Source: Acidimicrobiales bacterium
Lineage (GTDB): Bacteria > Actinomycetota > Acidimicrobiia > Acidimicrobiales > Bog-793
Reading direction: 5' to 3'
Assembly: GCA_035294085.1 (NCBI GenBank)
Contig: DATGLP010000027.1
Location: forward strand, 1-64,000
Length of the DNA: 64,000 bases
Position numbers and translations under genes: made by a program. Below the pieces are notes generated by a model. That model worked only from the letters and a program-made list of their open reading frames with translations. It ran no database searches and was not told the DNA's origin. Below, in pieces: positions 1 through 64,000 of the stretch; the first letter of the stretch is position 1; each line of letters starts with the position of its first letter.

Positions 1-160
1 AGCCGAGGTGGCCCCCCGTGCGCCCCACGGCGTCGACGATGAAGGCGCGAAGCTCGGCCGCGAGCTCGACGCACTCGGCGACCGACAGCGCGCGCAGGTC
101 CTCGGGCGAGGCGATCGAGGAGAGGAGCGGGTAGGGCGAGGGAAGCCTGCAGTCGTCCAC
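1..160 (-). CDS. dxs: 1-deoxy-D-xylulose-5-phosphate synthase, N-terminal part only
   Basis: Only the first 53 codons lie in the window; the gene runs off the left edge. The protein would condense pyruvate and glyceraldehyde-3-phosphate with thiamine diphosphate, the first step of the non-mevalonate isoprenoid pathway. The translation contains the family's N-terminal pattern: [15 protein letters not shown] followed by [21 protein letters not shown], with the conserved GGHLG. The start is GTG at 160 with an AAGGAGG ribosome site five bases upstream, so the start is well supported. The gene faces away from the regulator at 360-1205, and the 200 bp between them shows no gene. Confidence 0.88.
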
Positions 161-359
161 GTCCGCCTCCTTGCTGGCCGCGCCCCCTGGCGACTGGTCC
201 TCGAACCTCGGCAGGCCGGGGCCCGCTCGGCGACCGGTCGGGCACCGGGCGCCTCGCGCACAGTGCCAGTGACTCGATCGTCACACCACTTGTTCGCTGC
301 CATCCTGGCAGACGTGCCCGGGGGCGTCAACGAGCGCCCGGGGCGTCCAGCACGACGGC

Positions 360-1205
360 TCAGGTGCTCGCGTCCTCGGCCTTGAGCCCGGCGAGCGCGG
401 GCACGACGGCGCGCTCGTCGAGGGCGCGACGCACGGCGAGCGCCATGGCGCGCTCCACGACGGCATCGGCCCGCGCCTCGCTGCTGCCGTCGAGGTGGCG
501 CGCCACGGCGGCGGTCACCTCGGCGACGAGGGCGCGCAGCACACGAGCGTGGCCCGGCCGGCGCTGCGTCGCGAACGAGGCCACGTCGAGCCACAGGCTG
601 AGCTGGGGAGCGAGGGCCTCGGCGAGCGCCTCGGTCGCCTCCGCCGGCCCGGCGCCCCCGCACGCCGCGGCCTCGAAGGCGGCGACCGCCGCGCTGCCCG
701 CAGCACGCGCCGCGGCGAAGAAGAGCTCCTCCTTCGACGCGTAGTGACGGTAGAACGAGCCCTTCGCCACCGCGGCGGCCCGGCAGACGTCGTCGATCGA
801 GACGTCCGCGTAGCCGTGCCGCGAGAAGGCCGCGATACCCGCCTCGAGGATGCGAGCCTGCGTGGCCGGCCCGGCGCCGGGGGCCTGCGTGGCAGCGAGG
901 AGCTGGCCCCACATCTCACGTCGGAAGACACCGGTGCTCGGCCGGCCGAGGAGGTCGGGCACGAGCTCGGGCAGCAGACGGCCGATGGCCTCGAGCGACA
1001 GTCCGCGCCGCTCGCGCAGCAGCCGGATGAGCTTCAGGAGCTCGACGTGGCGAGCGTCGTAGAGGAACCGGTTGGTCGCGAGCTTCTCCGGCGGCGGCAG
1101 GAGGCCCGCCGCGAGGTAGTAGCGGATCGTCGCCGCCGCGACCCCCGTCTGCTCGACGAGCTGCGACATCGTGAGCCCGCCAGACCCCGGCAGGTCGCGA
1201 CTCAT
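360..1205 (-). CDS. MerR-TetR fused transcriptional regulator
   Basis: A 281-residue one-component regulator with two DNA-binding modules in one chain. Residues about 13-80 are a MerR-type winged helix (MSQLVEQTGVAAATIRYY, then the RLLRERRGLSLEAIG helix). Residues about 115-165 are a TetR helix-turn-helix (ARILEAGIAAFSRHGYADVS, FYRHYASKEELF). The remainder resembles an all-alpha TetR ligand and dimer domain. The ATG at 1205 has a GAGG eight bases upstream; an internal ATG at residue 13 is possible. It is divergent from the DegV gene at 1263 with 57 bp between, so that gap is its likeliest operator. The ligand is unknown. Confidence 0.85.
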   Translation of the reverse strand: MSRDLPGSGGLTMSQLVEQTGVAAATIRYYLAAGLLPPPEKLATNRFLYDARHVELLKLIRLLRERRGLSLEAIGRLLPELVPDLLGRPSTGVFRREMWGQLLAATQAPGAGPATQARILEAGIAAFSRHGYADVSIDDVCRAAAVAKGSFYRHYASKEELFFAAARAAGSAAVAAFEAAACGGAGPAEATEALAEALAPQLSLWLDVASFATQRRPGHARVLRALVAEVTAAVARHLDGSSEARADAVVERAMALAVRRALDERAVVPALAGLKAEDAST

Positions 1206-1262
1206 CGGCGGGACCTCGCCAGCCTGCAGGAACCGTGTGCGGCCGCAGGTAACGTGCGGTGC

Positions 1263-2084
1263 ATGGGTGGTGTCGCGGTCATCACCGACTCCAGCACCTG
1301 CATCCCCTCCGAGCTGGCGGTGCGGTACGGCATCCGCGTGCTCCCCATCAGCGTCTACGCGGCCGACCTCGACGGCGACGAGGACGGCGAGCGGCTCTCG
1401 GTGCTCGAGGCGGTCGAGCACGAGGAGCTGTTCGGGGCCAGCCGGCCCTTCGTCACAGAGTACCTTTCCGCGATCGAGGCCCCGGGCTGCGACGCGGCGG
1501 TCGTCATCACGCCGGCGGGCGAGTTCGCGGCGATGTTCCGCAACGCCACCCTCGCCACCGAGCTGGCCAACCGCCCTGCAGTGGTCGTCGACTCGCGCAC
1601 GGCGGCCGCGGGCCAGGCGCTCGTCGTGCTCGCCGCCGCCGAACGCGCCGCGGGCGGCGGCGACCTCGAGGCCGTGGTCCGGGCGAGCGAGGAGGCGTCG
1701 CGCCGGGTCGAGCTCGTCGCGTCGCTCGCGACCCTCGAGCCGATCCGCAGGAGCGGTCCCGTCCCCGAGGCGGTGCTGCGGGCGAGCGAGCTGTCGGGGA
1801 CGAGGAGCGTGTTCCGCATGCGCGACGGCGCCGTGGAGCCGCTCGAGGCGATCGCCTCGGGCGACGCCACCTTGGAGGCGATCGCGGCGGCCTTCCGCGC
1901 GAGCGCCGGGCCCGGCGTCGAGCGCTCCACCGTCTTCCACGCAGGGGCGCCGCGCGCCGCGAGCCGCCTCGAGGAGCTGCTCGGCGGGGTGGACTTCGTC
2001 TGCGGCTTCTCGCCGGCGATGCAGGTCCACACCGGCGCCGGGGTGGTCGGCGCCGCGTGGATCCCACGGCCGGAGACGCCCTGA
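1263..2084 (+). CDS. DegV family fatty-acid-binding protein
   Basis: A 273-residue cytosolic DegV protein. Members bind a single fatty acid and in several bacteria serve as the FakB subunit that presents it to the fatty acid kinase FakA. The N-terminus MGGVAVITDSSTCIP carries the DegV signature, followed by the strand VVVDSRTAAAGQALVV and a C-terminal VHTGAGVVGAAW in place of the usual HxGPG. No FakA homologue is in the window. A TAACGT hexamer at 1250-1255 ends seven bases before the ATG, which predicts a leaderless transcript. A second DegV paralogue lies at 41610-42446. Confidence 0.88.
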   Translation: MGGVAVITDSSTCIPSELAVRYGIRVLPISVYAADLDGDEDGERLSVLEAVEHEELFGASRPFVTEYLSAIEAPGCDAAVVITPAGEFAAMFRNATLATELANRPAVVVDSRTAAAGQALVVLAAAERAAGGGDLEAVVRASEEASRRVELVASLATLEPIRRSGPVPEAVLRASELSGTRSVFRMRDGAVEPLEAIASGDATLEAIAAAFRASAGPGVERSTVFHAGAPRAASRLEELLGGVDFVCGFSPAMQVHTGAGVVGAAWIPRPETP

Positions 2085-2148
2085 GAGGCGCCCGCGCCAC
2101 GCCCGAGCGGGCGTGGTTCCTACACTTCCCGGCGAGAGGAGCGCCGAG

Positions 2149-2847
2149 GTGACGAGGTACGGCTCGACTCCTGGAGGCGGCCGGCAGCCGGCGCGCACCG
2201 CCACGGCACGCGACCAGTGGGACTGGTCCACGATCGCGGCGACCTCGGAGCTCCCGGCGGTCGCCTCGCCGTCGCCCGTCGGGCGAGGCCTCGCCGGGCG
2301 ACGCGCCGAGCCGCCCGGCGACGCGGAGAGGCCGGCGGACGACGGACACCTCACGCGCGAGCCGGCCCCGGTCGTCCTCCGGCTCGCGGTGTGGTCCCTC
2401 GCCTTCGTCTTCGTGCTCGCCGCGGCCGGCGACGTCGTGCTCCACGTCCGGCCAGGCTGGCTGCGGCCGTTCCGCCACGTCGAGTCGAGCTCGCCGTCGG
2501 GGCGCGCGCGACCGCGTCCAGGCGGGACGGCGAGCCTGCTCCTCGTGTCCTCGGACGCAACCGGCGCGACGTTCGAGGTCCCCGCCCAGCGCTACCGCCT
2601 CGTCGTCACGACCGCGGCGCGCTGCTGGACCACCGTCAAGTCCCCGCCGGACGCCACCGGGTTCGTCTTCGCCAGGACGATCACCCCCGCGACGAGCCCG
2701 GCCTCGGTGGAGGTGAGCGGCGCCGCCTCGGTGGAGCTCGCGGCCCGAGCGGTCAGTCTCGCGGTCCGCGCCGGCGACCGCACCGTCGGCGTCATCCGCT
2801 CGCCTCGCGTCGCCTACCGCTACACCTTCGAACCAACCACGCCGTGA
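2149..2847 (+). CDS. Hypothetical protein with one membrane helix and an exported C-terminal domain
   Basis: I do not recognise the family with certainty. The 232-residue product has an unstructured Gly/Pro/Arg-rich N-terminus (about 1-75), one hydrophobic helix at about 78-98 (VVLRLAVWSLAFVFVLAAAGD) and a C-terminal domain of about 110 residues rich in beta-strand residues. The C-terminal domain loosely resembles the DUF4115/RodZ C-terminal fold, suggesting an extracytoplasmic role. The GTG start is chosen because it follows a GAGAGGA site, and a TACACT hexamer at 2121-2126 could be its -10 box. It is followed by the methyltransferase at 2907 on the same strand. Confidence 0.6.
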   Translation: MTRYGSTPGGGRQPARTATARDQWDWSTIAATSELPAVASPSPVGRGLAGRRAEPPGDAERPADDGHLTREPAPVVLRLAVWSLAFVFVLAAAGDVVLHVRPGWLRPFRHVESSSPSGRARPRPGGTASLLLVSSDATGATFEVPAQRYRLVVTTAARCWTTVKSPPDATGFVFARTITPATSPASVEVSGAASVELAARAVSLAVRAGDRTVGVIRSPRVAYRYTFEPTTP

Positions 2848-2906
2848 CGCGCGCGGCGAGGTACGCGAAGATCGAGCGGCCCCGAGCGCGAAAGGACGGC
2901 GCCGAC

Positions 2907-3659
2907 GTGAGGACGAGGCCGCGCCCAGCTCGCGGCGAGGGGAAGGCGAACCTCGCGCGCCAGCGCCGCTTCTGGACGCGGCGCGCCGCGGCGTGGGACC
3001 ACGGAGCGGGGACCAGCCCTGGCCTTCGCCAGGTCGTCGAGCGGGTCCTCGCCGAGGCGGCGCCGTCGAGCGACGACGAGGCGGTCGACCTCGGGTGCGG
3101 GTCGGGCCAGCTCGCGCTGCGCCTCGCCCCCCTCGTGCGCCGGGTCATCGCGGTCGACATCAGCGAGGCGATGATCGACCTCCTCGCGGCGAACGCCGAC
3201 GCGGCCTCGGTGGACAACGTGGAGGCGGTGGCGAGCCCCATCGAGCGCTTCGACCTCGGGCCGAGCTCCGTCGACCTCGTCGTGTCGAACTACGCCCTCC
3301 ACCACCTGCGCGACCGGGACAAGGCGCGCCTCGTCGCCCGGGCGGCGACCTGGCTGCGGCCCGGCGGGCGGCTCGTCATCGGCGACATGATGTTCGGCCG
3401 CGGCGCTGACCGACGCGACCGCGAGGTCATCGCCTCCAAGGTCGCCGTCCTCGCGCGCCGCGGCCCTGGCGGCTGGTGGCGCATCGCCAAGAACGCCTCG
3501 CGCTACCTGCTGCGCCTGCAGGAACGCCCCGTGCCCATCGGCGCCTGGGTCGACATCCTCCGCCGCGCCGGGCTCGCCGACGTACGAGCCATCCCGGTGG
3601 TGAGCGAGGCCGCCGTCGTGCGGGGCACGAAGCCCGGTCCGAAGACGCAGGAGGTGTGA
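2907..3659 (+). CDS. Class I SAM-dependent methyltransferase
   Basis: A 250-residue Rossmann-fold methyltransferase. Motif I is VDLGCGSGQLALRLA (about residues 59-73), the acidic loop is VIAVDISEAMIDLL, and VDLVVSNYALHHL plus LRPGGRLVIGDMMF form the later strands. The set looks like the Methyltransf_11/UbiE-type small-molecule enzymes; the substrate cannot be told from sequence. The GTG at 2907 has an AAAGGA site upstream. A GTG at 2843 overlapping the previous stop is an alternative giving a basic 21-residue extension. It lies one base before the next gene, so the two are probably co-transcribed. Confidence 0.82.
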   Translation: MRTRPRPARGEGKANLARQRRFWTRRAAAWDHGAGTSPGLRQVVERVLAEAAPSSDDEAVDLGCGSGQLALRLAPLVRRVIAVDISEAMIDLLAANADAASVDNVEAVASPIERFDLGPSSVDLVVSNYALHHLRDRDKARLVARAATWLRPGGRLVIGDMMFGRGADRRDREVIASKVAVLARRGPGGWWRIAKNASRYLLRLQERPVPIGAWVDILRRAGLADVRAIPVVSEAAVVRGTKPGPKTQEV

Positions 3660-3660
3660 G

Positions 3661-3981
3661 GTGCTCATCGCCACGACGAACGACCTCCCCGGCTACGAAG
3701 TCGTCGAGGTCCTCGGCGAGGTCTTCGGCCTCACCGTCCGCTCGCGCAACGCCTTCTCCCAGGCGGGCGCCAGCCTGCGCTCCCTCGTCGGCGGCGAGCT
3801 GCGAGGGATGACGAAGAACCTCGAGCGCAGCCGCCGCGAGGTCATCGAGCGACTCGCCGACGCCGCTGCCGCGCGCGGCGCGAACGCCGTGCTCGCGATG
3901 CGCTTCGACACCACCGAGCTCGGCGGGATGTGGACGGAGGTCTGCGCCTACGGGACCGCCGTGCGCGTCGAGCCGCGCTGA
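3661..3981 (+). CDS. YbjQ/UPF0145 family protein
   Basis: A 106-residue protein matching the UPF0145 family: an N-terminal TTNDLPGYEVVEVLGEVFGLTV and a C-terminal ARGANAVLAMRFDT. Family members form small pentameric beta/alpha rings of unknown function. The full family length is present. It starts at GTG one base after the stop of the methyltransferase gene, so it is likely translated from the same message. Confidence 0.85.
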   Translation: MLIATTNDLPGYEVVEVLGEVFGLTVRSRNAFSQAGASLRSLVGGELRGMTKNLERSRREVIERLADAAAARGANAVLAMRFDTTELGGMWTEVCAYGTAVRVEPR

Positions 3982-3989
3982 GGCGCCCG

Positions 3990-5042
3990 GTGCGAGCCCT
4001 CCCGCCGGGCCGTACCCGAGACGCCCAGCGCGGCGCGACGCGCGCGCGCCGCACCTGGGGCTGCGCCCTCGCCTGCTCGAGCCTGCTCGTGGCCGGCGCC
4101 GTCCCCCGGCTCCCCGCCCGCGCCCCGAGGGGGCACGGCGCAGGCCTCGGCCAGCCGACCAGGCGTCTGTGCGTCCGCCCTCGTTACCGCATCGGCTACG
4201 AGGTCTTCAACGAGACGCAGCCGTTCGCCAGGGCGGTGAGTGCCAGCATCGCCGCGACGGCGCGACGCCTCCGCTGCGTGACGCTGCTCGAGGCGACCGA
4301 CAACCTCGACGGGGCCACCGCCGTCGCGAACGTCCGCTCGATGCTGCGAGCCGGCATCGACGGCCTCGTCGACTTCCAGGTGGTCCCAGCGGCCCAGAAG
4401 GTCATCGCCGGACTCGTGTCCCGGGCTCGTGTCCCGGCGGTGTCGGCCGGCCTCCGCCTCGGCGCACGCCCCTTCGTGTCCCTCGACGACCGCCATGCCG
4501 GGTTCGTCGCCGGCGAGGCGCTCGGGCGAGCCGCGCGCGCTCGCGACCGCGGCGCGACCTTCTACCTCCTCGTCGGCGCCGACCCCCACGCCGGCCCGTC
4601 CGCCGCGGCGCGCGCCGCAGGGATCGTGAGCGGCGCGCGGCAGGCCCTCGCCGACCTCGGACCCGCCGATGTCCGCCTCCTCGCGACCGACGGCCTCGAG
4701 CGCGAGGCGTTCGCCGCCGCGGCGCGAGCCCTGCGCCGGGTGCCGCCTCACGCGGTGCTCCTGCTGAGCGGCATCAACGACGAGGTCGTCGCCGGCATGT
4801 ACGCCGCAACGCTCGCGCGCCGAGGCGGGCGCCTCCTCGCCGAGTCGATCGGCGGCGACGCCCTCGGGCTCTCACAGGTCTGCGCACGCCCCGACTACGT
4901 CGGCGCGGTGTCCTTCGAGCCGGGCGCGTGGGGCCGCTGGCTCCTCTCGGCCGTCCTCGATCTCGCCAACGGCGCGGCCCTGCCGAGCACGCTCTACGTC
5001 CCCGTGCGCCAGGTCACGCGGGCGAACCTTCGCTGTCGCTAG
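3990..5042 (+). CDS. Periplasmic sugar-binding-like protein (type I fold)
   Basis: A 350-residue exported protein. Residues about 22-39 form a hydrophobic signal segment (CALACSSLLVAGAVP). The rest follows the type I periplasmic-binding fold of ribose/LacI-like proteins: RIGYEVFNETQPFARAV, the loop GIDGLVDFQVVPAAQKVI, the hinge strand RVPAVSAG, and GATFYLLVGADPHAGPSA. No transporter genes lie beside it, so it may be an orphan receptor or sensor. Its TAG stop uses the TA duplication of the adjacent insertion sequence plus the first base of that element; before insertion the stop would also have been TAG, so the protein is not truncated. Confidence 0.75.
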   Translation: MRALPPGRTRDAQRGATRARRTWGCALACSSLLVAGAVPRLPARAPRGHGAGLGQPTRRLCVRPRYRIGYEVFNETQPFARAVSASIAATARRLRCVTLLEATDNLDGATAVANVRSMLRAGIDGLVDFQVVPAAQKVIAGLVSRARVPAVSAGLRLGARPFVSLDDRHAGFVAGEALGRAARARDRGATFYLLVGADPHAGPSAAARAAGIVSGARQALADLGPADVRLLATDGLEREAFAAAARALRRVPPHAVLLLSGINDEVVAGMYAATLARRGGRLLAESIGGDALGLSQVCARPDYVGAVSFEPGAWGRWLLSAVLDLANGAALPSTLYVPVRQVTRANLRCR

Positions 5043-5068
5043 TGGCCCTGCCGATAAATACATCGGTG
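5042..5068 (+). repeat. Left terminal inverted repeat of the IS630-type element
   Basis: It starts GTGGCCCTGCCG and matches the reverse complement of 6607-6633 at 18 of 27 positions. It contains a small perfect hairpin, CCGAT at 5051-5055 and ATCGG at 5062-5066. Confidence 0.85.
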
Positions 5069-5107
5069 TAACTTTCTGACCGGTCGCATGCCAGCCAGGG
5101 GGTGCTG

Positions 5108-6247
5108 ATGCCTCGCCGCTCGCCGTTCACAGTGCGCCTGTCAGACGCGGATCGAGCAGTCCTCGAGCAGCGGGCGTCGTCGCGCACCGTCGCCCATCGT
5201 GACGTGGTGCGGGCGCGCATCGTGCTGCTCGCAGCGAACGACGTCACCAACGTGGCGATCGCGCGACGTGTCGGCGTCTGTGTCGACGCGGTCTCGAAGT
5301 GGCGCAAGCGCTTCTGTGCGGAGGGCCTAGCCGGGCTGGCCGATCGCAAGCGCTCGGGTCGCCCACGTCGCTTCAGCGGCGAGGTCGTCGCCCACGTGAA
5401 GGCGATGGCCTGCGAGCCGCCCGGTCGCCGGGAGGTGCCCCTCACGCGCTGGAGCTCGCACGAGCTCGCCGCCCAGGCCGTCCAAGAGGGCCTCGTCGAG
5501 GCGATCTCCTCCTCGACCATCAGACGCTGGCTGCACGCGGCGGCGATCAAGCCCTGGCGCTACCGATCCTGGATCTTCCCCCGGGATCCCGACTTCGCGC
5601 CCAAGGCCGCCCGGGTCCTCGACCTCTACGAGCGCCGCTTTGAGGGCCACCTCCTCGGGCCCGACGACTACGTCATCTCCGCAGACGAGAAGTCCCAGCT
5701 GCAGGCGCTGTCGAGGCGCCACAGCGACCTGGAAGCAGCGCCGGGGCGGCTTCGCCGGATCGAGTTCGAGTACCGCCGAGGCGGCACGCTCGCCTACCTC
5801 GGCGCCTACGACGTCCACCGAGCAGCCCTGTTCGGCCAGGTGGCGGAGAAGACCGGCATCGAGCCGTTCATGACCCTCGTTGAGAAGGTGATGGCGAAGG
5901 AACCCTACAAGAGCGCCCGATGCGTCTACTGGGTCGTCGACAACCGTTCCTCCCACAACGGGCAGCGCTCGATCGAGCGAATGGAAGCCGCCTTCCCGAA
6001 CGCCCGGTTGATCCACCTCCCGGTCCATGCCTCCTGGCTCAACCAGATCGAGGTGGTCTTCTCGATCATCCAACGCAAGGTCGTCCGCTCCGGCGATTTC
6101 GCGGGCCTCGGCGCTCTCGCGGAGCGCCTCTTGGCCTTCGAACAGCACTACAACGCGAGCGCCCGACCCTTCGACTGGCGCTTCAGCACCGACGACCTCG
6201 CCGCCATGCTCGAGCGCCTGGAGGGTCGCGCCCTGCTTGCTGCCTGA
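5108..6247 (+). CDS. IS630 family DDE transposase
   Basis: A 379-residue transposase that should cut and paste the surrounding element at TA sites. Residues about 10-80 are a helix-turn-helix DNA-binding region (NVAIARRVGVCVDAVSKWRKRF), followed by a second winged-helix segment to about 165. The catalytic domain has D193 (ISADEKSQ), D278 (WVVDNRSSHNG) and E314 (SWLNQIEVVFS), the complete DDE triad with 35 residues between the second Asp and the Glu. ATG at 5108 is chosen because AGGGGG lies five bases upstream; GTG at 5102 is also in frame. No frameshift is seen, so the element may be active. Confidence 0.95.
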   Translation: MPRRSPFTVRLSDADRAVLEQRASSRTVAHRDVVRARIVLLAANDVTNVAIARRVGVCVDAVSKWRKRFCAEGLAGLADRKRSGRPRRFSGEVVAHVKAMACEPPGRREVPLTRWSSHELAAQAVQEGLVEAISSSTIRRWLHAAAIKPWRYRSWIFPRDPDFAPKAARVLDLYERRFEGHLLGPDDYVISADEKSQLQALSRRHSDLEAAPGRLRRIEFEYRRGGTLAYLGAYDVHRAALFGQVAEKTGIEPFMTLVEKVMAKEPYKSARCVYWVVDNRSSHNGQRSIERMEAAFPNARLIHLPVHASWLNQIEVVFSIIQRKVVRSGDFAGLGALAERLLAFEQHYNASARPFDWRFSTDDLAAMLERLEGRALLAA

Positions 6248-6269
6248 GCTCCGCGGTCACAATGGGGCG

Positions 6270-6620
6270 GTGAAGGCGCCGCCAGCATCAACCAAGCAGA
6301 GCCTTACCTCCCGCCTCTGCGAGCACGCCCGGGAGCGCTGGCCGGAGCTCGCCGGCCTCGACGTGCGCTTCCGCTCGAACTTCGCCTACGTCGACGGCCA
6401 CCTCTCCGACGGGACGATCCAGAAGCTGTGCCGTCTGCGCTACGGCGGCTCGGCGAGCCTCTGGGGCTTCGCCCTCTACCGGGCGAGCCACGACGACTAT
6501 GAGGATTCCTTCCTCCCGACCGGGATGCCAGCCGGGAGCCCGGAGGAGGCTCTCGACTGCGCGTGCGGTCTCTACCTCCGCGACCCGACGGCGTGGCTCG
6601 ATGATTCACCGACGAACTAA
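6270..6620 (+). CDS. IS630-associated passenger protein of unknown function
   Basis: A 116-residue soluble protein starting at GTG 22 bases after the transposase stop. The centre has a conserved-looking block: FAYVDGHLSDG, KLCRLRYGGSASLWGFALYR and a C-terminal ALDCACGLYL. I recall similar small proteins next to IS630 transposases in other actinobacteria but cannot name a family or function. Its TAA stop at 6618-6620 lies inside the right terminal repeat, which ties it to the element rather than to the host. It could be an accessory factor or a passenger. Confidence 0.75.
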   Translation: MKAPPASTKQSLTSRLCEHARERWPELAGLDVRFRSNFAYVDGHLSDGTIQKLCRLRYGGSASLWGFALYRASHDDYEDSFLPTGMPAGSPEEALDCACGLYLRDPTAWLDDSPTN

Positions 6621-6633
6621 CGCGCGGGACCAC
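6607..6633 (-). repeat. Right terminal inverted repeat of the IS630-type element
   Basis: Read on the minus strand it starts GTGGTCCCGCGC and pairs with the left end. The passenger gene's stop codon is inside it. The TA at 6634-6635 is the second copy of the target duplication. Confidence 0.85.
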
Positions 6634-9600
6634 TAGCGGGGGAGGCTGGCGCGCCGGGCCAGGAGGACCGCGGCGACGGTCGCCGCCGCGCACGAGACGG
6701 TCACGACCGCCCAGCCGGACGGCCCGAGGGGCACGCACCCGAAGTAGCGCCGCACCACGGGCACCTCGATGGCTGCGACGAGGACCGCACCGGACGCGAG
6801 CGCCGCCGTCGTCGCGAGGAGGTCCCCTCGCGCCGCGGCGATCGTCTGGCCGAGCTGGGAGCCGACGAGCGCCGCGAGCGCCATGGTGTCGGCGCGACGC
6901 CGACGGCCCGTCGCGCGGCCGATGGCCCACGCGAGCCCCGCGCCCGCCGCCGTGCACAGGCCGCGCTCGGCGACCTTGCGGGCGAGCGGCCCCGACAGCG
7001 AGCGGTCCGGGCCCTCCTCGAGGAGCTCGGCGACAGGGCGGTCGAGGGGCGGTCGCAGCGCGATCGTGAGCGCAGGAAGGACGTCCGTGAGCAGGTTGAC
7101 GAGCAGGAGCTGGCGTGCGGAGAGGGGGCTGCGCCCGGTCAGCAGACCGACCCCGACGGTGAACGCGAGCTCCCCCGCGTTCCCGCCGAGGAGGATGCCG
7201 AGCGCCTCGGCGACCGACGCCCACATCGCCCGGCCCTCCGCGAGCGCAGCGAGGATGGTCTCGAGGCGGTCGTCGAGGACGACGACGTCGGCGGCGGCGC
7301 GCGCCGAGGGCGTGGCCCGCGCCCCGAGGGCGAGGCCGACGTCCGCGAGGCGGATCGCGCCGGCGTCGTTCGCGCCGTCCCCGGTCATCGCGACCGACCG
7401 TCCGAGGCGGCGGAGCGCCTGGACGATGCGCACCTTGTCGGCCGGGGTGACGCGCGCGAACACCGAGACCGACGGGACGAGCTCGTCGAGCTCGTCGTCG
7501 CCGAGGCGCTCGAGCTCGGCACCGGTGACCACGCGCCGGCCGTTCAAGATGCCGAGCTCCGCGGCGACGCTCTCTGCCGTGCTCGCGTGGTCGCCCGTGA
7601 CCATGACGAGCTCGACACCCGCGGCAGCCAGCTCCCGCACCGCCTCGGCGGCCGTGGAGCGCACGGGATCGGAGAGCGCCACGAAGCCGAGGTAGGTGAG
7701 CCCCGTCACCTCGGCGTCGTCGAGGCGGCCGGCGTGTGCCGGCCGACCCTGCGCCACCGCGATGATCCGCAGGCCGCGTCGGGCGAGCCGCTCGACCTGC
7801 GCCCCGAGCCGCCGACGGGCGCGCCCATCGAGCGGCAGGTCCCTGCCGCCGTCGCGCCAGCTCGCGCACCGCTCGAGGATCTCCTCCGGCGCTCCCTTCG
7901 CGCTGAGGAGGAGGCCCTCCGCGTCGCGGCCCAACGTCGCGTGGTAGGTACGGCTCGGCGAGAACGGCAGCTCCTCCTCGCGCCGCCAGCCCGGCGCCCC
8001 GACCTCCTCCGAGACGCCGAGGGCGGCGGCCGCCTCGACCACGGCGCGGTCGGTCATGTGCACGAGGCCGGCTCCCGCTGGCGGCGTCGCCCGCAGCGCA
8101 GCGGCGAGCACCCGGCGCTCGGGCGGCCCGAGGGTGGCGACCTTCGAGCGCCGAGGCCCCGCAGCAACCTCGGTCAGCAGCGCGCGCCCCGCGGTCAGCG
8201 TGCCCGTCTTGTCGATGCACAGGACGTCCGCCCGGGCGAGCGCCTCGAGCGCCCTCGGGTTGCGCACGAGCGCGCCGTGGGCCGATAGCCGGCGCGCCGC
8301 GGCGAGCTGGGCGAGGGTGGCCGTGACGGGTAGGCCCTCAGGGACGGCCGCGACCGACAGGCCGACAGCCGTCGCGAGCGCCTCCGCGGGTGGCCGTCCA
8401 CGCGCCGCGCCGGCGCCGAGCAGCGCCGCGCTGGCGAGCGCCGTGACGGGCAGCGCGAGGTCCGTCAGCCGGCGGAGGCGAGCCTCGACGCCGCTCTCGG
8501 GGGGCGACTGCGCCGTGGCGTCGGCGCGCGCCGCCTCCGTGTCGGCCCCGACCGCGACCACCGCCGCGAGCGCCGAGCCGCCGAGGACGGCGCTTCCCTC
8601 GTACAGCATCGAGACGCGCTCCGCGACGAGCGGCGCGAAGCACGGCGCCGCGCGCTTGGCGACCGGCAGCGACTCGCCCGTCAGGCTCGACTCGTCGACC
8701 TCGAGGTGGTGCGCCTCCACGATCCGGGCGTCGGCCGCAACCACGTCGCCGGCCCGCAGCTCGACCACGTCGCCCGGCACGAGCGAGGACGCGGCGACGC
8801 GCACCGGGCGGCCCGAGCGGCGGACCACGACGTCGGGAGCGCTCGAGGCCTCGAGCGCGGCGAGGGCGCCCTCCGCGCGCCAGCGGACACCGGCCCCGAG
8901 GACGGCATTGAGCACCACGACGCCGGCCACGAGGGCCGAGTCGAGCACCGAGCCGAGGGCAGCCGAGGCGAGCGCTCCGGCGCCGAGCACGGGGGTGAGC
9001 GGGTTGGCGAGCTCCGCCGCGACGGCACCGACGAAGCGGGTGCCCGGGCCTCTCGCCTGCTTGCCGGCACGTGGCGGCGCAGCTGGGGCGCGCCGGCCTT
9101 CGCGTCCGGTGCGCAGGAGCGTGAGGACCTCGTCGACGGGCAGCTCGTGCCACGGCGGGTCCGGCCCGAGGCGGGGACGGCCCCGCCGGGCGAGCGAGCG
9201 CGCGGCGCGCGCCCCGACGGCCATCGCGGCGAGCGCCGCGAGGTTGGTCCCCGCCATCGCCTGCGCGACGCTCCGGCCAGGAGCGGCGACGTTCCCGAGC
9301 AGGATGCCGAGGAGCGAACCGGCGAGGCCGAGGCGCGCGCTCAGCTGGCTCACCTCCCGTGCCACCGCCACCGCCTCGACGACCATCGCCGCGGTTGCGA
9401 GGTCGCTCGCGACGATGTCGGCGGCGGGCGCCGGGGAGCGGGTGCGCAGGCCGATCGAGCAGTCGGCGGCGAGGAGCGGGCCGGGGGCGCCCCCCCCGAC
9501 GAGGACGACGCCGCAGCCGTCGCCCTGGAGCATCCGGATCGACTCCACGAGCCGGTCGCCCCCCGCCACGAGCAGGTGGGCACCGAAGCGGTCGACGAGA

Positions 9601-10958
9601 CCGAGCTCGTCGCCCGCGATCGCCACCATCAGCCCGGCACGGCGCGCTGCGTCGACGACAGCCTGCCAGCCGGCGACCGCCTGGCGCCGCAGCGTCATCA
9701 CGGCGACCACGCGCCCGGCTGCCGTGAGCCCGTGGGTGGGCACGACCGGCAGCGCGCGCGCCAGGTGGCGCACCTGCCTCGCATCCGCGCCGAGCTGCCC
9801 GAGCGGGCCTGCCGTCCACCGGCCGCGGCGCACGACTCGGTCCGCCTCGGCGACCATCGAGCGGAGCCGCTGGTGAACCTCGAGGTGGTCCGCGCCAGAG
9901 GCGATCGCAACCTCGTCGGGCTCGACGCGCGCCGTGAGCAGCACCTCGGCGTCGATCACGACCGTGTCGAGGCGATCGAGGCGGCGCAGAGCCGCCGGGT
10001 CCAGCACGAGCTCGTCGGCCGCCGAGAGCGCCGTCGAGAGCCGGCTGGCGAAGGCGTCCCGGCCGAGCCGTCCCGCCTTGGAGCTCCCGGCGAAGAGCGC
10101 CGCGCCCGCACGGCGCGCCTCGCGCGTGAGCGCGAGCGTGCCCGCCGCGCCGAGGAGCGAGAGCAGCGATCCGAGGTCCGCGAGGCGCTCCACCGGCCCA
10201 TCTGGCAGCGGGGCGGGCCGCTCGCCCCGCTCGAGCGGCACACGGTGCTCCTCCGGCGGCTCGTGGTCGAGCGCGGGGGAGACGCGCTCGAAGCAGGCAC
10301 GCCGGGCGATGGCGGCGTCGAGGAGCAGGACGCGGTGCAGCGCGTCGGTCGCGAGCGCGAGCGGACCGTGCGCGAGGCCGTGCGCCGCGGCGCTCGCGAG
10401 GGCGGGCAGCAGGTCGGCGAGCCCGGGCCCGACGCCGGCGGCGAAGGCTCGGCGCAGGCGGGGCTGGGCGTCGAGGAGCGAGACGAGCGCGGCTGCCTCC
10501 TGGGCGAACGGCAGCGGCGGCAGTCCGCGTCCGGCGACGGCGAGCGCGAGCCCGGCGGCGTCCGCGACGAGGCCGGCGAGCGCGCGCACGATCGGCTCGA
10601 CGTCGGTCGGCAGCTCCGGCCGATCGTGGCCGAAGCGCTCCTCGGAGACCCCGTGCGCCGCCTCTGCGGCCTCGACCACCGCGAGCAGGTCGCCGACGCC
10701 CACCTCGTCCCCGTCGAAGGCAACCGCGACGCGCCCCAGAACGGCGTCGACCTGCGCCCAGTGCACGCCCTCGAGGCGCCGGAGCGCGGCCTCGAGGTCA
10801 CGCGCCAGGGCCTCGGACCCGAGGCGGCGGGAGGCTCGGACCTCGATGTGCGCGCGATCCCGGCTGGCCCAGATGCGCCGGTGGCGGCGTCCGGCGCTCG
10901 GACCGGCGCGCGCCCCGCCCGAGCGGTCCGGCACGGCTTCGCGCGAGGCGCAGGGCAC
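6633..10958 (-). CDS. Large P-type cation-transporting ATPase (CtpI/CtpH-like)
   Basis: A 1441-residue P-type ATPase, far longer than the usual 700-900. The first ~620 residues include a possible HMA-like fold (about 38-90) and a long low-complexity region with hydrophobic stretches, as in mycobacterial CtpI. The ATPase core is complete: the actuator TGES motif near 755, a PEGLP membrane motif, the phosphorylation site D916 in CIDKTGTLT, and the hinge TGDGANDAGAIRLADVG near 1190. The core looks most like the Ca/Mg/Mn class; the ion is unknown. The gene is divergent from the DUF2237 gene. Its TAG stop shares bases with the IS630 element, but the original stop codon is preserved. Confidence 0.88.
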   Translation of the reverse strand: MPCASREAVPDRSGGARAGPSAGRRHRRIWASRDRAHIEVRASRRLGSEALARDLEAALRRLEGVHWAQVDAVLGRVAVAFDGDEVGVGDLLAVVEAAEAAHGVSEERFGHDRPELPTDVEPIVRALAGLVADAAGLALAVAGRGLPPLPFAQEAAALVSLLDAQPRLRRAFAAGVGPGLADLLPALASAAAHGLAHGPLALATDALHRVLLLDAAIARRACFERVSPALDHEPPEEHRVPLERGERPAPLPDGPVERLADLGSLLSLLGAAGTLALTREARRAGAALFAGSSKAGRLGRDAFASRLSTALSAADELVLDPAALRRLDRLDTVVIDAEVLLTARVEPDEVAIASGADHLEVHQRLRSMVAEADRVVRRGRWTAGPLGQLGADARQVRHLARALPVVPTHGLTAAGRVVAVMTLRRQAVAGWQAVVDAARRAGLMVAIAGDELGLVDRFGAHLLVAGGDRLVESIRMLQGDGCGVVLVGGGAPGPLLAADCSIGLRTRSPAPAADIVASDLATAAMVVEAVAVAREVSQLSARLGLAGSLLGILLGNVAAPGRSVAQAMAGTNLAALAAMAVGARAARSLARRGRPRLGPDPPWHELPVDEVLTLLRTGREGRRAPAAPPRAGKQARGPGTRFVGAVAAELANPLTPVLGAGALASAALGSVLDSALVAGVVVLNAVLGAGVRWRAEGALAALEASSAPDVVVRRSGRPVRVAASSLVPGDVVELRAGDVVAADARIVEAHHLEVDESSLTGESLPVAKRAAPCFAPLVAERVSMLYEGSAVLGGSALAAVVAVGADTEAARADATAQSPPESGVEARLRRLTDLALPVTALASAALLGAGAARGRPPAEALATAVGLSVAAVPEGLPVTATLAQLAAARRLSAHGALVRNPRALEALARADVLCIDKTGTLTAGRALLTEVAAGPRRSKVATLGPPERRVLAAALRATPPAGAGLVHMTDRAVVEAAAALGVSEEVGAPGWRREEELPFSPSRTYHATLGRDAEGLLLSAKGAPEEILERCASWRDGGRDLPLDGRARRRLGAQVERLARRGLRIIAVAQGRPAHAGRLDDAEVTGLTYLGFVALSDPVRSTAAEAVRELAAAGVELVMVTGDHASTAESVAAELGILNGRRVVTGAELERLGDDELDELVPSVSVFARVTPADKVRIVQALRRLGRSVAMTGDGANDAGAIRLADVGLALGARATPSARAAADVVVLDDRLETILAALAEGRAMWASVAEALGILLGGNAGELAFTVGVGLLTGRSPLSARQLLLVNLLTDVLPALTIALRPPLDRPVAELLEEGPDRSLSGPLARKVAERGLCTAAGAGLAWAIGRATGRRRRADTMALAALVGSQLGQTIAAARGDLLATTAALASGAVLVAAIEVPVVRRYFGCVPLGPSGWAVVTVSCAAATVAAVLLARRASLPR

Positions 10959-11013
10959 GCACCAGTACTACCCCACCGACGCCGCCTCCCCGGCGGCACC
11001 AGGCGACTCGACG

Positions 11014-11037
11014 CACCTCGAGGCTCGCCTCGAGGTG
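11014..11037. promoter_or_regulatory. Perfect palindrome in the divergent ATPase / DUF2237 promoter region
   Basis: CACCTCGAGGC and GCCTCGAGGTG form 11-base perfect arms around a TC centre. The site ends three bases before a GATACT hexamer (11041-11046) that fits a -10 box for the gene at 11053, so a bound dimer would cover the -35 to -10 spacer. It is probably an operator; the regulator is unknown. Confidence 0.55.
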
Positions 11038-11052
11038 AGCGATACTTTGGTC

Positions 11053-11445
11053 ATGGCCGACCGCAACGTGCTCGGTGGCGAGCTCGAGCCCTGCGGCTTC
11101 GACCCCCTGACCGGCTTCTACCGCAACGGCTGCTGCCACACCGGCCCCGAGGACGTCGGCAGCCACACGATCTGCGCCGTCGTCACCGCCGAGTTCCTCG
11201 AGCACCAGCGCCGGATCGGCAACGACCTCGTCACTCCGATGCCGCAGTTCCGGTTCCCGGGGCTCGTGCCGGGCGACCGGTGGTGCGTGACCGCGGCGAA
11301 CTGGCTGCGCGCCTATCGCGACGGGGCGGCCTGCTTCGTGGTCCTCGCGTCGACCCACGAGCGGGCGCTCGACATCGTGCCCCTCGACGCGCTGCGCGAG
11401 TACGCCGTCGACGTACCGGCCAGTCCGGGGTCGCTCGAGGAGTGA
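11053..11445 (+). CDS. DUF2237 family protein
   Basis: A 130-residue cytosolic protein with the DUF2237 block: NVLGGELEPCGFDPLTGFYRNG, CCHTGPEDVGSHTICAVVT and the C-terminal FPGLVPGDRWCVTAANW. Four cysteines are conserved-looking. The function of the family is not established. The gene lacks a ribosome site; GATACT six bases before the ATG suggests a leaderless transcript, with a perfect palindrome just upstream. Confidence 0.88.
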   Translation: MADRNVLGGELEPCGFDPLTGFYRNGCCHTGPEDVGSHTICAVVTAEFLEHQRRIGNDLVTPMPQFRFPGLVPGDRWCVTAANWLRAYRDGAACFVVLASTHERALDIVPLDALREYAVDVPASPGSLEE

Positions 11446-11553
11446 GCCACCGTCGGGGAGTGGACTGTCTTGCGGCACGTGGCTTGCAGCCAACGTAGAA
11501 TGGCGTGACGTCCGAGCCCCCGACGCTGCGGCGACAGCGGTGAGGAGCGAGCC

Positions 11554-12165
11554 ATGACCGACGTGACCGTGAGCGCTCCGGCGACGATCGCACCACCCGA
11601 ACAGGCCCTCGCCCGGCCGGACTTCCGGATCGTGCCGGTCGCGGGGTTGCCGGTCGTCGCCGTCGTGCTCGCCGGCCTCGTCGCCGCGATCGAATCCAAC
11701 CGGCTGTGGGCGCTGGACTTCTTCCACGTCGTCGGCGGCGGGCTGTGGACAGGGATCGACCTGTTCCTCGGCTTCGTCATCGGGCCGATCCTCGGCCGCC
11801 TCTCGGTCCCGGCGCGCATCGAGTTCACGACTCGACTCATGCCGAAGATGCTCCTGCTCATGCCGACGCTCGTCACGATGACGCTCGCGGCCGGCTGGCA
11901 GCTGGCGCGCCACGTCGGCACCCTGACCGCCAGCGACCCGAACCACGGGTGGGTCGTCGCCTCCTTCGTCGTCGTCGGCGTGATGGCCATCGTTGCGATC
12001 GGGTTCCTCGAGCCCGCCAACCTGGCCGTCCTCTTCGAGCTGAAGAAGCCACGACCGAACCGTGACCTCATCGCCCGGCTCATGCGACGTTTCGTGTACA
12101 CGGCCGGCATCACCGGCGCGATGCAGGTCGCCACGCTCGTGATCATGACGAGGCTGGCGTCGTGA
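11554..12165 (+). CDS. Four-helix integral membrane protein, possibly CopD/DUF2269-like
   Basis: A 203-residue membrane protein with predicted helices near 28-48, 56-78, 100-120 and 133-155, and a fifth weaker one near the C-terminus. The segment DFFHVVGGGLWTGIDLFLG has the HxxGGxxWxG arrangement found in CopD-like and DUF2269 membrane proteins, where the histidine can bind a metal or haem; the assignment is tentative. TAGAAT just upstream could be a -10 box. It overlaps the following membrane gene by four bases (GTGA), so the two probably form a pair. Confidence 0.65.
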   Translation: MTDVTVSAPATIAPPEQALARPDFRIVPVAGLPVVAVVLAGLVAAIESNRLWALDFFHVVGGGLWTGIDLFLGFVIGPILGRLSVPARIEFTTRLMPKMLLLMPTLVTMTLAAGWQLARHVGTLTASDPNHGWVVASFVVVGVMAIVAIGFLEPANLAVLFELKKPRPNRDLIARLMRRFVYTAGITGAMQVATLVIMTRLAS

Positions 12166-12599
12166 CGACCGAGCTGGCCGGCCGCCCCGACGCTGCGCCG
12201 AGGCGACTGCCGCCCGTCGCCGAGGCCTGCGTCGCGTCGATGGCGCTCGTCGTCGTCGGCGGCATCTACCTCGCGTCGTACCTGCCGAGCCGGGCGCCCC
12301 TCGGGCCCGCCGTCGGCCTCGTCGCGGCCGCGGGAGCGCTGCTCGCCGCCAACGCCGCGGCCCTCGCACGGCTGCGCGCCTTCGCCTGGGAGCGCTTCCT
12401 CCTCGTCCTGCGCTGGGCGCTGCTCGGCTACGCGGTGATCTCGGGGATGCTCGAGTACGTCTTCGTGCTCGACCACACCCGCGGGACGATGCTCGTGCTC
12501 CTCACTGTGATGCTGGTCGTCTTCGCGATCAACATCCCCCTGCTCCTCGCCTTCTCCGTCGCCCGCTACCACGAGGTCGAGCCGGCGCGAGAGGCGTGA
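12162..12599 (+). CDS. Small integral membrane protein paired with the preceding gene
   Basis: A 145-residue protein with four predicted helices (about 22-42, 46-66, 79-98 and 106-130). I recognise no family. Its GTG start overlaps the upstream stop in a GTGA junction, which implies translational coupling and probably a joint complex. The 277 bp that follow, up to the ABC operon, hold no gene I can support. Confidence 0.6.
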   Translation: MTTELAGRPDAAPRRLPPVAEACVASMALVVVGGIYLASYLPSRAPLGPAVGLVAAAGALLAANAAALARLRAFAWERFLLVLRWALLGYAVISGMLEYVFVLDHTRGTMLVLLTVMLVVFAINIPLLLAFSVARYHEVEPAREA

Positions 12600-12876
12600 G
12601 GCGAGGCGGCGCCTCGCCCGGCACGGCGCGAGGAGGCGACGGCGCATCCGCCGACGCGGTGTCGTGGCAGCACGCGTGCACGGCGCGCCGCCCGGCCGTT
12701 CCTGCGGACGGCGGGGGACGAAAGGGCGGCACGCGCCGGCGGCCTCGTTGCGATCGCCTACGCTGCGGGGCCGTCGACACTGGAGCGACGCTGGGGGCGG
12801 GCTCCCCGCCGTCGGTCGGCGGCCGTCCTCGACGGCCTTCGGCCGCCGCGAGGCGGGGCGGCGAGAAGGAGGCCGC

Positions 12877-13782
12877 ATGGCGGTGATCGAGGTGCAGAAC
12901 CTGACGAAGCGCTTCGGGCCGACGCTCGCCGTCGACCACCTGAGCTTCGAGGTGCCGCAGGGAACGATCACCGGCTTCCTCGGGCCGAACGGCGCGGGCA
13001 AGACGACGACGCTGCGGATGCTGCTCGGGCTCGTCACGCCGAGCAGCGGCCGCGCGCTCATCGAGGGCCGGCCCTACGTCGAGCTCGACCACCCGCTGCG
13101 CCACGTGGGCGCGGTCCTCGAGTCCTCGAGCTTCTACCCCGGCCGCCGGGCCCGTGACCACCTGCGCATCCTCGCGATGACCGCCGGCGTGAGCGGCCGC
13201 CGTGTCGAGGAGGTCCTCGAGCTCGTCGGTCTCGCCGGGGATGCCGACCGACGCGTCGGCGGCTTCTCGCTCGGGATGCGCCAGCGCCTGGGCCTTGCCG
13301 GCGCTCTGCTCGCCGAGCCGGGCATCCTCGTCCTCGACGAGCCCGCCAACGGCCTCGACCCCGAAGGCGTCCGCTGGCTGCGGGAGCTGCTCCGCCGCCT
13401 GCGCTCGGAGGGGCGCACGATCCTCGTCTCGAGCCACATCCTCGCCGAGGTGTCCCAGATCGCCGACGGCGTCGTCATCCTCGATCGCGGCCGGCTCGTG
13501 ACCCAGGGCTCGCTCGAGGCCCTGACGGCCGGCGACCGACGGGTCGTCCACGTTCGCACGCCGCGTGCGGCCGAGCTGCTCGCCGCGCTCGAGGGCGCAG
13601 GGATGCGAGGGAGCCTCGGACCGGGCGACCGGCTCGAGGTGCGGGGGGCGAGCCCCGAGCAGGTAGGCGTGCTCGCGGCGAGCCTCGGCATCCCGATCTT
13701 CGAGAGCAGGGCTGAGGAAGCGAGCCTCGAGGACGTGTTCTTCGAGCTGACCGCCGCCGAGGAGCGGGGGGCGAACCGGTGA
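12877..13782 (+). CDS. ABC transporter ATP-binding protein (ABC-2 exporter type)
   Basis: A 301-residue nucleotide-binding subunit. It shows Walker A GPNGAGKTT (about 36-44), the signature GFSLGMRQRLGLAGALL, Walker B ILVLDEPANGLDPEG and the switch histidine in SSHIL. The C-terminal 80 residues are the extension common in antibiotic or bacteriocin self-protection and ABC-2 exporters. ATG at 12877 follows a perfect AGAAGGAGG site. It overlaps its permease gene by four bases and heads a four-gene run. Confidence 0.93.
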   Translation: MAVIEVQNLTKRFGPTLAVDHLSFEVPQGTITGFLGPNGAGKTTTLRMLLGLVTPSSGRALIEGRPYVELDHPLRHVGAVLESSSFYPGRRARDHLRILAMTAGVSGRRVEEVLELVGLAGDADRRVGGFSLGMRQRLGLAGALLAEPGILVLDEPANGLDPEGVRWLRELLRRLRSEGRTILVSSHILAEVSQIADGVVILDRGRLVTQGSLEALTAGDRRVVHVRTPRAAELLAALEGAGMRGSLGPGDRLEVRGASPEQVGVLAASLGIPIFESRAEEASLEDVFFELTAAEERGANR

Positions 13783-14546
13783 CTCGGCTCGTGCGCATCG
13801 AGCTCGAGAAGCTGCGGACCATCCGCCTGCCCTTCGGCCTGCTCACCGCGGCCGCGGCGCTCACGGTCCTCATCACGGTCCTCAAGTGCGAGCGGGCGGG
13901 CACGCTGGCCCGCTCGGGCCTCGAGCGCCCCGCGCTCGACACCGCCCAGGGTCTGGCGAACGCGCTGACGAGCACGGACTTCGCCATGCTGATGGCTCTC
14001 ATCTTCGGGGTCATCGTGACGACGAACGAGTTCCGCCACTCGACCGCGACGACGACCTACCTCGGGGTGCCCGACCGGGCACGGGTCCTCGTCGCGAAGT
14101 CGCTCGCCGGCCTCGTCGGCGGCGCGATCTTCGGTGCGCTCGCTGCTGCGCTCACGACGGCCATCGGGCTCGCCTTCGTCGCCGCGAAGGGCTACCCGGT
14201 CGTGCTCGGCGGGGGCACGATCGCCCGCTACGGCCTCGGTGCGACGCTCGGGAGCGCCCTCCTCGCCGTCGCGGGCGTCGCGGTCGGGACGTTGATCCGA
14301 GGCCAGGTGGCCTCGATCGTCGCCGTGTTCGCCTGGGGCTTCGTGGTCGAGCAGATCGTCGGTGGCCTGTACAACGTCGTCCAGCCCTACCTCCCCTACA
14401 CGGCAGCCCTCACCCTCGCCGGAGGGCAGCTCGCGGGCGGGGTGGCCGCGCTCCCCTTCGCCGCCGCGGTCGCCCTCGTCGCTGGCGTGGCGGTCGCCCT
14501 CGCCGTCGCGGCGGCCCGAACGACGATGCGGCGCGACATCGCCTGA
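13779..14546 (+). CDS. ABC-2 type permease
   Basis: A 255-residue membrane subunit with about six helices, starting at GTG in a GTGA overlap with its ATPase. The pattern HSTATTTYLGVPDRARVLVAKSLAG is typical of ABC-2 permeases paired with the upstream ATPase type. It should form an exporter with the product of 12877-13782; the substrate is unknown. The next gene begins at the base after its stop. Confidence 0.85.
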   Translation: MTRLVRIELEKLRTIRLPFGLLTAAAALTVLITVLKCERAGTLARSGLERPALDTAQGLANALTSTDFAMLMALIFGVIVTTNEFRHSTATTTYLGVPDRARVLVAKSLAGLVGGAIFGALAAALTTAIGLAFVAAKGYPVVLGGGTIARYGLGATLGSALLAVAGVAVGTLIRGQVASIVAVFAWGFVVEQIVGGLYNVVQPYLPYTAALTLAGGQLAGGVAALPFAAAVALVAGVAVALAVAAARTTMRRDIA

Positions 14547-15551
14547 GTGGCCGCGACCGAATCCGGCCGAACCGGCGGCTCGACGCTTCGCGACGGCTCG
14601 GTCCGCCGCGGCGTCATCCACACCGAGCAGCTCACCAAGGTCTACCCGGGCGCCGACTTCGCCGCCGTCGACCGGCTCGACCTCGACGTCGAGGCGGGCG
14701 AGATCTTCGGCCTGCTCGGACCGAACGGAGCGGGCAAGACGACGACGGCGGGAATGCTGACGACGCGGGTCGTGCCGACCTCCGGCCGCGCCTTCGTCGG
14801 GGGAATCGACGTCGCTGCCCACCCCGCGCTCGCCAAGCAGCTCTCCGGCATCGTGTCCCAGCAGAACACCCTCGACCGCCAGCTCACCGTCTTCGAGAAC
14901 CTCTACTTCCACGGTCGGCTGTTCGGCATGGGAGCGAAGGCGTCCAGGCGGACGGCCGACGAGCTCCTCGAGCGCTTCCAGCTCTCGCGCTGGGCGAACG
15001 CCTCCGTCTACGCCCTGTCTGGCGGCATGGCCCAGCGCCTGATGGTGGCCCGCGCCATCTTCCACCGGCCGGCGGTCCTCTTCCTCGACGAGCCGACGGC
15101 CGGCCTCGATCCCCAGAGCCGCCTCGCGCTGTGGGACCTGCTCGGCGAGCTGAACCGCGAGGGTCAGACGATCCTGCTCACCACCCACTACATGGAGGAA
15201 GCAGACCGGCTCTGCGGGCGGGTGGCGATCATGGACCACGGCCGCATCCTCGCCCTCGACACGCCGGCCGCGTTGAAGCAGAGCATCGGCGCCGACACCG
15301 TCGTGACCGTGCGATCGACGGGCGATCCCCGGCGGCTCGGCGAGGTCCTCGTCCGCGACCTCGGGGGCGTCAATCGGGTCCGCCACGCCGACGGCCGACT
15401 CGAGCTCCACGTGCAGGGGACCGATCGCCTCGTCCCACGGATCGTCAACTCGGCCGAGCGTGCCGGCTTCGACATCGTCGACCTGTCGATCGCCGAACCG
15501 AGCCTCGAGACGGTGTTCATCACCCTCACCGGCAAGGAGCTGCGCGAGTGA
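14547..15551 (+). CDS. DrrA-like ABC transporter ATP-binding protein
   Basis: A 334-residue ATPase of the daunorubicin-resistance DrrA subfamily, which energises export of drugs or lipids. Walker A is GPNGAGKTTT (about 59-68), the signature is ALSGGMAQRLMVARA, Walker B is VLFLDEPTAGLDPQS, and TTHYMEEADRLCGRVAIMDHG is the subfamily hallmark. The C-terminus has the DrrA-type accessory domain ending SLETVFITLTGKELRE. It starts at a GTG directly after the stop of the preceding permease and overlaps the next permease by one base. Confidence 0.92.
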   Translation: MAATESGRTGGSTLRDGSVRRGVIHTEQLTKVYPGADFAAVDRLDLDVEAGEIFGLLGPNGAGKTTTAGMLTTRVVPTSGRAFVGGIDVAAHPALAKQLSGIVSQQNTLDRQLTVFENLYFHGRLFGMGAKASRRTADELLERFQLSRWANASVYALSGGMAQRLMVARAIFHRPAVLFLDEPTAGLDPQSRLALWDLLGELNREGQTILLTTHYMEEADRLCGRVAIMDHGRILALDTPAALKQSIGADTVVTVRSTGDPRRLGEVLVRDLGGVNRVRHADGRLELHVQGTDRLVPRIVNSAERAGFDIVDLSIAEPSLETVFITLTGKELRE

Positions 15552-16426
15552 TGACCTCGGCCGCCGTCGAGGCGGCGCCGCGCATCGGGGAGCGGCCGCT
15601 GCGCTCGGTCGCCGCGGCGAGCCGCAGCGCGCTCGGCGCGCTGCTCCTACGCGACGTCGTCGTCCTTCGCAAGCACTTCTGGGAGTTCGTCCTGCGCACC
15701 TTGATCCAGCCGTTCCTGCTGTGCTTCGTCTTCCTCTACGTGTTCCCGAAGATCGGCCAGGGGGTCGGCGGGCGGACACCCGCCGCCGAGTCGGCATTCG
15801 CGACGATCCTCGTGCCCGGGGTCGTCGGCATCTCGGTCATGTTCCAGGGCGTGCAGTCCATCGCCCTCGCAATGGCGCAGGAGTTCGGCTTCACCCGGGA
15901 GATCGAGGACCGGGTCCAGGCGCCGTGCCCGATCTGGCTCGTTGCCGTGGCGAAGGTGCTCTCCGGCGCGATCCAGGGGCTGCTCTCGGCGGCCATCGTG
16001 CTGCCGATCGCGGCGGTGGTGCACGCGAGAGGCGTGCACGCGCACCTCGAGCTGCACTGGTGGATCATCTGCACCTTCGTTCCGCTCGCCTGCGTCGCCA
16101 TGTCGGGCCTCGGCCTCGTCCTCGGCACGAGCTTCGAGCCGCGCAACATCGGGCTCATGTTCGGCTTCATCATCCTGCCGATCACCTTCCTCGGCGGGAC
16201 GTACTACGGCTGGACCCGCCTCGCCCCGGTGACCATCGGGCGCTGGCACTGGCTGCAGACGCTCGTGCTCGTCAACCCGCTCATCTACGTGAACGAGGGC
16301 ATGCGGGCGGCCTTCACCGGCGCGGCCCACCTGCCCCTCTACGTCCTGTACCCGGTCGTCGCCGGCTTCGGCACCGTCTTCCTGGCACTCGGACTGCGCA
16401 ACTTCCGCCGGCGCGTCCTGTCGTGA
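15551..16426 (+). CDS. DrrB-like ABC-2 permease
   Basis: A 291-residue membrane subunit with six helices. The N-terminal cytoplasmic segment precedes RKHFWEFVLRTLIQPFLLCFVFLYVF; FATILVPGVVGISVMFQG and the loop FGFTREIEDRVQAPCPI are typical of DrrB/NodJ-type permeases. The ATG overlaps the upstream stop (TGATG). It should pair with the ATPase at 14547. The next gene is convergent, only 31 bp away. Confidence 0.88.
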   Translation: MTSAAVEAAPRIGERPLRSVAAASRSALGALLLRDVVVLRKHFWEFVLRTLIQPFLLCFVFLYVFPKIGQGVGGRTPAAESAFATILVPGVVGISVMFQGVQSIALAMAQEFGFTREIEDRVQAPCPIWLVAVAKVLSGAIQGLLSAAIVLPIAAVVHARGVHAHLELHWWIICTFVPLACVAMSGLGLVLGTSFEPRNIGLMFGFIILPITFLGGTYYGWTRLAPVTIGRWHWLQTLVLVNPLIYVNEGMRAAFTGAAHLPLYVLYPVVAGFGTVFLALGLRNFRRRVLS

Positions 16427-16457
16427 GGCGGGCGGTCGCTCCGGCAGGCCGGGGGTG

Positions 16458-18788
16458 CTAGTCGGCAGCCGACGACAGGATCTCGTAGAAGGGGTTGAGG
16501 ATCGCGAGGCGGCCGGCGTGGCGTCCGACGCGCCCGGTCACGACGAGCCGGCTGCCGGGCTGGATGCCGGGTACCCGCCGACGGCCGAGGAAGATCACGT
16601 CGAGGGCGTCGCCGGCGGCGTCCACGAGGGTGACCTCGAGGCTCGGGCTGCCGGCCCAAGGCTGGACGCGCACCGAGCGCACGCGTCCCGCGACCGTGAC
16701 CTGCTGGCGGTAACGGCACTGGGCGATCGGGACCGCGCCAGCGGGGGTGGCGGACGTGCCCGTCTCGCCCTGCTCACGCCGCTGCGGGACGCGCCGGAGG
16801 CGATCGGCGAGCGAACCGGACAGGTGGAAGGGGACGATCGTCGCGTTCACGTGGGCGACCTGGCTCACGACCTGCGCGATGCGGTCAGCGGTGTGGTCGT
16901 GGAGGAGTCGCTCCCACCACCGCGCGTACGCGCGCCGGGGCAGGAGGACGCTCACCTCCGTCTGGCCGTCAGCGGCCGTCTCGGCGACGAGCTCGAGCGC
17001 GGCGCGCGCCAGTCGGCGGTCGGGCGTGTCGACGACCTCGAGGCTCGGCCTCGTCAGGCCGAGGAGCGCCCACTCCCGCTGGAGCGCCTCGGCGTGCTGG
17101 GCGTCGATGAGGAAGTGCACCGCGCGTACCTCGTCGGGGTTGAGCGTCCGGGCGTACTGAATCGCCCGCGAGGTCGCCATGTCGAGCTCGTCGACGAAGA
17201 CGAAGACGGCGTGGCGGCGCAGCGCCGGCGCCTCCGCGGCCGCCGCCGCGCCGCTGCGGAGCACGTCTCGCTCCCGCTCGTACTGGCGGTTGAGGCGCAC
17301 GAAGGTCACGACGAGCACGGGGATCAAGACGACGACCACCCAGGCACCCTCGGTGAACTTCGTGACGACGAAGATCGCGTCGACGATCGACGCGAGGATC
17401 CCGGCGGTCGCGGTCACGACGAGGCGGCGCCGCCACCCGGGCTCGCGGTGGGTCAGCTGGTGCTTCGCCATCCCGAGCCCCGACATGGCGAACCCCGTGA
17501 AGACCCCGATCGCGTAGAGGGCGATGAGCGAGTCGACACGCGAGTCGGTGGCGACGAGGAGCGCCACCGAGGCGAGGGTGAGGACGATGATCCCGTTCGA
17601 GAAGACGAGCCGGTGACCGCGCCGCGTGAGCTGGCGCGGCAGGAACCCGTCCTGGGCGGCGAAGCTGGCGAGGAACGGGAACCCGGTGAAGCTCGTATTG
17701 GCCGCGAGGGCGAGGATCGCCATCGTCGACACCTGCATCGCGTAGTACGCGACGCGCCCGAGCGGCGAGGTGCCGTAGACGTACTTCGCCACCTGGGAGA
17801 TCACCGTCGGCGTCCCGTGCACGAAGGGCACGGGGTGCACGATGGCCGAGAGCACCGACAGCCCGAGGAACATCGAGCCGAGGATCGTCGCCATCATGAC
17901 GAGGGTCTTGCGCGCGTTCGTCGACTGCGGGTCGCGAAAGACGCTGACGCCGTTCGAGATCGCCTCCGTCCCCGTGAGCGCCGAGCCGCCGCTCGCGAAA
18001 GCGCGCAGGACGATGAAGAGCGAGGCGCCCGCCAGCAGACCGCTGCTCCCGGTTCCGATCGGAACGGAGCCGGCGACGTGCTGGATCGGGTGGGCGTGCA
18101 GCCGCCCGCTGAGCGCCCGCACCGTGCCGACGACGACGAGCAGCGCCATGTTGGCGATGAAGAAGAACGTCGGGACCGCGAAGGAGCGGCCGGCCTCCCG
18201 GACGCCGCGCAGGTTCCCGTAGGCGATGAGCAGGACCACGCCCACCGCGGTCGGCGTGATGTAGTGGTCGAGTGCCGGGGCGGCCGAGGCGAGGGCGTCC
18301 ACGCCGGCGGCGACCGAGACCGCGACCGTGAGCACGTAGTCGACGAGGAGCGCCGCGCTCGCCACCTGGGCGACCGTGAGGCCGAAGTTCTCCCGCGCGA
18401 CGATGTAGGCGCCGCCGGCCTTCGGGTAGGCACGGACCACCTCTCGGTACGACATCGTGACAGCCGCCAGGACGACGAGGATCGCGACCGTCAGCGGCAC
18501 CACCAGCGAGTACGCAGCGAGCCCGATCGCGGGCACGAGGATGGTGAGGATCTGCTCCGTCGCGTACGCCGACGAGGACAGGACGTCCGAGGACAGGACG
18601 GCGAGGGCGACGGGGTTCGACAGGCGCTCCGTCGCCAGCTGCTCGCGCACGAGGGGCGGCCCGAGCAGCCACCGCTTCAGGCGGTAGGCACGGGTCTCGG
18701 GGAGCCTCGCCGTGAGCCCACCCGGCCCGGCGTGCTCGGCCGCGGCCGACCACGGCGCCCCCTCGGTGTGATCGAACCGAATAGCCAC
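16458..18788 (-). CDS. KimA-like APC transporter with a C-terminal OB-fold domain
   Basis: A 776-residue protein. Residues about 40-490 are a twelve-helix APC-superfamily transporter; the entry motif NPVALAVLSSDVLSSSAYATEQIL resembles Bacillus KimA (YdaO), a potassium importer, and mycobacterial Rv2690c. Residues about 500-690 form a soluble cytosolic region. Residues about 692-776 look like an OB-fold (QQVTVAGRVRSV, LEVTLVDAAGDALDVIFLGRRR, SRLVVTGRVGRHAGRLAILNP), the kind of small protein encoded near trkA genes in mycobacteria. Potassium as substrate is inferred from similarity. ATG at 18788 is chosen. The leader is rich in hairpins. Confidence 0.82.
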   Translation of the reverse strand: MAIRFDHTEGAPWSAAAEHAGPGGLTARLPETRAYRLKRWLLGPPLVREQLATERLSNPVALAVLSSDVLSSSAYATEQILTILVPAIGLAAYSLVVPLTVAILVVLAAVTMSYREVVRAYPKAGGAYIVARENFGLTVAQVASAALLVDYVLTVAVSVAAGVDALASAAPALDHYITPTAVGVVLLIAYGNLRGVREAGRSFAVPTFFFIANMALLVVVGTVRALSGRLHAHPIQHVAGSVPIGTGSSGLLAGASLFIVLRAFASGGSALTGTEAISNGVSVFRDPQSTNARKTLVMMATILGSMFLGLSVLSAIVHPVPFVHGTPTVISQVAKYVYGTSPLGRVAYYAMQVSTMAILALAANTSFTGFPFLASFAAQDGFLPRQLTRRGHRLVFSNGIIVLTLASVALLVATDSRVDSLIALYAIGVFTGFAMSGLGMAKHQLTHREPGWRRRLVVTATAGILASIVDAIFVVTKFTEGAWVVVVLIPVLVVTFVRLNRQYERERDVLRSGAAAAAEAPALRRHAVFVFVDELDMATSRAIQYARTLNPDEVRAVHFLIDAQHAEALQREWALLGLTRPSLEVVDTPDRRLARAALELVAETAADGQTEVSVLLPRRAYARWWERLLHDHTADRIAQVVSQVAHVNATIVPFHLSGSLADRLRRVPQRREQGETGTSATPAGAVPIAQCRYRQQVTVAGRVRSVRVQPWAGSPSLEVTLVDAAGDALDVIFLGRRRVPGIQPGSRLVVTGRVGRHAGRLAILNPFYEILSSAAD

Positions 18789-18802
18789 GAAGGACCTCGC
18801 GA

Positions 18803-18847
18803 GGCACGGTCACCGTGCCGAGATGGCCCCGGCCTGGCCAGCCGGGG
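18803..18847 (-). promoter_or_regulatory. Hairpin-rich leader of the KimA-like gene
   Basis: Two strong inverted repeats lie 15-60 bases upstream of the start codon: GGCACGGT/ACCGTGCC (18803-18810 and 18812-18819, one-base centre) and CCCCGGC/GCCGGGG (18827-18833 and 18841-18847, loop CTGGCCA). A third, TGCCG/CGGCA, follows just upstream. They could sequester the start region. I see no clear match to a known riboswitch. Confidence 0.4.
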
Positions 18848-19048
18848 TGCCGCCGCTTCGGCAGCCCAGTGTATTGACCTCGGTGCCTCGACCAGGGAAG
18901 GATCCTCGCGCTGCCGGCTGCCAGCCGATGGGCTCTCGGAGGCGACCATCAGTACTCGCCGCGGCGAGCTGGCTGCTCGTCTCGTGGAGCCCGGTACGGG
19001 GAGCCCTCGCGCCATCGGTATCGGCCGCGCCCGTTTCGTCGTCCAACG

Positions 19049-19249
19049 ATGGGACCTGCAAGGAACCCCGGGGGGGCTCCGTTGAGCGACGACCTGGCCC
19101 GGGTCCGGGAGGGCGACGACGTCGTGGTAACCGACCGAGGCAGAGCCGTCGCTCGGATCGTCGCGATCAAGGGGAATTCCAGGCAGGTCGCCGCAGTCCT
19201 GCTCGTCGGTCGAGAACCCGAGAGAGGGCGCGAGCGATCTGGTCGGTGA
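19049..19249 (+). pseudogene. Decayed vapB-type antitoxin
   Basis: The frame reading LARVREGDDVVVTDRGRAVARIV is the core of a Phd/YefM-VapB antitoxin. The N-terminal block is displaced: about 19043-19063 reads RWDLQGTP in another frame, resembling the VRDLRNRT of the intact antitoxin at 19774, with a run of seven G (19070-19076) between the two pieces. The end still overlaps the following toxin remnant in a GTGA junction at 19246-19249, the normal arrangement of such modules. Confidence 0.6.
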
Positions 19250-19690
19250 GCAGCCCCGTCGATCGTCTACTCCGACACCTCGGCCATCGTGCCCATCATC
19301 GTCGAGGAGCCCTCCAGCACGATCGGTTGTCGGCTCTGGGACGAGGCCGACCGGGTCGTGTCGTCGCGCCTCTCTACGCAGGACGGAGAGCAGCCCTGGC
19401 GCTGGCCCGCCGGCTCGGCCGCATCGGCGCGTCAGGGCTGAGGGAGGCCGCCCGCGACTTCGAGAGCCTCCACGACTCGCTCGACCTGGTCGAGGTGCCC
19501 AGGGGACTGGTTCGAGAGGCCGGAGGCTTGGTCGAGCAGCTCGGCCTCCGCGCCTCTCGCGCCGTGCACCTGGCCTCGGCAGGTCCGGTCGCCGACGCCG
19601 AGACCGTCCTGGCGACGGGAGACCGAGGCCTCCTCGCTGCTTCTCGAGCGGTGGGACTCGCTACGGCCGAGCTGGTCGGGTGGGCACGGT
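19246..19690 (+). pseudogene. Decayed vapC-type PIN toxin with two frameshifts
   Basis: From the GTG at 19246 the reading frame starts MSSPV, but the PIN N-terminus IVYSDTSAIVPIIVEEPSS is one frame over (from about 19262). The frame returns after VVSSRL near 19372, continuing YAGRRAALALARRLGR, HDSLDLVEVPRGLV, LRASRAVHLASA and ETVLATGDRGLL, all typical VapC blocks. Two compensating shifts within 110 bp therefore put the first catalytic Asp out of frame. I see no stop at the expected C-terminus, and the end is approximate. It is probably inactive unless these are sequencing errors. Confidence 0.65.
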
Positions 19691-19755
19691 CTGTGGATCG
19701 GGCCTCGAGCTGCGGCTGGTGCGCGCTGGAACCCTCCCCAGGCCAGCACTCGCGG

Positions 19756-19774
19756 TGTGCTACACTGTCGCACA
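19756..19774. promoter_or_regulatory. Promoter and operator of the intact vapBC module
   Basis: TGTGC (19756-19760) and GCACA (19770-19774) are inverted arms around TACACT (19761-19766), a good -10 box with an extended TG two bases before it. The -10 ends seven bases before the ATG, so the transcript is predicted to be leaderless. The arms would let a VapBC dimer cover its own promoter. Confidence 0.55.
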
Positions 19775-20016
19775 TGGAGATCGGCGTGCGCGACCTGCGA
19801 AATCGGACCGGCCAGGTTATCGACGCCGTCCGGGCAGGAGAGCGCGTGGTGCTCACCGTCCATGGCGAGGCGGTCGCCGACATCGTTCCTCATGCTCAGC
19901 GATGCAGGTGGGTCCCGGGTGATCTCCTGCGTCGAGAGCTGGCGGCGTGCGCGGCCGACCCGGGACTGCGTGAGGACCTCGAGGCGCTCGCCGGGCAGAC
20001 CTTGGACGAGCTTTGA
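19774..20016 (+). CDS. vapB: VapB-type (Phd/YefM) antitoxin
   Basis: An 80-residue antitoxin. Residues 1-45 are the Phd/YefM DNA-binding part (MEIGVRDLRNRTGQVIDAV, RVVLTVHGEAVADIVPH); the C-terminal half is the flexible segment that should neutralise the toxin (RRELAACAADPGLREDLEAL). It overlaps the toxin gene by four bases (TTGA). It would repress its own promoter through the inverted repeat at 19756-19774. No ribosome site is seen, in line with a leaderless message. Confidence 0.85.
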   Translation: MEIGVRDLRNRTGQVIDAVRAGERVVLTVHGEAVADIVPHAQRCRWVPGDLLRRELAACAADPGLREDLEALAGQTLDEL

Positions 20017-20417
20017 GCGATCCGGCTGGGCTGCTCGACACCTCGGTCTTCATCGCCCGTGAGGCTGATCGGCCACTGGGAGGCTTACCAGACCGGGTGA
20101 CGGTTTCGGTCGTGACCATCGGCGAGCTCGAACTGGGCGTGCTCAGTGCCGCGGACAGCGCGCTGCGAGCGCGCCGGGCAGGCACGTTGGCGTTGGCCCG
20201 CAGGATCGATCCCGTCCCGATAGGCGAGACGGTCATGAGCGCTTGGGCGCGTCTGGTGGTCGATTGCCGAAGCGCTGGCATACAGCGCACAGTGAAACTC
20301 ACCGATTCCATGATCGCTGCCACCGCCATCGACCTCGGGTTGCCGCTGGTGACCCAGGACGACGACTACGACCAGATGGCGAGGGCCCATCCGCTGCTCC
20401 AGGTTCGCAAGGTGTGA
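20013..20417 (+). CDS. vapC: VapC-type PIN-domain ribonuclease toxin
   Basis: A 134-residue PIN nuclease, expected to cleave RNA (tRNA or rRNA in characterised VapCs) when released from its antitoxin. The acidic metal site is complete: D9 in LLDTSVFIA, E38 in IGELELGV, D98 in TDSMIAATA and the cluster at 116-118 in TQDDDYD. It starts at TTG overlapping the antitoxin stop. The module lies 106 bp from the 3' end of tRNA-Ile, next to a decayed copy of the same kind of module. Confidence 0.88.
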   Translation: MSDPAGLLDTSVFIAREADRPLGGLPDRVTVSVVTIGELELGVLSAADSALRARRAGTLALARRIDPVPIGETVMSAWARLVVDCRSAGIQRTVKLTDSMIAATAIDLGLPLVTQDDDYDQMARAHPLLQVRKV

Positions 20418-20523
20418 CGCGGCCATCACTCGCGATGCCCGTGACCGTTGCGACCCGACCTGGGGGCGGCGACGCGACGACCTCTTCTCCCCGGTCGGTG
20501 GGTACCGGCTCCTCCCGCTCTTG

Positions 20524-20597
20524 TGGGGCTAGGTGGAATCGAACCACCGACCTCAGCATTATCAGTGCTGCGCTCTAACCGACTGAGCTATAGCCCC
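20524..20597 (-). tRNA. tRNA-Ile (GAT)
   Basis: The minus strand folds into a full cloverleaf: acceptor GGGGCTA pairing with TAGCCCC, D arm AGCTCAGTCGGTTAGAGC, anticodon stem CAGCA/TGCTG around CTGATAA (anticodon GAT), and T arm GGTGG TTCGATT CCACC. The discriminator is A and CCA is not encoded. It lies 38 bp downstream of gyrA on the same strand, the usual actinobacterial position. Confidence 0.98.
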
Positions 20598-20635
20598 GGA
20601 TCGTTTTCACGCTACACCACGGCTTCCCCGGCCTC

Positions 20636-23113
20636 TCAGCTCGTCTCTGCGCCCATGACCTCGGCGCTCGTGAGGAGCGCGACGGCGGCCACGTGCTGGC
20701 CGTCGTCGAGGTGCATGACGCGCACGCCAGTCGCATCGCGCCCCTGGGCGGCGATCTCGCGAACCGCCGTGCGGATGACGACGCCCGCTGACGAAACGAC
20801 GAGGAGCTCGTCCTCGAGGCTCGCCATGAGGCCAGCCACCACGTAGCCGCGGCGCTGGGTGAGGCGGATCCCTCGGACTCCCTGACCGCCCCGTCCCTGG
20901 AGGTTGAAGTGATCGAGCTTCGTCCGCTTGCCGTAGCCGGCGTCGGTCACGAGGAGGAGGTCGACGCCCTCGCGTGCGACGTCGCTCGACACGACCTCGT
21001 CGCCAGCGCGAAGCCGCATCCCGCGCACGCCGGTCGCGCCGCGTCCCATCGGGCGCACCTCCTCCTCCCGGAAGCGGATCGTCATCCCGTGCCGAGTGAT
21101 CATGAAGATCTCGTCGTGCCCGCTCGTCGGCAGCACGCGGACGAGCTCGTCGCCCTCGTGGAGGTTGATCGCGATGAATCCTTCGCGCCGGGACTTGTCG
21201 TACTCGCTGAACGGCGTCTTCTTCACCTGACCCGATCTCGTCACGAAGAGCAAGAAGTGGTCGGGGTCGAACTCTCTCGTCGCAACCAACGCCTGGATCC
21301 GCTCGCCGGGATCCAGGGAGACGAGGTTCACGACTGGCGTGCCTCGGGCGGTGCGGTCCTTCAGGGGTACCTCGTGGACGCGCAGCCGGTAGACCTTGCC
21401 CCGGTTCGAGAACAGCAGCAGGTGAGCGAGCGCGCTCGTGTGGACGACGTCGGAGACGAGGTCCTCCTCCTTGAGGCGGGCCCCCTGGACGCCTCGACCG
21501 CCGCGTGACTGGGTTCGGAAGGCATCCGCCGGCACCGCCTTGATGTAGCCCGCCCGCGTCAACGTCACGACGACCTCGGCGTCCTCGATGAGGTCCTCGG
21601 CGGCGAGCTCCCCGGGGTCGTTCACGATCCGGGTGCGTCGTTCCTCGGCGAAGCGCTCCCGGATGGCGCCGAGCTCCTCGGAGATGACCTCGCGGAGCCG
21701 CTGTGGGCTCGCGAGGATGGCCTCGAGCTCCGCGATCGTCGCCCGCAGCGAGGCCATCTCCTCCTCGAGCTCAGAGCGCCCGAGGCGCGTCAGGCGGCCC
21801 AGGGTCATGTCGAGGATGTGGTTCGCCTGGTCCTCGCTGAAGGAGAACGGTTCGCCCATGAGCGCGGCGCGCGCCGCCGGCCGGTCCGCGGAGGCGCGGA
21901 TCGCGGCGATGACGGCGTCGAGCATGTCGATGGCACGCAGCAGACCCTCGACGATGTGCGCGCGGGCCTCGGCCTTCCGGAGCCGGAAGCGAGAGCGGCG
22001 GGTGACGACGTCGACCTGGTGGGCGACGTAGGCGCTCAGCGCCTGGGCGAGGTTGACGAGGCGGGGGACGCCGTCGACGAGCGCGAGCATGTGCACGCCG
22101 AAGCTCGTCTGCAGCTGCGTGTGCCGGAAGAGGTTGTTCAGCACGACGTTGGCGTTGGCATCCCGCTTCAACGTGACGACGAGGCGCGGCTTCCCCCCTG
22201 CCGAGAGGTTGTGCACGGCCGAGATGCCGGCGAGGTCACCGGCCTCGATGGCCTCGGCGATCTGCTTCTCGATGACCTCGACCGAGGTCTGGTAGGGGAT
22301 CTCGGTGACGACGATCTGGGTGGCGCCCTTGGACTCGGTGATCTCGGCGAGCGCGCGCAGCTTCACCGACCCGCGCCCGGTCCGGTACGCGTCGAGGATG
22401 CCGGCACGGCCCAGGATGAGGCCGCCGGTCGGGAAGTCCGGACCCTTCACGAACCGCATGAGATCCTCAGCGCCCGCGTCGGGGTGCGCGAGGAGGTAGC
22501 GGGTGGCGTCGATCACCTCAGCGAGGTTGTGGGGCGGGATGTTCGTCGCCATCCCGACCGCGATGCCCTGCGAGCCGTTGACGAGCAGGTTCGGGAAGCG
22601 GGCCGGCAGCACGGTCGGCTCCTCGTCCGAGCCGTCGTAGTTCGGGACACGGTCGACGGTGTCCTCGTCGATCCCCTCGAGCAGGCTGAGCGCGAGCGGG
22701 GCGAGGCGGCACTCCGTGTAGCGCATCGCCGCCGGGCCGCCGTCCGGCCCGGGAGCCCCGAAGTCCCCGTGGCCGTCCACGAGCGGGTGGCGCAGGCTGA
22801 AGTCCTGCACCATGCGGGCGAGCGCGTCGTACAGCGCCTGGTCCCCGTGGGGATGGAACCGGCCCATGACGTCGCCCACGACCTTCGCGCACTTCACGTG
22901 CGGCCGGTCGGGACGAAGGCCCGTGTCCCACATCCCGTAGAGGAGGCGCCGGTGCACGGGCTTCAGGCCGTCCCGCACGTCCGGCAGCGCCCGCGACACG
23001 ATGACGGACATGGAGTACTCGAGGAACGAGCGCTCCATCTCCTCTTGGATCTCGATCGGCTCGATCCCGCCTCCGGCCGGTGCAGCCGGCGGCGCCTGCG
23101 GCCCTCCTGGCAT
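20636..23113 (-). CDS. gyrA: DNA gyrase subunit A
   Basis: An 825-residue GyrA, close to the family length. With GyrB it introduces negative supercoils. The N-terminal breakage-reunion domain has the catalytic Tyr132 (AAMRYTE). The C-terminal DNA-wrapping domain carries the GyrA box QSRGGRG. The quinolone-determining loop reads [12 protein letters not shown]: position 92, equivalent to E. coli Ser83 and mycobacterial Ala90, is glutamine, while Asp96 (E. coli Asp87) is kept. The start at 23113 has AAAGG upstream. It lies 49 bp behind gyrB in the same direction. Confidence 0.97.
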
Positions 23114-23162
23114 CGCTCGCGCTGCCTTTCTTCGCCTGTCCCCGTTGCAGCCTGCGCCGGTC

Positions 23163-25193
<2,031 letters not shown>

Positions 25194-25553
25194 TCAGTCT
25201 AGGCCCGGTCGGGCCGCGACATGGACGTTCAGGTGCTGGACGACCTCGGTGCCGAGCCGTTCGTTGAGGGCCGCGCAGATGCCGGGGCCGAGGAACGCGA
25301 GCTGCGTCGCCCAGCTCGGGTGGTCCACGCTCACGGTGAGCTCGTCGCCGCGCAGCCGTCGAGGCGTGGCGTGGGCGGCGACCTGCGGCCCGACCACCTC
25401 GTACCAGCAGGACGCGATCTCCGCGAGGCGCTCGGCCCCGTCGAGGCCGGCGCCCGCGAGGTAGGCGCGCAGCGCGTCTCGGAGCGCCGTCGGTCCCGTG
25501 CTCGCCCCGCTCCTCGCGACCCCGGGGAACGCCCAGCCCGCGCCGGCGCTCAC
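25194..25553 (-). CDS. dciA: DciA (DUF721) replicative-helicase loader
   Basis: A 119-residue DUF721 protein. DciA helps load the DnaB helicase in bacteria without DnaC or DnaI, and no such loader is seen here while dnaB is at 54163. The C-terminal KH-like part is clear: CWYEVVGPQVAAHATPRRLRGDELTVSVDHPSWATQLAFL. The start is GTG overlapping the recF stop (GTGA), so it is translationally coupled to recF, as in mycobacteria where this gene sits between recF and gyrB. Confidence 0.9.
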   Translation of the reverse strand: MSAGAGWAFPGVARSGASTGPTALRDALRAYLAGAGLDGAERLAEIASCWYEVVGPQVAAHATPRRLRGDELTVSVDHPSWATQLAFLGPGICAALNERLGTEVVQHLNVHVAARPGLD

Positions 25554-26632
25554 GTCCGGATCCTACCGTCGACGAGCCTCACCACGAGGGAGGGATCCGC
25601 CCCGGTCGGCAGCGGTCCCGCGGTCGTGAGGATCGCCTGGCCTGGGGGTAGCGCGGTGACGAGCGCGCGTGCGGTTCGGTCGTCGAGCTCGGAGAAGGCA
25701 TCGTCGAGGAGCAGGACCGGCGCACTGCCGCGCGCCGCGGTCACGAGGTCGTGCGCCGCGAGGCGCAGCGCGAGCGTGAGGGCGCGCTGGCGGCCCTGTG
25801 ACAGGCGGGTCCGCGCATCGAGGCCGCCGACACGCACCACGAGCTCGTCGCGGTGCGGGCCGAGGGTCGACACGCCGCGCCGCAGGTCCTCCGCACGTGC
25901 CCGGACGAGCGCGTCGGCCAGGCATCCCTCGTACGAGCGCTCGTAGGACAGCTCGAGCACCCCGAGGTCTGCGCCGGCGAGGCGGTCGAGCGCGGCCCCG
26001 ACAGCCGGCTCGAGCGTCTTCGCGACCCGCTCGCGCTCGGCGGTGAGCGCCTCGCCGAGCTGCGCGAGCTGCGCATCCCAGACGTCGAGGCTCGCGAGCA
26101 CCGCCGTCGAGGCCCGCCCGCCGGCCTGCTTCAGGAGATTGGCGCGCTGGCGCAGGGCCCGCTCGACGCGACGCCGCAGGTAGCCGAGCCGGCCGTCGCT
26201 CGCCTCGAGGAGGTCGTCGAGGAAGTCCCGGCGCCGCTCGGGTGGGCCCTTCACGAGCGCGAGGTCGTCGGGCGCGAACACCGTGACCTGGAACGCCGCA
26301 GCGAGATCGGCGCCGCGCACGACCCGCTGGCGATTCAGGAACGCCTGGTCATGACGGCCGGGGACGATCTCCACCTCGATGAGGGCTCGGCGTGGCGGAG
26401 GCGGCGCCTCGAGGCGCACGAAGGCTCGAGCCGCGCCGCTTCGCACGAGCGCGTCGCGCGGGCTCGATCGGAACGACCGGAGCGTCGACGCGTACGCGAT
26501 CGCCTCGAGCAGGCTCGTCTTGCCGGCGCCGTTCTCACCGGCGACGACCGTGAGGCCGGCCCGAGCGGGGTGCAGCTTGGCCGCCTCCAGGTTCCGGAAG
26601 TCGGTGACCGCGACCCAGGAGATCTCGCTCAG
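25550..26632 (-). CDS. recF: DNA replication and repair protein RecF
   Basis: A 360-residue RecF, the SMC-like ATPase that loads RecA at gaps. The full N-terminus is present in frame: SEISWVAVTDFRNLEAAKLH, then Walker A GENGAGKTSLLEA (about 33-45) and LRSFR. The signature and Walker B lie near the C-terminus (LSQGRQRALTLALRL, VLLLDDAFSELD). No ATG, GTG or TTG exists in frame before 26446, which is beyond Walker A, so the start must be non-standard. CTG at 26632 fits best: it overlaps the dnaN stop as CTGA and has GGTGAGG five bases upstream. Confidence 0.9.
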   Translation of the reverse strand: MSEISWVAVTDFRNLEAAKLHPARAGLTVVAGENGAGKTSLLEAIAYASTLRSFRSSPRDALVRSGAARAFVRLEAPPPPRRALIEVEIVPGRHDQAFLNRQRVVRGADLAAAFQVTVFAPDDLALVKGPPERRRDFLDDLLEASDGRLGYLRRRVERALRQRANLLKQAGGRASTAVLASLDVWDAQLAQLGEALTAERERVAKTLEPAVGAALDRLAGADLGVLELSYERSYEGCLADALVRARAEDLRRGVSTLGPHRDELVVRVGGLDARTRLSQGRQRALTLALRLAAHDLVTAARGSAPVLLLDDAFSELDDRTARALVTALPPGQAILTTAGPLPTGADPSLVVRLVDGRIRT

Positions 26633-27750
26633 GAAACCCTCACCGGCATGAGCAGGTAGCGGTAGTCGTCCTGCGAGCCGGCCCGCAGCGTGGCCGGCTT
26701 CGTGGCATCGATCACCTCGAGGAGGAGCTCGTCGCCTGGGACCGCCTCGACCCCGTCGAGGAGGTAGCCCGGGTTGAAGGCCACGGTGAGCTCCTCGCCG
26801 CGATACGCGCCGGCGACCCGCTCGCTGGCGCGCCCGCTCTCGGCCGTGAGGACGGTGAGCTCGACCCCGTCATCCGAGAACGTGAGCCGTACCGGGGTGC
26901 TCGCCTCCCGCGCGTCGCGCACCATCAGGCGCACCCGCCGCAGCGCCGCGCCGAACGCCTCCCGCTCCACCGTGAGCACGTTCGGGTACGAAGGCGGCAG
27001 CAGCCGTTCGTAGTCGGGGAACGGACCTTTGAGGAGGCGCGTCGTCAGCCGCACGTCCCCCACCTCGAAGACCGCGTCGAGGTCGCTGTAGCGCAGGACC
27101 ACCGTCCCCTCGCCGTCCGGCTCGCCGGCGACGAGGCGCTGGATCTCCCCGAGCGCGCGCGCCGGCACCAGCACCTCCGAGCCAGCGCCGAGGGCACTCA
27201 ACCCGACGAGGTCCCGGAACGCGAGCCGGTACGAGTCGGTCGCCACGAGGCGCAGCCCGCTCTCGGTCGCCACCATCAGCACCCCCGTGAGCTGCGGCGC
27301 GCGCGTGTCGTCGGTCAGCGCGGCACGCACCACCTGGCGCAAGCCCTCGGCGAAGCGAGCCGCGGGGAGGACGATCCCCTCCCCGCCGACGGAGCTGAGG
27401 CGCGTGATCTCCGCTCCGAGCGGGGAGCGCACCACGAACTCGGCTCGACCAGCCGCGAGACGGACCTCGTCCTCGCTCCCGACCACGCTCACCGCGCCCG
27501 GCTCGAGCGCTCGCACGATGTCGACGGCGAGGCGCGCCGGCACGAGGGCGCTGCCATCCGCCTCACCCGCGACCTCGGTCCTGACCTCGATGACGAGGTC
27601 GGGATCCGAGCCAGTCGCCTCGAGACGGTTGCCGCGGAGCGTGAGCTGGATGCTGGGCGTCCCGGCGATGCCGGCGGACCTCGGTGCGGCTGCCCGGCTC
27701 GCGGTGCTCAGCACCTCGAGAAGGCCGTCGCGTTCGGCGCGGAACTTCAC
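26629..27750 (-). CDS. dnaN: DNA polymerase III beta subunit (sliding clamp)
   Basis: A 373-residue clamp with the usual three topologically similar domains and the C-terminal VRVS-type end (YRYLLMPVRVS) close to the MPMRL consensus. The start is GTG (MKFRAERDGLLEVLS) with an upstream AGGAAGGGAG stretch. It is separated from dnaA by a 240 bp gap rich in DnaA-box-like sequences and overlaps recF by four bases. Confidence 0.96.
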   Translation of the reverse strand: MKFRAERDGLLEVLSTASRAAAPRSAGIAGTPSIQLTLRGNRLEATGSDPDLVIEVRTEVAGEADGSALVPARLAVDIVRALEPGAVSVVGSEDEVRLAAGRAEFVVRSPLGAEITRLSSVGGEGIVLPAARFAEGLRQVVRAALTDDTRAPQLTGVLMVATESGLRLVATDSYRLAFRDLVGLSALGAGSEVLVPARALGEIQRLVAGEPDGEGTVVLRYSDLDAVFEVGDVRLTTRLLKGPFPDYERLLPPSYPNVLTVEREAFGAALRRVRLMVRDAREASTPVRLTFSDDGVELTVLTAESGRASERVAGAYRGEELTVAFNPGYLLDGVEAVPGDELLLEVIDATKPATLRAGSQDDYRYLLMPVRVS

Positions 27751-27813
27751 CGGTCGTGCACTCCCTTCCTCGTCGGGTGTGATGCAGGTTCGCGGTAGCA
27801 GTAGGTGCTGGGG

Positions 27814-27960
27814 ATTGTGGACGGAGCGGTATCCTCGCAGGTCGACGCGGCGGTCTCGACGCGCGCGTCGTCCCCGGCGCGCCCACAGACGCGCGTGGTG
27901 CCGCGAGGCTGCCTGTGGACGCGTCGGCGGAGGTCCACAGGAGCGCGTGCGCTGTCCACA
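27814..27960. other. Candidate oriC: DnaA-box cluster between dnaN and dnaA
   Basis: The 240 bp gap 27751-27990 holds at least four sites close to the high-GC DnaA box TTGTCCACA: TGTGGACGG (27816-27824), TGTGGACGC (27914-27922), AGGTCCACA (27931-27939) and CTGTCCACA (27952-27960), in both orientations. The least GC-rich part is around 27781-27835. The position between dnaA and dnaN is the usual actinobacterial origin site. Confidence 0.6.
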
Positions 27961-27990
27961 GGAATCCCCGTTCGCCTTCCCCCGCGTGGC

Positions 27991-29352
27991 TCATTCGCCA
28001 TTGCGGATGCGGACGATGAGGTCCGTCACCTGCTCGTAGACCTGCCGGCGCTCCTTCATCAGGCGGGCGATCTTCTCGACGGCGTGGATGACCGTCGTGT
28101 GGTCGCGCCCGCCGAACTCGCGGGCGATGGCGGGGTAGGAGAAGTCGGTGAGCTCCCGGAAGACGTACATGCCGATCTGGCGGGCGATGACGAGGGGACG
28201 TCGTCGGCTGGCGCTGCGCAGCTCGTCCACGCTGAAGCCGAAGTGCTCGGAGGTTGCCGTCAGGATGTGCTGCGCGGTGATCCGGCGGGGCTGGGGCCGA
28301 GCGACGAGGTCGGAGAGCACGGTCTCGGCGAGCTCGAGCGTGAGCGGCTGGCGGGTGAGGCTCGCGTAGGCGGTGACGCGGATGAGGGCGCCTTCGAGCT
28401 CGCGGATGTTGTCCTTGATGTTGCCGGCGATGAACTCGAGCACGTCGTCGGGCACGACGGCGCGCTCGTGAGCGGCCTTGGTGCGCAGGATCGCGATGCG
28501 CGTCTCGAGCTCCGGTGGCTGGATGTCGGCGATCAGCCCGGACAGGAAGCGGCTCCGCAGCCGGCTCTCCAGCGTGGCGATCGATCCTGGAGGGCGGTCG
28601 GAGGTGAGCACGAGCTGCTTCGAGGCCTCGTGCAGCGAGTTGAAGGTGTGGAAGAACTCCTCCTGGAGCGACTCCTTGCCCTCGAGGAACTGGATGTCGT
28701 CGATGAGCAGCACGTCGCAGTCCCGGTAGCGGCGCTTGAAGGCCCCCGTCGTGTTGTTCCGGATCGCCTCGACGAACTCGTTCATGAAGGTCTCCGTCGA
28801 GACGTAGCGGACGTGCAGGCGGGGGAAGTTGTCGATGACGTAGCTGCGGATCGCCTGGAGCAGGTGCGTCTTGCCGAGACCCGCGGCACCGATCAGGAAG
28901 AGGGGGTTGTAGGCACGCGCCGGCGCCTCCGCGACCGAGAGGGATGCCGCGTGCGCGAAGCGGTTCGAGGGGCCGATCACGAAGCTCTCGAACGTGTAGC
29001 GTCCCGGCGACGGCCGGTCCGTCGCCTCCGGCTCCGGGAGCGCGGCTTCGAGGGCGCCGGCTTGTCGCGCGAGCTCCGGCTCCGGCTGGCGCTCGACGTC
29101 GTCGGCGGTGACGACGTCGAAGCGGATCGGGATCGCGGTCCCTGCGGCATCGAGCACGGCGTCTCGCAGGAGTCCCGCGAAGCGGCTCTCGAGGCGCTCG
29201 CGCACGAGGTGGTTCGGCACGGCGAGGCGCAGCTCCCCGTTCACGAGGCCGAGTGGCTCGACGCCGACGAACCAGGTGCGCCACACCGCCTCGGAGACCT
29301 GGGACTGGATCGCGCCGGCGCAGTCGTCCCATAGCTGCTGAGCGTCGGTCAC
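27991..29352 (-). CDS. dnaA: Chromosomal replication initiator DnaA
   Basis: A 453-residue initiator. Domain I ([21 protein letters not shown]) is followed by a short linker. Domain III has Walker [12 protein letters not shown] and Walker [14 protein letters not shown], and domain IV has the box-binding signature [18 protein letters not shown] at 29352 is preferred because GGAGGG precedes it; an in-frame GTG at 29394 would read through DnaA-box-like DNA and is less likely. A TAGGAT -10 candidate on the minus strand lies at 29431-29436, and three DnaA-box-like sites at 29375-29406 suggest autoregulation. Confidence 0.96.
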
Positions 29353-29374
29353 AGCACTGCGCCCTCCGTCAAAG

Positions 29375-29436
29375 TTCTCCACAGGAGGGTCCACATCTGT
29401 GGACTATGGGAACGATCCGCGGAGGTCAGCATCCTA
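29375..29436. promoter_or_regulatory. dnaA promoter region with DnaA-box-like sites
   Basis: TTCTCCACA (29375-29383), GGGTCCACA (29387-29395) and TGTGGACTA (29398-29406) resemble DnaA boxes. They lie between the dnaA start and its putative -10 TAGGAT (minus strand, 29431-29436), as expected for autorepression or a second part of the origin. Confidence 0.5.
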
Positions 29437-29487
29437 CAGCCCGCTACGGTGCTGTGCCGAGGTCCCGAGACCACGGGCGGAGCGCGC

Positions 29488-29493
29488 TAGGAT
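29488..29493 (+). promoter_or_regulatory. Putative -10 box of the rpmH operon
   Basis: TAGGAT lies 24 bases before the rpmH ATG; the same hexamer serves dnaA in the opposite direction. The -35 is not clear. Confidence 0.4.
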
Positions 29494-29517
29494 GCGCCGT
29501 CTTCGCAAAGGGGCAGC

Positions 29518-29652
29518 ATGAAGCGGACCTACCAGCCGAACACGAGGAAGCGCGCGAAGCGACACGGGTTCCGGCACCGGATGGCGACGCACGCCGGGCG
29601 GGCGATCCTGAAGGCCCGTCGGCGCCGCGGACGGGCGCGACTGTCTGCTTGA
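29518..29652 (+). CDS. rpmH: 50S ribosomal protein L34
   Basis: A 44-residue basic protein with the whole L34 pattern: [39 protein letters not shown], ending LSA. It is the normal family length. The ATG follows AAAGGGG. It is divergent from dnaA across the origin and overlaps rnpA by four bases. Confidence 0.97.
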
Positions 29653-29996
29653 GTCCCCGCCCGGCAGCGGTCCGGGGGCACCGGGCCTTCCGTGCGCTCG
29701 CCCGCTCCCGCCGACGAGCTGCGAGCGGCCCGATCACGGTACACTTCGAACCGACCGGAGGCGCCGGCGGCGAGGTGCGCGTCGCGTTCGCGGTCGGCAG
29801 GAAGGTCGGTGGGGCCGTCGCCCGGAACCGCTGGCGGCGGCGCCTGCGCGCCATCGTCGCCGGGTGCTCGGCGGAGCTCCCCCCGGGTGACTACCTCATC
29901 GGCCTCGGGCCAGACGTCGCCTCGCTGAGCTTCGAGGAGCTGAGGGAGCAGGTGATCGACACGATGCGGAGAGCGAGCGGGAGGAGCGGACGGTGA
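29649..29996 (+). CDS. rnpA: Ribonuclease P protein component
   Basis: A 115-residue basic protein that assists the RNase P RNA in trimming tRNA 5' ends. The RnpA signature is [21 protein letters not shown] (about 57-77), including the RNR core. The only start available in frame near the expected N-terminus is TTG at 29649, overlapping the rpmH stop (TTGA). The N-terminal region before the core is shorter than in many homologues. It overlaps yidD by four bases. Confidence 0.93.
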
Positions 29997-30223
29997 GCGA
30001 GCCGCGACGGTGGCTGCGTGTCGCGCTCGTCGCGCTCGTACGCGCCTACCAGGTGGCCCGTGCCGGGCACCCGTCGCACTGTCGCTACGTCCCGTCGTGC
30101 TCCCAGTACGCGCTCGAGGCGCTCGAGGCGCACGGGGCGCTGCGCGGGTCCTCGCTCGCGCTCCGGCGCCTCCTGCGCTGCCACCCGCTCGGTGGACGGG
30201 GCTTCGACCCCGTGCCGGGCTAG
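29993..30223 (+). CDS. yidD: Membrane protein insertion efficiency factor YidD
   Basis: A 76-residue YidD with the family core: [58 protein letters not shown], including the three cysteines. It supports Sec/YidC-dependent membrane insertion at the inner face of the membrane. GTG overlaps the rnpA stop, and yidC follows 15 bases later. Confidence 0.95.
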
Positions 30224-30238
30224 GGCTAGGGGGACCTC

Positions 30239-31342
30239 GTGCTGCTCGCCTCGACGATCGGCCAGATCGCCCACCCGTTCTTCGTCGCCTTCGCCTGGCT
30301 GATCGCCGAGTTCTACGCCCTCATCCCGAACTACGCGGTCGCGATCGCGCTCCTCACGATCGCCGTCATGGTCGTCGTCTTCCCGATCAACCGCCGCGCG
30401 ACGCGCTCGATGATGAAGATGCAGCTCCTCGCGCCGGAGATCCGCAAGCTGCAGGCGAAGTACAAGGCCCAGCCGGGAGCGACGGTCCAGGAGCGACAGG
30501 AGGCCCGTCAGCGCCTCAACGAGGAGCTCATGGCCCTCTACCGGGAGAACAACGTCAGCCCGACCGGGGGCTGCCTGCCGATGCTGCTGCAGTTCCCGAT
30601 CTTCTGGATCCTGTACATGACGATCCGGGGCCTCACGCACGAGGGCGTGGGCAACAGGGTCCTCGCCCCCCTCTACATCGACAGGGGCACCCGCCTCTAC
30701 CGCGACATCATCCAGCAGAACCTGCACACCGCCCACCCGCAGCTCAACGCCTTCGGCATCAACCTCGCCGACTCGGTGCGGACCTCGTGGCTGACCTGGG
30801 GCCAGAAGGTCCCCTTCATCATCCTCATCCTGCTCGCGATCGGGCTGCAGTACGTGCAGATGAAGCAGCTGAACGGCCGGAACCCGGCGGCGGCCCAGGC
30901 GAACCCGCAGATGCAGCAGATGCAGAAGATCTTCCCGGTGATCTTCGCGATCATCTACATCTCGATCCCCGCTGGGGTCAACGTGTACTTCATCGTCTCG
31001 AGCCTCTTCCGCATCGCCCAGCAGGAGTACATGTACCGGCGCGACCCGCACATCCGCGAGTCGCTCGCGCGGCTGCACGCGCGCGCCAGAGCCGACGGCA
31101 AGGTCGTGGACGCGAAGGTGCGGGTGCCGGCGGCATCGCGGGCGAAGGGCCTGTTCGGACGGGTGTTCGCGACGCCGGCGCTCGAGCCCGGCGAGAACGG
31201 GGGTGGACGGCCGCCGGCTCGGACCGCCGAGGCGCCGAAGAAGGGCGCCATCGCGCGCACGACCCCGGCAGGCGAGGGTCGGAGTCACCAGCGGCGCCCG
31301 CACCCGAGGGCCCAGGGGAAACGCCCCCGCAAGCCGAGGTAG
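30239..31342 (+). CDS. yidC: Membrane protein insertase YidC
   Basis: A 367-residue YidC/Oxa1 insertase. The membrane core (about 30-275) includes IALLTIAVMVVVFPINRR, the cytosolic helical hairpin from RSMMKMQLLAPEIRKLQAKY to ALYRENNVSPTGGCLPMLLQFPIFWILY, and the last helices FPVIFAIIYISIPAGVNVYFIVSSL. The C-terminal 95 residues form a basic, proline-rich cytosolic tail (GKRPRKPR at the end), as in other actinobacteria, thought to contact the ribosome. GTG at 30239 has an AGGGGGA site. The jag gene follows three bases later. Confidence 0.95.
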   Translation: MLLASTIGQIAHPFFVAFAWLIAEFYALIPNYAVAIALLTIAVMVVVFPINRRATRSMMKMQLLAPEIRKLQAKYKAQPGATVQERQEARQRLNEELMALYRENNVSPTGGCLPMLLQFPIFWILYMTIRGLTHEGVGNRVLAPLYIDRGTRLYRDIIQQNLHTAHPQLNAFGINLADSVRTSWLTWGQKVPFIILILLAIGLQYVQMKQLNGRNPAAAQANPQMQQMQKIFPVIFAIIYISIPAGVNVYFIVSSLFRIAQQEYMYRRDPHIRESLARLHARARADGKVVDAKVRVPAASRAKGLFGRVFATPALEPGENGGGRPPARTAEAPKKGAIARTTPAGEGRSHQRRPHPRAQGKRPRKPR

Positions 31343-31345
31343 GCG

Positions 31346-32269
31346 ATGGAGTGGGTGGAGACGACCGGTTCGACGGTCGCCGCGGCGCTCGAGGCTGCGC
31401 TCGACGTGCTCGGGGTCGACGAGCACGATGCGGAGGTGGTCATCCTCGAGGAGCCGCGCACCGGGCTGTTCGGGCTGCGGCGTGGGGAGGCTCGTGTACG
31501 CGCCCGCGTGCGACCTTCCGCGCCACGGCCGAAGCGCCCCCAGCGCGGTCGGAGCGCGCGTGACCAGGGAGAGAGCCGCAGCCGGTCGGCTGGCGCCGGG
31601 ACGCGCCGGCCGAGCGAGCGGGGCGTGCCGCCGCCCGGGCAGGGGGGATCCGCGAGCGGGGCGGCGGCGGGTGGTGCGGACCAGGCCCGACGAGCGCCGC
31701 GTCGGCGCGGCGGGCGTCGCGGCGGGGCTGCCGCGAGGGCACGTGTCGAAGCGAGGGGCGAGGAGGGGCAGATGACCGTCGAGCAGGAGGCGGAGCTCGT
31801 TGGCGCGTTCGTGCGGGGGGTCGTCGAGCGCTTCGGGTTCGACGCCACCACCTCCGTGCGCGTGGAGGACGACGCCGTCGCCGTGGAGGTGGACGGCGAC
31901 GACCTCGGGCTGCTCATCGGCCCACGTGGCGCGACCCTCGACGCGCTGCAGGAGCTGGCTCGGACCGTCCTCCAGCGGCGTGGCGGCGAGCAGCGAGCGG
32001 CGAGGGTATCCGTCGACGTCGCAGGTTTCCGGGCGCGTCGAGCTGCGGCGCTCGCCGCCTTCGCCCGACGGGCGGCCGCCGAGGTCCTCGAGACGGGCGA
32101 GACGCAGGCGCTCGAGCCGATGTCGGCCGCGGACCGGAAGATCGTCCACGACGCCGTCAACCCGATCGAAGGGGTCGAGACCGCCTCCGAAGGCGTCGAG
32201 CCGGGCCGCTACGTCGTGATCCGACCCGCCGCGAGGCGAGCGGCCGGCGCCGGCGCGCCCTCGAGCTGA
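31346..32269 (+). CDS. jag: Jag/KhpB RNA-binding protein
   Basis: A 307-residue protein with the Jag N-terminal domain (1-52, ETTGSTVAAALEAALDVLGV ... PRTGLFGLRR), a long Arg/Pro/Gly-rich linker (about 53-142), a KH domain (about 150-222, with DDLGLLIGPRGATLDALQEL) and an R3H domain (about 225-295, PMSAADRKIVHDAV). KhpB proteins bind many RNAs and influence cell division and wall synthesis. An in-frame ATG at residue 143 (31772) is preceded by GAGGAGGGG, so a shorter KH-R3H form may also be made. It follows yidC and precedes rsmG, the normal order. Confidence 0.92.
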   Translation: MEWVETTGSTVAAALEAALDVLGVDEHDAEVVILEEPRTGLFGLRRGEARVRARVRPSAPRPKRPQRGRSARDQGESRSRSAGAGTRRPSERGVPPPGQGGSASGAAAGGADQARRAPRRRGGRRGGAAARARVEARGEEGQMTVEQEAELVGAFVRGVVERFGFDATTSVRVEDDAVAVEVDGDDLGLLIGPRGATLDALQELARTVLQRRGGEQRAARVSVDVAGFRARRAAALAAFARRAAAEVLETGETQALEPMSAADRKIVHDAVNPIEGVETASEGVEPGRYVVIRPAARRAAGAGAPSS

Positions 32270-32299
32270 CCGAGCCGCCGTGCCGGGTGCGGTGTCGCC

Positions 32300-32935
32300 G
32301 TGGCCGCGGTCCCCGACGCCATCGGGGTGAGCGAGGCGCTCCTCGACGTCCTCGCCGAGGCGCAGGCGCTCGGTGCCATCGGGCCGGCCTCTCTCGCCGA
32401 CCACGTGGCGCATGCCGCCGCCTTCGCCGACCTCCTCGCCCGGGAGCCGTCGCGGCGGGTTCTCGACCTCGGCAGCGGCGGCGGCCTCCCCGGGCTCGTC
32501 GTCGCCGAGCTCCTCCCCGAGCGCGAGGTCGTGCTCCTCGAGGGCAGGAAGGGGCGGGCCGCCTTCCTCGCGCAGTCCATCCGCCGCCTCGAACTGGGCG
32601 AGCGAGTGCGCGTGCTTCCCGGGCGCGCCGAGGAGCTGGGGCACGACCGCCGCCTGCGGGCGAACTTCGAGGCCGTCGTGGCGCGAGGGTTCGGCGGGCC
32701 CGGCACCACGGCGGAGTGCGCGGCCGGGTTCCTCGCACCAGGCGGTCGTCTCGTCGTGTCCGAGCCACCGGGTGGGAGCGCCCGCTGGGAGGCTGCCGGC
32801 TGCAGCCGGCTCGGCCTTGCGCTCGAGGCAATCCACGAGGCGCCGTTCGCGTTCGCCGTCCTCCGGCAGGTGCGCGCCTGTCCTGGCGCCTTCCCTCGGC
32901 GCGTCGGCATCCCGGCGAAGCGGCCGCTGTTCTGA
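32300..32935 (+). CDS. rsmG: 16S rRNA (guanine-N7) methyltransferase RsmG
   Basis: A 211-residue GidB/RsmG enzyme that methylates G527 of 16S rRNA in the E. coli numbering; loss can give low-level streptomycin resistance. The SAM site is RRVLDLGSGGGLPG (about 52-65), followed by VVLLEGRKGRAAFLAQSI, and VVARGFGGPGTTAECAAGFL matches the family's second half. GTG at 32300 is used. A long gene-free stretch follows before parA. Confidence 0.92.
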   Translation: MAAVPDAIGVSEALLDVLAEAQALGAIGPASLADHVAHAAAFADLLAREPSRRVLDLGSGGGLPGLVVAELLPEREVVLLEGRKGRAAFLAQSIRRLELGERVRVLPGRAEELGHDRRLRANFEAVVARGFGGPGTTAECAAGFLAPGGRLVVSEPPGGSARWEAAGCSRLGLALEAIHEAPFAFAVLRQVRACPGAFPRRVGIPAKRPLF

Positions 32936-33125
32936 CGGGAACGCACCGTCGAGGGGCCCCGTGGCGGAGGCGCCGAGGTGCGGTTCAGCCCGTGGTCCGA
33001 TCAGCTCGGCGCGACGTGGCCGCGGGGACGGCGCGGCCCGGAACGACTCGAAGACTGGTCCGTGGGCCGTGCCCGCCGGCGACGCCGCACCGTCCGGTCG
33101 CCTCGTCGCCCGAGGTTCGCCGGCG

Positions 33126-33146
33126 GGCGCGTCCACAGGACGCGCC
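33126..33146. repeat. Perfect inverted repeat with a DnaA-box-like centre
   Basis: GGCGCGTCC (33126-33134) and GGACGCGCC (33138-33146) flank ACA. The centre reads CGTCCACAG, close to a DnaA box. It could equally be a terminator for the rsmG message, although no T-run follows. Confidence 0.4.
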
Positions 33147-33892
33147 AGCGCCCGCGGTGCGGATCGGCGCGAGCCGCAGCATCAGGTGGTCACGGTGCGG
33201 ACACGCGTCGCCGCGAGCGGCACCGGTGGAATCGCGAGCAGGACCGGGATCGAGCACCGACGCGGCGTCGCCTCGGTGCGCGCGGCGACCTGGCCGGCGT
33301 GATTCGTCGAGCGCCGGCCAGGTGCCTCCCGCTTCTAGCCGTGCCGTCGCACCAGGCCCGGTGGTCGCGGACGAGGGGCTCGTCCGACCAGCCGAAGCGG
33401 TCGGCCTCGGTAGCGGACGCTTCGCCTGGCCGTGGCCGGGCGGCGCCGGAGCGGCGGGCTCGCGAGGCGAGCGCGGGACGCCGCGCTCGGCGTCCGTCGG
33501 ACCGGCCCGTCACGGGCGCGTGCGTCGGGGACCAGCAGGGCGACTCGTGTCGTGCGAGGATCTGCCTCGTGGGGCGACCTCGCGCTGGATCGGCCCAGTC
33601 TCGCGGCACGAGACCAGCTGTCGAGGCTCGGCGGAACGACTACCAGGCGACGGAGCGGCTCGAGATCCGAGGAGGTCGGGGCTCCTCCTCCGAGCGCCCT
33701 CGCCGCTCCCCTCCTGGCGCCGCTCGGGCGTCGGTCGCGGTGGCACCTGCTGCCTCCTCGACGCGGGGCACAGCCGGTGCTCGGGCGCGAGGGCCGCGTC
33801 CGAGCCAGTCGGGGGCCGGGCGGGTCGTCTGCTCGAGAACGTGCCCCAGTCCCGGCAGGAGGCGGGGTGGTGCGCCGGTGGCTGCGCCTGCG

Positions 33893-33906
33893 GTTCCACG
33901 TGGAAC
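33893..33906. promoter_or_regulatory. parS-like centromere site 1
   Basis: GTTCCACGTGGAAC is a perfect 14-base palindrome one transition per arm away from the bacterial parS core GTTTCACGTGAAAC. It lies 178 bp before parA. Confidence 0.75.
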
Positions 33907-33990
33907 GCGCGCCATCAGCGGCGGCGTGGCGGCGGGGGTATGCTCACCGGGCGCCCGGCTCCGCGCGTGGCTCGACGGATCGGCCGGGAG

Positions 33991-34004
33991 GTTCCACGTG
34001 AAAC
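33991..34004. promoter_or_regulatory. parS-like centromere site 2
   Basis: GTTCCACGTGAAAC differs from the consensus parS core at one position only. It lies 67 bp before the parA start and 84 bp after site 1. Confidence 0.85.
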
Positions 34005-34070
34005 GCCGGGTGCCCAGCCGTCGACGCGCGGCGCGGCAGGCAGGAGCGACATGGCGAGGTCGAGTCGGCG

Positions 34071-34913
34071 GTGAGCACCAGGCGGCGAGCTGACGTCGGT
34101 CACGCGGCGGCTGGAGCGAGCGTCCCAGGTGGCCCGCCCGGCCGGCCTCTGCCGCGGGTGCTCGCGGTGGCGAACCAGAAGGGCGGCGTCGGCAAGACCA
34201 CCACGACGGTGAACCTCGGGGCCTCCCTCGCTGACCTCGGGTATCGCGTCCTCGTCGTCGACCTCGACCCCCAGGGGAACGCGACGACCGGCCTCGGCAT
34301 CGAGGGGCGCAACTTCGACGTCTCCATGTACGACGTCCTCCTGCACGACGTGCCGCTCGAGGACTGCATCGAGCCGACGTCGATCAAGAACCTGTTCGTG
34401 GCGCCGGCGACGATCGACCTGGCTGGTGCGGAGATCGAGCTCGTCCCCGCCTTCTCGCGGGAGCTGCGGCTGCGCCGAGCGATGGAGCCGCTTCGCGCCG
34501 AGTTCTCCTACGTCCTCATCGACTGCCCGCCGTCCCTCGGCCTGCTCACCGTGAACGGGCTCGCTGCCGCCGGGGAGGTGCTCGTGCCGATCCAGTGCGA
34601 GTACTACGCGCTCGAGGGCCTCGGCCAGCTGCTGCGGAACGTGGAGCTGGTGCGCGCGAACCTCAACCCCGGGCTCGAGGTCACGACGATCGTCCTCACG
34701 ATGTACGACGCCCGGACGAAGCTCGCGGACCAGGTCGTCCAGGAGGTGCGTGCGCACTTCGCCGGGGCCGTGTGCCGGACGGTCATCCCTCGCTCGGTCC
34801 GGATCTCCGAAGCACCCTCCTTCGGCGAGCCGGTGACCGTGCACGACCCCGGGTCGCGGGGCGCGATTGCCTATCGGGAGCTTGCCAAGGAGGTCAGCGG
34901 TGGCGCGGCGTAG
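34071..34913 (+). CDS. parA: Chromosome partitioning ATPase ParA
   Basis: A 280-residue ParA/Soj. The deviant Walker A KGGVGKTTT starts at residue 37 (ANQKGGVGKTTTTVNLGASLA), followed by VLVVDLDPQGNATTGLG and the Walker B VLIDCPPSLGLLT. It binds DNA nonspecifically when ATP-bound and moves ParB-parS complexes. The first 28 residues are an extension without fold signals. GTG at 34071 is used. It overlaps parB by 14 bases. Confidence 0.95.
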   Translation: MSTRRRADVGHAAAGASVPGGPPGRPLPRVLAVANQKGGVGKTTTTVNLGASLADLGYRVLVVDLDPQGNATTGLGIEGRNFDVSMYDVLLHDVPLEDCIEPTSIKNLFVAPATIDLAGAEIELVPAFSRELRLRRAMEPLRAEFSYVLIDCPPSLGLLTVNGLAAAGEVLVPIQCEYYALEGLGQLLRNVELVRANLNPGLEVTTIVLTMYDARTKLADQVVQEVRAHFAGAVCRTVIPRSVRISEAPSFGEPVTVHDPGSRGAIAYRELAKEVSGGAA

Positions 34914-35820
34914 CGGACTCGGACGGGGTCTCGGAGCCCTCATCCCGACGGAGGCGTCGGGACGTCCCGGCTCGGCGCTGCGCGAGATCCCCCTCTCGCA
35001 GATCGAGCCGAACCAGTTCCAGCCGCGCAAGCACTTCGACGAGGAGGCGCTGTCGTCCCTCGTCGACTCGATCCGCGCCGTCGGCGTCCTCCAGCCGGTC
35101 CTCGTGCGCCAGATCGACGAGGATGCCTTCGAGCTGATCGCGGGCGAGCGGCGGTGCCGAGCCGCCCGGCGCGCGGGGCTGCAGGTCATCCCGGCGCTCG
35201 TGCAGCAGGCGAGTGACGTCGCCAGCTTGGAGCAGGCGCTCGTCGAGAACCTCCACCGCGAGGACCTCAATCCGCTCGACGAGGCAGCTGCCTACCAGCA
35301 GCTGATCGAGGACTTCGGCCTCACCCACGAGCAGGTCGCGCAGCGGGTCGGGCGGAGTCGGGCCGCGGTGACGAACGCGCTGCGGCTCTTCCAGCTGCCT
35401 CCGTCCGTGCAGCGCTACGTCCAGGATGGCCGGCTGAGCGCCGGGCATGCCCGGGCGCTCCTGATGACGCCCGACCGCCAGCTCCAGGAGAAGCTCGCGC
35501 AGCAGGTGCTCGCCGACGGCCTCTCGGTGCGCGCCGTCGAGGAGCTGGTGCGCACGCTCGAACGGGAGGACCCGCCGGACGTGCCCGGTTCCTCGCCAGC
35601 CGCGAGCGCAGCCGGGCCGGCGCGGACGCTCGACAGGCGCGGGCTGCGGCCCCCGGGGGTGCTCGAGCTCGAGGAGCTCCTCGCCCAGCATCTCAACACG
35701 CGCGTCAGCGTGGAGATGGGGGCGAAGCGCGGCCGCATCGTCGTCGAGTTCGCCACCCTCGAGGACCTCGAGCGCATCTACCGCGCCATGGTCAGCGAGG
35801 CGCCCTCGGCCATCGGGTGA
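34900..35820 (+). CDS. parB: Chromosome partitioning protein ParB
   Basis: A 306-residue ParB CTPase that loads at parS. Order: N-terminal GLGRGLGALIP (ParA contact), IPLSQIEPNQFQPRKHF, the CTP-binding ELIAGERRCRAARRAG motif and ALVENLHREDLNPLDEA, a helix-turn-helix (THEQVAQRVGRSRAAVTNALRL), a variable linker, and a C-terminal dimer domain (LEELLAQHLNTRVSVEMGAKRGRIVVEFATLEDLERIYRAM). GTG at 34900 has AAGGAGG six bases upstream inside parA, so it is translationally coupled. Confidence 0.95.
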   Translation: MARRSGLGRGLGALIPTEASGRPGSALREIPLSQIEPNQFQPRKHFDEEALSSLVDSIRAVGVLQPVLVRQIDEDAFELIAGERRCRAARRAGLQVIPALVQQASDVASLEQALVENLHREDLNPLDEAAAYQQLIEDFGLTHEQVAQRVGRSRAAVTNALRLFQLPPSVQRYVQDGRLSAGHARALLMTPDRQLQEKLAQQVLADGLSVRAVEELVRTLEREDPPDVPGSSPAASAAGPARTLDRRGLRPPGVLELEELLAQHLNTRVSVEMGAKRGRIVVEFATLEDLERIYRAMVSEAPSAIG

Positions 35821-35970
35821 CCCTCTCCCTCGAGCTGAGCGTGAGGCAGATCGCGACGTCGGCGGGAGCCACCTGCACCTGCGCCCGATCTGCCGTCTGA
35901 GCAGGGAGATCGGTGCGGCCAGCAGTTGCGGCCAGCAGTCCCGGGCCGGCTCATGCGCAGCTCGACGTTG

Positions 35971-35999
35971 ATCCACAACCTCATGCACAGGTTGTGGAT
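35971..35999. terminator. Hairpin between convergent parB and cwlM, formed by two DnaA-box-like sites
   Basis: ATCCACAACCT (35971-35981) and AGGTTGTGGAT (35989-35999) are perfect 11-base arms around CATGCAC. It is the strongest stem in the 185 bp between the two converging genes and could terminate both. Each arm also contains ATCCACA, the core of a DnaA box; the left one reads TGATCCACA. Confidence 0.5.
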
Positions 36000-36005
36000 T
36001 GCTCG

Positions 36006-37010
36006 TCAGGCCAGGTCGGTGGTCACCCACCTGCTCAGGGCCTCGACGAGGGCCTGGCCGAGCTCGGCCGTGCGCTGTACGACGACCTCGGGCCGCCCGA
36101 GGCGCACCTCGATCGCCGGCATGCGCGTCTCGCGCAGGATGGGGCTCGCCATCCCCGTGACGCCGCCGTCGCCGAGGTCGAGCACCTTGGGCAGCCTCGA
36201 CTGCGCGAGCTCGGCGAGCGAGCGGCTCACGAGCGACTCGTAGTGGAAGCCGCGGTAGTAGGCGGTGACGCAGTCGCCCGACTCGGGATCGAGCACCAGG
36301 CTGATGAAGCAGGCGACGCCCGCGGCGTTCGCCTCCGCCGCCTGGCGCGACGGGTCGAAGTGGTGGAAGGCCAGGCCGACCGCCCCGACGTCGCCGAGGG
36401 CCCTGCACACGGCGACGACCCCCTGGGGGAACCCGCCGGGCTCGCCGACGCCGACGCGTCGCCCCGCGAGGCCGCCCGCGCCGTCTCGCGCGACGCGCAG
36501 ACGCTCGGCGAGTGGGCTGACGAGGTCGTGGCCGCCGGGGCGGGGCTCGAGGCGCCAGAGCTCCTCCAGCGTCCGGCGACCGCAGATGGCGTCGATCAGC
36601 AGCCCGGCGTTGCGCTGGAAGTCAGCGAGCGCCCGGGCGGTGTCGTCGCCGAAGATCCCGTCGATGCGGCCCGGGTCGAAGCCGAGGGCGCTCAGCCGCC
36701 GCTGCAGCTCGGCGACGTCGTCACCGCGCAGCATCGGGCTGCGGCGGTAGAGGAGGCGGTCACCGAGGCGGTAGCCGGCCTCGACCACCGCTTGCCAGGT
36801 GTCCCGGTCGCAGGTGCCGTGGTCCGGGAGGCCGCGCTGGCGCTGGAAGCGACGGACCGCCTCCTCGGTCGAGGCGCCGTAGTCCCCCGGGGGGTCGTCG
36901 CAGGTCGCGCCGAGGCCCGCGAGGCGGCGCTGGAGGTCCTCGACGGCTGGGCCCCGGTCCCCTCGCCGCAGCGGGAGCGCGGTGGCGCCGGGCGGGGACG
37001 TGCTGGGCAC
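36006..37010 (-). CDS. cwlM: CwlM-like peptidoglycan-binding pseudo-amidase
   Basis: A 334-residue protein with two peptidoglycan-binding repeats (about 13-75, LRRGDRGPAVEDLQRRLAGLG; and 92-155, LRGDDVAELQRRLSALGFDPG) and a C-terminal domain resembling N-acetylmuramoyl-L-alanine amidase (Amidase_3). Where active amidases have GHGG and SIHAN zinc-ligand motifs this protein has EPGG and SLVLD, so catalysis is doubtful. Mycobacterial CwlM, in the same place beside trxA, is a non-enzymatic regulator of peptidoglycan synthesis acting on MurA. No signal peptide is seen. GTG at 37010 has a weak ribosome site. Confidence 0.82.
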   Translation of the reverse strand: MPSTSPPGATALPLRRGDRGPAVEDLQRRLAGLGATCDDPPGDYGASTEEAVRRFQRQRGLPDHGTCDRDTWQAVVEAGYRLGDRLLYRRSPMLRGDDVAELQRRLSALGFDPGRIDGIFGDDTARALADFQRNAGLLIDAICGRRTLEELWRLEPRPGGHDLVSPLAERLRVARDGAGGLAGRRVGVGEPGGFPQGVVAVCRALGDVGAVGLAFHHFDPSRQAAEANAAGVACFISLVLDPESGDCVTAYYRGFHYESLVSRSLAELAQSRLPKVLDLGDGGVTGMASPILRETRMPAIEVRLGRPEVVVQRTAELGQALVEALSRWVTTDLA

Positions 37011-37058
37011 GCGCTCATGTTACGGGCGCGGCCATCGCGCCGCTCGGCCCGCGCGCGA

Positions 37059-37382
37059 CTACAGGTGCGGCGAGATGTCGGCGAGGAGGGCGGACTTCGA
37101 CTTCGCTCCGACGACGCGCACGACCGGCTCGCCGTCCTTGAACAGGATGAGGGTCGGGATGCTCAGCACCTCGAAGCGCTGGGCGGTCTTGATGCTGTCG
37201 TCGACGTTCAGCTTCGCTACCGTGAGCGCCCCGGCCTTCTCCTGGGCGATCTCGTCGAGGATCGGTGCCACCATTCGGCACGGCCCGCACCACTCCGCCC
37301 AGAAGTCGACGAGGACGGGCACCGGCGAGAGGCCGACGAGCTCGTCGAAGGTGTCGTCGGTGACGGTCAGCGCGCTGGACAC
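37059..37382 (-). CDS. trxA: Thioredoxin
   Basis: A 107-residue thioredoxin with the active site WCGPC (Cys32, Cys35), the preceding [10 protein letters not shown] strand and the cis-proline loop [14 protein letters not shown]. It reduces protein disulfides using electrons from TrxB next door. GTG at 37382 has GGAGGG upstream. It is the usual partner gene between cwlM and trxB. Confidence 0.96.
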
Positions 37383-37432
37383 GTTCCCTCCTTCTGGTCG
37401 CGCGTGGACGTCCTGGGCGCGTCCGCGCGCTG

Positions 37433-38410
37433 CTAGTGCTGCGACTCGAGGTAGCGCTCGACGTCGATGGCGGCCATGCAGCCCGAACCGGCAGCCGTGA
37501 CCGCCTGGCGGTAGACGCGGTCCTGGACGTCGCCGCAGGCGAAGACGCCGGGCTTGCTCGTCTTCGTCCCGTCGTGGGTGAGGATGTAGCCACCCGCATC
37601 CATGTCGAGCTGGCCGGCGAACAGCCCGGTGCTCGGCGCGTGGCCGATGGCCACGAACAGGCCGGCCACCTCGACCTCGCGCGCCTGGCCCGTCACCGTG
37701 TCGTGCACCTTGAGTGCCCGGACCTTCTGCTCCCCGAGGACCTCGTCGACGACCGTGTCCCACAGGAACGAGATGCGCGGGTTGGAGAGCGCGCGGTCCT
37801 GCATGATCTTCGACGCGCGCAGCTCCTTGCGCCGGTGGATCACGAGGACCGAGCTCGCGAACTTCGAGAGGAAGATGGCCTCTTCGAGCGCGGAGTCGCC
37901 GCCGCCGACGACCGCGACCGGCAGGTTGCGGAAGAAGAAGCCGTCGCAGGTCGCGCACGTCGAGACGCCGTGGCCGAGCAGGCGCGCCTCGCCGGGCACT
38001 CCGAGCATGAGCGAGCGCGCCCCCGTGGCGACGATGAGGGCGCGCGCCCGCACGGCCGGCTCGGCGCTCGCCTCGCTGGTCCAGATTGCGAAGGGCCGCG
38101 AGCCGAGGTCGACTCGGGTCGCCCGCGCCGTCTCGATCTGCGCCCCGAAGCGCAGCGCCTGGCTGCGGAAGCTCGCCATCAGGTCGGGCCCCATCACGCC
38201 GTCGGGGAAGCCCGGGTAGTTCTCGACCTCCGTCGTGAGCATCAGCTGGCCGCCGGGCTGGTCGCTCGTCGACGAGGGCTCGCCTTCGAGCACGAGCGGG
38301 GCGAGGTCGGCCCGCGCGGTGTAGATCGCCGCGGTCAGGCCCGCCGGCCCCGACCCGATGATGACGACGTTGCGCAGCGCACCGTGCGCCCAGCTCTCCT
38401 CGTCAGCCAC
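37433..38410 (-). CDS. trxB: Thioredoxin reductase
   Basis: A 325-residue NADPH-dependent flavoprotein. The FAD site is [20 protein letters not shown] (about 14-33), the redox pair is Cys152/Cys155 in CATCDG, the NADPH site is [14 protein letters not shown], and the C-terminal FAD motif is [13 protein letters not shown] at 38410 overlaps the upstream small membrane gene by eight bases. It feeds electrons to TrxA. Confidence 0.96.
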
Positions 38411-38729
38411 CGTCGCCCCTTCCCGTCCGCCTGCTCGCCCAGAGCAAGAACCCCCCGAGGGTCGCGAAGATTCCCGCCAGCACGAAGTCGGTGGCCCACA
38501 CTCGCCCGGCGAACGCGTCGGCGTCGAGGAGCCGGACGACCCCGACCGTGAAGGCGACGGCCACCCCGATCGCCAAGGTCCCCGCGACGATGGCCGCCGC
38601 GAGGGCGCGTGCCGCGAAGAGGACGGGCCGGACCGAGCGGCCGCGCACGAGCTCGACGACGGACTCGAGCTGCGCGACGGCCCGGGCGGCCCAGTCGTCC
38701 CCCTCCGCTCGCTCGGTCACCGCCGGCAT
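38403..38729 (-). CDS. Small membrane protein of unknown function
   Basis: A 108-residue protein with a cytosolic N-terminus ([16 protein letters not shown]) and two hydrophobic helices (about 42-66 and 78-98) ending in a basic tail. I do not recognise the family. It overlaps trxB by eight bases and follows the signal peptidase gene at 35 bp, so it lies in the same transcriptional run. Proteins of this shape are common just upstream of trxB in actinobacteria. Confidence 0.65.
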
Positions 38730-38764
38730 GCTCGCGAGGTTAGGGCACGCGCGCTGGCGGCAGC

Positions 38765-39787
38765 TCAGGCAGACGGCGTCATCGGCGCGACGTGGCCCGT
38801 CCAGCGCTCGCCGTCGAAGTAGCGCAGCTGCGGCTCGCCCGTGAAGTCCGGGTACCAGCCGGCCGGCGCGCCGCCCGCAGCCGAGCGCAGCTCCGCAGCC
38901 ATCGCCTCGAGGTGCTCGGCGGCGAGCGCGAGCGCCTGGACAGCGGCCGTGTGGCTGCGCAGGTGCCCGGCGTACTCGCGCACCGCCTCGACGAGCTCGG
39001 CGAGCGAGCGCTCGATCTCGTCGCTGCGCCGGGTGCTCTCGCCGACCGCTGCAGCGAGCTCGGCGAGCGTCCCGGCGACGGAGGTGGTGCGCGCCGGGAC
39101 GGGGGTGCCGGCGGCGCCGAGAGCCGGCTCGCCTGCCTCGCTCGCCCCGTCGCCGGGGTCGGCGCCTGCGGCAGGCCCGGCGAGCTCGGCGCGGACGCGC
39201 TCGGTCTCCTCGAGGAGGGCCTCGAGCAGCCGCGGCGTCGGGTTCTCCGCGCTGCGCTGCTCGAGCCAGGCGAGCAGGACGTAGACGAGGGCGACGAGCA
39301 GGACCGCGCCGAGGAAGATCTCCCCCTGGCGGCTGCGGAAGAAGAGGAGGAGGTAGCCCGCGTCGGGGACGACTCCGGTCTCGCGCCCGATGAGGTCGCT
39401 CGCCGGGGTCAGGAAGACGTCGGGCCCGGCGTTCGCGTCGCCCTTCGTCTGGAAGACGAGGCCCTGCCTCGTGCGCGTGACGCGCACGACGCGGTGGACG
39501 ACCTCGGCCGGCAGCCCGTACTTCGAGCGGTCCTCGCTCGGGACGGCCACGGCGACGATCTCGCCGACCTTCACCGTGGCGGGGTTCACGCCGTGGAGCA
39601 GGACGAGGTCCCCGGTGCGCAGCACGGGCGCCATCGACTGGCCCTCGACCGGCACGACCGGCGGGTTGACGTGCCAGACGAGCGCGGCGCCGACGTAGGC
39701 GCCAGCCGCTGCGAGGGCGAGGGCGGGGATCGCCGACCAGGCGAGCACCACGGCGATGCGCCGGGCCCGGCCGAGTCGTCGCCTCAC
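38765..39787 (-). CDS. SipW/ER-type signal peptidase I with a C-terminal DUF2510-like domain
   Basis: A 340-residue membrane protease. The N-terminal helix (about 11-36) leads to the catalytic block: Ser51 in EGQSMAPVLRTGD, His98 in VVHRVVRV and Asp117/Asp123 in TKGDANAGPD. Histidine instead of lysine marks the S26B ER/archaeal/SipW type. A second helix (about 155-173) is followed by a long alanine-rich cytosolic coil and a C-terminal AGWYPDFTGEPQLRYFDGERWTGH, a DUF2510-type short domain. The two genes just upstream encode exported proteins with matching signal regions and are the likely substrates. Confidence 0.85.
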   Translation of the reverse strand: MRRRLGRARRIAVVLAWSAIPALALAAAGAYVGAALVWHVNPPVVPVEGQSMAPVLRTGDLVLLHGVNPATVKVGEIVAVAVPSEDRSKYGLPAEVVHRVVRVTRTRQGLVFQTKGDANAGPDVFLTPASDLIGRETGVVPDAGYLLLFFRSRQGEIFLGAVLLVALVYVLLAWLEQRSAENPTPRLLEALLEETERVRAELAGPAAGADPGDGASEAGEPALGAAGTPVPARTTSVAGTLAELAAAVGESTRRSDEIERSLAELVEAVREYAGHLRSHTAAVQALALAAEHLEAMAAELRSAAGGAPAGWYPDFTGEPQLRYFDGERWTGHVAPMTPSA

Positions 39788-39802
39788 CCCAGGCCCTCCG
39801 GC

Positions 39803-40639
39803 TCAGCCGGTCGCGTTCGCCCGGACGAAGAAGCTGAGGCTCCCCGCCTGCGGCTGCTGGCCGTGGGGGTTGCCGCCCGGCGTCACGATCGACAGGCCGA
39901 CGTAGAGCACGCGCTCGGCCAGGTTCGACGCGAGGTAGGACGGGTCGCAGGGGGTGTCCGCGTCGTTCGTCGTGTTCGCCGTGCACAGGACGCTGTCCCC
40001 GCTCGAGCTGAGGTCCTCCTTCGGGAGGAGGTAGCCGCCGAGGCGCGTCTTCGAGAGGAAGAGGGCGCCGGTGTACACCGTCGAGCTCCCGGTCGCGCTC
40101 GTGTCGAGGAGGGCGCAGTACGTGGCGCCGTCGGTCGGGTCGGTGAGGGTGACCGAGGTCGGCGAGTTCGTCACCGTGTAGCTCGTCGCCTGGTTGCACG
40201 CCCCGGTGTGCACGTCGTGGTAGAGGCCGATCGACAGCTGGGCGTTCGGGTTGTTGAGGACCCTGCCGGCGTCGTTCGGGTCGAGCCAGTCGACGCTCAC
40301 CTTCAGGTGGTTCGCCGTCGACGCCGCCGTCGTCACCTTCGCGAGGAGGATCCCCACCTGCTTCAGCGCCTGACCGGTCCGGCGCTGGATCGTGCCGGCG
40401 ACGGGCGTCACCTGGGCCGCGGCGGTGCTCGAGGGGGCGCCGGCGGGCGGGCTGATCGAGGTCGTCGTCGAGCCGGTGGCCCCGAGGTAGAAGAGCGAGC
40501 CGCTCACGAGGGCCGCGAGCGCGACGGCGCTCGCGGCGAGCGCCTTGCGGTGGGCGACGATCCCGCCGCGGCGCGCGGCGGCCGGCGACGCGGCCGTGTG
40601 CGGCGCTGGCCGGGTGGCGGTGGCAGGCGCGCTCGTCAT
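39803..40639 (-). CDS. Exported surface-type protein, probable substrate of the neighbouring SipW-type peptidase
   Basis: A 278-residue protein of no recognised family. A basic N-terminus precedes one hydrophobic segment (about 32-54, ALAASAVALAALVSGSLFYLG) and then ATGSTTTSIS. The mature part is Thr/Ser/Asn-rich with few charges, looks all-beta and contains four cysteines. The gene ends 15 bp before the peptidase start and begins 10 bp after the related gene at 40650-41426. SipW-type peptidases in Bacillus process the fibre proteins TasA/TapA, so a similar extracellular role is inferred. Confidence 0.65.
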   Translation of the reverse strand: MTSAPATATRPAPHTAASPAAARRGGIVAHRKALAASAVALAALVSGSLFYLGATGSTTTSISPPAGAPSSTAAAQVTPVAGTIQRRTGQALKQVGILLAKVTTAASTANHLKVSVDWLDPNDAGRVLNNPNAQLSIGLYHDVHTGACNQATSYTVTNSPTSVTLTDPTDGATYCALLDTSATGSSTVYTGALFLSKTRLGGYLLPKEDLSSSGDSVLCTANTTNDADTPCDPSYLASNLAERVLYVGLSIVTPGGNPHGQQPQAGSLSFFVRANATG

Positions 40640-40649
40640 CGTGCGCGTC

Positions 40650-41426
40650 CTAGTAGGCCTGCGCCGTGAAGTAGAAGGCCGGGCTCAGCGAGGCCGTGGC
40701 GCTCGAGGTCGTCGCGGTGCAGTAGTAGGCGCCGCCGGTCTCCATCGTGATGTCGTAGTAGGCGCCCGGCGGCAGGTTGAAGCTCACCACCCCGGAGTCG
40801 TTCGTGAGGTACGTGACCGAGGTGAGGACGTTCGGCGCCGAGCCGGTGCCGTTCGCCGGCTGCCAGTTGCAGCCGGCCGTCGCTGAGCAGGCGCCGGTGA
40901 GCGGCGCGCTGCCCGCGCCCGAGGTCGAGGCGTAGTAGACGTTGACCGGGAAGGCGAAGGAGCTGTAGTCGGACTGCAGCGCGGCGAGGTTCGTCACGTA
41001 GACGTCGACGAGCAGCCCGTCGGTGACCGAGGTGGCGTCGATGATCGCGAGGTCGCCCGGCGTCGTCACCGAGCCGGCCGTGTTGGCGACGGGGCTCCAG
41101 CTCGGCAGCTGGGCCGTCACGCTCCCCCCGGAGCCGACCGAGCCGCCGTACTTCGTCGAGGTCACGTTCGCCGGCACGGCGGTGGCGTTCGCCCCGGCGA
41201 CGGCGGGGAAGACGTAGTTCGTGCTCGAGCTGCCGGCGCTCACCGAGAGCTGCGTCGTGCCGGTCGCCCCGAGGAAGGACACGCCCATGCTGGCGCCGAG
41301 GACGGCGAGGACGGCCACCCCGAGGGCGAGGAAGCGCCGGCGCAGCGCGCTGCGCCGGCGGGTGCCGGCGAGGAGGTAGGCTCGGCTGGCGCTCGCCGGC
41401 AAGGTCGTGCCCGGTCGCTCGTCCAT
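40650..41426 (-). CDS. Exported surface-type protein with the same signal-region motif
   Basis: A 258-residue protein of no recognised family. An Arg-rich N-terminus (about 1-32) precedes a hydrophobic segment (about 32-54) ending SFLGATGTTQLSVSAG, nearly the same motif as YLGATGSTTTS in its neighbour. The mature part is rich in Ser, Thr, Val, Asn and Tyr, poor in charge, and ends SPAFYFTAQAY. It is first of a run of three closely spaced genes ending in the SipW-type peptidase. The 183 bp upstream includes a TGCCG/CGGCA hairpin about 45 bases before the ATG, of unknown meaning. Confidence 0.65.
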   Translation of the reverse strand: MDERPGTTLPASASRAYLLAGTRRRSALRRRFLALGVAVLAVLGASMGVSFLGATGTTQLSVSAGSSSTNYVFPAVAGANATAVPANVTSTKYGGSVGSGGSVTAQLPSWSPVANTAGSVTTPGDLAIIDATSVTDGLLVDVYVTNLAALQSDYSSFAFPVNVYYASTSGAGSAPLTGACSATAGCNWQPANGTGSAPNVLTSVTYLTNDSGVVSFNLPPGAYYDITMETGGAYYCTATTSSATASLSPAFYFTAQAY

Positions 41427-41609
41427 CGTCGCTCGCGTCTCCGTCCTGTCCGGTTGCCGCTCGGCATTTGTCCGCCTCGAGCATTTTCCTTTCAGGCGAT
41501 GCTACGGGCTTCGGGCTCGGACAGCACGTCGTGCAGCGAGACATGCCGATGCGCAACGTGGTGGAGCGCGCGCGCTCGGTGGCTACGCCTCGGCACGGCC
41601 GGCGCGCGC

Positions 41610-42446
41610 TCAGGCGCGCTGGGCGCAGACGCCGATCGTCCCCGGGCCGGTGTGCGCGCCGACCACCGGACCGATCCACGAGACGATCGTCTCGGTGCTC
41701 GGGTGGAGCGGCTCGAGCAGCGCCAGCATCGCGTCGAGGTCGTCGGCTGCGGCGTGCACGACGGCGAGGCGCTTCAGGGGGCCGAGGCCGGCCACCTTGT
41801 CCGCGAGGTAGCGCAGCGAGCGCGCCCGGGTGCGCTGGCGGGACTCCGCCTCGACCACCCCGTCGCGCACCTCGATGACCGGCTTGATCGACAGCAGCGA
41901 GCCGACGAGCGCCTGCGCCGTGCCGATCCGTCCTCCCCGGCGGAGGTTCTCGAGCGTGTCGAGCGTCCCGACGACCGCGACGTCCTCGAGCGCGGCGCGC
42001 ACGGCGTGCGCGACGGCGCCGAGGGGCTCGCCCGCCTCCGCCCGCTCGGCCGCCTCGAGCACGAGCAGGCCCTCGCCCATCGTCACCGAGCGCGAGTCGA
42101 CGACCTCCACGGCGAGCGTGGCGCGCGCCTCGCGCGCGCCCGCGACGGCGGCCTCGTAGGTGGCCGACAGGCGCGACGAGAGCGTCACGCACACGACGCC
42201 GTCGTACCCGGCCTCGGCTGCCGCGACGAAGGCGTCGCGAAACGCCCCCGGGGAAGGCGCCGCGGTCTCGGCGAGCGCGCCCGAGCTGGCGCTGAGGCGC
42301 CAGAACGCCTCGGGGGAGAGCGCGTCGTCGCGCAGCGCGTCGTGCCCGGCGAGGCGCACCTCGAGGGGGACGACGCCGATCCTGTGCTTCGCGACGAGCT
42401 CGGCGGGCAGGTCAGCCGCCCCGTCGGTGACGATTGCGATCGCCAC
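41610..42446 (-). CDS. DegV family fatty-acid-binding protein (second copy)
   Basis: A 278-residue DegV protein: IAIVTDGAADLPAEL at the N-terminus, CVTLSSRLSATYEAA, VVDSRSVTMGEG, LRRGGRIGTAQALVG, SIKPVIEVRDG and the C-terminal GPVVGAHTGPGTIG with the intact HTGPG motif. It is closer to the textbook family than the copy at 1263. Its GTG start overlaps the 3' end of murJ by 35 bases, so it is read from the same message. Confidence 0.92.
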   Translation of the reverse strand: MAIAIVTDGAADLPAELVAKHRIGVVPLEVRLAGHDALRDDALSPEAFWRLSASSGALAETAAPSPGAFRDAFVAAAEAGYDGVVCVTLSSRLSATYEAAVAGAREARATLAVEVVDSRSVTMGEGLLVLEAAERAEAGEPLGAVAHAVRAALEDVAVVGTLDTLENLRRGGRIGTAQALVGSLLSIKPVIEVRDGVVEAESRQRTRARSLRYLADKVAGLGPLKRLAVVHAAADDLDAMLALLEPLHPSTETIVSWIGPVVGAHTGPGTIGVCAQRA

Positions 42447-44088
42447 GAGCCCCCCTCGTTCCGCTCGGTGTGTGCCGGGAAGTCTGCCAGCTGGCGAGCG
42501 ACCCCGCTACGCCCGCGCCGCCGAGGTACACGGCGGCGCCGACCGCGACCTCGAGCACGAGCGCGAGCCAGCCCCACGCCCCCCCGCCGGCGCCGAGCAG
42601 CGCCGAGACGAGCGCGACCGCGAACGCCATCAGCAGGCTCAAGGCGGCCGAGCGCGCCGTTGCGGCGAGGAGGCGCCGGCCGCCGATCGTGCCGAGGCGC
42701 TCGCGCAGGACCGCGAGGGCGGCCCCGGCGCCGACCGTGTAGGCGATCGAGTAGGCGAGGGCGAGGCCGCGCGCGCCGAGCGGGTGGTAGAGGAGGGCCG
42801 CGGCGAGCAGGTTCGTCCCGTTCTCGAGCACGTACAGGACGAAGGCGGTACGCGTGTCGCGCATCGCCTGCAGGGCGCGCACGGCGAGGAAGAAGGTGCA
42901 GAACCCGGGCAGGCCGAGGGCGAACATGGCGAGCACCGACGCCGTGAGCCGGGCACTCGCTGCCCCGAAGGCGCCGTGCTCCAAGGTGAGGGTCACGATC
43001 GGCCGTGCCAGCACGAGGTAGCCCACGGCGGCGGGGAGCACGAACGCGAGCGTCTGGCGCAGCGCGACCCCGAGGCGCCGCCCCACCGCGTCGAGACGTC
43101 CGGCGGTGTGCAGCCGGGCGAGGTCGGGCGACGCGACGTTGATCACCGAGACGGCGACGACGGCGAAGGGCAGCTGGAAGAAGGTGAAGCCGTAGGTGTA
43201 GGCGGTGACGTTGCTCGTCCCCAGGTGGAACTCCATCGCGAGCACGACGAAGAGGGCGACCTGGTTCGCCACGACGAAGCCGAAGGTCCAGCCGGACAGC
43301 GCGACGATGGCGCGCACCGCCGGGTCGCGCGGCCGCCAGCGGAACGAGACGCGCACCTTCGCGCGGCGCAGCGCGGGGACGAGGGCGAGGGCCTGCAGCG
43401 CCACCCCCGCGGTCGTGCCGACCCCGAGGAAGGCGATGAGCGCACGGTCGTGGAGCACCGCCCCGCTCTCGACGGCCCGGCGCCCGGCGAGGGCGGCGAA
43501 GACGGCGAGCACCACGATGGCGACGACGTTGTTGACGACGGGGGCGAAGCCGACCGCCCCGAAGCGGTCCTTCGTCGCGAGCAGCGCCGAGGCGATGCTG
43601 ATCGCGCCGTAGAAGAGCAGCTGGGGGGCGAAGAGCCGGAGCAGCGTGACGGCGATGGCGTGCTCGGTCGGCGTCGCCCTGCCGAGGGTGAGGAGGTCGA
43701 TGATCGCCGGGGCCCCGAGCACGAGGAGCACCGTCGCGGCGACGAGGACCGTGCCGGCCAGCGTCACGACCGCCGACATCGACGCCTCCGCCTGGCGCAG
43801 CGGGCGGGTGGCGAGCTGGTCGACGAAGACCGGCACGAACGTGGCCGCCAGGACCCCACCGAGCACGAGGTCGTGCACCATGTTCGGGGTGTTGTTGGCG
43901 AGGTTGAAGGCGTCGGCGAGCCGCAGGCCGCCGAGGGCGTAGGCCGCGACGACGAGGCGCACGAGGCCGGTAGCCCGCGACAGCAGCGTCCCGAGGCCGG
44001 TCCCGACCGAGGCGCGCGCGAGGCGCGCCCGTCGTCGGCTCGCTCGCTCGAGGCGGGCTGCGGCCGGCGGGGCGCTGCCGCCGCTCAC
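42412..44088 (-). CDS. murJ: Lipid II flippase MurJ
   Basis: A 558-residue membrane protein of the MOP superfamily with about 14 helices. It carries lipid II across the membrane for peptidoglycan synthesis. Family segments include GTGLGTLLSRATGLVRLVVAAYALG, ADAFNLANNTPNMVHDLVLGGVLAATFVPVF and ALGLPGFCTFFLAVRALQAMRDTRTAF. Mycobacterial MurJ has a long C-terminal kinase-like and extracellular extension; here the protein stops after the membrane core. GTG overlaps the upstream DUF6049 stop (GTGA). Confidence 0.93.
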   Translation of the reverse strand: MSGGSAPPAAARLERASRRRARLARASVGTGLGTLLSRATGLVRLVVAAYALGGLRLADAFNLANNTPNMVHDLVLGGVLAATFVPVFVDQLATRPLRQAEASMSAVVTLAGTVLVAATVLLVLGAPAIIDLLTLGRATPTEHAIAVTLLRLFAPQLLFYGAISIASALLATKDRFGAVGFAPVVNNVVAIVVLAVFAALAGRRAVESGAVLHDRALIAFLGVGTTAGVALQALALVPALRRAKVRVSFRWRPRDPAVRAIVALSGWTFGFVVANQVALFVVLAMEFHLGTSNVTAYTYGFTFFQLPFAVVAVSVINVASPDLARLHTAGRLDAVGRRLGVALRQTLAFVLPAAVGYLVLARPIVTLTLEHGAFGAASARLTASVLAMFALGLPGFCTFFLAVRALQAMRDTRTAFVLYVLENGTNLLAAALLYHPLGARGLALAYSIAYTVGAGAALAVLRERLGTIGGRRLLAATARSAALSLLMAFAVALVSALLGAGGGAWGWLALVLEVAVGAAVYLGGAGVAGSLASWQTSRHTPSGTRGARGDRNRHRRGG

Positions 44089-46193
44089 GCCGGGGGCGCC
44101 GGCTCGCGCCCGACGGCGGACCGCCGCCGGTGGCGGAGCACCGAGCGCCACCACCAGGCCGCGAGCACGAGGAGGGCTCCGAGCGAGAGCGCGATGACGG
44201 CGCCCGAGATCGCCGTCGAGCGGACGTTGAAGGTCGTCTTGAGGAGGATCGCGTGGCCGAGCGGCGTGAGGACCACGACGTCGAGCGGGAAGACGCCCGA
44301 GGTCCGGGCCGTGACCCGGAAGGAGAAGCCGTTGTCCTTCGGCCGGAGCACGACCGTGCGGGCGAAGCCGTCGGGGAAGGCCAGTCTGCTCGAGCGCACC
44401 TCGAGGAGGGCGTGGAGCGAAGGGACCGAACGAGGCAGGTCCGCGACGAGGGTGAGGGGCACCTTGGCGCTCGGCGCCGTGAGCGTCACCGTGCGCGCTC
44501 CCCCGGCGATGGAGACCCAGCTGCGCAGCTCGTCGAAGGCCTCCGCGGGCGCCGAGAGGTAGCGCCGGCGCTCGGGCGCCGAGATGCCTGCCGACTCGGC
44601 GAGGTAGATGGCGTCGCTGAGGTCCTGGCGCAGCGGCAGCTCGCGTCGGTCGGCGAGCACGGACGCGACGATGGCGGCCTCGGCCCGGGCGCGCGCGACG
44701 GCGGCACGCGTCGCACCGGGAGGCCCGGCGCGCGCGGCGGCGAGGGTGGCCGAGAGGGGTCCGCCGTTCGCCCCCGGCAGCACGTCGTTGAAGGCGTCGG
44801 CGAGCGTGACCGCGCTGACCGTCGCACCGGGCGTCCCCGGCGCGAGCGCGTGCAGGATGGTGCCGAGGAAGGCCGTGCTGCCGCCCCACGTCGTCGGGGT
44901 GACCACGACGGCGCGCCCCTGCGCGGCCGCTGGCTCGTCGAAGTAGATCTGGGCGAGCTCGGCGAGGAAGCGGTGGGCCTCGAGGACCGGGTCGTCGCCG
45001 GCGCGCGAGAAGTAGCTCGCGAGCTCGGGGTCGGCGCCGAAGGCGTCGGTCGAGGCCGGTGGCGTCGAGCCGGACGCGAGGGCGACCGGGGCCGTCGGCG
45101 TCTGCGGTCCCCACTGCGCGGCGAGGTTCGACGCGGGCACCACGAGGTCGTGGACGCCGGAATGGTCGAGGAGGGCGAGGGCGGCCGCGTCGAGCGCCGT
45201 GTACGACACGTAGGGGCTCGGCGCCGGGCGCGTCCCGAGGAGGGCGGCGTCGACCTGCTCCCCGCGGCGGAGCTGGTCCGCCCACTGCGCGCCGAGGCCC
45301 GCGGCGGCGAGCGAGGCCAGCCCGACGGGCGCGAAGGGGGTGCCGAGGACCTCGAGGTTCGGCGAGCCGCCCGTGAGGAGGCGTTGCAGGGCGGCGAGCG
45401 CGCGGCGGGCCACGGCCGTGCGCGTGCGGGAGAGCGCGAGGAGCGCCTGCGGGTAGACCTCGAGGGTGGCGGGGGTGCTCGGGTTCGCGGCGACGACCTG
45501 CGCGAGGTGCTCGATCGAGGCCGTCGCGGTCGGGCCGAGCGTCGGCGCGCCCGTCGCGTCGAGGAGCGGGCGCAGCCCGACGGGCAGGACGATGGCGACC
45601 TCGAGCGGGCGGCCACCCTCGTCGGCGACGTAGACGAGGTGCGTCGTGAACGCGGCGAGCGGGGAGGCCAGCGGATCGGGCGCGGCGCGGTCGAGCAGGA
45701 CGACGCGCAGGGGGTAGACGCCGTCGCAGCGGGTCGTGCACTCCAGGCCGAGCACCGGTGTGCGACCTGCCGCTGCGGGGGGCGTGGACCCGGTCACGAC
45801 CCTGAGGTGCAGCAGCACGTTCGCCGTCCGCCTGCCTCGTGCGGCGAGCTCGGCGAGGGGCACGGGCGGCGGTGCGGCGAGCGGGAGGGTGCTCGGCGTC
45901 CCCTCGAGCGACTCCTGGAAGGCGGTGCGGTTGGGGAGCTGGGGGTAGAGCACCACCTTGAGCGCGAGGCGCGACAGCGGCAGCGGGGACGCGACGCGCA
46001 GCCCGAGCACCATCGTGCTGCCCCGGACCCAGGTGGTCTGGCTCGTGAGCTCGAGCGACGACGTGCCCGACGCCGCCTCGGCGGGCGTCGCCGGGGCGAG
46101 GAGGACGGCGGCGGTAAGGAGCGCCGCGGGGAGGGCGGCGAGCAGGCGCCGGGCCGGTGACGGCGGGGGCGAGGGTCGCGGGCACGACGCCAC
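44085..46193 (-). CDS. DUF6049 family exported membrane-anchored protein
   Basis: A 702-residue protein in the place of mycobacterial Rv3909, always next to murJ. A signal peptide (about 13-40, LLAALPAALLTAAVLLAPATPAEA) is followed by a large extracytoplasmic region and one C-terminal helix (about 655-680) with a basic tail, so most of it faces outside. The family has no established function; linkage suggests a role with MurJ in wall synthesis. It starts at GTG and is divergent from the deacetylase-like gene. Confidence 0.85.
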   Translation of the reverse strand: MASCPRPSPPPSPARRLLAALPAALLTAAVLLAPATPAEAASGTSSLELTSQTTWVRGSTMVLGLRVASPLPLSRLALKVVLYPQLPNRTAFQESLEGTPSTLPLAAPPPVPLAELAARGRRTANVLLHLRVVTGSTPPAAAGRTPVLGLECTTRCDGVYPLRVVLLDRAAPDPLASPLAAFTTHLVYVADEGGRPLEVAIVLPVGLRPLLDATGAPTLGPTATASIEHLAQVVAANPSTPATLEVYPQALLALSRTRTAVARRALAALQRLLTGGSPNLEVLGTPFAPVGLASLAAAGLGAQWADQLRRGEQVDAALLGTRPAPSPYVSYTALDAAALALLDHSGVHDLVVPASNLAAQWGPQTPTAPVALASGSTPPASTDAFGADPELASYFSRAGDDPVLEAHRFLAELAQIYFDEPAAAQGRAVVVTPTTWGGSTAFLGTILHALAPGTPGATVSAVTLADAFNDVLPGANGGPLSATLAAARAGPPGATRAAVARARAEAAIVASVLADRRELPLRQDLSDAIYLAESAGISAPERRRYLSAPAEAFDELRSWVSIAGGARTVTLTAPSAKVPLTLVADLPRSVPSLHALLEVRSSRLAFPDGFARTVVLRPKDNGFSFRVTARTSGVFPLDVVVLTPLGHAILLKTTFNVRSTAISGAVIALSLGALLVLAAWWWRSVLRHRRRSAVGREPAPPA

Positions 46194-46278
46194 GGGTAGG
46201 GCTGACCTCCGTTCGGTGCCTGGTCGCAGGCAGCCTAGGGCGCACGGCGGGCGGGCATGGTGCCGGTAGGGTCGTCGG

Positions 46279-47301
46279 GTGATCCTGTTCGCCGAGCACC
46301 CGGCCTTCGAGGGGCACGACCCGGGATCCGGCCACCCCGAGGCGCCGGCGCGGCTCGCCGCGCTGCGCCAGGGGCTCGCGACCGCGGGCCTCGAGGGTGC
46401 GCTCCGGCGCTTCGACCCGCGCCGGGCGACGCGCGGCGAGCTCGCCCGCGTGCACGACGAGGGCTACGTCGCGCGCCTCGAGCAGGTGTGCCTGGCGGGT
46501 GGCGGGCAGCTCGACCCGGACACGGCGGTCGGCGAGGCGTCCTTCGACGCCGCGCTGCGCGCGGCGGGGGCCGGGCTCGAGGCCGCCGAGCGCCTACGCC
46601 GGGGCGAGGCGGACGCTGCCTTCCTCGCGCTGCGCCCGCCCGGCCACCACGCGCTCGCCGGTCGGGCGATGGGCTTCTGCCTGCTCAACAACGTCGCCGT
46701 CACGGCGGCGGCGCTCGCGGCAGGCGGCGAGCGCGTCCTCATCGTCGACTGGGACGCCCACCACGGCAACGGCACCCAGGCCGCCTTCTACGACCGGGGG
46801 GAGGTGTGCTACGTCTCGCTCCACCAGTCCCCGCTCTACCCGGGCACCGGTCGCCTCGAGGAGGTCGGGGCCGGGGCGGGGACGGGCGCGACCGCCAACG
46901 TGCCCCTCCCCCCTCGCTCCTCGGGCGACGCCTACCGGCGAGCCGTCGACGAGGTCGTCGTCCCCCTGGCCGAGCGCTTCCGGCCCGACTGGCTCCTCGT
47001 GTCGGCCGGCTACGACGCCCACCGGGCCGATCCCCTCACCGACCTCGGCCTGAGCGCCGGCGACTTCGCCGACCTCACGGAGCGGGTGCTGCCGCTCGCG
47101 GCGCCGGGGCGGCGCATCTTCTTCCTCGAGGGCGGCTACGACCTCGCCGCGCTGGCGGCGAGCGCTGCGGCGACGGTCGCCGTCCTCGCCGGCACCTCCT
47201 ACCGTCCGGAGCCGGCGACCGGCGGCTCGCCGGCCGACGAGCCGGCGCGGCGCGTCATCGCGGCCGCGGCGGCGCTCCACGGCCATCGCGACGCGCCCTG
47301 A
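46279..47301 (+). CDS. Histone-deacetylase-family (AcuC-like) hydrolase
   Basis: A 340-residue arginase/deacetylase-fold enzyme. The full metal and catalytic set is visible: RPPGHHA (tandem His), VDWDAHHGNGTQ (Asp/His ligands), SAGYDAHRADPL (Asp ligand) and LEGGYDL. Members remove acetyl groups from lysines or polyamines; AcuC acts on acetyl-CoA synthetase in Bacillus. The substrate here is unknown. TAGGGT ends six bases before the GTG, so a leaderless message is predicted. Confidence 0.9.
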   Translation: MILFAEHPAFEGHDPGSGHPEAPARLAALRQGLATAGLEGALRRFDPRRATRGELARVHDEGYVARLEQVCLAGGGQLDPDTAVGEASFDAALRAAGAGLEAAERLRRGEADAAFLALRPPGHHALAGRAMGFCLLNNVAVTAAALAAGGERVLIVDWDAHHGNGTQAAFYDRGEVCYVSLHQSPLYPGTGRLEEVGAGAGTGATANVPLPPRSSGDAYRRAVDEVVVPLAERFRPDWLLVSAGYDAHRADPLTDLGLSAGDFADLTERVLPLAAPGRRIFFLEGGYDLAALAASAAATVAVLAGTSYRPEPATGGSPADEPARRVIAAAAALHGHRDAP

Positions 47302-47341
47302 GCGGGGGGCGTCCGGGGGTGGAGCACTACCCTCACGCGCC

Positions 47342-48841
47342 GTGATCCCCGAGCGCCTCCGCCCCTTCATCGAGGAGACCGCGCCCCTCGCCGAGCGCTT
47401 CGCGTCCGTCGGACGGCGCCTCTACCTCGTCGGCGGGACCGTCCGCGACGCGCTCGTCGGCCGCCCGGACGGCCTCGCCGTCGACGACGCCGACCTCGAC
47501 CTCACGACCGACGCGCGTCCCGAGGAGGTCGAGGCGCTCCTGGCCGGCTGGGCGGACGCGGTGTGGCACCAGGGGCGGGCCTTCGGCACGATCGGGGCCG
47601 TGCGCCGGGGCCGGCGCGTCGAGATCACGACGCACCGCGCCGAGGTCTACACGCCCGAGTCTCGCAAGCCCGAGGTGCGCTTCGGGGACGACATCGTGGC
47701 GGACCTCGCGCGCCGCGACTTCACCGTCAACGCCATGGCGCTCAGGCTGCCCGATCTCGAGCTCATCGACCCGAGCGACGGGCTCTCGGACCTCGCCGCT
47801 CGGCGGCTGCGCACGCCCCTCGACCCGGAGGTGTCCTTCTCGGACGACCCGCTGCGGATGCTGCGCGCCGCGCGCTTCATCAGCGGCTACGGGCTCGTCC
47901 CCGACGAGGCGCTCGTCGAGGCGGTGCGCTCGCTGCGCCACCGGCTGGCCATCGTCTCGGCGGAGCGCATCCGCGACGAGCTCGACAAGCTCATCGTGCT
48001 GCCCGACCCGGCCCCGGGGCTCTGGTTCGTCGTGCGGACCGGGCTGGCCGAGGAGTTCCTCCCGGAGCTGCCCGCGCTCTCGCTCGAGCAGGACCCGGTG
48101 CACCGGCACAAGGACGTCCTCGCCCACACCATCGCCGTGGTGGGCAAGACCCGCCCGGATCGGATCCTCCGCCTGGCCGCCCTCCTCCACGACGTGGGCA
48201 AGCCGCGCACGCGCGCCATCGGGCCCGAGGGGGTGACCTTCCACCACCACGACGTCGTCGGCGCCCGCATGGCCCGCCAGCGCCTCACGGCGCTGCGCTA
48301 CCCGAGCGACGAGGTCGACGCCGTCGCCCGCCTCGTCGAGCTGCACCTGCGGTTCCACACGTACAAGATGGGGTGGACCGACTCGGCGGTGCGCCGCTAC
48401 GCGAGGGACGCGGGGGACCTCCTCGACCGGCTGAACGAGCTCACTCGGGCGGACTGCACGACGCGCAACCGCGCGAAGGCGCGCGAGCTCGAGCGCCGCA
48501 TGGACGAGCTCGAGGCGCGGCTGGCGCAGCTTCGCGAGCAGGAGGCGCTCGACGCGATCCGTCCGGAGCTCAACGGGGACCAGGTGATGGCGCGCCTCGG
48601 CATCGGGCCGGGGCCCGCGGTCGGTCGGGCCCTCGCCTACCTGCTCGAGGTGCGGCTGGAGGAGGGCCTCCTCGGCGAGGAGGAGGCCGGACGTCGCCTG
48701 GATGCCTGGTGGCGCGCCTTCGGGGGCTCCCCCGACCGCCGGGGCGAGGCGCCGACCTCTAGGCCGGCCCGCCCGCGGCGAAGTCCTCGACGAGGCGGCG
48801 CGCCTCCTCGTCCCGGTACTGGACCGGGGGAGACTTCATGA
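47342..48841 (+). CDS. pcnA: CCA-adding tRNA nucleotidyltransferase (PcnA family)
   Basis: A 499-residue class II nucleotidyltransferase that would add or repair tRNA CCA ends. The encoded tRNA-Ile lacks CCA, so the activity is needed. Order: [14 protein letters not shown], the metal pair in [36 protein letters not shown], and an HD domain with [13 protein letters not shown]. The last 27 or so residues are a basic tail encoded on the opposite strand of ino1. TACCCT at 47328-47333 ends eight bases before the GTG. This gene adjoins the murJ cluster in mycobacteria as well. Confidence 0.93.
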
Positions 48842-49835
48842 AGTAGGCGGACGGCCCGAGCAGCGGCCCGCCGATGCCGCGGTCGAGGGCGATGCGCGCG
48901 CAGCGCAGGGCGTCGATGATCACGCCCGCGGAGTTCGGGGAGTCCCACACCTCGAGCTTCAGCTCGATGCTGAGCGGGACGTCGCCGAAGTTGCGGCCCT
49001 CGAGACGGAGGTAGGCCCACTTGCGGTCCTCGAGCCAGGCGACGTGGTCGGACGGTCCGATGTGCACCGAGTCACTGGCGATGCCGCGGGCGATCTGGCT
49101 CGTCACCGCCTGGGTCTTCGAGACCTTCTTCGACTCGAGGCGGTCGCGCTCGAGCATGTTCATGAAGTCCATGTTGCCGCCGACGTTGAGCTGGTAGGTG
49201 CGGTCGAGGACCGTGCCGCGGTCCTCGAGCAGTCGGGCGAGGACGCGGTGCACGATCGTGGCGCCGACCTGGCTCTTGATGTCGTCGCCCACGATCGGCA
49301 CCCCGGCGTCGGCGAAGCGCTGCGCCCAGGCCGGGTCCGAGGCGATGAAGACGGGGATGGCGTTGACGAACGCGACGCCCGCCTCGAGGGCGGCGTTCGC
49401 GTAGTGCTTCTGCGCGGCCTCCGAGCCGACGGGGAGGTAGGCGACGAGGACCTCCGCCCCGCTGCGCCGCAGCACCGTCGCGACGTCGACCGGCTCCTCG
49501 GGCGACTCCTCGATCGCCCGGCGGTAGTAGGTGCCGAGCCCGTCGAGGGTCGGGCCGCGCTCCACGGCGACCCCGAGGGTCGGCACGTCCGCGAAGCGGA
49601 TCGTGTTGTTCCGGCCGGCGTGGATCGCCTTGGCGAGGTCGAGGCCGACCTTGTCGGCGTCGACGTCGAAGGCCGCGACGAACTCGACGTCGGCGACGTG
49701 GTAGCCGCCGAGCACGACGTGCATCAGGCCGGGTACCGCCTCGCCGGGCTCGGCGTCGCGGTAGTACTCGACCCCCTGGACGAGCGCGCTCGCGCAGTTC
49801 CCGACGCCGGCGATGGCCACCTTGATCTTGCTCAT
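48759..49835 (-). CDS. ino1: Inositol-3-phosphate synthase
   Basis: A 358-residue NAD-dependent enzyme converting glucose-6-phosphate to myo-inositol phosphate, the source of phosphatidylinositol and mycothiol in actinobacteria. The N-terminal nucleotide fold is [61 protein letters not shown] and [13 protein letters not shown] are family motifs with the catalytic lysine region. ATG at 49835 follows a GGAAGGACCGGTCC stretch. It overlaps padR by four bases and the convergent pcnA by 83 bases. Confidence 0.95.
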
Positions 49836-50560
49836 GGACCGGTCCTTCCCTCCGTGCTCGTCGTGCCGGCGGCCGCTCGGACGCGGCCCCTGTCGTCGTC
49901 CGCCTCGGGTCCGGCGGCGGCCTCCTCGTCGCCGAGGGCCCGCCGCTCGGCAGCGAGGAGCCGCTCGATCCACGAGAGGTCGTTCGCCAGGCTCTCGGCG
50001 GCGTGCTCGGCGAGGGAGCGCTCGTAGGGGTCGAGCGGCGGTCCCTGCGCGGAGCGCGCCGCCCGCCGCAGCCGGTCCGCGAGCTGGATCCGCCGTCGCT
50101 CGAGCAGGCGGACGCGGGCCTGGGGGCTCAGGTGGCGGGCGAAGGCGAGGCGGAGCGAGAAGGCGCGCCCGTCGCTTCCGGCGTCGGGGTCCTCGAGGAG
50201 GCGGTCGAAGAGCTCCTCGCCCCGGGGGGTGATCTCGTAGACCTTGCGCGCCCGGGTGCTCCGTCCTCCCAGGGCCGCGGCGGCCCTCGCGGTGGCCCGG
50301 CGAGCGGCGAGCGCCGCGCGCTCGCCGGCCAGCGAACCGGTGAGCGCGAGCGAGGCCGCGACGCGTCCGCGGTCCTCCCTGGCGGGCTCGACGGCGACGG
50401 AGCGGAGCGCGCCGGCGGCCTCGAGCCGGGCGAGCGCCGGGTACAGCGAGCCGAAGGAGAGGTTCGAGAGGGGCCCGAAGCCGTCGCGCAGCCGCTTGCG
50501 CAGGTCGTAGCCGTGCATCGGTCGCTCCTTCAGGAGGCCGAGGATGGCGAGCTCGAGCAC
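49832..50560 (-). CDS. PadR family transcriptional regulator
   Basis: A 242-residue regulator. Residues 1-80 are a PadR winged helix ([44 protein letters not shown]), and the C-terminal half is the longer helical dimer region of the PadR-2 subfamily. GTG at 50560 is the natural start since translation begins directly at the family's N-terminal helix. The minus-strand hexamer TATCGT at 50567-50572 leaves six bases before the GTG, so the message looks leaderless, and the inverted repeat just upstream is its likely own operator. It lies directly before ino1, as in mycobacteria. Confidence 0.9.
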
Positions 50561-50580
50561 GGTGCAACGATAGCACGCAT

Positions 50581-50603
50581 CGATGTATCGAAACGATATA
50601 TCG
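50581..50603. promoter_or_regulatory. Probable PadR operator between padR and the DUF5318 gene
   Basis: CGATGTATCG (50581-50590) and CGATATATCG (50594-50603) are inverted arms with one mismatch around AAA. The AT-rich ATGTAT/ATAT core stands out from the GC-rich surroundings and fits the ATGT-(8)-ACAT type of PadR site. It lies just upstream of the predicted padR -10. Confidence 0.6.
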
Positions 50604-50659
50604 CATCGGTCGCTGGCTCGGACCGGGTCGGCGGGAGCGGCGTCGGGTAGCCTGGCGCG

Positions 50660-51082
50660 GTGCCAACGGGGCCGGAGTCCTCGGCGAGATCCACCCAGGC
50701 GGTGCTCGGGCAGGTCGAGTACCGCCTGGCGCGGGACGCCGCGGTCCGTGCCTTCCACCGCGGCCGCCTGTCGCGCCTCGACGTCTGCGACGCGCAGCCG
50801 GAGCTGCTGCGCGTGGCCCGCAACCTCGGGCGACCGAGCTCGGCGGACTGCCCGATCTGCGGTGCCGCGAAGCTCGTGCACGTGTCCTTCGCCTTCGGCC
50901 CCGGCCTGCCGGCGAGCGGCCGTGCGATCTCGGGGCCGAGCGAGCTCGCCGCGCTCGCGGCGAGGCGTGGCGAGCTCGTCTTCTACGTCGTCGAGGTCTG
51001 CGTTGCGTGCTCGTGGAACCACCTCGTGCGCATGTTCGGCTCCTCGGCGGCCCGCCGGCGCGACCGGCTGCCACGGCGCTAG
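50660..51082 (+). CDS. DUF5318 family zinc-ribbon protein
   Basis: A 140-residue protein with a zinc-ribbon pair CPICG (about 74-78) and CVACSW (about 112-117), plus [23 protein letters not shown] typical of DUF5318. Function is unknown; the gene sits divergently from padR-ino1 in many actinobacteria. TAGCCT at 50648-50653 lies six bases before the GTG, so it is probably leaderless and may share the PadR operator. Confidence 0.82.
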
Positions 51083-51132
51083 CCTTCGATCGCCGCCGGC
51101 AGCCGCCAGGCGCTGGACGGTGGAGGTTGGTC

Positions 51133-51993
51133 ATGGCCACGAAGGTCACCGCACCCGCTCTCGCGGGGCGCAAGCGGCGGCTCGGCGCAGCGCCGATCGT
51201 CATGGTGACGGCGTACGACTTCCCCTCGGCCCGCATCGTCGACGGGGCGGGCGTGGACGCCATCCTCGTCGGGGACTCGCTCGCCAACGTCGTCCTCGGC
51301 CTGGACGACACGCTCTCGGTCGGCATCGACGAGATGGCGTACCACGTCGCCGCCGTCGCCCGGGCGCGCCCGAACGCCCTCGTCGTCGCCGACATGCCCT
51401 GGATGAGCTACCACGTCGGCACTGCCGACACCCTGCGCAACGCCGCCACCCTCATCCGCGCCGGCGCCGACGCCGTGAAGCTCGAGGGCGGCCGTCGCCG
51501 CCTCGACGTGCTCCGGGCCCTCCTCGACGCCGAGATCCCGGTGATGGGCCACCTCGGGCTGACCCCGCAGTCCGTGCGGGCGATGGGCGGCCTGCGCGTT
51601 CAGGCACGGGCGCCGCGCGAAGCCGCAGCCCTCGAGCTCGACGCCGAGGCCCTCGCCGCGGCCGGCTGCTTCGCCATCGTCCTCGAGGGGGTGCCCGACG
51701 TCGTGGCCCGGCGCGTCACGGAGGCGATCGAGGTCCCGACGATCGGCATCGGGGCGGGCGCGGCCTGCGACGGTCAGGTCCTCGTGCTCCACGACCTGCT
51801 CGGCCTGACCGAGTCGCCGCCGCGCTTCGTGCGGCGCTACGCCGAGCTCGCGCAGGCGGCTCGTCTGGCCGTCGCGGCCTACGCGGCGGACGTGCGCGCC
51901 GGCACCTTCCCCGCCGAGGCCGAGACCTACCACGCGCCGCCCGGCCTCGAGGAGGCTCTGGCGCGCGAGGCCGCCGATGGAGCGCCGCGGTAG
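51133..51993 (+). CDS. panB: 3-methyl-2-oxobutanoate hydroxymethyltransferase
   Basis: A 286-residue PanB, the first committed enzyme of pantothenate synthesis, which transfers a hydroxymethyl group from methylene-tetrahydrofolate to ketoisovalerate. Family motifs: [69 protein letters not shown] and [27 protein letters not shown] at 51133 follows GGAGGTT. No other pan gene is in the window. Confidence 0.95.
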
Positions 51994-52154
51994 GCGGGCC
52001 GGGAGCCGCGGCGCGACGCTCCGGGGGTGTTCCGGGGAGGCGGCCGCGGCGCAGGCTTCGGCTACGATGACCGCGCCACAGACCACCCCTGTCCCGGTGA
52101 ACGAGCCGGGGCCCCGGTCGCACCGGCGCCGGGTCCGAAGGAGGTGAGCCGCCC

Positions 52155-52496
52155 GTGCGGCCCTACGAGATCGCGATCATCTTCGACGCCACGCTGGACG
52201 AGCAGGCCATCCGGGAGACGATCGAGCGCGTCGTCGAGCTCGTCAGCGCGCGCGGCGGCCGCCCCGGTCGCATCGACCGCTGGGGGCGTCGGCCGTTCGC
52301 CTACGAGATGAAGCACCGCAGCGAGGGTTACTACGTGTTCGTAGAGGTGAGCGCGCAGCCGGCGACCGTGGCCGAGGTCGACCGATTCCTCTCGCTCTCC
52401 GACGACGTGCTGCGCCACCGCGTCATCCGCCAGCCCGAGCACCGGGTCGCCCGTCCCGCCACCAGCCCGGAGCCCGAAGCGGCTCAGGCTCGCTAG
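52155..52496 (+). CDS. rpsF: 30S ribosomal protein S6
   Basis: A 113-residue S6 with RPYEIAIIFDATLDEQAI and GYYVFVEVSAQPATVAEVDRFLSL; the last 20 residues are a Pro/Ala-rich tail. GTG at 52155 is preceded by GAAGGAGG. It heads rpsF-ssb-rpsR-rplI, the standard order. The 161 bp leader contains TACGAT (52063-52068), a -10 candidate; I looked for the S6:S18 autoregulatory motif but could not place it with confidence. Confidence 0.95.
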   Translation: MRPYEIAIIFDATLDEQAIRETIERVVELVSARGGRPGRIDRWGRRPFAYEMKHRSEGYYVFVEVSAQPATVAEVDRFLSLSDDVLRHRVIRQPEHRVARPATSPEPEAAQAR

Positions 52497-52513
52497 TCCG
52501 ATCGGAGGCAGCC

Positions 52514-52969
52514 ATGTCGAACGGAAACACCGTGACGCTCGTCGGCAACGTGACGCGCGACCCGGAGCTGCGGTTCACCCCCTCTGGCCAGGCGACGGCC
52601 AGCTTCGGGCTCGCGGTGAACCGCCGCTGGCAGAACCGCCAGACCCAGGAGTGGGAGGAGGCGACGAGCTTCTTCGACGTCGTCTGCTGGCGTGAGATGG
52701 CCGAGAACGTGAGCGAGAGCCTGACGCGCGGCGCGCGCGTCATCGTCACCGGGCGGCTCGAGCAGCGCTCGTGGGAGACGCCCGAGGGCGAGAAGCGGTC
52801 GCGCATCGAGATCGTCGCCGACGAGCTCGGCCCGAGCCTGCGGTGGGCGACCGCGCAGGTCGTGAAGAACGAGCGCCGCGGTCCTGGCGGGGACGGCGCC
52901 GCCCAGGCGCGCCCGGCGCGCCACGCGCCCGAGCCCGCCTACGCGGCCGAGGACGAGGAGCCGTTCTGA
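52514..52969 (+). CDS. ssb: Single-stranded DNA-binding protein
   Basis: A 151-residue SSB. The OB fold spans about 1-110 ([67 protein letters not shown]). A short linker leads to the acidic tip DEEPF, the docking site for partner proteins. The ATG has GGAGGC upstream. It overlaps rpsR by one base (TGATG). Confidence 0.95.
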
Positions 52970-53388
52970 TGGCGCGCAGCAACGATCGCGACCGCTCGAG
53001 CCGCCGTGCCCCGAAGGACGCCGGGCGCAAGGTCAAGAAGAAGGTCTGCGTCTTCTGCAAGGAGCGGATCGCGCACGTCGAGTACAAGGACGTGAACCTG
53101 CTGAAGAAGTTCATGTCCGACCGCGGCAAGATCCGTGCCCGCCGGGTTTCGGGCAACTGCGCCCAGCACCAGCGAGCGGTGGCGGTCGCCATCAAGACCG
53201 CGCGAGAGCTCGCCCTCCTGCCGTACACCCAGCGCATGACGACCGAGCGCCCGGGCAGCCGCGCGAGGCGCGCCGCGTCCTCCGCTCCGCCGCCGGGTGC
53301 GGAGGCGCGCGAGGCGACTCCGGACGCCGCGGAGCTCGCGCCCGGAGGCGACGGGACGGCCGCGCTCGACGTCGGGGCCGACGCATGA
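52969..53388 (+). CDS. rpsR: 30S ribosomal protein S18 with a long C-terminal tail
   Basis: The S18 core occupies about residues 20-88: [66 protein letters not shown]18 is normally 75-90 residues; here the protein is 139, with about 48 extra residues of low-complexity Ala, Pro, Gly and acidic sequence. The tail stays in frame to an ATGA overlap with rplI, so it seems genuine. The paired cysteines (CVFC) suggest the zinc-binding form. Confidence 0.93.
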
Positions 53389-53831
53389 GGGTCGTCCTCC
53401 GCTCGGACCTCGCCGGGCTCGGCCGGCGAGGGGACATCGTCGACGTCGCCGACGGCTACGCCCGCAACCACCTCGTCCCCTCCGGTCTCGCCATCGTGGC
53501 GAGCGACAAGATCGCCGCCCAGGCCGCCGCGATGCGCCGTCGACGCGACCTTCGCGACTCGAAGGAGCGCGAGGCGGCGGAGGCCATCGCGCAGCGCCTC
53601 GTGCCGATGACCTTCACGGTCGCGGCCCGCGCTGGCTCGGAGGGCCGCCTCTTCGGCTCGGTCACCGCGAGCGACGTGGTCGCGGCCGTCGCCTCCCAGG
53701 CCGGCGTCGAGCTCGATCGGCACAAGCTGGTCGCCTACGAGCCGGTGAAGACGCTGGGCGTCCACGAGGTGCGCGTGCGCCTCCACCCCGAGGTCGAGTT
53801 CGCCCTCACCGTGGAGGTCGTCCCCGCGTAG
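53385..53831 (+). CDS. rplI: 50S ribosomal protein L9
   Basis: A 148-residue L9 with the N-terminal rRNA-binding domain [37 protein letters not shown], the connecting helix and the C-terminal domain ([16 protein letters not shown]). ATG overlaps the rpsR stop. The final gene of the ribosomal cluster. Confidence 0.96.
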
Positions 53832-54162
53832 CGCCGCTCCCCGGCGTGGAGTCGCCGTGGGGCGCGCCGGACCTCGCGCCGTCGACGCGAGGAGCGGCCC
53901 TGCGGCGAGCCGCCGCCTCCCCGCCCACGGTCGCCGGCCCATCGAGCGACGGGACGGGTCGGAGTGCGACACCGGGCGCCTAGGTTGCGCCGCATGCGAG
54001 GGTGGCGCGCGCTCGGTGGGTCGGACCGCGAACCGCCCCGGCGCGCGCGAGAGGCCACAGGAACCTCGACGTCGTCCCCCCGTGCTCCACAGCCGGGCCC
54101 GCGATATCCAGAGGATCGGGCACTAGCCGCCAACAGGCGGCACGAGGCACCCTGAGCGGCCG
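53832..54162. other. 331 bp intergenic stretch between rplI and dnaB
   Basis: No gene is supported here. A perfect GCCGCC/GGCGGC stem with loop AACA (54126-54141) stands 22 bases before the dnaB ATG and may affect its translation. I see no convincing promoter. Confidence 0.5.
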
Positions 54163-55536
54163 ATGCTCCAGCCGCTCGACGAGACCCGCCGGCGGGTCCG
54201 CCAGGTCGCCACGCAGGCCAACCCGAACCGCGTGCCGCCGCACAGCCTCGAGGCCGAGGAGTCGCTCCTCGGCGCGATGCTCCTCTCGCGCGACGCGATC
54301 GCGGTCGCGCTCGAGCGCTGCAGCGCGGCCGACTTCTACAAGCCCTCGCACGCCCAGATCTTCGCCGCGATCACCTCCCTCTACGCCCAGGGCGAGCCGG
54401 CCGACGCCGTGACGGTCGCCGAGGAGCTGCGTCGGGCCGGTTGTCTCGACGAGGTCGGCGGCGCCGCCGCGCTCGTCTCCCTCCAGTCGAACACGCCAGC
54501 GATCTCGAGCGCGCAGCGCTACGCGCGCATCGTCGAAGAGCACGCGCTCCTGCGCCGGCTGATCGGCGTCTCCCAGGAGATCGCCGAGATGAGCTACGGG
54601 CTGCCGGAGGACGTCGCCGGGGCCCTCGATCGGGCCGAGTCGATGATCTTCGAGGTCGCCCAGCGGCGCTCGGCGGACACGGTCGCCCCGCTCCAGGAGC
54701 TCCTGTCGCGCAGCCTCGACCGCCTCGAGGAGCTCTACGGGCGCAAGGAGACCATCACCGGGGTCCCGACGGGCTTCACCGACCTCGACGAGCAGCTGTC
54801 GGGGCTGCAGGCCTCCAACCTCGTCGTCGTCGGGGCACGGCCGTCCATGGGCAAGACCGCGTTCGCGCTCGGGCTGGCGGCGCACGCGGCGATCCAGGGG
54901 ATCCCGGTGCTCTTCTTCTCCCTCGAGATGAGCCACCTCGAGATCGCCCAGCGCGTGCTGTGCGCGGAGGCACGCGTCGACGCCACGAGGATGCGCAACG
55001 GGCGCCTCCTCGAGGGCGACTGGCCGAAGATCAGCCACGCCATCGGCCGGATCGGCAACGCGCCGCTCTACATCGACGACAACCCGAACGTGACGGTGAT
55101 GGACATCCGTGCGAAGGCGCGGCGCATGAAGAGCCGCGACGGCCTCGGCCTCGTCGTCGTCGACTACCTCCAGCTCATGACGGGCCGCTCGACGGCGGAG
55201 AACCGCCAGGTCGAGATCTCGGAGATCAGCCGGGGGCTCAAGATCCTCGCTCGCGAGCTCGAGATCCCCGTCGTGGCCCTGAGCCAGCTCTCCCGAGGCC
55301 TCGAGAGCAGGGCCGACAAGCGCCCGCTCCTCGCCGACCTGCGCGAGTCGGGAGCGATCGAGCAGGACGCCGACGTCGTGATGTTCATCTACCGCGACGA
55401 GGTGTACAACCCCGACACGACCGAGCGGGGCGCGGCGGAGGTGATCATCGCCAAGCACCGCAACGGTCCGACCGGTGTCGTGCACCTCGGCTTCGTCGGC
55501 AACTTCGCCCGGTTCGTCAACATGGCACGGGTCTGA
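54163..55536 (+). CDS. dnaB: Replicative DNA helicase
   Basis: A 457-residue DnaB without intein. The N-terminal domain (HSLEAEESLLGAMLLSRDAI) is followed by the RecA-like motor: Walker A GARPSMGKTAFALG, FFSLEMSHLEIAQRV, Walker B LGLVVVDYLQLMTG, LSQLSRGLESRADKRPLLADLRESGAIEQDADVVMFIYRDE and the arginine finger region. It should be loaded at the origin by DnaA with DciA, both encoded here. ATG at 54163 has only a weak ribosome site. Confidence 0.96.
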   Translation: MLQPLDETRRRVRQVATQANPNRVPPHSLEAEESLLGAMLLSRDAIAVALERCSAADFYKPSHAQIFAAITSLYAQGEPADAVTVAEELRRAGCLDEVGGAAALVSLQSNTPAISSAQRYARIVEEHALLRRLIGVSQEIAEMSYGLPEDVAGALDRAESMIFEVAQRRSADTVAPLQELLSRSLDRLEELYGRKETITGVPTGFTDLDEQLSGLQASNLVVVGARPSMGKTAFALGLAAHAAIQGIPVLFFSLEMSHLEIAQRVLCAEARVDATRMRNGRLLEGDWPKISHAIGRIGNAPLYIDDNPNVTVMDIRAKARRMKSRDGLGLVVVDYLQLMTGRSTAENRQVEISEISRGLKILARELEIPVVALSQLSRGLESRADKRPLLADLRESGAIEQDADVVMFIYRDEVYNPDTTERGAAEVIIAKHRNGPTGVVHLGFVGNFARFVNMARV

Positions 55537-55671
55537 CCGTCGCGCGCCGCGGCAGCGGCCCGACGAGGCGCGTCAGCGCTTCACCAGCGACGGTCGACAC
55601 GGCGACACAGCTGGCGCTCAGGTCGCTCCGGCATCGCGCTCAGGTCGGGACGTCATACTGCCCTCGAGGCC

Positions 55672-56685
55672 ATGTGGACTCGCCGACTGCTCGCTCTGGC
55701 CGGGCTCTCCCTCGTGGCCGCGCCCTCGCCGGGGACCCGGCCGTCGAACGCCGCCGCCGTCGCGCGCGTCGACGCCGGCCTCGTGGACGTGCGCGTCGTC
55801 CTCGGCATGCTCGGCGAGCAGGGAGCGGCGACGGGCATGGTGCTCGCTGCCGACGGGGTGGTCGTGACGAACAACCACGTCGTGCGCGGCGCGACCTCGA
55901 TCGTGGTCACCGACGTCGGCAACCACCGCACCTACCGGGCCACCGTCACCGGCTACGACATCCGCGACGACGTCGCGCTCCTCCGGCTCGTCGGGGCGCA
56001 CGGCCTCGCCCGCGTACCGCTCGGCAGCTCGCAGCGCCTCCGCATCGGTGCGCCCGTCACGGCGGTTGGCAACGCCGGCGGTCGCGGCGGGGTCCCGCGC
56101 GCGGCGACCGGCGTGCTCACGACGCTGCACCGGACGATCACCGCCGAGGACGCCTTCGGCGGCTCGGAGCGGCTCGTCGCCGTCCTCGGGACGAGCGCCC
56201 CGTTGCAGCCGGGCGACTCGGGGGGCGCCCTCGTCTCGGCCGCTGGCAGGGTGATCGGAATGGACACCGCAGGCTCGACCGGTGCGCCGTCCGGCTCGGC
56301 CACCGTCGGCTACGCGCTGCCGATCAACCGCGTCCTGCGCATCGTCCGGGCCATCGAGGCGGGCCACCGCTCGGCGGCGATCCACGTCGGCCCGACCGCC
56401 TTCCTCGGCGTCGAGGCGGTCCAACGCCTCTACTTCGACGGGAGCGGGTGGGCGCAGGGTCCCGTCGTCGCCGCCGTCCTGCCCGGCACGCCCGCCGCGG
56501 CGGCCGGGCTCGTGCCCGGCGACGTCATCACCTCGCTCGGCGGCTCGGCCGTCTCGTCGGTCGCGGCGCTCACCGCCCGTCTCGTCGCGGCGGAGCCGGG
56601 CTCGTCGGTCGAGCTCGACTGGCTCACCCGCTCCGGCACCGCCCAGCACGCCGAGGTAACGCTCGCCAGCGGACCGGCGCAGTGA
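55672..56685 (+). CDS. HtrA/DegP-like serine protease with a PDZ domain
   Basis: A 337-residue exported trypsin-like protease. A signal segment (about 5-18) precedes the catalytic domain with His69 (VVTNNHVVRG), Asp100 (YDIRDDVALLRL) and Ser183 (LQPGDSGGALVSA), the complete triad. Residues about 245-330 form a PDZ domain (AVLPGTPAAAAGLVPGDVITSLGG). It would act outside the membrane on misfolded or regulatory proteins. A downstream gene on the same strand encodes a small membrane-linked protein. Confidence 0.88.
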   Translation: MWTRRLLALAGLSLVAAPSPGTRPSNAAAVARVDAGLVDVRVVLGMLGEQGAATGMVLAADGVVVTNNHVVRGATSIVVTDVGNHRTYRATVTGYDIRDDVALLRLVGAHGLARVPLGSSQRLRIGAPVTAVGNAGGRGGVPRAATGVLTTLHRTITAEDAFGGSERLVAVLGTSAPLQPGDSGGALVSAAGRVIGMDTAGSTGAPSGSATVGYALPINRVLRIVRAIEAGHRSAAIHVGPTAFLGVEAVQRLYFDGSGWAQGPVVAAVLPGTPAAAAGLVPGDVITSLGGSAVSSVAALTARLVAAEPGSSVELDWLTRSGTAQHAEVTLASGPAQ

Positions 56686-56796
56686 GGGCGGTCGACCGCC
56701 TCCGAGCATCTTCCCAGGTCCCGTCCAGCGTGGACGTAGCTCTCCCCTGCATCCTGGGAGGCGTCCACTCGAGGAGGCGAGACGGCAGGTGGACGA

Positions 56797-57303
56797 GTGA
56801 GCGCAGCTGAGCGTCCGCAGGACCCGCCCGCCGCGCCCGACGCGGTGGGGAGGGGCCAGCGCCGCGGCCGGCGAGTGCTCGGCGTGCTCGCGAGCCGCTG
56901 GGCCGGCTGGACGGCCGCCGGGCTGCTCGCCGGCGCGGTGACGGGGCTGTCGGTCGCGCTCGCCGGTGCGCCGAGCGGCCTGCCGACGACGCCCCCCGTC
57001 GCCCCCGGTGGGCCGGGCGTGGCACGGCCCGGCTTCGGCCCTCGCGCGGCCCGGCACGCGCCGGGCGCGCTCGGTCGGGTCGACGCGGTCTCGTCGTCCG
57101 GCTTCACGATGACGACGCGCCGGGGCGAGACCCTCACGGTGCTCGAGCGCCCCTCCACCGTCTTCCGGAGCGCTACGGGCGCCGCGTCGGCGTCGGCCGT
57201 CGCCGCCGGGGAGCTCGTCTACGTCCTCGGCGCGCGCTCGGGGGCGACGATCACGGCGCGCCTGGTCACCATCCTCCCCGTGACCGGCGGCGCGACCTAC
57301 TGA
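56797..57303 (+). CDS. Membrane-anchored protein with a DUF5666-like small beta domain
   Basis: A 168-residue protein with one transmembrane helix (about 39-57, WTAAGLLAGAVTGLSVALAG), a Pro/Gly-rich linker and a small C-terminal beta domain (ALGRVDAVSSSGFTMTTRRGETLTVLERPSTVFRS). This resembles DUF5666, found in exported proteins of unknown function. GTG at 56797 is used. Linkage to the HtrA-like gene suggests an envelope role. Confidence 0.65.
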   Translation: MSAAERPQDPPAAPDAVGRGQRRGRRVLGVLASRWAGWTAAGLLAGAVTGLSVALAGAPSGLPTTPPVAPGGPGVARPGFGPRAARHAPGALGRVDAVSSSGFTMTTRRGETLTVLERPSTVFRSATGAASASAVAAGELVYVLGARSGATITARLVTILPVTGGATY

Positions 57304-57913
57304 TCCTCGCTCGTGCGGACGGGGGCAGCCGACGGCGCCCTGGTGCTGTCGCCGGCGCGGCCCGGCGAGCGCCCGCCGACGACCCGTCGCGCCGGTGGCG
57401 CGGCGAGGCCGGGGACAGCTGCTGCGCACCAGGAGCGCCGAGGACGCGCACGAGCCGTGCGAGGTGATCGCGGCCTCGGGGAGCTCGAGGGTGTGGCGTT
57501 GGACCTGCGCTCCACGGAGGCCGTCGCCGTCGGCCTGCGGTCCGCCAGCGGCTCGAGGACCGGGTCAGACCTCACGCCCTCGCGCCCATCCTCGTGGCCG
57601 ACGGCACGGTCCGACGCCGGCGGACCGAGACGGCCGCAGGGAGGAGGTGGCGAGCGAACCGGCGCGCGCCTCCGGGGAGCCTGGCGGGCGCCCTCGCTCG
57701 CGAGACGCAGGCGGGTGCGTCGGCCGGGTCACCGTCGACCTCCTCGCTACCCCGACGGCCAGTCGGCGCCGGGTGGCGAACGTCTCGGTGCGAGCGAGCC
57801 GAGGATCGCCGTGTCGCCGGAGCGTCGGCCACCGTGGACGACCCTCCAGCGCAGCGACCTGGCCCGACACGAGGAACGTCGGCTCGGGCTAGGCTCTCGC
57901 GGAGGAGGCGCGC
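57304..57913. other. 610 bp stretch without a supportable gene
   Basis: Frames are open on both strands but translate to Arg/Pro/Ala-rich sequence without domain signals. I see no clear promoter or RNA gene. Confidence 0.45.
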
Positions 57914-58081
57914 ATGGCGTCGAGGTCCCCGACCGGCCCGAGCAGCCCGGCCGACGACCAGGTGGCGCGCGACCACCTCGACTGGCTCGTGGACGAGCAG
58001 AGCCGCGAGTCGTTCCCGGCGAGCGACGCCCCGAGCACGTGGGCCGGGCGCGACCGGCCGCCGCCCGGCGGAGGCGCCTAG
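57914..58081 (+). CDS. Small protein with the FPASD motif
   Basis: A 55-residue protein. ATG at 57914 is preceded by GGAGGAGG, an excellent ribosome site, and the frame ends in TAG. The centre reads DHLDWLVDEQSRESFPASDAPS; the pattern of an acidic helix followed by (S/T)FPASD(P/A)P occurs in many short bacterial proteins of unknown function. It lies 67 bp before the response-regulator gene. Confidence 0.65.
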   Translation: MASRSPTGPSSPADDQVARDHLDWLVDEQSRESFPASDAPSTWAGRDRPPPGGGA

Positions 58082-58148
58082 GCGCTCGCCGACCCCGCCG
58101 ACAGGCAACCCACAGCCCGCCCACAGCAACAGCGGGCAGGATGGGAGC

Positions 58149-58856
58149 ATGGAGCAGGCACCGACGCGTGTCCTCGTCGTCGACGACGAGGCGAACATCA
58201 CCGATCTCGTCGCGACCGCCTTCCGCTACGAAGGCTTCGAGACCGACACCGCCGGCACCGGCCGCAAGGCGCTCGAGCGCGTCGCGAGCTTCCGCCCGCA
58301 CCTCGTCGTGCTCGACGTCATGCTGCCGGACCTCGACGGCTTCGAGGTGGCGCGGCGCCTGCGCTCGGAGGGCCAGCGCGTCCCGATCGTCTTCCTGACC
58401 GCGCGTGACGCCACCGAGGACAAGGTGCGCGGCCTCACGCTCGGCGGCGACGACTACGTCACGAAGCCGTTCAGCCTCGAGGAGCTCCTCGCCCGAGCGC
58501 GCGCCGTGCTCCGCCGGGTGCTCGACGGCGGTGCCGCCTCCGCCCGGCTGACCTTCGCCGACCTCGAGCTCGACGAGGACACCCGCGAGGTCTTCCGCGG
58601 CTCCACCCCGATCGAGCTCACGCCGACGGAGTTCAAGCTCCTGCGCTACCTGATGCTGAACCCGCGCCGGGTCCTGTCGAAGGCGCAGATCCTCGACCAC
58701 GTGTGGGAGTACGACTTCGGCGGGGACGCCAACGTCGTCGAGACCTACATCAGCTACCTGCGCAAGAAGATCGACACGCTCGGCCCCCCGCTCATCCACA
58801 CGCTGCGGGGCGCCGGCTACAGCCTGCGGCTGCCGGTCGGCCACGGCTCGAGGTGA
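58149..58856 (+). CDS. OmpR-type response regulator
   Basis: A 235-residue regulator. The receiver domain has Asp12/Asp13, the phosphorylation site Asp56 (VVLDVMLPDLDG), Thr84 and Lys106 (VTKPFSLEELLAR). The C-terminal winged helix (about 140-230) includes PTEFKLLRYLMLNPRRVLSKAQILDHVW and YLRKKID. It overlaps its kinase gene by four bases (GTGA), so the pair is co-translated. It resembles the PhoP/TcrA group of actinobacteria. Confidence 0.95.
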   Translation: MEQAPTRVLVVDDEANITDLVATAFRYEGFETDTAGTGRKALERVASFRPHLVVLDVMLPDLDGFEVARRLRSEGQRVPIVFLTARDATEDKVRGLTLGGDDYVTKPFSLEELLARARAVLRRVLDGGAASARLTFADLELDEDTREVFRGSTPIELTPTEFKLLRYLMLNPRRVLSKAQILDHVWEYDFGGDANVVETYISYLRKKIDTLGPPLIHTLRGAGYSLRLPVGHGSR

Positions 58857-60346
58857 GCTCGCTCGCGTCCTCGGTGAGGCGGCGCCTCGCCGGCGCCTCG
58901 CTGCGGGCGCGCCTGCTCCTCGGCCTCGTCGTCGTCGCCGCGCTCGGCCTCGTCGTCGCCGACGTCGTCGTCTACAGCCAGATCCGCTCGTACCTCGCGG
59001 CCCAGATCGACCAGCAGCTGCACATCGCCGCGCCCCGCATCGCCTCCAGCGTCGCCTTCGGCGAGCCCGTCGACCTCTCGCACCTGCCCGTGGGCACCTA
59101 CGTCGCCACCCTGTCGCAGTCGGGCCAGGTCGTCGCGTCGAGCAACCCGTCGGCGGCGAAGCTCACCGTCCCGGCCGCCGCGCTCGCACGCGCCGGCCCC
59201 CCGGGGATCTTCGCCGAGACGGACAGCCAGATCTTCACCGCGTTCGCCGGCGGCGCCGCCTACCGGGCGGTCGTGTTCCTCGCGCCCGCGCGGCTCGCCT
59301 TCGCCTACCCCGGTTCGGCCTTCGTCCTCGTCGCCATCCCGCTCAGCTCGATCAACGGCACGCTCGGCCGCCTCGTCGACGTCGACCTCGCGGTGTCGGC
59401 GGCCGTGCTCGCCGCGCTGGCAGCCCTCGGCTACCTCGTCGTGCGCGTCGGGATGCGCCCGCTCGCCGAGATCGAGCGGACGGCCGCCGCGATCGAGGCT
59501 GGCGACCTGTCCCGGCGAGTCCCGCACGACGACGCGCGCACCGAGGTCGGTCGGCTCGGGCGCACCTTCAACGCCATGCTCGGGCGCCTCGAGCACGCCT
59601 TCGCCGAGCAGCAGGCGTCCGAGCGCCGCCTGCGGCAGTTCCTGGCCGACGCCTCCCACGAGCTGCGGACGCCCGTCACCTCGATCCGCGGCTACGCCGA
59701 GCTGTTCCGCCGGGGCGCGGCGAGCCGGCCGGAGGACCTCGGGCGGGCGATGCGCCGGATCGAGGAGGAGGCGGCACGCATGGGCGGGCTCGTGGACGAC
59801 CTCCTCCTCCTCGCCCGCCTCGACCAGGGGCGGCCGCTCGAGCGCACGCCCGTCGACCTCGGCCTCGTCGCCACCGACGCGGCGGCCGACGCCCAGGTGC
59901 TCGAGCCCGCCCGCCCCGTCACCGTCTCGGTCGACGGCCTCGTCGTCGTCGAAGGCGACGAGCAGCGGCTGCGACAGCTCGTCGGCAACCTCCTCCAGAA
60001 CGCGCTGCGCCACACCCCCGCCGGCACGCCCGTCGAGGTGCGGGTGGAGCGGGCGGACGGGCGCGCCGTCCTCGTCGTCGCCGACGAGGGCCCCGGCATG
60101 GCGCCGGAGGATGCGGCGCGCGCCTTCGAGCGCTTCTACCGAGCCGATCGCTCGCGGGCTCGAGACAGCGGCGGGGCCGGGCTCGGGCTCGCCATCGTCG
60201 CCTCGATCGCCGAGGCGCACGGCGGCAGCGCCCGCCTCGACACCGCGCCGGGCCGCGGGACGAGGGTCGTCGTGGAGCTCCCGCTGCTCGTGCCCGCGAG
60301 CGGCGCGCCCGCACGGCCGGCGCCGGCGGCACCGCCGACGCGCTGA
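58853..60346 (+). CDS. Sensor histidine kinase
   Basis: A 497-residue kinase: first helix about 21-41, extracytoplasmic sensor about 42-178, second helix about 179-200, HAMP (about 200-252), dimerisation domain with His269 in ADASHELRTPVTSIRGYAELFR, and a HATPase domain (NLLQNALRHTP, ADEGPGMAPEDAARAFERFYRADRSRARDSGGAGLGLAIV). GTG overlaps the response regulator stop. It phosphorylates the regulator encoded upstream; the signal is unknown. Confidence 0.95.
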   Translation: MSSLASSVRRRLAGASLRARLLLGLVVVAALGLVVADVVVYSQIRSYLAAQIDQQLHIAAPRIASSVAFGEPVDLSHLPVGTYVATLSQSGQVVASSNPSAAKLTVPAAALARAGPPGIFAETDSQIFTAFAGGAAYRAVVFLAPARLAFAYPGSAFVLVAIPLSSINGTLGRLVDVDLAVSAAVLAALAALGYLVVRVGMRPLAEIERTAAAIEAGDLSRRVPHDDARTEVGRLGRTFNAMLGRLEHAFAEQQASERRLRQFLADASHELRTPVTSIRGYAELFRRGAASRPEDLGRAMRRIEEEAARMGGLVDDLLLLARLDQGRPLERTPVDLGLVATDAAADAQVLEPARPVTVSVDGLVVVEGDEQRLRQLVGNLLQNALRHTPAGTPVEVRVERADGRAVLVVADEGPGMAPEDAARAFERFYRADRSRARDSGGAGLGLAIVASIAEAHGGSARLDTAPGRGTRVVVELPLLVPASGAPARPAPAAPPTR

Positions 60347-60377
60347 GCGCGGCTCCCGGCCGGCTCGGCGCGCCGGC

Positions 60378-61343
60378 TCACGAGACCTTCCTCGCGCGCC
60401 GGCGGCTGGCGGTGGCGCTCGCCACCGCCTCGACGAGCTGCTCCTTCGTCATCCTCGAGCGGCCCTCGATGCCGAGCTCGGCGGCGCGCGCCGCGAGGTC
60501 CGCCTTGCGCAGGGCGGCGAGCCCCTCGGTCGCTCGCTCGGCCCGAGGCCGCTCCCGCGCCGCGGGCGCGCCGGCGCGCACGCGCGCCAGGCTCGCCTCG
60601 AGCGCGTCCATGAGGTTGACGACGTTCGCCGCCGGCGGCGGCTCCGCCGTCACGACCGCACGGCCCTCCCGCTTCCGCTCGACGAGCTCCTCGACGCGTC
60701 GTCGGTAGGTGTCCTCGTAGCGCTCGGGCGACCACTCGCGGGTGAGCGACTCGATGAGGCGCAGGGCCGCCTCGAGCTCGCGTTCGGCGAGGCCGTCCGC
60801 CTCGGGCAGGTCGAGCTCGGCCGGGTCGCGCACCTCGTCGGCGAAGCGCAGCGTCTCGAGGGCGAGGGCCGCGCCGACGGAGCGGATCGCCACGAGGTAC
60901 TGCCGTTCGCGCAGGACGAAGGTGCCGACGGCCGCCTTGTGCGATCGCGCGATCGCCTCGCGCAAGAGCGCGTAGGCGTGCGCCGCTACCTGGTGGCGCG
61001 GCGCGAGGTAGTAGGGGCGGACGAAGTAGACCGGGTCGATCTCGCCGAGGTCGACGAAGTCGGCGATGTCGATCGTCTCGGACCGCCCCGGCGCGACGGC
61101 CCGCAGCTCCTCGGGGGTGACGAGGACGTACTCCCCGCCGCCGAGGTCGTAGCCGCGCACGATGTCGGCGGCGTCGACCGCCTCGCCGGTCCGCTCGTTG
61201 ACCTTGCGGTAGCGGATACGGTCCGAGGTGCCGCGCTGGAGCTGGTTGAAGCGGACGGCGCGGTCCTCGGTCGCCGGATGGAGGGCGACCGGCACGCTGA
61301 CGAGGCCGAAGCTCAGGTAGCCGGTCCAGATCGCCCGTGGCAT
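60378..61343 (-). CDS. ku: Non-homologous end joining protein Ku with a C-terminal SAP domain
   Basis: A 321-residue Ku homodimer subunit that rings DNA ends and recruits ligase D. Family core: AIWTGYLSFGLVSVPVALHPATEDRAVRFNQL, IRYRKVNERTGEAV, GYDLGGGEYVLVTPEEL, PYYLAPRHQVAAHAYALLREAI. The C-terminal 45 residues (LRKADLAARAAELGIEGRSRMTKEQLVEAV) look like a SAP-type DNA-binding motif. No ligD is in the window. ATG at 61343 is used. Confidence 0.95.
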   Translation of the reverse strand: MPRAIWTGYLSFGLVSVPVALHPATEDRAVRFNQLQRGTSDRIRYRKVNERTGEAVDAADIVRGYDLGGGEYVLVTPEELRAVAPGRSETIDIADFVDLGEIDPVYFVRPYYLAPRHQVAAHAYALLREAIARSHKAAVGTFVLRERQYLVAIRSVGAALALETLRFADEVRDPAELDLPEADGLAERELEAALRLIESLTREWSPERYEDTYRRRVEELVERKREGRAVVTAEPPPAANVVNLMDALEASLARVRAGAPAARERPRAERATEGLAALRKADLAARAAELGIEGRSRMTKEQLVEAVASATASRRRARKVS

Positions 61344-61442
61344 GGAGCCCTCCCGCGCGCCACTACCCACTCGCGAGGCCGCGCAGTCGCCGGCAGGCCG
61401 ACGCCGCGGCTCGCCGGGCGCGCCCGGGCCGGTGCGCCCGGC

Positions 61443-63062
61443 CTAGCCGTGGCTCCCGGGCGGGCAGGCGCGCGGGTCGTACGGCGGGATGGGCGTGGCG
61501 GCCGACGTCGGCGGGTCGAGGCTCGACGTCGCCGCCTGCTCGGACGCGAGCCGGGCGGTCACCGCACCGCCGCGCGCCGCGGCCTGCCTGGCCCCCGGTC
61601 CGGGCAGCACGCCGAGGTCGCTCCCGGTGATCACCGTCACCGGCGCGCCGTTCGCCGTGGGTCCCAGGGCGAGCACGGCCGGGCCCGACAGCGAGGCGAG
61701 GACGCGCTCGGCCTTCGGGAGGTCCGACGGGGAGCGGTAGCGGACGGTCGTCTCCGAGATGGGCCCGACCGGGGCCTGGGAACCCGCGACCGTCGCCCGG
61801 AACCCGAGGGCGTCGAGGGCGCGCGTCGTGGCGGCGGCGGCGGCCGGCGAGCCGGTTCCGTCGACGACCGAGACCGAGATCGAGGACGGCTTCAGGCGCG
61901 AGCCGGGGAGCGGGGCGCCGAGGAAGGCGGCGATCGTCTGGCGGTCCTGCGGCTCGGCCGGGAAGACGACGTCGCCGTAGTCGTAGCCCTTGTAGTAGTA
62001 GGTGTTGGGGTCGATCATGACCGGCAGCGTGAGCTCCGGGACCTTCGAGATGTTCGCCGAGTGGAAGGCGAGCAGCAGGTGGAGCATCTCGTGGTAGCTG
62101 AAGGTCGACTCGACCGTGAGGTCCGGCGCGATCGCCGACAGCAGGGAGCTGTCCGTCGAGACGCTGCCGAGGCCCCGCCGGGCCACCTCGCTCGCGAGGA
62201 CCTTCAGGAAGATGTGGTCCCGGATGATCCGGCCGAGGTCGCCCGAGCCGTCGTAGCCGCGCCAGGTGTGCGTCCGCGGGTCGTAGTCGTAGTACATGTG
62301 GCGCGCCCGGACCAGGGCGAGCGCCTCGAGGCCGCTGATGTGCACGCAGCCGGTGCGGTTGACGTAGAGGCCGGACTGCGCGTCGTACACCGTCGTCGGG
62401 AAGTACATGTCGATGCCGCCGAGGGCCGTCACGATGCCGGCGAAGGTGGCGAAGTTCAGCACGACGTAGTGGGTGATCGGGATCCCGAAGTCCTGCTGGA
62501 TCGCCGCGACGAGCTGGCTCGGCCCGTCGGCGAGCGCGGCGTCGATCTTGTTGTAGAGGCCGCCCTGGCGTGCGTTGGGGACGAAGGTGTCCCGGGGGAT
62601 CGAGAGCAGCGCGACGCGGTGGGTCGCCGGTTCGAGGCGCAGGATCATGACGACGTCGCTGTTGACGCCGTTGACGCCCTCTCGGCACTGCTGGACGAAG
62701 TTCTGGAGGTGCTTGGCGTTCGCCGGGACCGCGCACCTCGAGGTCGAACCGACGAGGAGGATGTTCTCCGTCCCACCCCGCCCGGAGGGGGTGAGGCCGC
62801 GCACCTCGACGCGGTGGATCTGGTGGAGCTGGTAGATGACGAAGCCGGCTGCGCTCCCCGCGATCGCCACGACGAGCAGGACGAGCGCGATCGCCCCCCG
62901 AGTCAGGCGGCGCCGGAGCTTCGAGCGGCGCGCCTTGGCGGCGCGACGCCTCGTGCGCCAGGAGGGCCTCGGTGCTGTCGGCGCCGGCTCGCCCGCGCCG
63001 GGCGCGCCGGGCGGTCCGGGAAGGCCGAGCTGCGCGCTCGAAGGGTCTCGTACGTCGGGCAC
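61443..63062 (-). CDS. LytR-CpsA-Psr family cell-wall glycopolymer transferase
   Basis: A 539-residue LCP protein. A proline-rich cytosolic N-terminus and a basic stretch precede one helix (about 57-79). The LCP domain (about 95-260) includes NILLVGSTSR, SDVVMILRL, LLSIPRDTFV, YNKIDAAL, GGIDMYFP and HISGLEALALVRARHMYYD with the catalytic arginines. A C-terminal LytR_C domain (about 385-480) follows. These enzymes attach polymers such as arabinogalactan or teichoic acids to peptidoglycan. TACCCT (minus strand) ends eight bases before the GTG, so it is likely leaderless. Confidence 0.92.
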   Translation of the reverse strand: MPDVRDPSSAQLGLPGPPGAPGAGEPAPTAPRPSWRTRRRAAKARRSKLRRRLTRGAIALVLLVVAIAGSAAGFVIYQLHQIHRVEVRGLTPSGRGGTENILLVGSTSRCAVPANAKHLQNFVQQCREGVNGVNSDVVMILRLEPATHRVALLSIPRDTFVPNARQGGLYNKIDAALADGPSQLVAAIQQDFGIPITHYVVLNFATFAGIVTALGGIDMYFPTTVYDAQSGLYVNRTGCVHISGLEALALVRARHMYYDYDPRTHTWRGYDGSGDLGRIIRDHIFLKVLASEVARRGLGSVSTDSSLLSAIAPDLTVESTFSYHEMLHLLLAFHSANISKVPELTLPVMIDPNTYYYKGYDYGDVVFPAEPQDRQTIAAFLGAPLPGSRLKPSSISVSVVDGTGSPAAAAATTRALDALGFRATVAGSQAPVGPISETTVRYRSPSDLPKAERVLASLSGPAVLALGPTANGAPVTVITGSDLGVLPGPGARQAAARGGAVTARLASEQAATSSLDPPTSAATPIPPYDPRACPPGSHG

Positions 63063-63149
63063 GAGCGCCCAGGGTAGGCGACGCCGCCCGGCGCGAGGTG
63101 GCGCGACCGCACCCCGGCGCTCGGCGGGCGCCGCCGGCGCGAACGGCGG

Positions 63150-63425
63150 TCAGCGGACCTCGAAGCCCGTGACGCCGGTCGGCGGGACCGCCTCGCTCGT
63201 CACGCCCGCCACGCGAGCGCCGCGCGGCCCGCGCGCGCACCAGGCGACGAGCGCCTCCACGTCGCTCGGACTGCCCTCGAGCAGCGCCTCGACGCGTCCG
63301 TCGGCGAGGTTGCGCACCCACCCGGTGACCGAGCGGCGCTCGGCCTCGCGCCGCAGGCTGTGACGGAACCAGACCCCCTGGACCCGACCCGCGACGACGA
63401 CGTGGCGAGCGACGGTCTCGGCCAT
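63150..63425 (-). CDS. acyP: Acylphosphatase
   Basis: A 91-residue acylphosphatase hydrolysing carboxyl-phosphate bonds. Family motif 1 is VVVAGRVQGVWFRHSLRREAERRSVTGWVRNLADGRVEALLEG, with the catalytic Arg in VWFRHS and the Asn in VRNLADG. The length matches the usual 90-98. ATG at 63425 is chosen. It lies between the LCP gene and the partial DNA-repair gene, all on the minus strand. Confidence 0.93.
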   Translation of the reverse strand: MAETVARHVVVAGRVQGVWFRHSLRREAERRSVTGWVRNLADGRVEALLEGSPSDVEALVAWCARGPRGARVAGVTSEAVPPTGVTGFEVR

Positions 63426-63490
63426 CGGCTTCGATCGTAGGGGGGCGTCGCGCGCCGCCACGGGAGGCTCGGGCCGAGCGCCCGGCGCCG

Positions 63491-64000
63491 TCACCGGCGA
63501 GCAGGGCTCGCCGCGGGCGTGCGCCTCGCCCTTCGCAGGAAGCAGGCGTCGCCGCCGGGGCACGTGGCGGCCCGCCGGTGGGCGAGGGCGGCGCGCACGA
63601 GCGCGGCCTCGAGGTCGCGCACGTCGACGCCGGCCGATCCGGCGAGGGTGCGCAGCGCGCGCAGGCTCGGCCGGTCGCCGAGGATCCCGAGGTGCGAGGC
63701 CGCCCACGCGGCGCGCTCGTCGAGGGGGGGATCGGCACCGGGCCACCGGCCGCGCAGCTCTCGCAGGAAGACGCGGACGGTCACCGGCCCGAAGCCGGGG
63801 AGCTCGTCGAGCTCGGCCTCGAGCGCCTGGGGGTCGAAGCAGCGCTCGCCGAGGATCCCGATCCGCCCCTCGTAGCGGTCGGACAGCGCACGTGCCAGCG
63901 CGGCGAGGCGCGCGGCCGTGCGGAAGTCGTAGCGCGCGTAGCCGCCGCGGTCGAGGAGCTCGACGAGCTCGCCGGTCGGGCGCGCCTCGACGTCGGCGAC
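63491..64000 (-). CDS. HhH-GPD superfamily DNA repair protein, C-terminal part only
   Basis: The frame is open to the right edge, so the N-terminus is missing; 169 residues are visible. They show the endonuclease III-like region: YARYDFRTAARLAALARAL, then the helix-hairpin-helix LDELPGFGPVTVRVFLREL and DVRDLEAALVRAALAHRRAATCPGGDACF. The family excises damaged bases or is a related structural protein. A GTG at 63784 is inside the domain and not the true start. The final cysteines are too few for the usual iron-sulfur cluster. Confidence 0.75.
   Translation of the reverse strand, partial: VADVEARPTGELVELLDRGGYARYDFRTAARLAALARALSDRYEGRIGILGERCFDPQALEAELDELPGFGPVTVRVFLRELRGRWPGADPPLDERAAWAASHLGILGDRPSLRALRTLAGSAGVDVRDLEAALVRAALAHRRAATCPGGDACFLRRARRTPAASPARR

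Follow-up and report, generated by a model that had tools for sequence, protein, structure and literature searches.

A putative export-and-assembly operon with a diverged SipW-like signal peptidase in an Acidimicrobiales bacterium

Three adjacent genes in an Acidimicrobiales bacterium encode two exported proteins, A and B, and a signal peptidase of the S26B class, and the trio is conserved as a unit in four lineages. The genes lie in a stretch of 64,000 nt that was analyzed as a whole (the window) and that belongs to a source assembly of 2.4 Mb. The active-site residues of the peptidase are invariant, a tail motif marks its clade, and A and B carry one signal motif in front of otherwise unrelated bodies. 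We lean, with some reserve, toward the view that the locus is a dedicated export-and-assembly operon and a diverged relative of the SipW/TasA system, in which the peptidase would cut A and B and a filament would form.

Gene layout and conservation of the trio

The positions of the three minus-strand genes given in a preliminary description of the window were confirmed (Table 1). The third-position GC excess of all three is coding-like (0.37–0.42), and homologs of A, B and the peptidase are all present in other genomes. The genes are separated by 10 bases (A/B) and 15 bases (B/peptidase), and a GGAGG motif precedes the GTG start codon of the peptidase gene. A sigma-70-like promoter was not found in the region, a result that is uninformative for an organism of this kind.

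Table 1. Positions of the genes and sequence features of the operon in the window
Feature	Coordinates	Strand	Size or residues	Remark
Exported protein A	40650..41426	-	258 aa	Coordinates confirmed
Exported protein B	39803..40639	-	278 aa	Coordinates confirmed
S26B signal peptidase	38765..39787	-	340 aa, GTG start	TIGR02228
Signal-region motif in A	41241..41276	-	F51-V62	Predicted cleavage region at residues 56-58
Signal-region motif in B	40454..40492	-	F50-I62	Predicted cleavage region at residues 56-58
Tail motif EYAGHLRSHT	38948..38977	-	Peptidase residues 271-280	Conserved in the clade
DUF2510 domain	38774..38863	-	Peptidase residues 309-338, C-terminus	Pfam PF10708

The order A-B-peptidase was found in the window, in a genome of the same family and a different genus (G003, locus L003), at the locus L004, and in G247, a genome of a different family that is listed as belonging to the same class only. 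Thus, the three-gene order proposed for inspection in relatives is kept in four lineages. The flanks are DegV/murJ and trxB in the window; in G003 the module is followed by genes that were identified by eye, from their translations, as an acetyltransferase gene and an RlmN-like gene. As the flanks differ in all four lineages, the conserved unit is the trio itself. The earlier placement of the operon between murJ and trxB named the right region and needs the addition of two intervening genes, a DegV-family gene on the murJ side and a gene for a 108-aa membrane protein on the trxB side. The significance attached to this position did not hold up, because other lineages have other neighbors.

Several genes around the trio were noted in passing. 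The 108-aa membrane protein (window 38403-38729, minus strand) has a weak match, below the cut-off, to actinobacterial Holin-X. A gene for a CwlM-like protein with peptidoglycan-binding domains lies nearby, as do trxB and murJ, and ParA- and ParB-like genes near the operon were assigned by reading translations. A secreted protein of 702 aa, which has a membrane segment at its C-terminus and matches no Pfam model at E<=0.01, is encoded next to murJ (window 44085-46193, minus strand). Directly downstream of the module, L004 encodes a DivIVA-domain protein and a lytic transglycosylase (L004:7275-8860), and in the downstream flank of G247 an M23 peptidase follows directly after the module (L057:7620-8414).

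Within the family the module is sporadic, because it was present in only two of about 35 genomes searched, that of the window (G000) and G003. B was found only beside a tailed peptidase, and the sole relative of A outside these loci is a paralog (P0010) elsewhere in the genome of the window. The presence of substrate genes without the peptidase in most relatives, or the loss of the motif from their homologs, would have spoken against a dedicated module; neither was observed, with this paralog on contig C4, which lacks the motif, as the single exception. With B confined to the neighborhood of the peptidase and with trio and motif kept in four lineages, the dedicated secretion module suggested by the preliminary description is well supported.

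The A paralog (L022:1411-2169, minus strand; C4:40773-41366 in its own genome; also L059:6684-7442) is 34-35% identical to A and has a short N-region without the LGATG motif. On its contig no strong S26B match and no adjoining peptidase gene were found, and the paralog is apparently matured by another route. Weak profile matches to A in nine other genomes (L063-L072, L074; E 1e-6 to 1e-3) did not represent A homologs; the readable frames behind them are basic N-termini or transmembrane stretches of unrelated proteins, by eye, e.g., peptidyl-prolyl isomerases and FtsQ-like and LytR-like proteins. Likewise, a low-scoring match to B in G371 was rejected as a homolog, and so were phylum-wide matches to B (E 7e-5 to 9e-4), which had low scores and were nearly all limited to the signal region.

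The peptidase and its tail

The peptidase is an S26B (ER/archaeal-type) signal peptidase. It matched the model of the archaeal/ER-type signal peptidase I (TIGR02228) over residues 28-170 with 88 bits (cut-off 51.85 bits, E 5.7e-25), and the nearest solved structures of its catalytic domain are human SEC11A (E 2.4e-7) and SEC11C. Archaeal signal peptidases are of the S26B type. SEC11A and SEC11C of the eukaryotic ER signal peptidase have the same Ser-His active site, but they belong to a multisubunit complex that serves many substrates and have no tail of the kind found here. The designation as SipW-type is correct at the level of the superfamily and does not extend to the SipW equivalog NF046067, for which the score of 41.8 bits is far below the cut-off of 190 bits; furthermore, the substrates lack the SipW-cognate signal.

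Alignment with SEC11A revealed a Ser-His active site followed by Asp residues, in which Ser51 is situated just past the first transmembrane segment. Ser51, His98, Asp117 and Asp123 are invariant in the six orthologs. Two members of the previously named triad, Ser51 and His98, can thus be retained, whereas the choice of Asp117 as the third is not compelling, as Asp123 is invariant too. Of the corresponding SipW residues, Asp100 and Asp106, we take Asp106 to be the critical one, and Asp123 would then be the likelier catalytic acid.

The hydropathy profile contains two membrane segments (residues 11-29 and 157-175), and the N-side is basic, so that the 165-residue tail is predicted to lie in the cytosol and the catalytic domain outside. 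The cytosolic, DUF2510-like tail of the preliminary description was borne out by this predicted topology and by a match to PF10708 above the cut-off (42.3 versus 24 bits, E 5.9e-11). DUF2510 is confined to two of the six orthologs, those of the window and G003, and therefore it appears to be a late or optional addition and no defining part of the peptidase clade. A second DUF2510 copy in the genome (G000:C18:57284-57400, L002) is 46% identical to the C-terminus of the peptidase.

The conserved element of the tail is EYxxHLxSHT rather than DUF2510. It is present in six of six clade members, whereas all 52 other S26B peptidases, which were taken from the collected loci, lack it. Searching with a profile of the whole peptidase led to two of these members, the further lineages G402 and G328, in which the tail element (EYGYHLRSHTQILQSMSVAS) directly follows the second transmembrane segment and one exported protein is encoded upstream of the tailed peptidase. 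Maximum-likelihood analysis of 58 peptidase domains placed the six tailed peptidases in one group (support 96/90), inside which the four that are encoded with A and B group together (support 98/77).

The loci L114:4596-6040 and L115:1025-2537 contain a tailed S26B peptidase and an upstream exported protein of 224-226 aa, for which no accepted family match and no profile match to A or B was found. The exported protein of G402 and G328 was considered, by eye, as a remote A and rejected, as the profile comparison yielded an E of 0.004 over 16 columns.

Signal region and predicted folds of A and B

A starts with a long basic N-terminus, which is followed by a hydrophobic stretch, the motif F51-LGATGTTQLSV and a beta-rich mature domain. 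B has the same signal region (YLGATGSTTTSI) in front of an unrelated body, the mature domain of which is also beta-rich. The family profiles of A and B align in the signal region only (44 columns, E 4.5e-5). The common FLGATGTT / YLGATGST reported previously is exact and above chance, and no other one among 166 signal or transmembrane proteins of the collected loci contained the core of the pattern. The Ser/Thr richness ascribed to both proteins was also verified, with 27% Ser+Thr in mature A and 24% in mature B.

Across the four lineages, the motif reads GVSFLGATGTTQLSV, GVSFLGSTGTTSISI, GVSFLANSGTASPSI and GVGFAQDAGTSTVSV in A and LFYLGATGSTTTSIS, LFFLGTTGTSSLSIT, SFALGNSGASSASIT and SFFGSGSGGASGGAS in B. 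In all eight members the hydrophobic stretch is followed by a small-Gly-small step, and with a cut after window residue 57 the positions -3 and -1 would be occupied by small residues in each of them; we infer that the cleavage region comprises residues 56-58. The sequence common to A and B extends from the hydrophobic stretch over the predicted cut to the start of the mature protein (S-[I/V]-[S/T]). Such an extent is in line with recognition by a single peptidase and also with a shared donor strand. Two unrelated bodies that apparently share one signal type would be expected if a single peptidase recognizes both.

Neither protein could be assigned to a family, in agreement with the preliminary description: A and B had no match at E<=1 to any Pfam or NCBIfam model. 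At the same threshold they matched neither the SipW-cognate signal TIGR04088 nor, at variance with the TasA precedent invoked there, the TasA/CalY models (NF046066 and camelysin, PF12389). Profile comparisons with canonical substrates gave E values of 0.012-0.022 over short stretches alone, and sequence searches with A and B against solved structures retrieved nothing meaningful. As a positive control, three canonical substrates from sister genomes exceeded the TIGR04088 cut-off, and most control substrates encoded beside other S26B peptidases of the order matched TIGR04088 and/or the TasA model. The absence of such matches for A and B is therefore informative. Together with the results for NF046067 and TasA, it points to a diverged SipW-like module and not to the Bacillus system itself.

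This is also seen in a direct comparison with known loci. Like the operon in the window, tapA-sipW-tasA of Bacillus subtilis combines an S26B peptidase with two exported proteins that resemble each other in their signal and N-terminal regions, and its beta-sandwich subunit may have a counterpart in A. In contrast, the substrates in the window have no TIGR04088 signal and no sequence match to TasA or camelysin, the gene order is A-B-peptidase, the host is actinobacterial, and the peptidase has a long cytosolic tail with EYxxHLxSHT and DUF2510. Canonical actinobacterial SipW clusters (signal LGTFATFTD; e.g., L092, L081, L009), which are common in this order, share the peptidase superfamily and the adjacent exported proteins. 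However, their substrates match TIGR04088 and/or TasA models (L092, L081), unlike A and B, and their peptidases have no tail motif and branch outside the tailed clade. A literature search found no paper that names SipW together with a term beginning with Acidimicrobi-.

AlphaFold models of A and B were built separately from three-row alignments. Both are of low confidence, with a pTM of 0.53 for A, in which parts of the mature domain are near pLDDT 70, and a pTM of 0.45 for B. In comparison with the PDB, the A model retrieved five archaeal cannula entries (Z 9.1, 9.1, 8.8, 8.7 and 7.1) ahead of the next unrelated structure (Z 6.3), and the best match, to CanA, covered 132 aligned residues with an rmsd of 3.6. 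Cannula subunits also led for B (Z 5.9, 5.7 and 5.0; next 4.5), with CanA again as the best match (rmsd 3.6, 110 aligned) at a Z that is within the noise range. Evidence for a cannula-like fold is thus suggestive in the case of A and weak in that of B, and, as the confidence of the models is low, the match could reflect a common jelly-roll arrangement. TasA was not among the structural matches listed, which is no evidence of its absence.

The cannula subunits CanA and Hyper2 (Pyrodictium, Hyperthermus), the best fold matches of both proteins, form hollow tubes of hyperthermophilic archaea and polymerize via the N-terminus. They have no detectable sequence similarity to A or B, and CanA was not recovered in profile searches of PDB sequences with the two proteins. 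The surface assembly envisaged earlier is plausible from these low-confidence cannula-like folds, and the TasA/CalY models give it no match.

Proposed mechanism and alternatives

TasA polymerizes into fibers through a donor strand at its N-terminus, beginning at the SipW cut, and the N-terminus of TapA resembles this strand (PMC9674648; PMC4551309). CanA loses the ability to polymerize when its first residues are missing (PMC12326000). For the operon in the window, we hypothesize that A and B would be exported by Sec and cut by the co-encoded peptidase (Ser51-His98 with Asp123) at the [small]-G-[small] step, residues 56-58. The cut would free an N-terminus x-S-[I/V]-[S/T] that may serve as the donor strand. 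A would then polymerize into a beta-sandwich surface filament, with B as a partner, a second subunit or a starter, as TapA is to TasA, and the EYxxHLxSHT tail probably serves as a docking site for a cytosolic partner or for the long basic N-regions of A and B. Counting against this proposal are the A paralog P0010, which has neither the motif nor an adjoining peptidase, the tailed peptidases of G402 and G328, which stand beside a single exported protein that matches neither A nor B by profile, and the rarity of the module together with the lack of a sequence link to TasA, CalY or CanA.

Dedicated processing could also take place without fibers, if A and B were non-polymerizing binding proteins that are secreted or wall-associated, e.g., jelly-rolls that bind carbohydrate or the wall. 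We consider this unlikely, while giving it serious weight: jelly-roll carbohydrate-binding modules and adhesin domains are among the weaker structural matches, and the genes downstream of the module are wall-related in two lineages (DivIVA and lytic transglycosylase at L004, M23 peptidase in G247). However, cannula subunits outrank the carbohydrate-binding and adhesin entries for A (Z 9.1 versus 6.3) and lead for B, and the stretch common to A and B reaches past the cut as far as the N-terminal residues of the mature protein (SI/SV), the place of the donor strand in TasA. Also unlikely is a variant with filaments that form a class of their own, with cannula/TasA-like A and B, a separate peptidase clade and a new signal type; the tail would dock the N-regions of the precursors or link export with the cell cycle or the wall machinery.

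Strict co-conservation of A, B and the peptidase in four lineages, full retention of the catalytic residues, and a signal motif that A and B, although unrelated in their bodies, have in common and that the peptidase-less paralog lacks all make it improbable that A and B are membrane-anchored, either uncleaved or cleaved by LepB, while the peptidase serves other substrates or regulates via its tail. The length of the basic N-regions, hydrophobic stretches that could act as anchors, the existence of an A paralog without a peptidase, and a tail more diagnostic of the clade than any other feature would be in line with it, as would the second, regulatory role of Bacillus SipW that is cited in PMC13082335. 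An ordinary SipW/TasA locus, i.e., a plain member of the known family, shares the enzyme superfamily and the scheme of a peptidase encoded with two exported proteins and would be one of many in this order, but it is very improbable in view of the NF046067 score (41.8 versus 190 bits), the lack of TIGR04088 and TasA matches for A and B where most canonical control substrates have them, the different signal motif, and a tail that none of the 52 other S26B peptidases has.

If the locus is indeed a diverged export-and-assembly operon, modules of an S26B peptidase and fiber subunits would be a more diverse group than the annotated SipW/TasA type, and such modules would escape the present signal model TIGR04088. 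The archaeal cannula/TasA fold would extend to little-studied actinobacteria, in which surface filaments are poorly known, and the tail motif would offer a sequence handle for finding further modules.

A feature of the substrates of the tailed clade (window, L003, L004, L057, L114, L115) is an Arg-rich N-region of about 25-45 residues before the hydrophobic stretch, lengths that depend on the predicted start codons, versus 5-19 residues in many canonical SipW substrates. These long Arg-rich N-regions might be the partner of the cytosolic tail of the peptidase.
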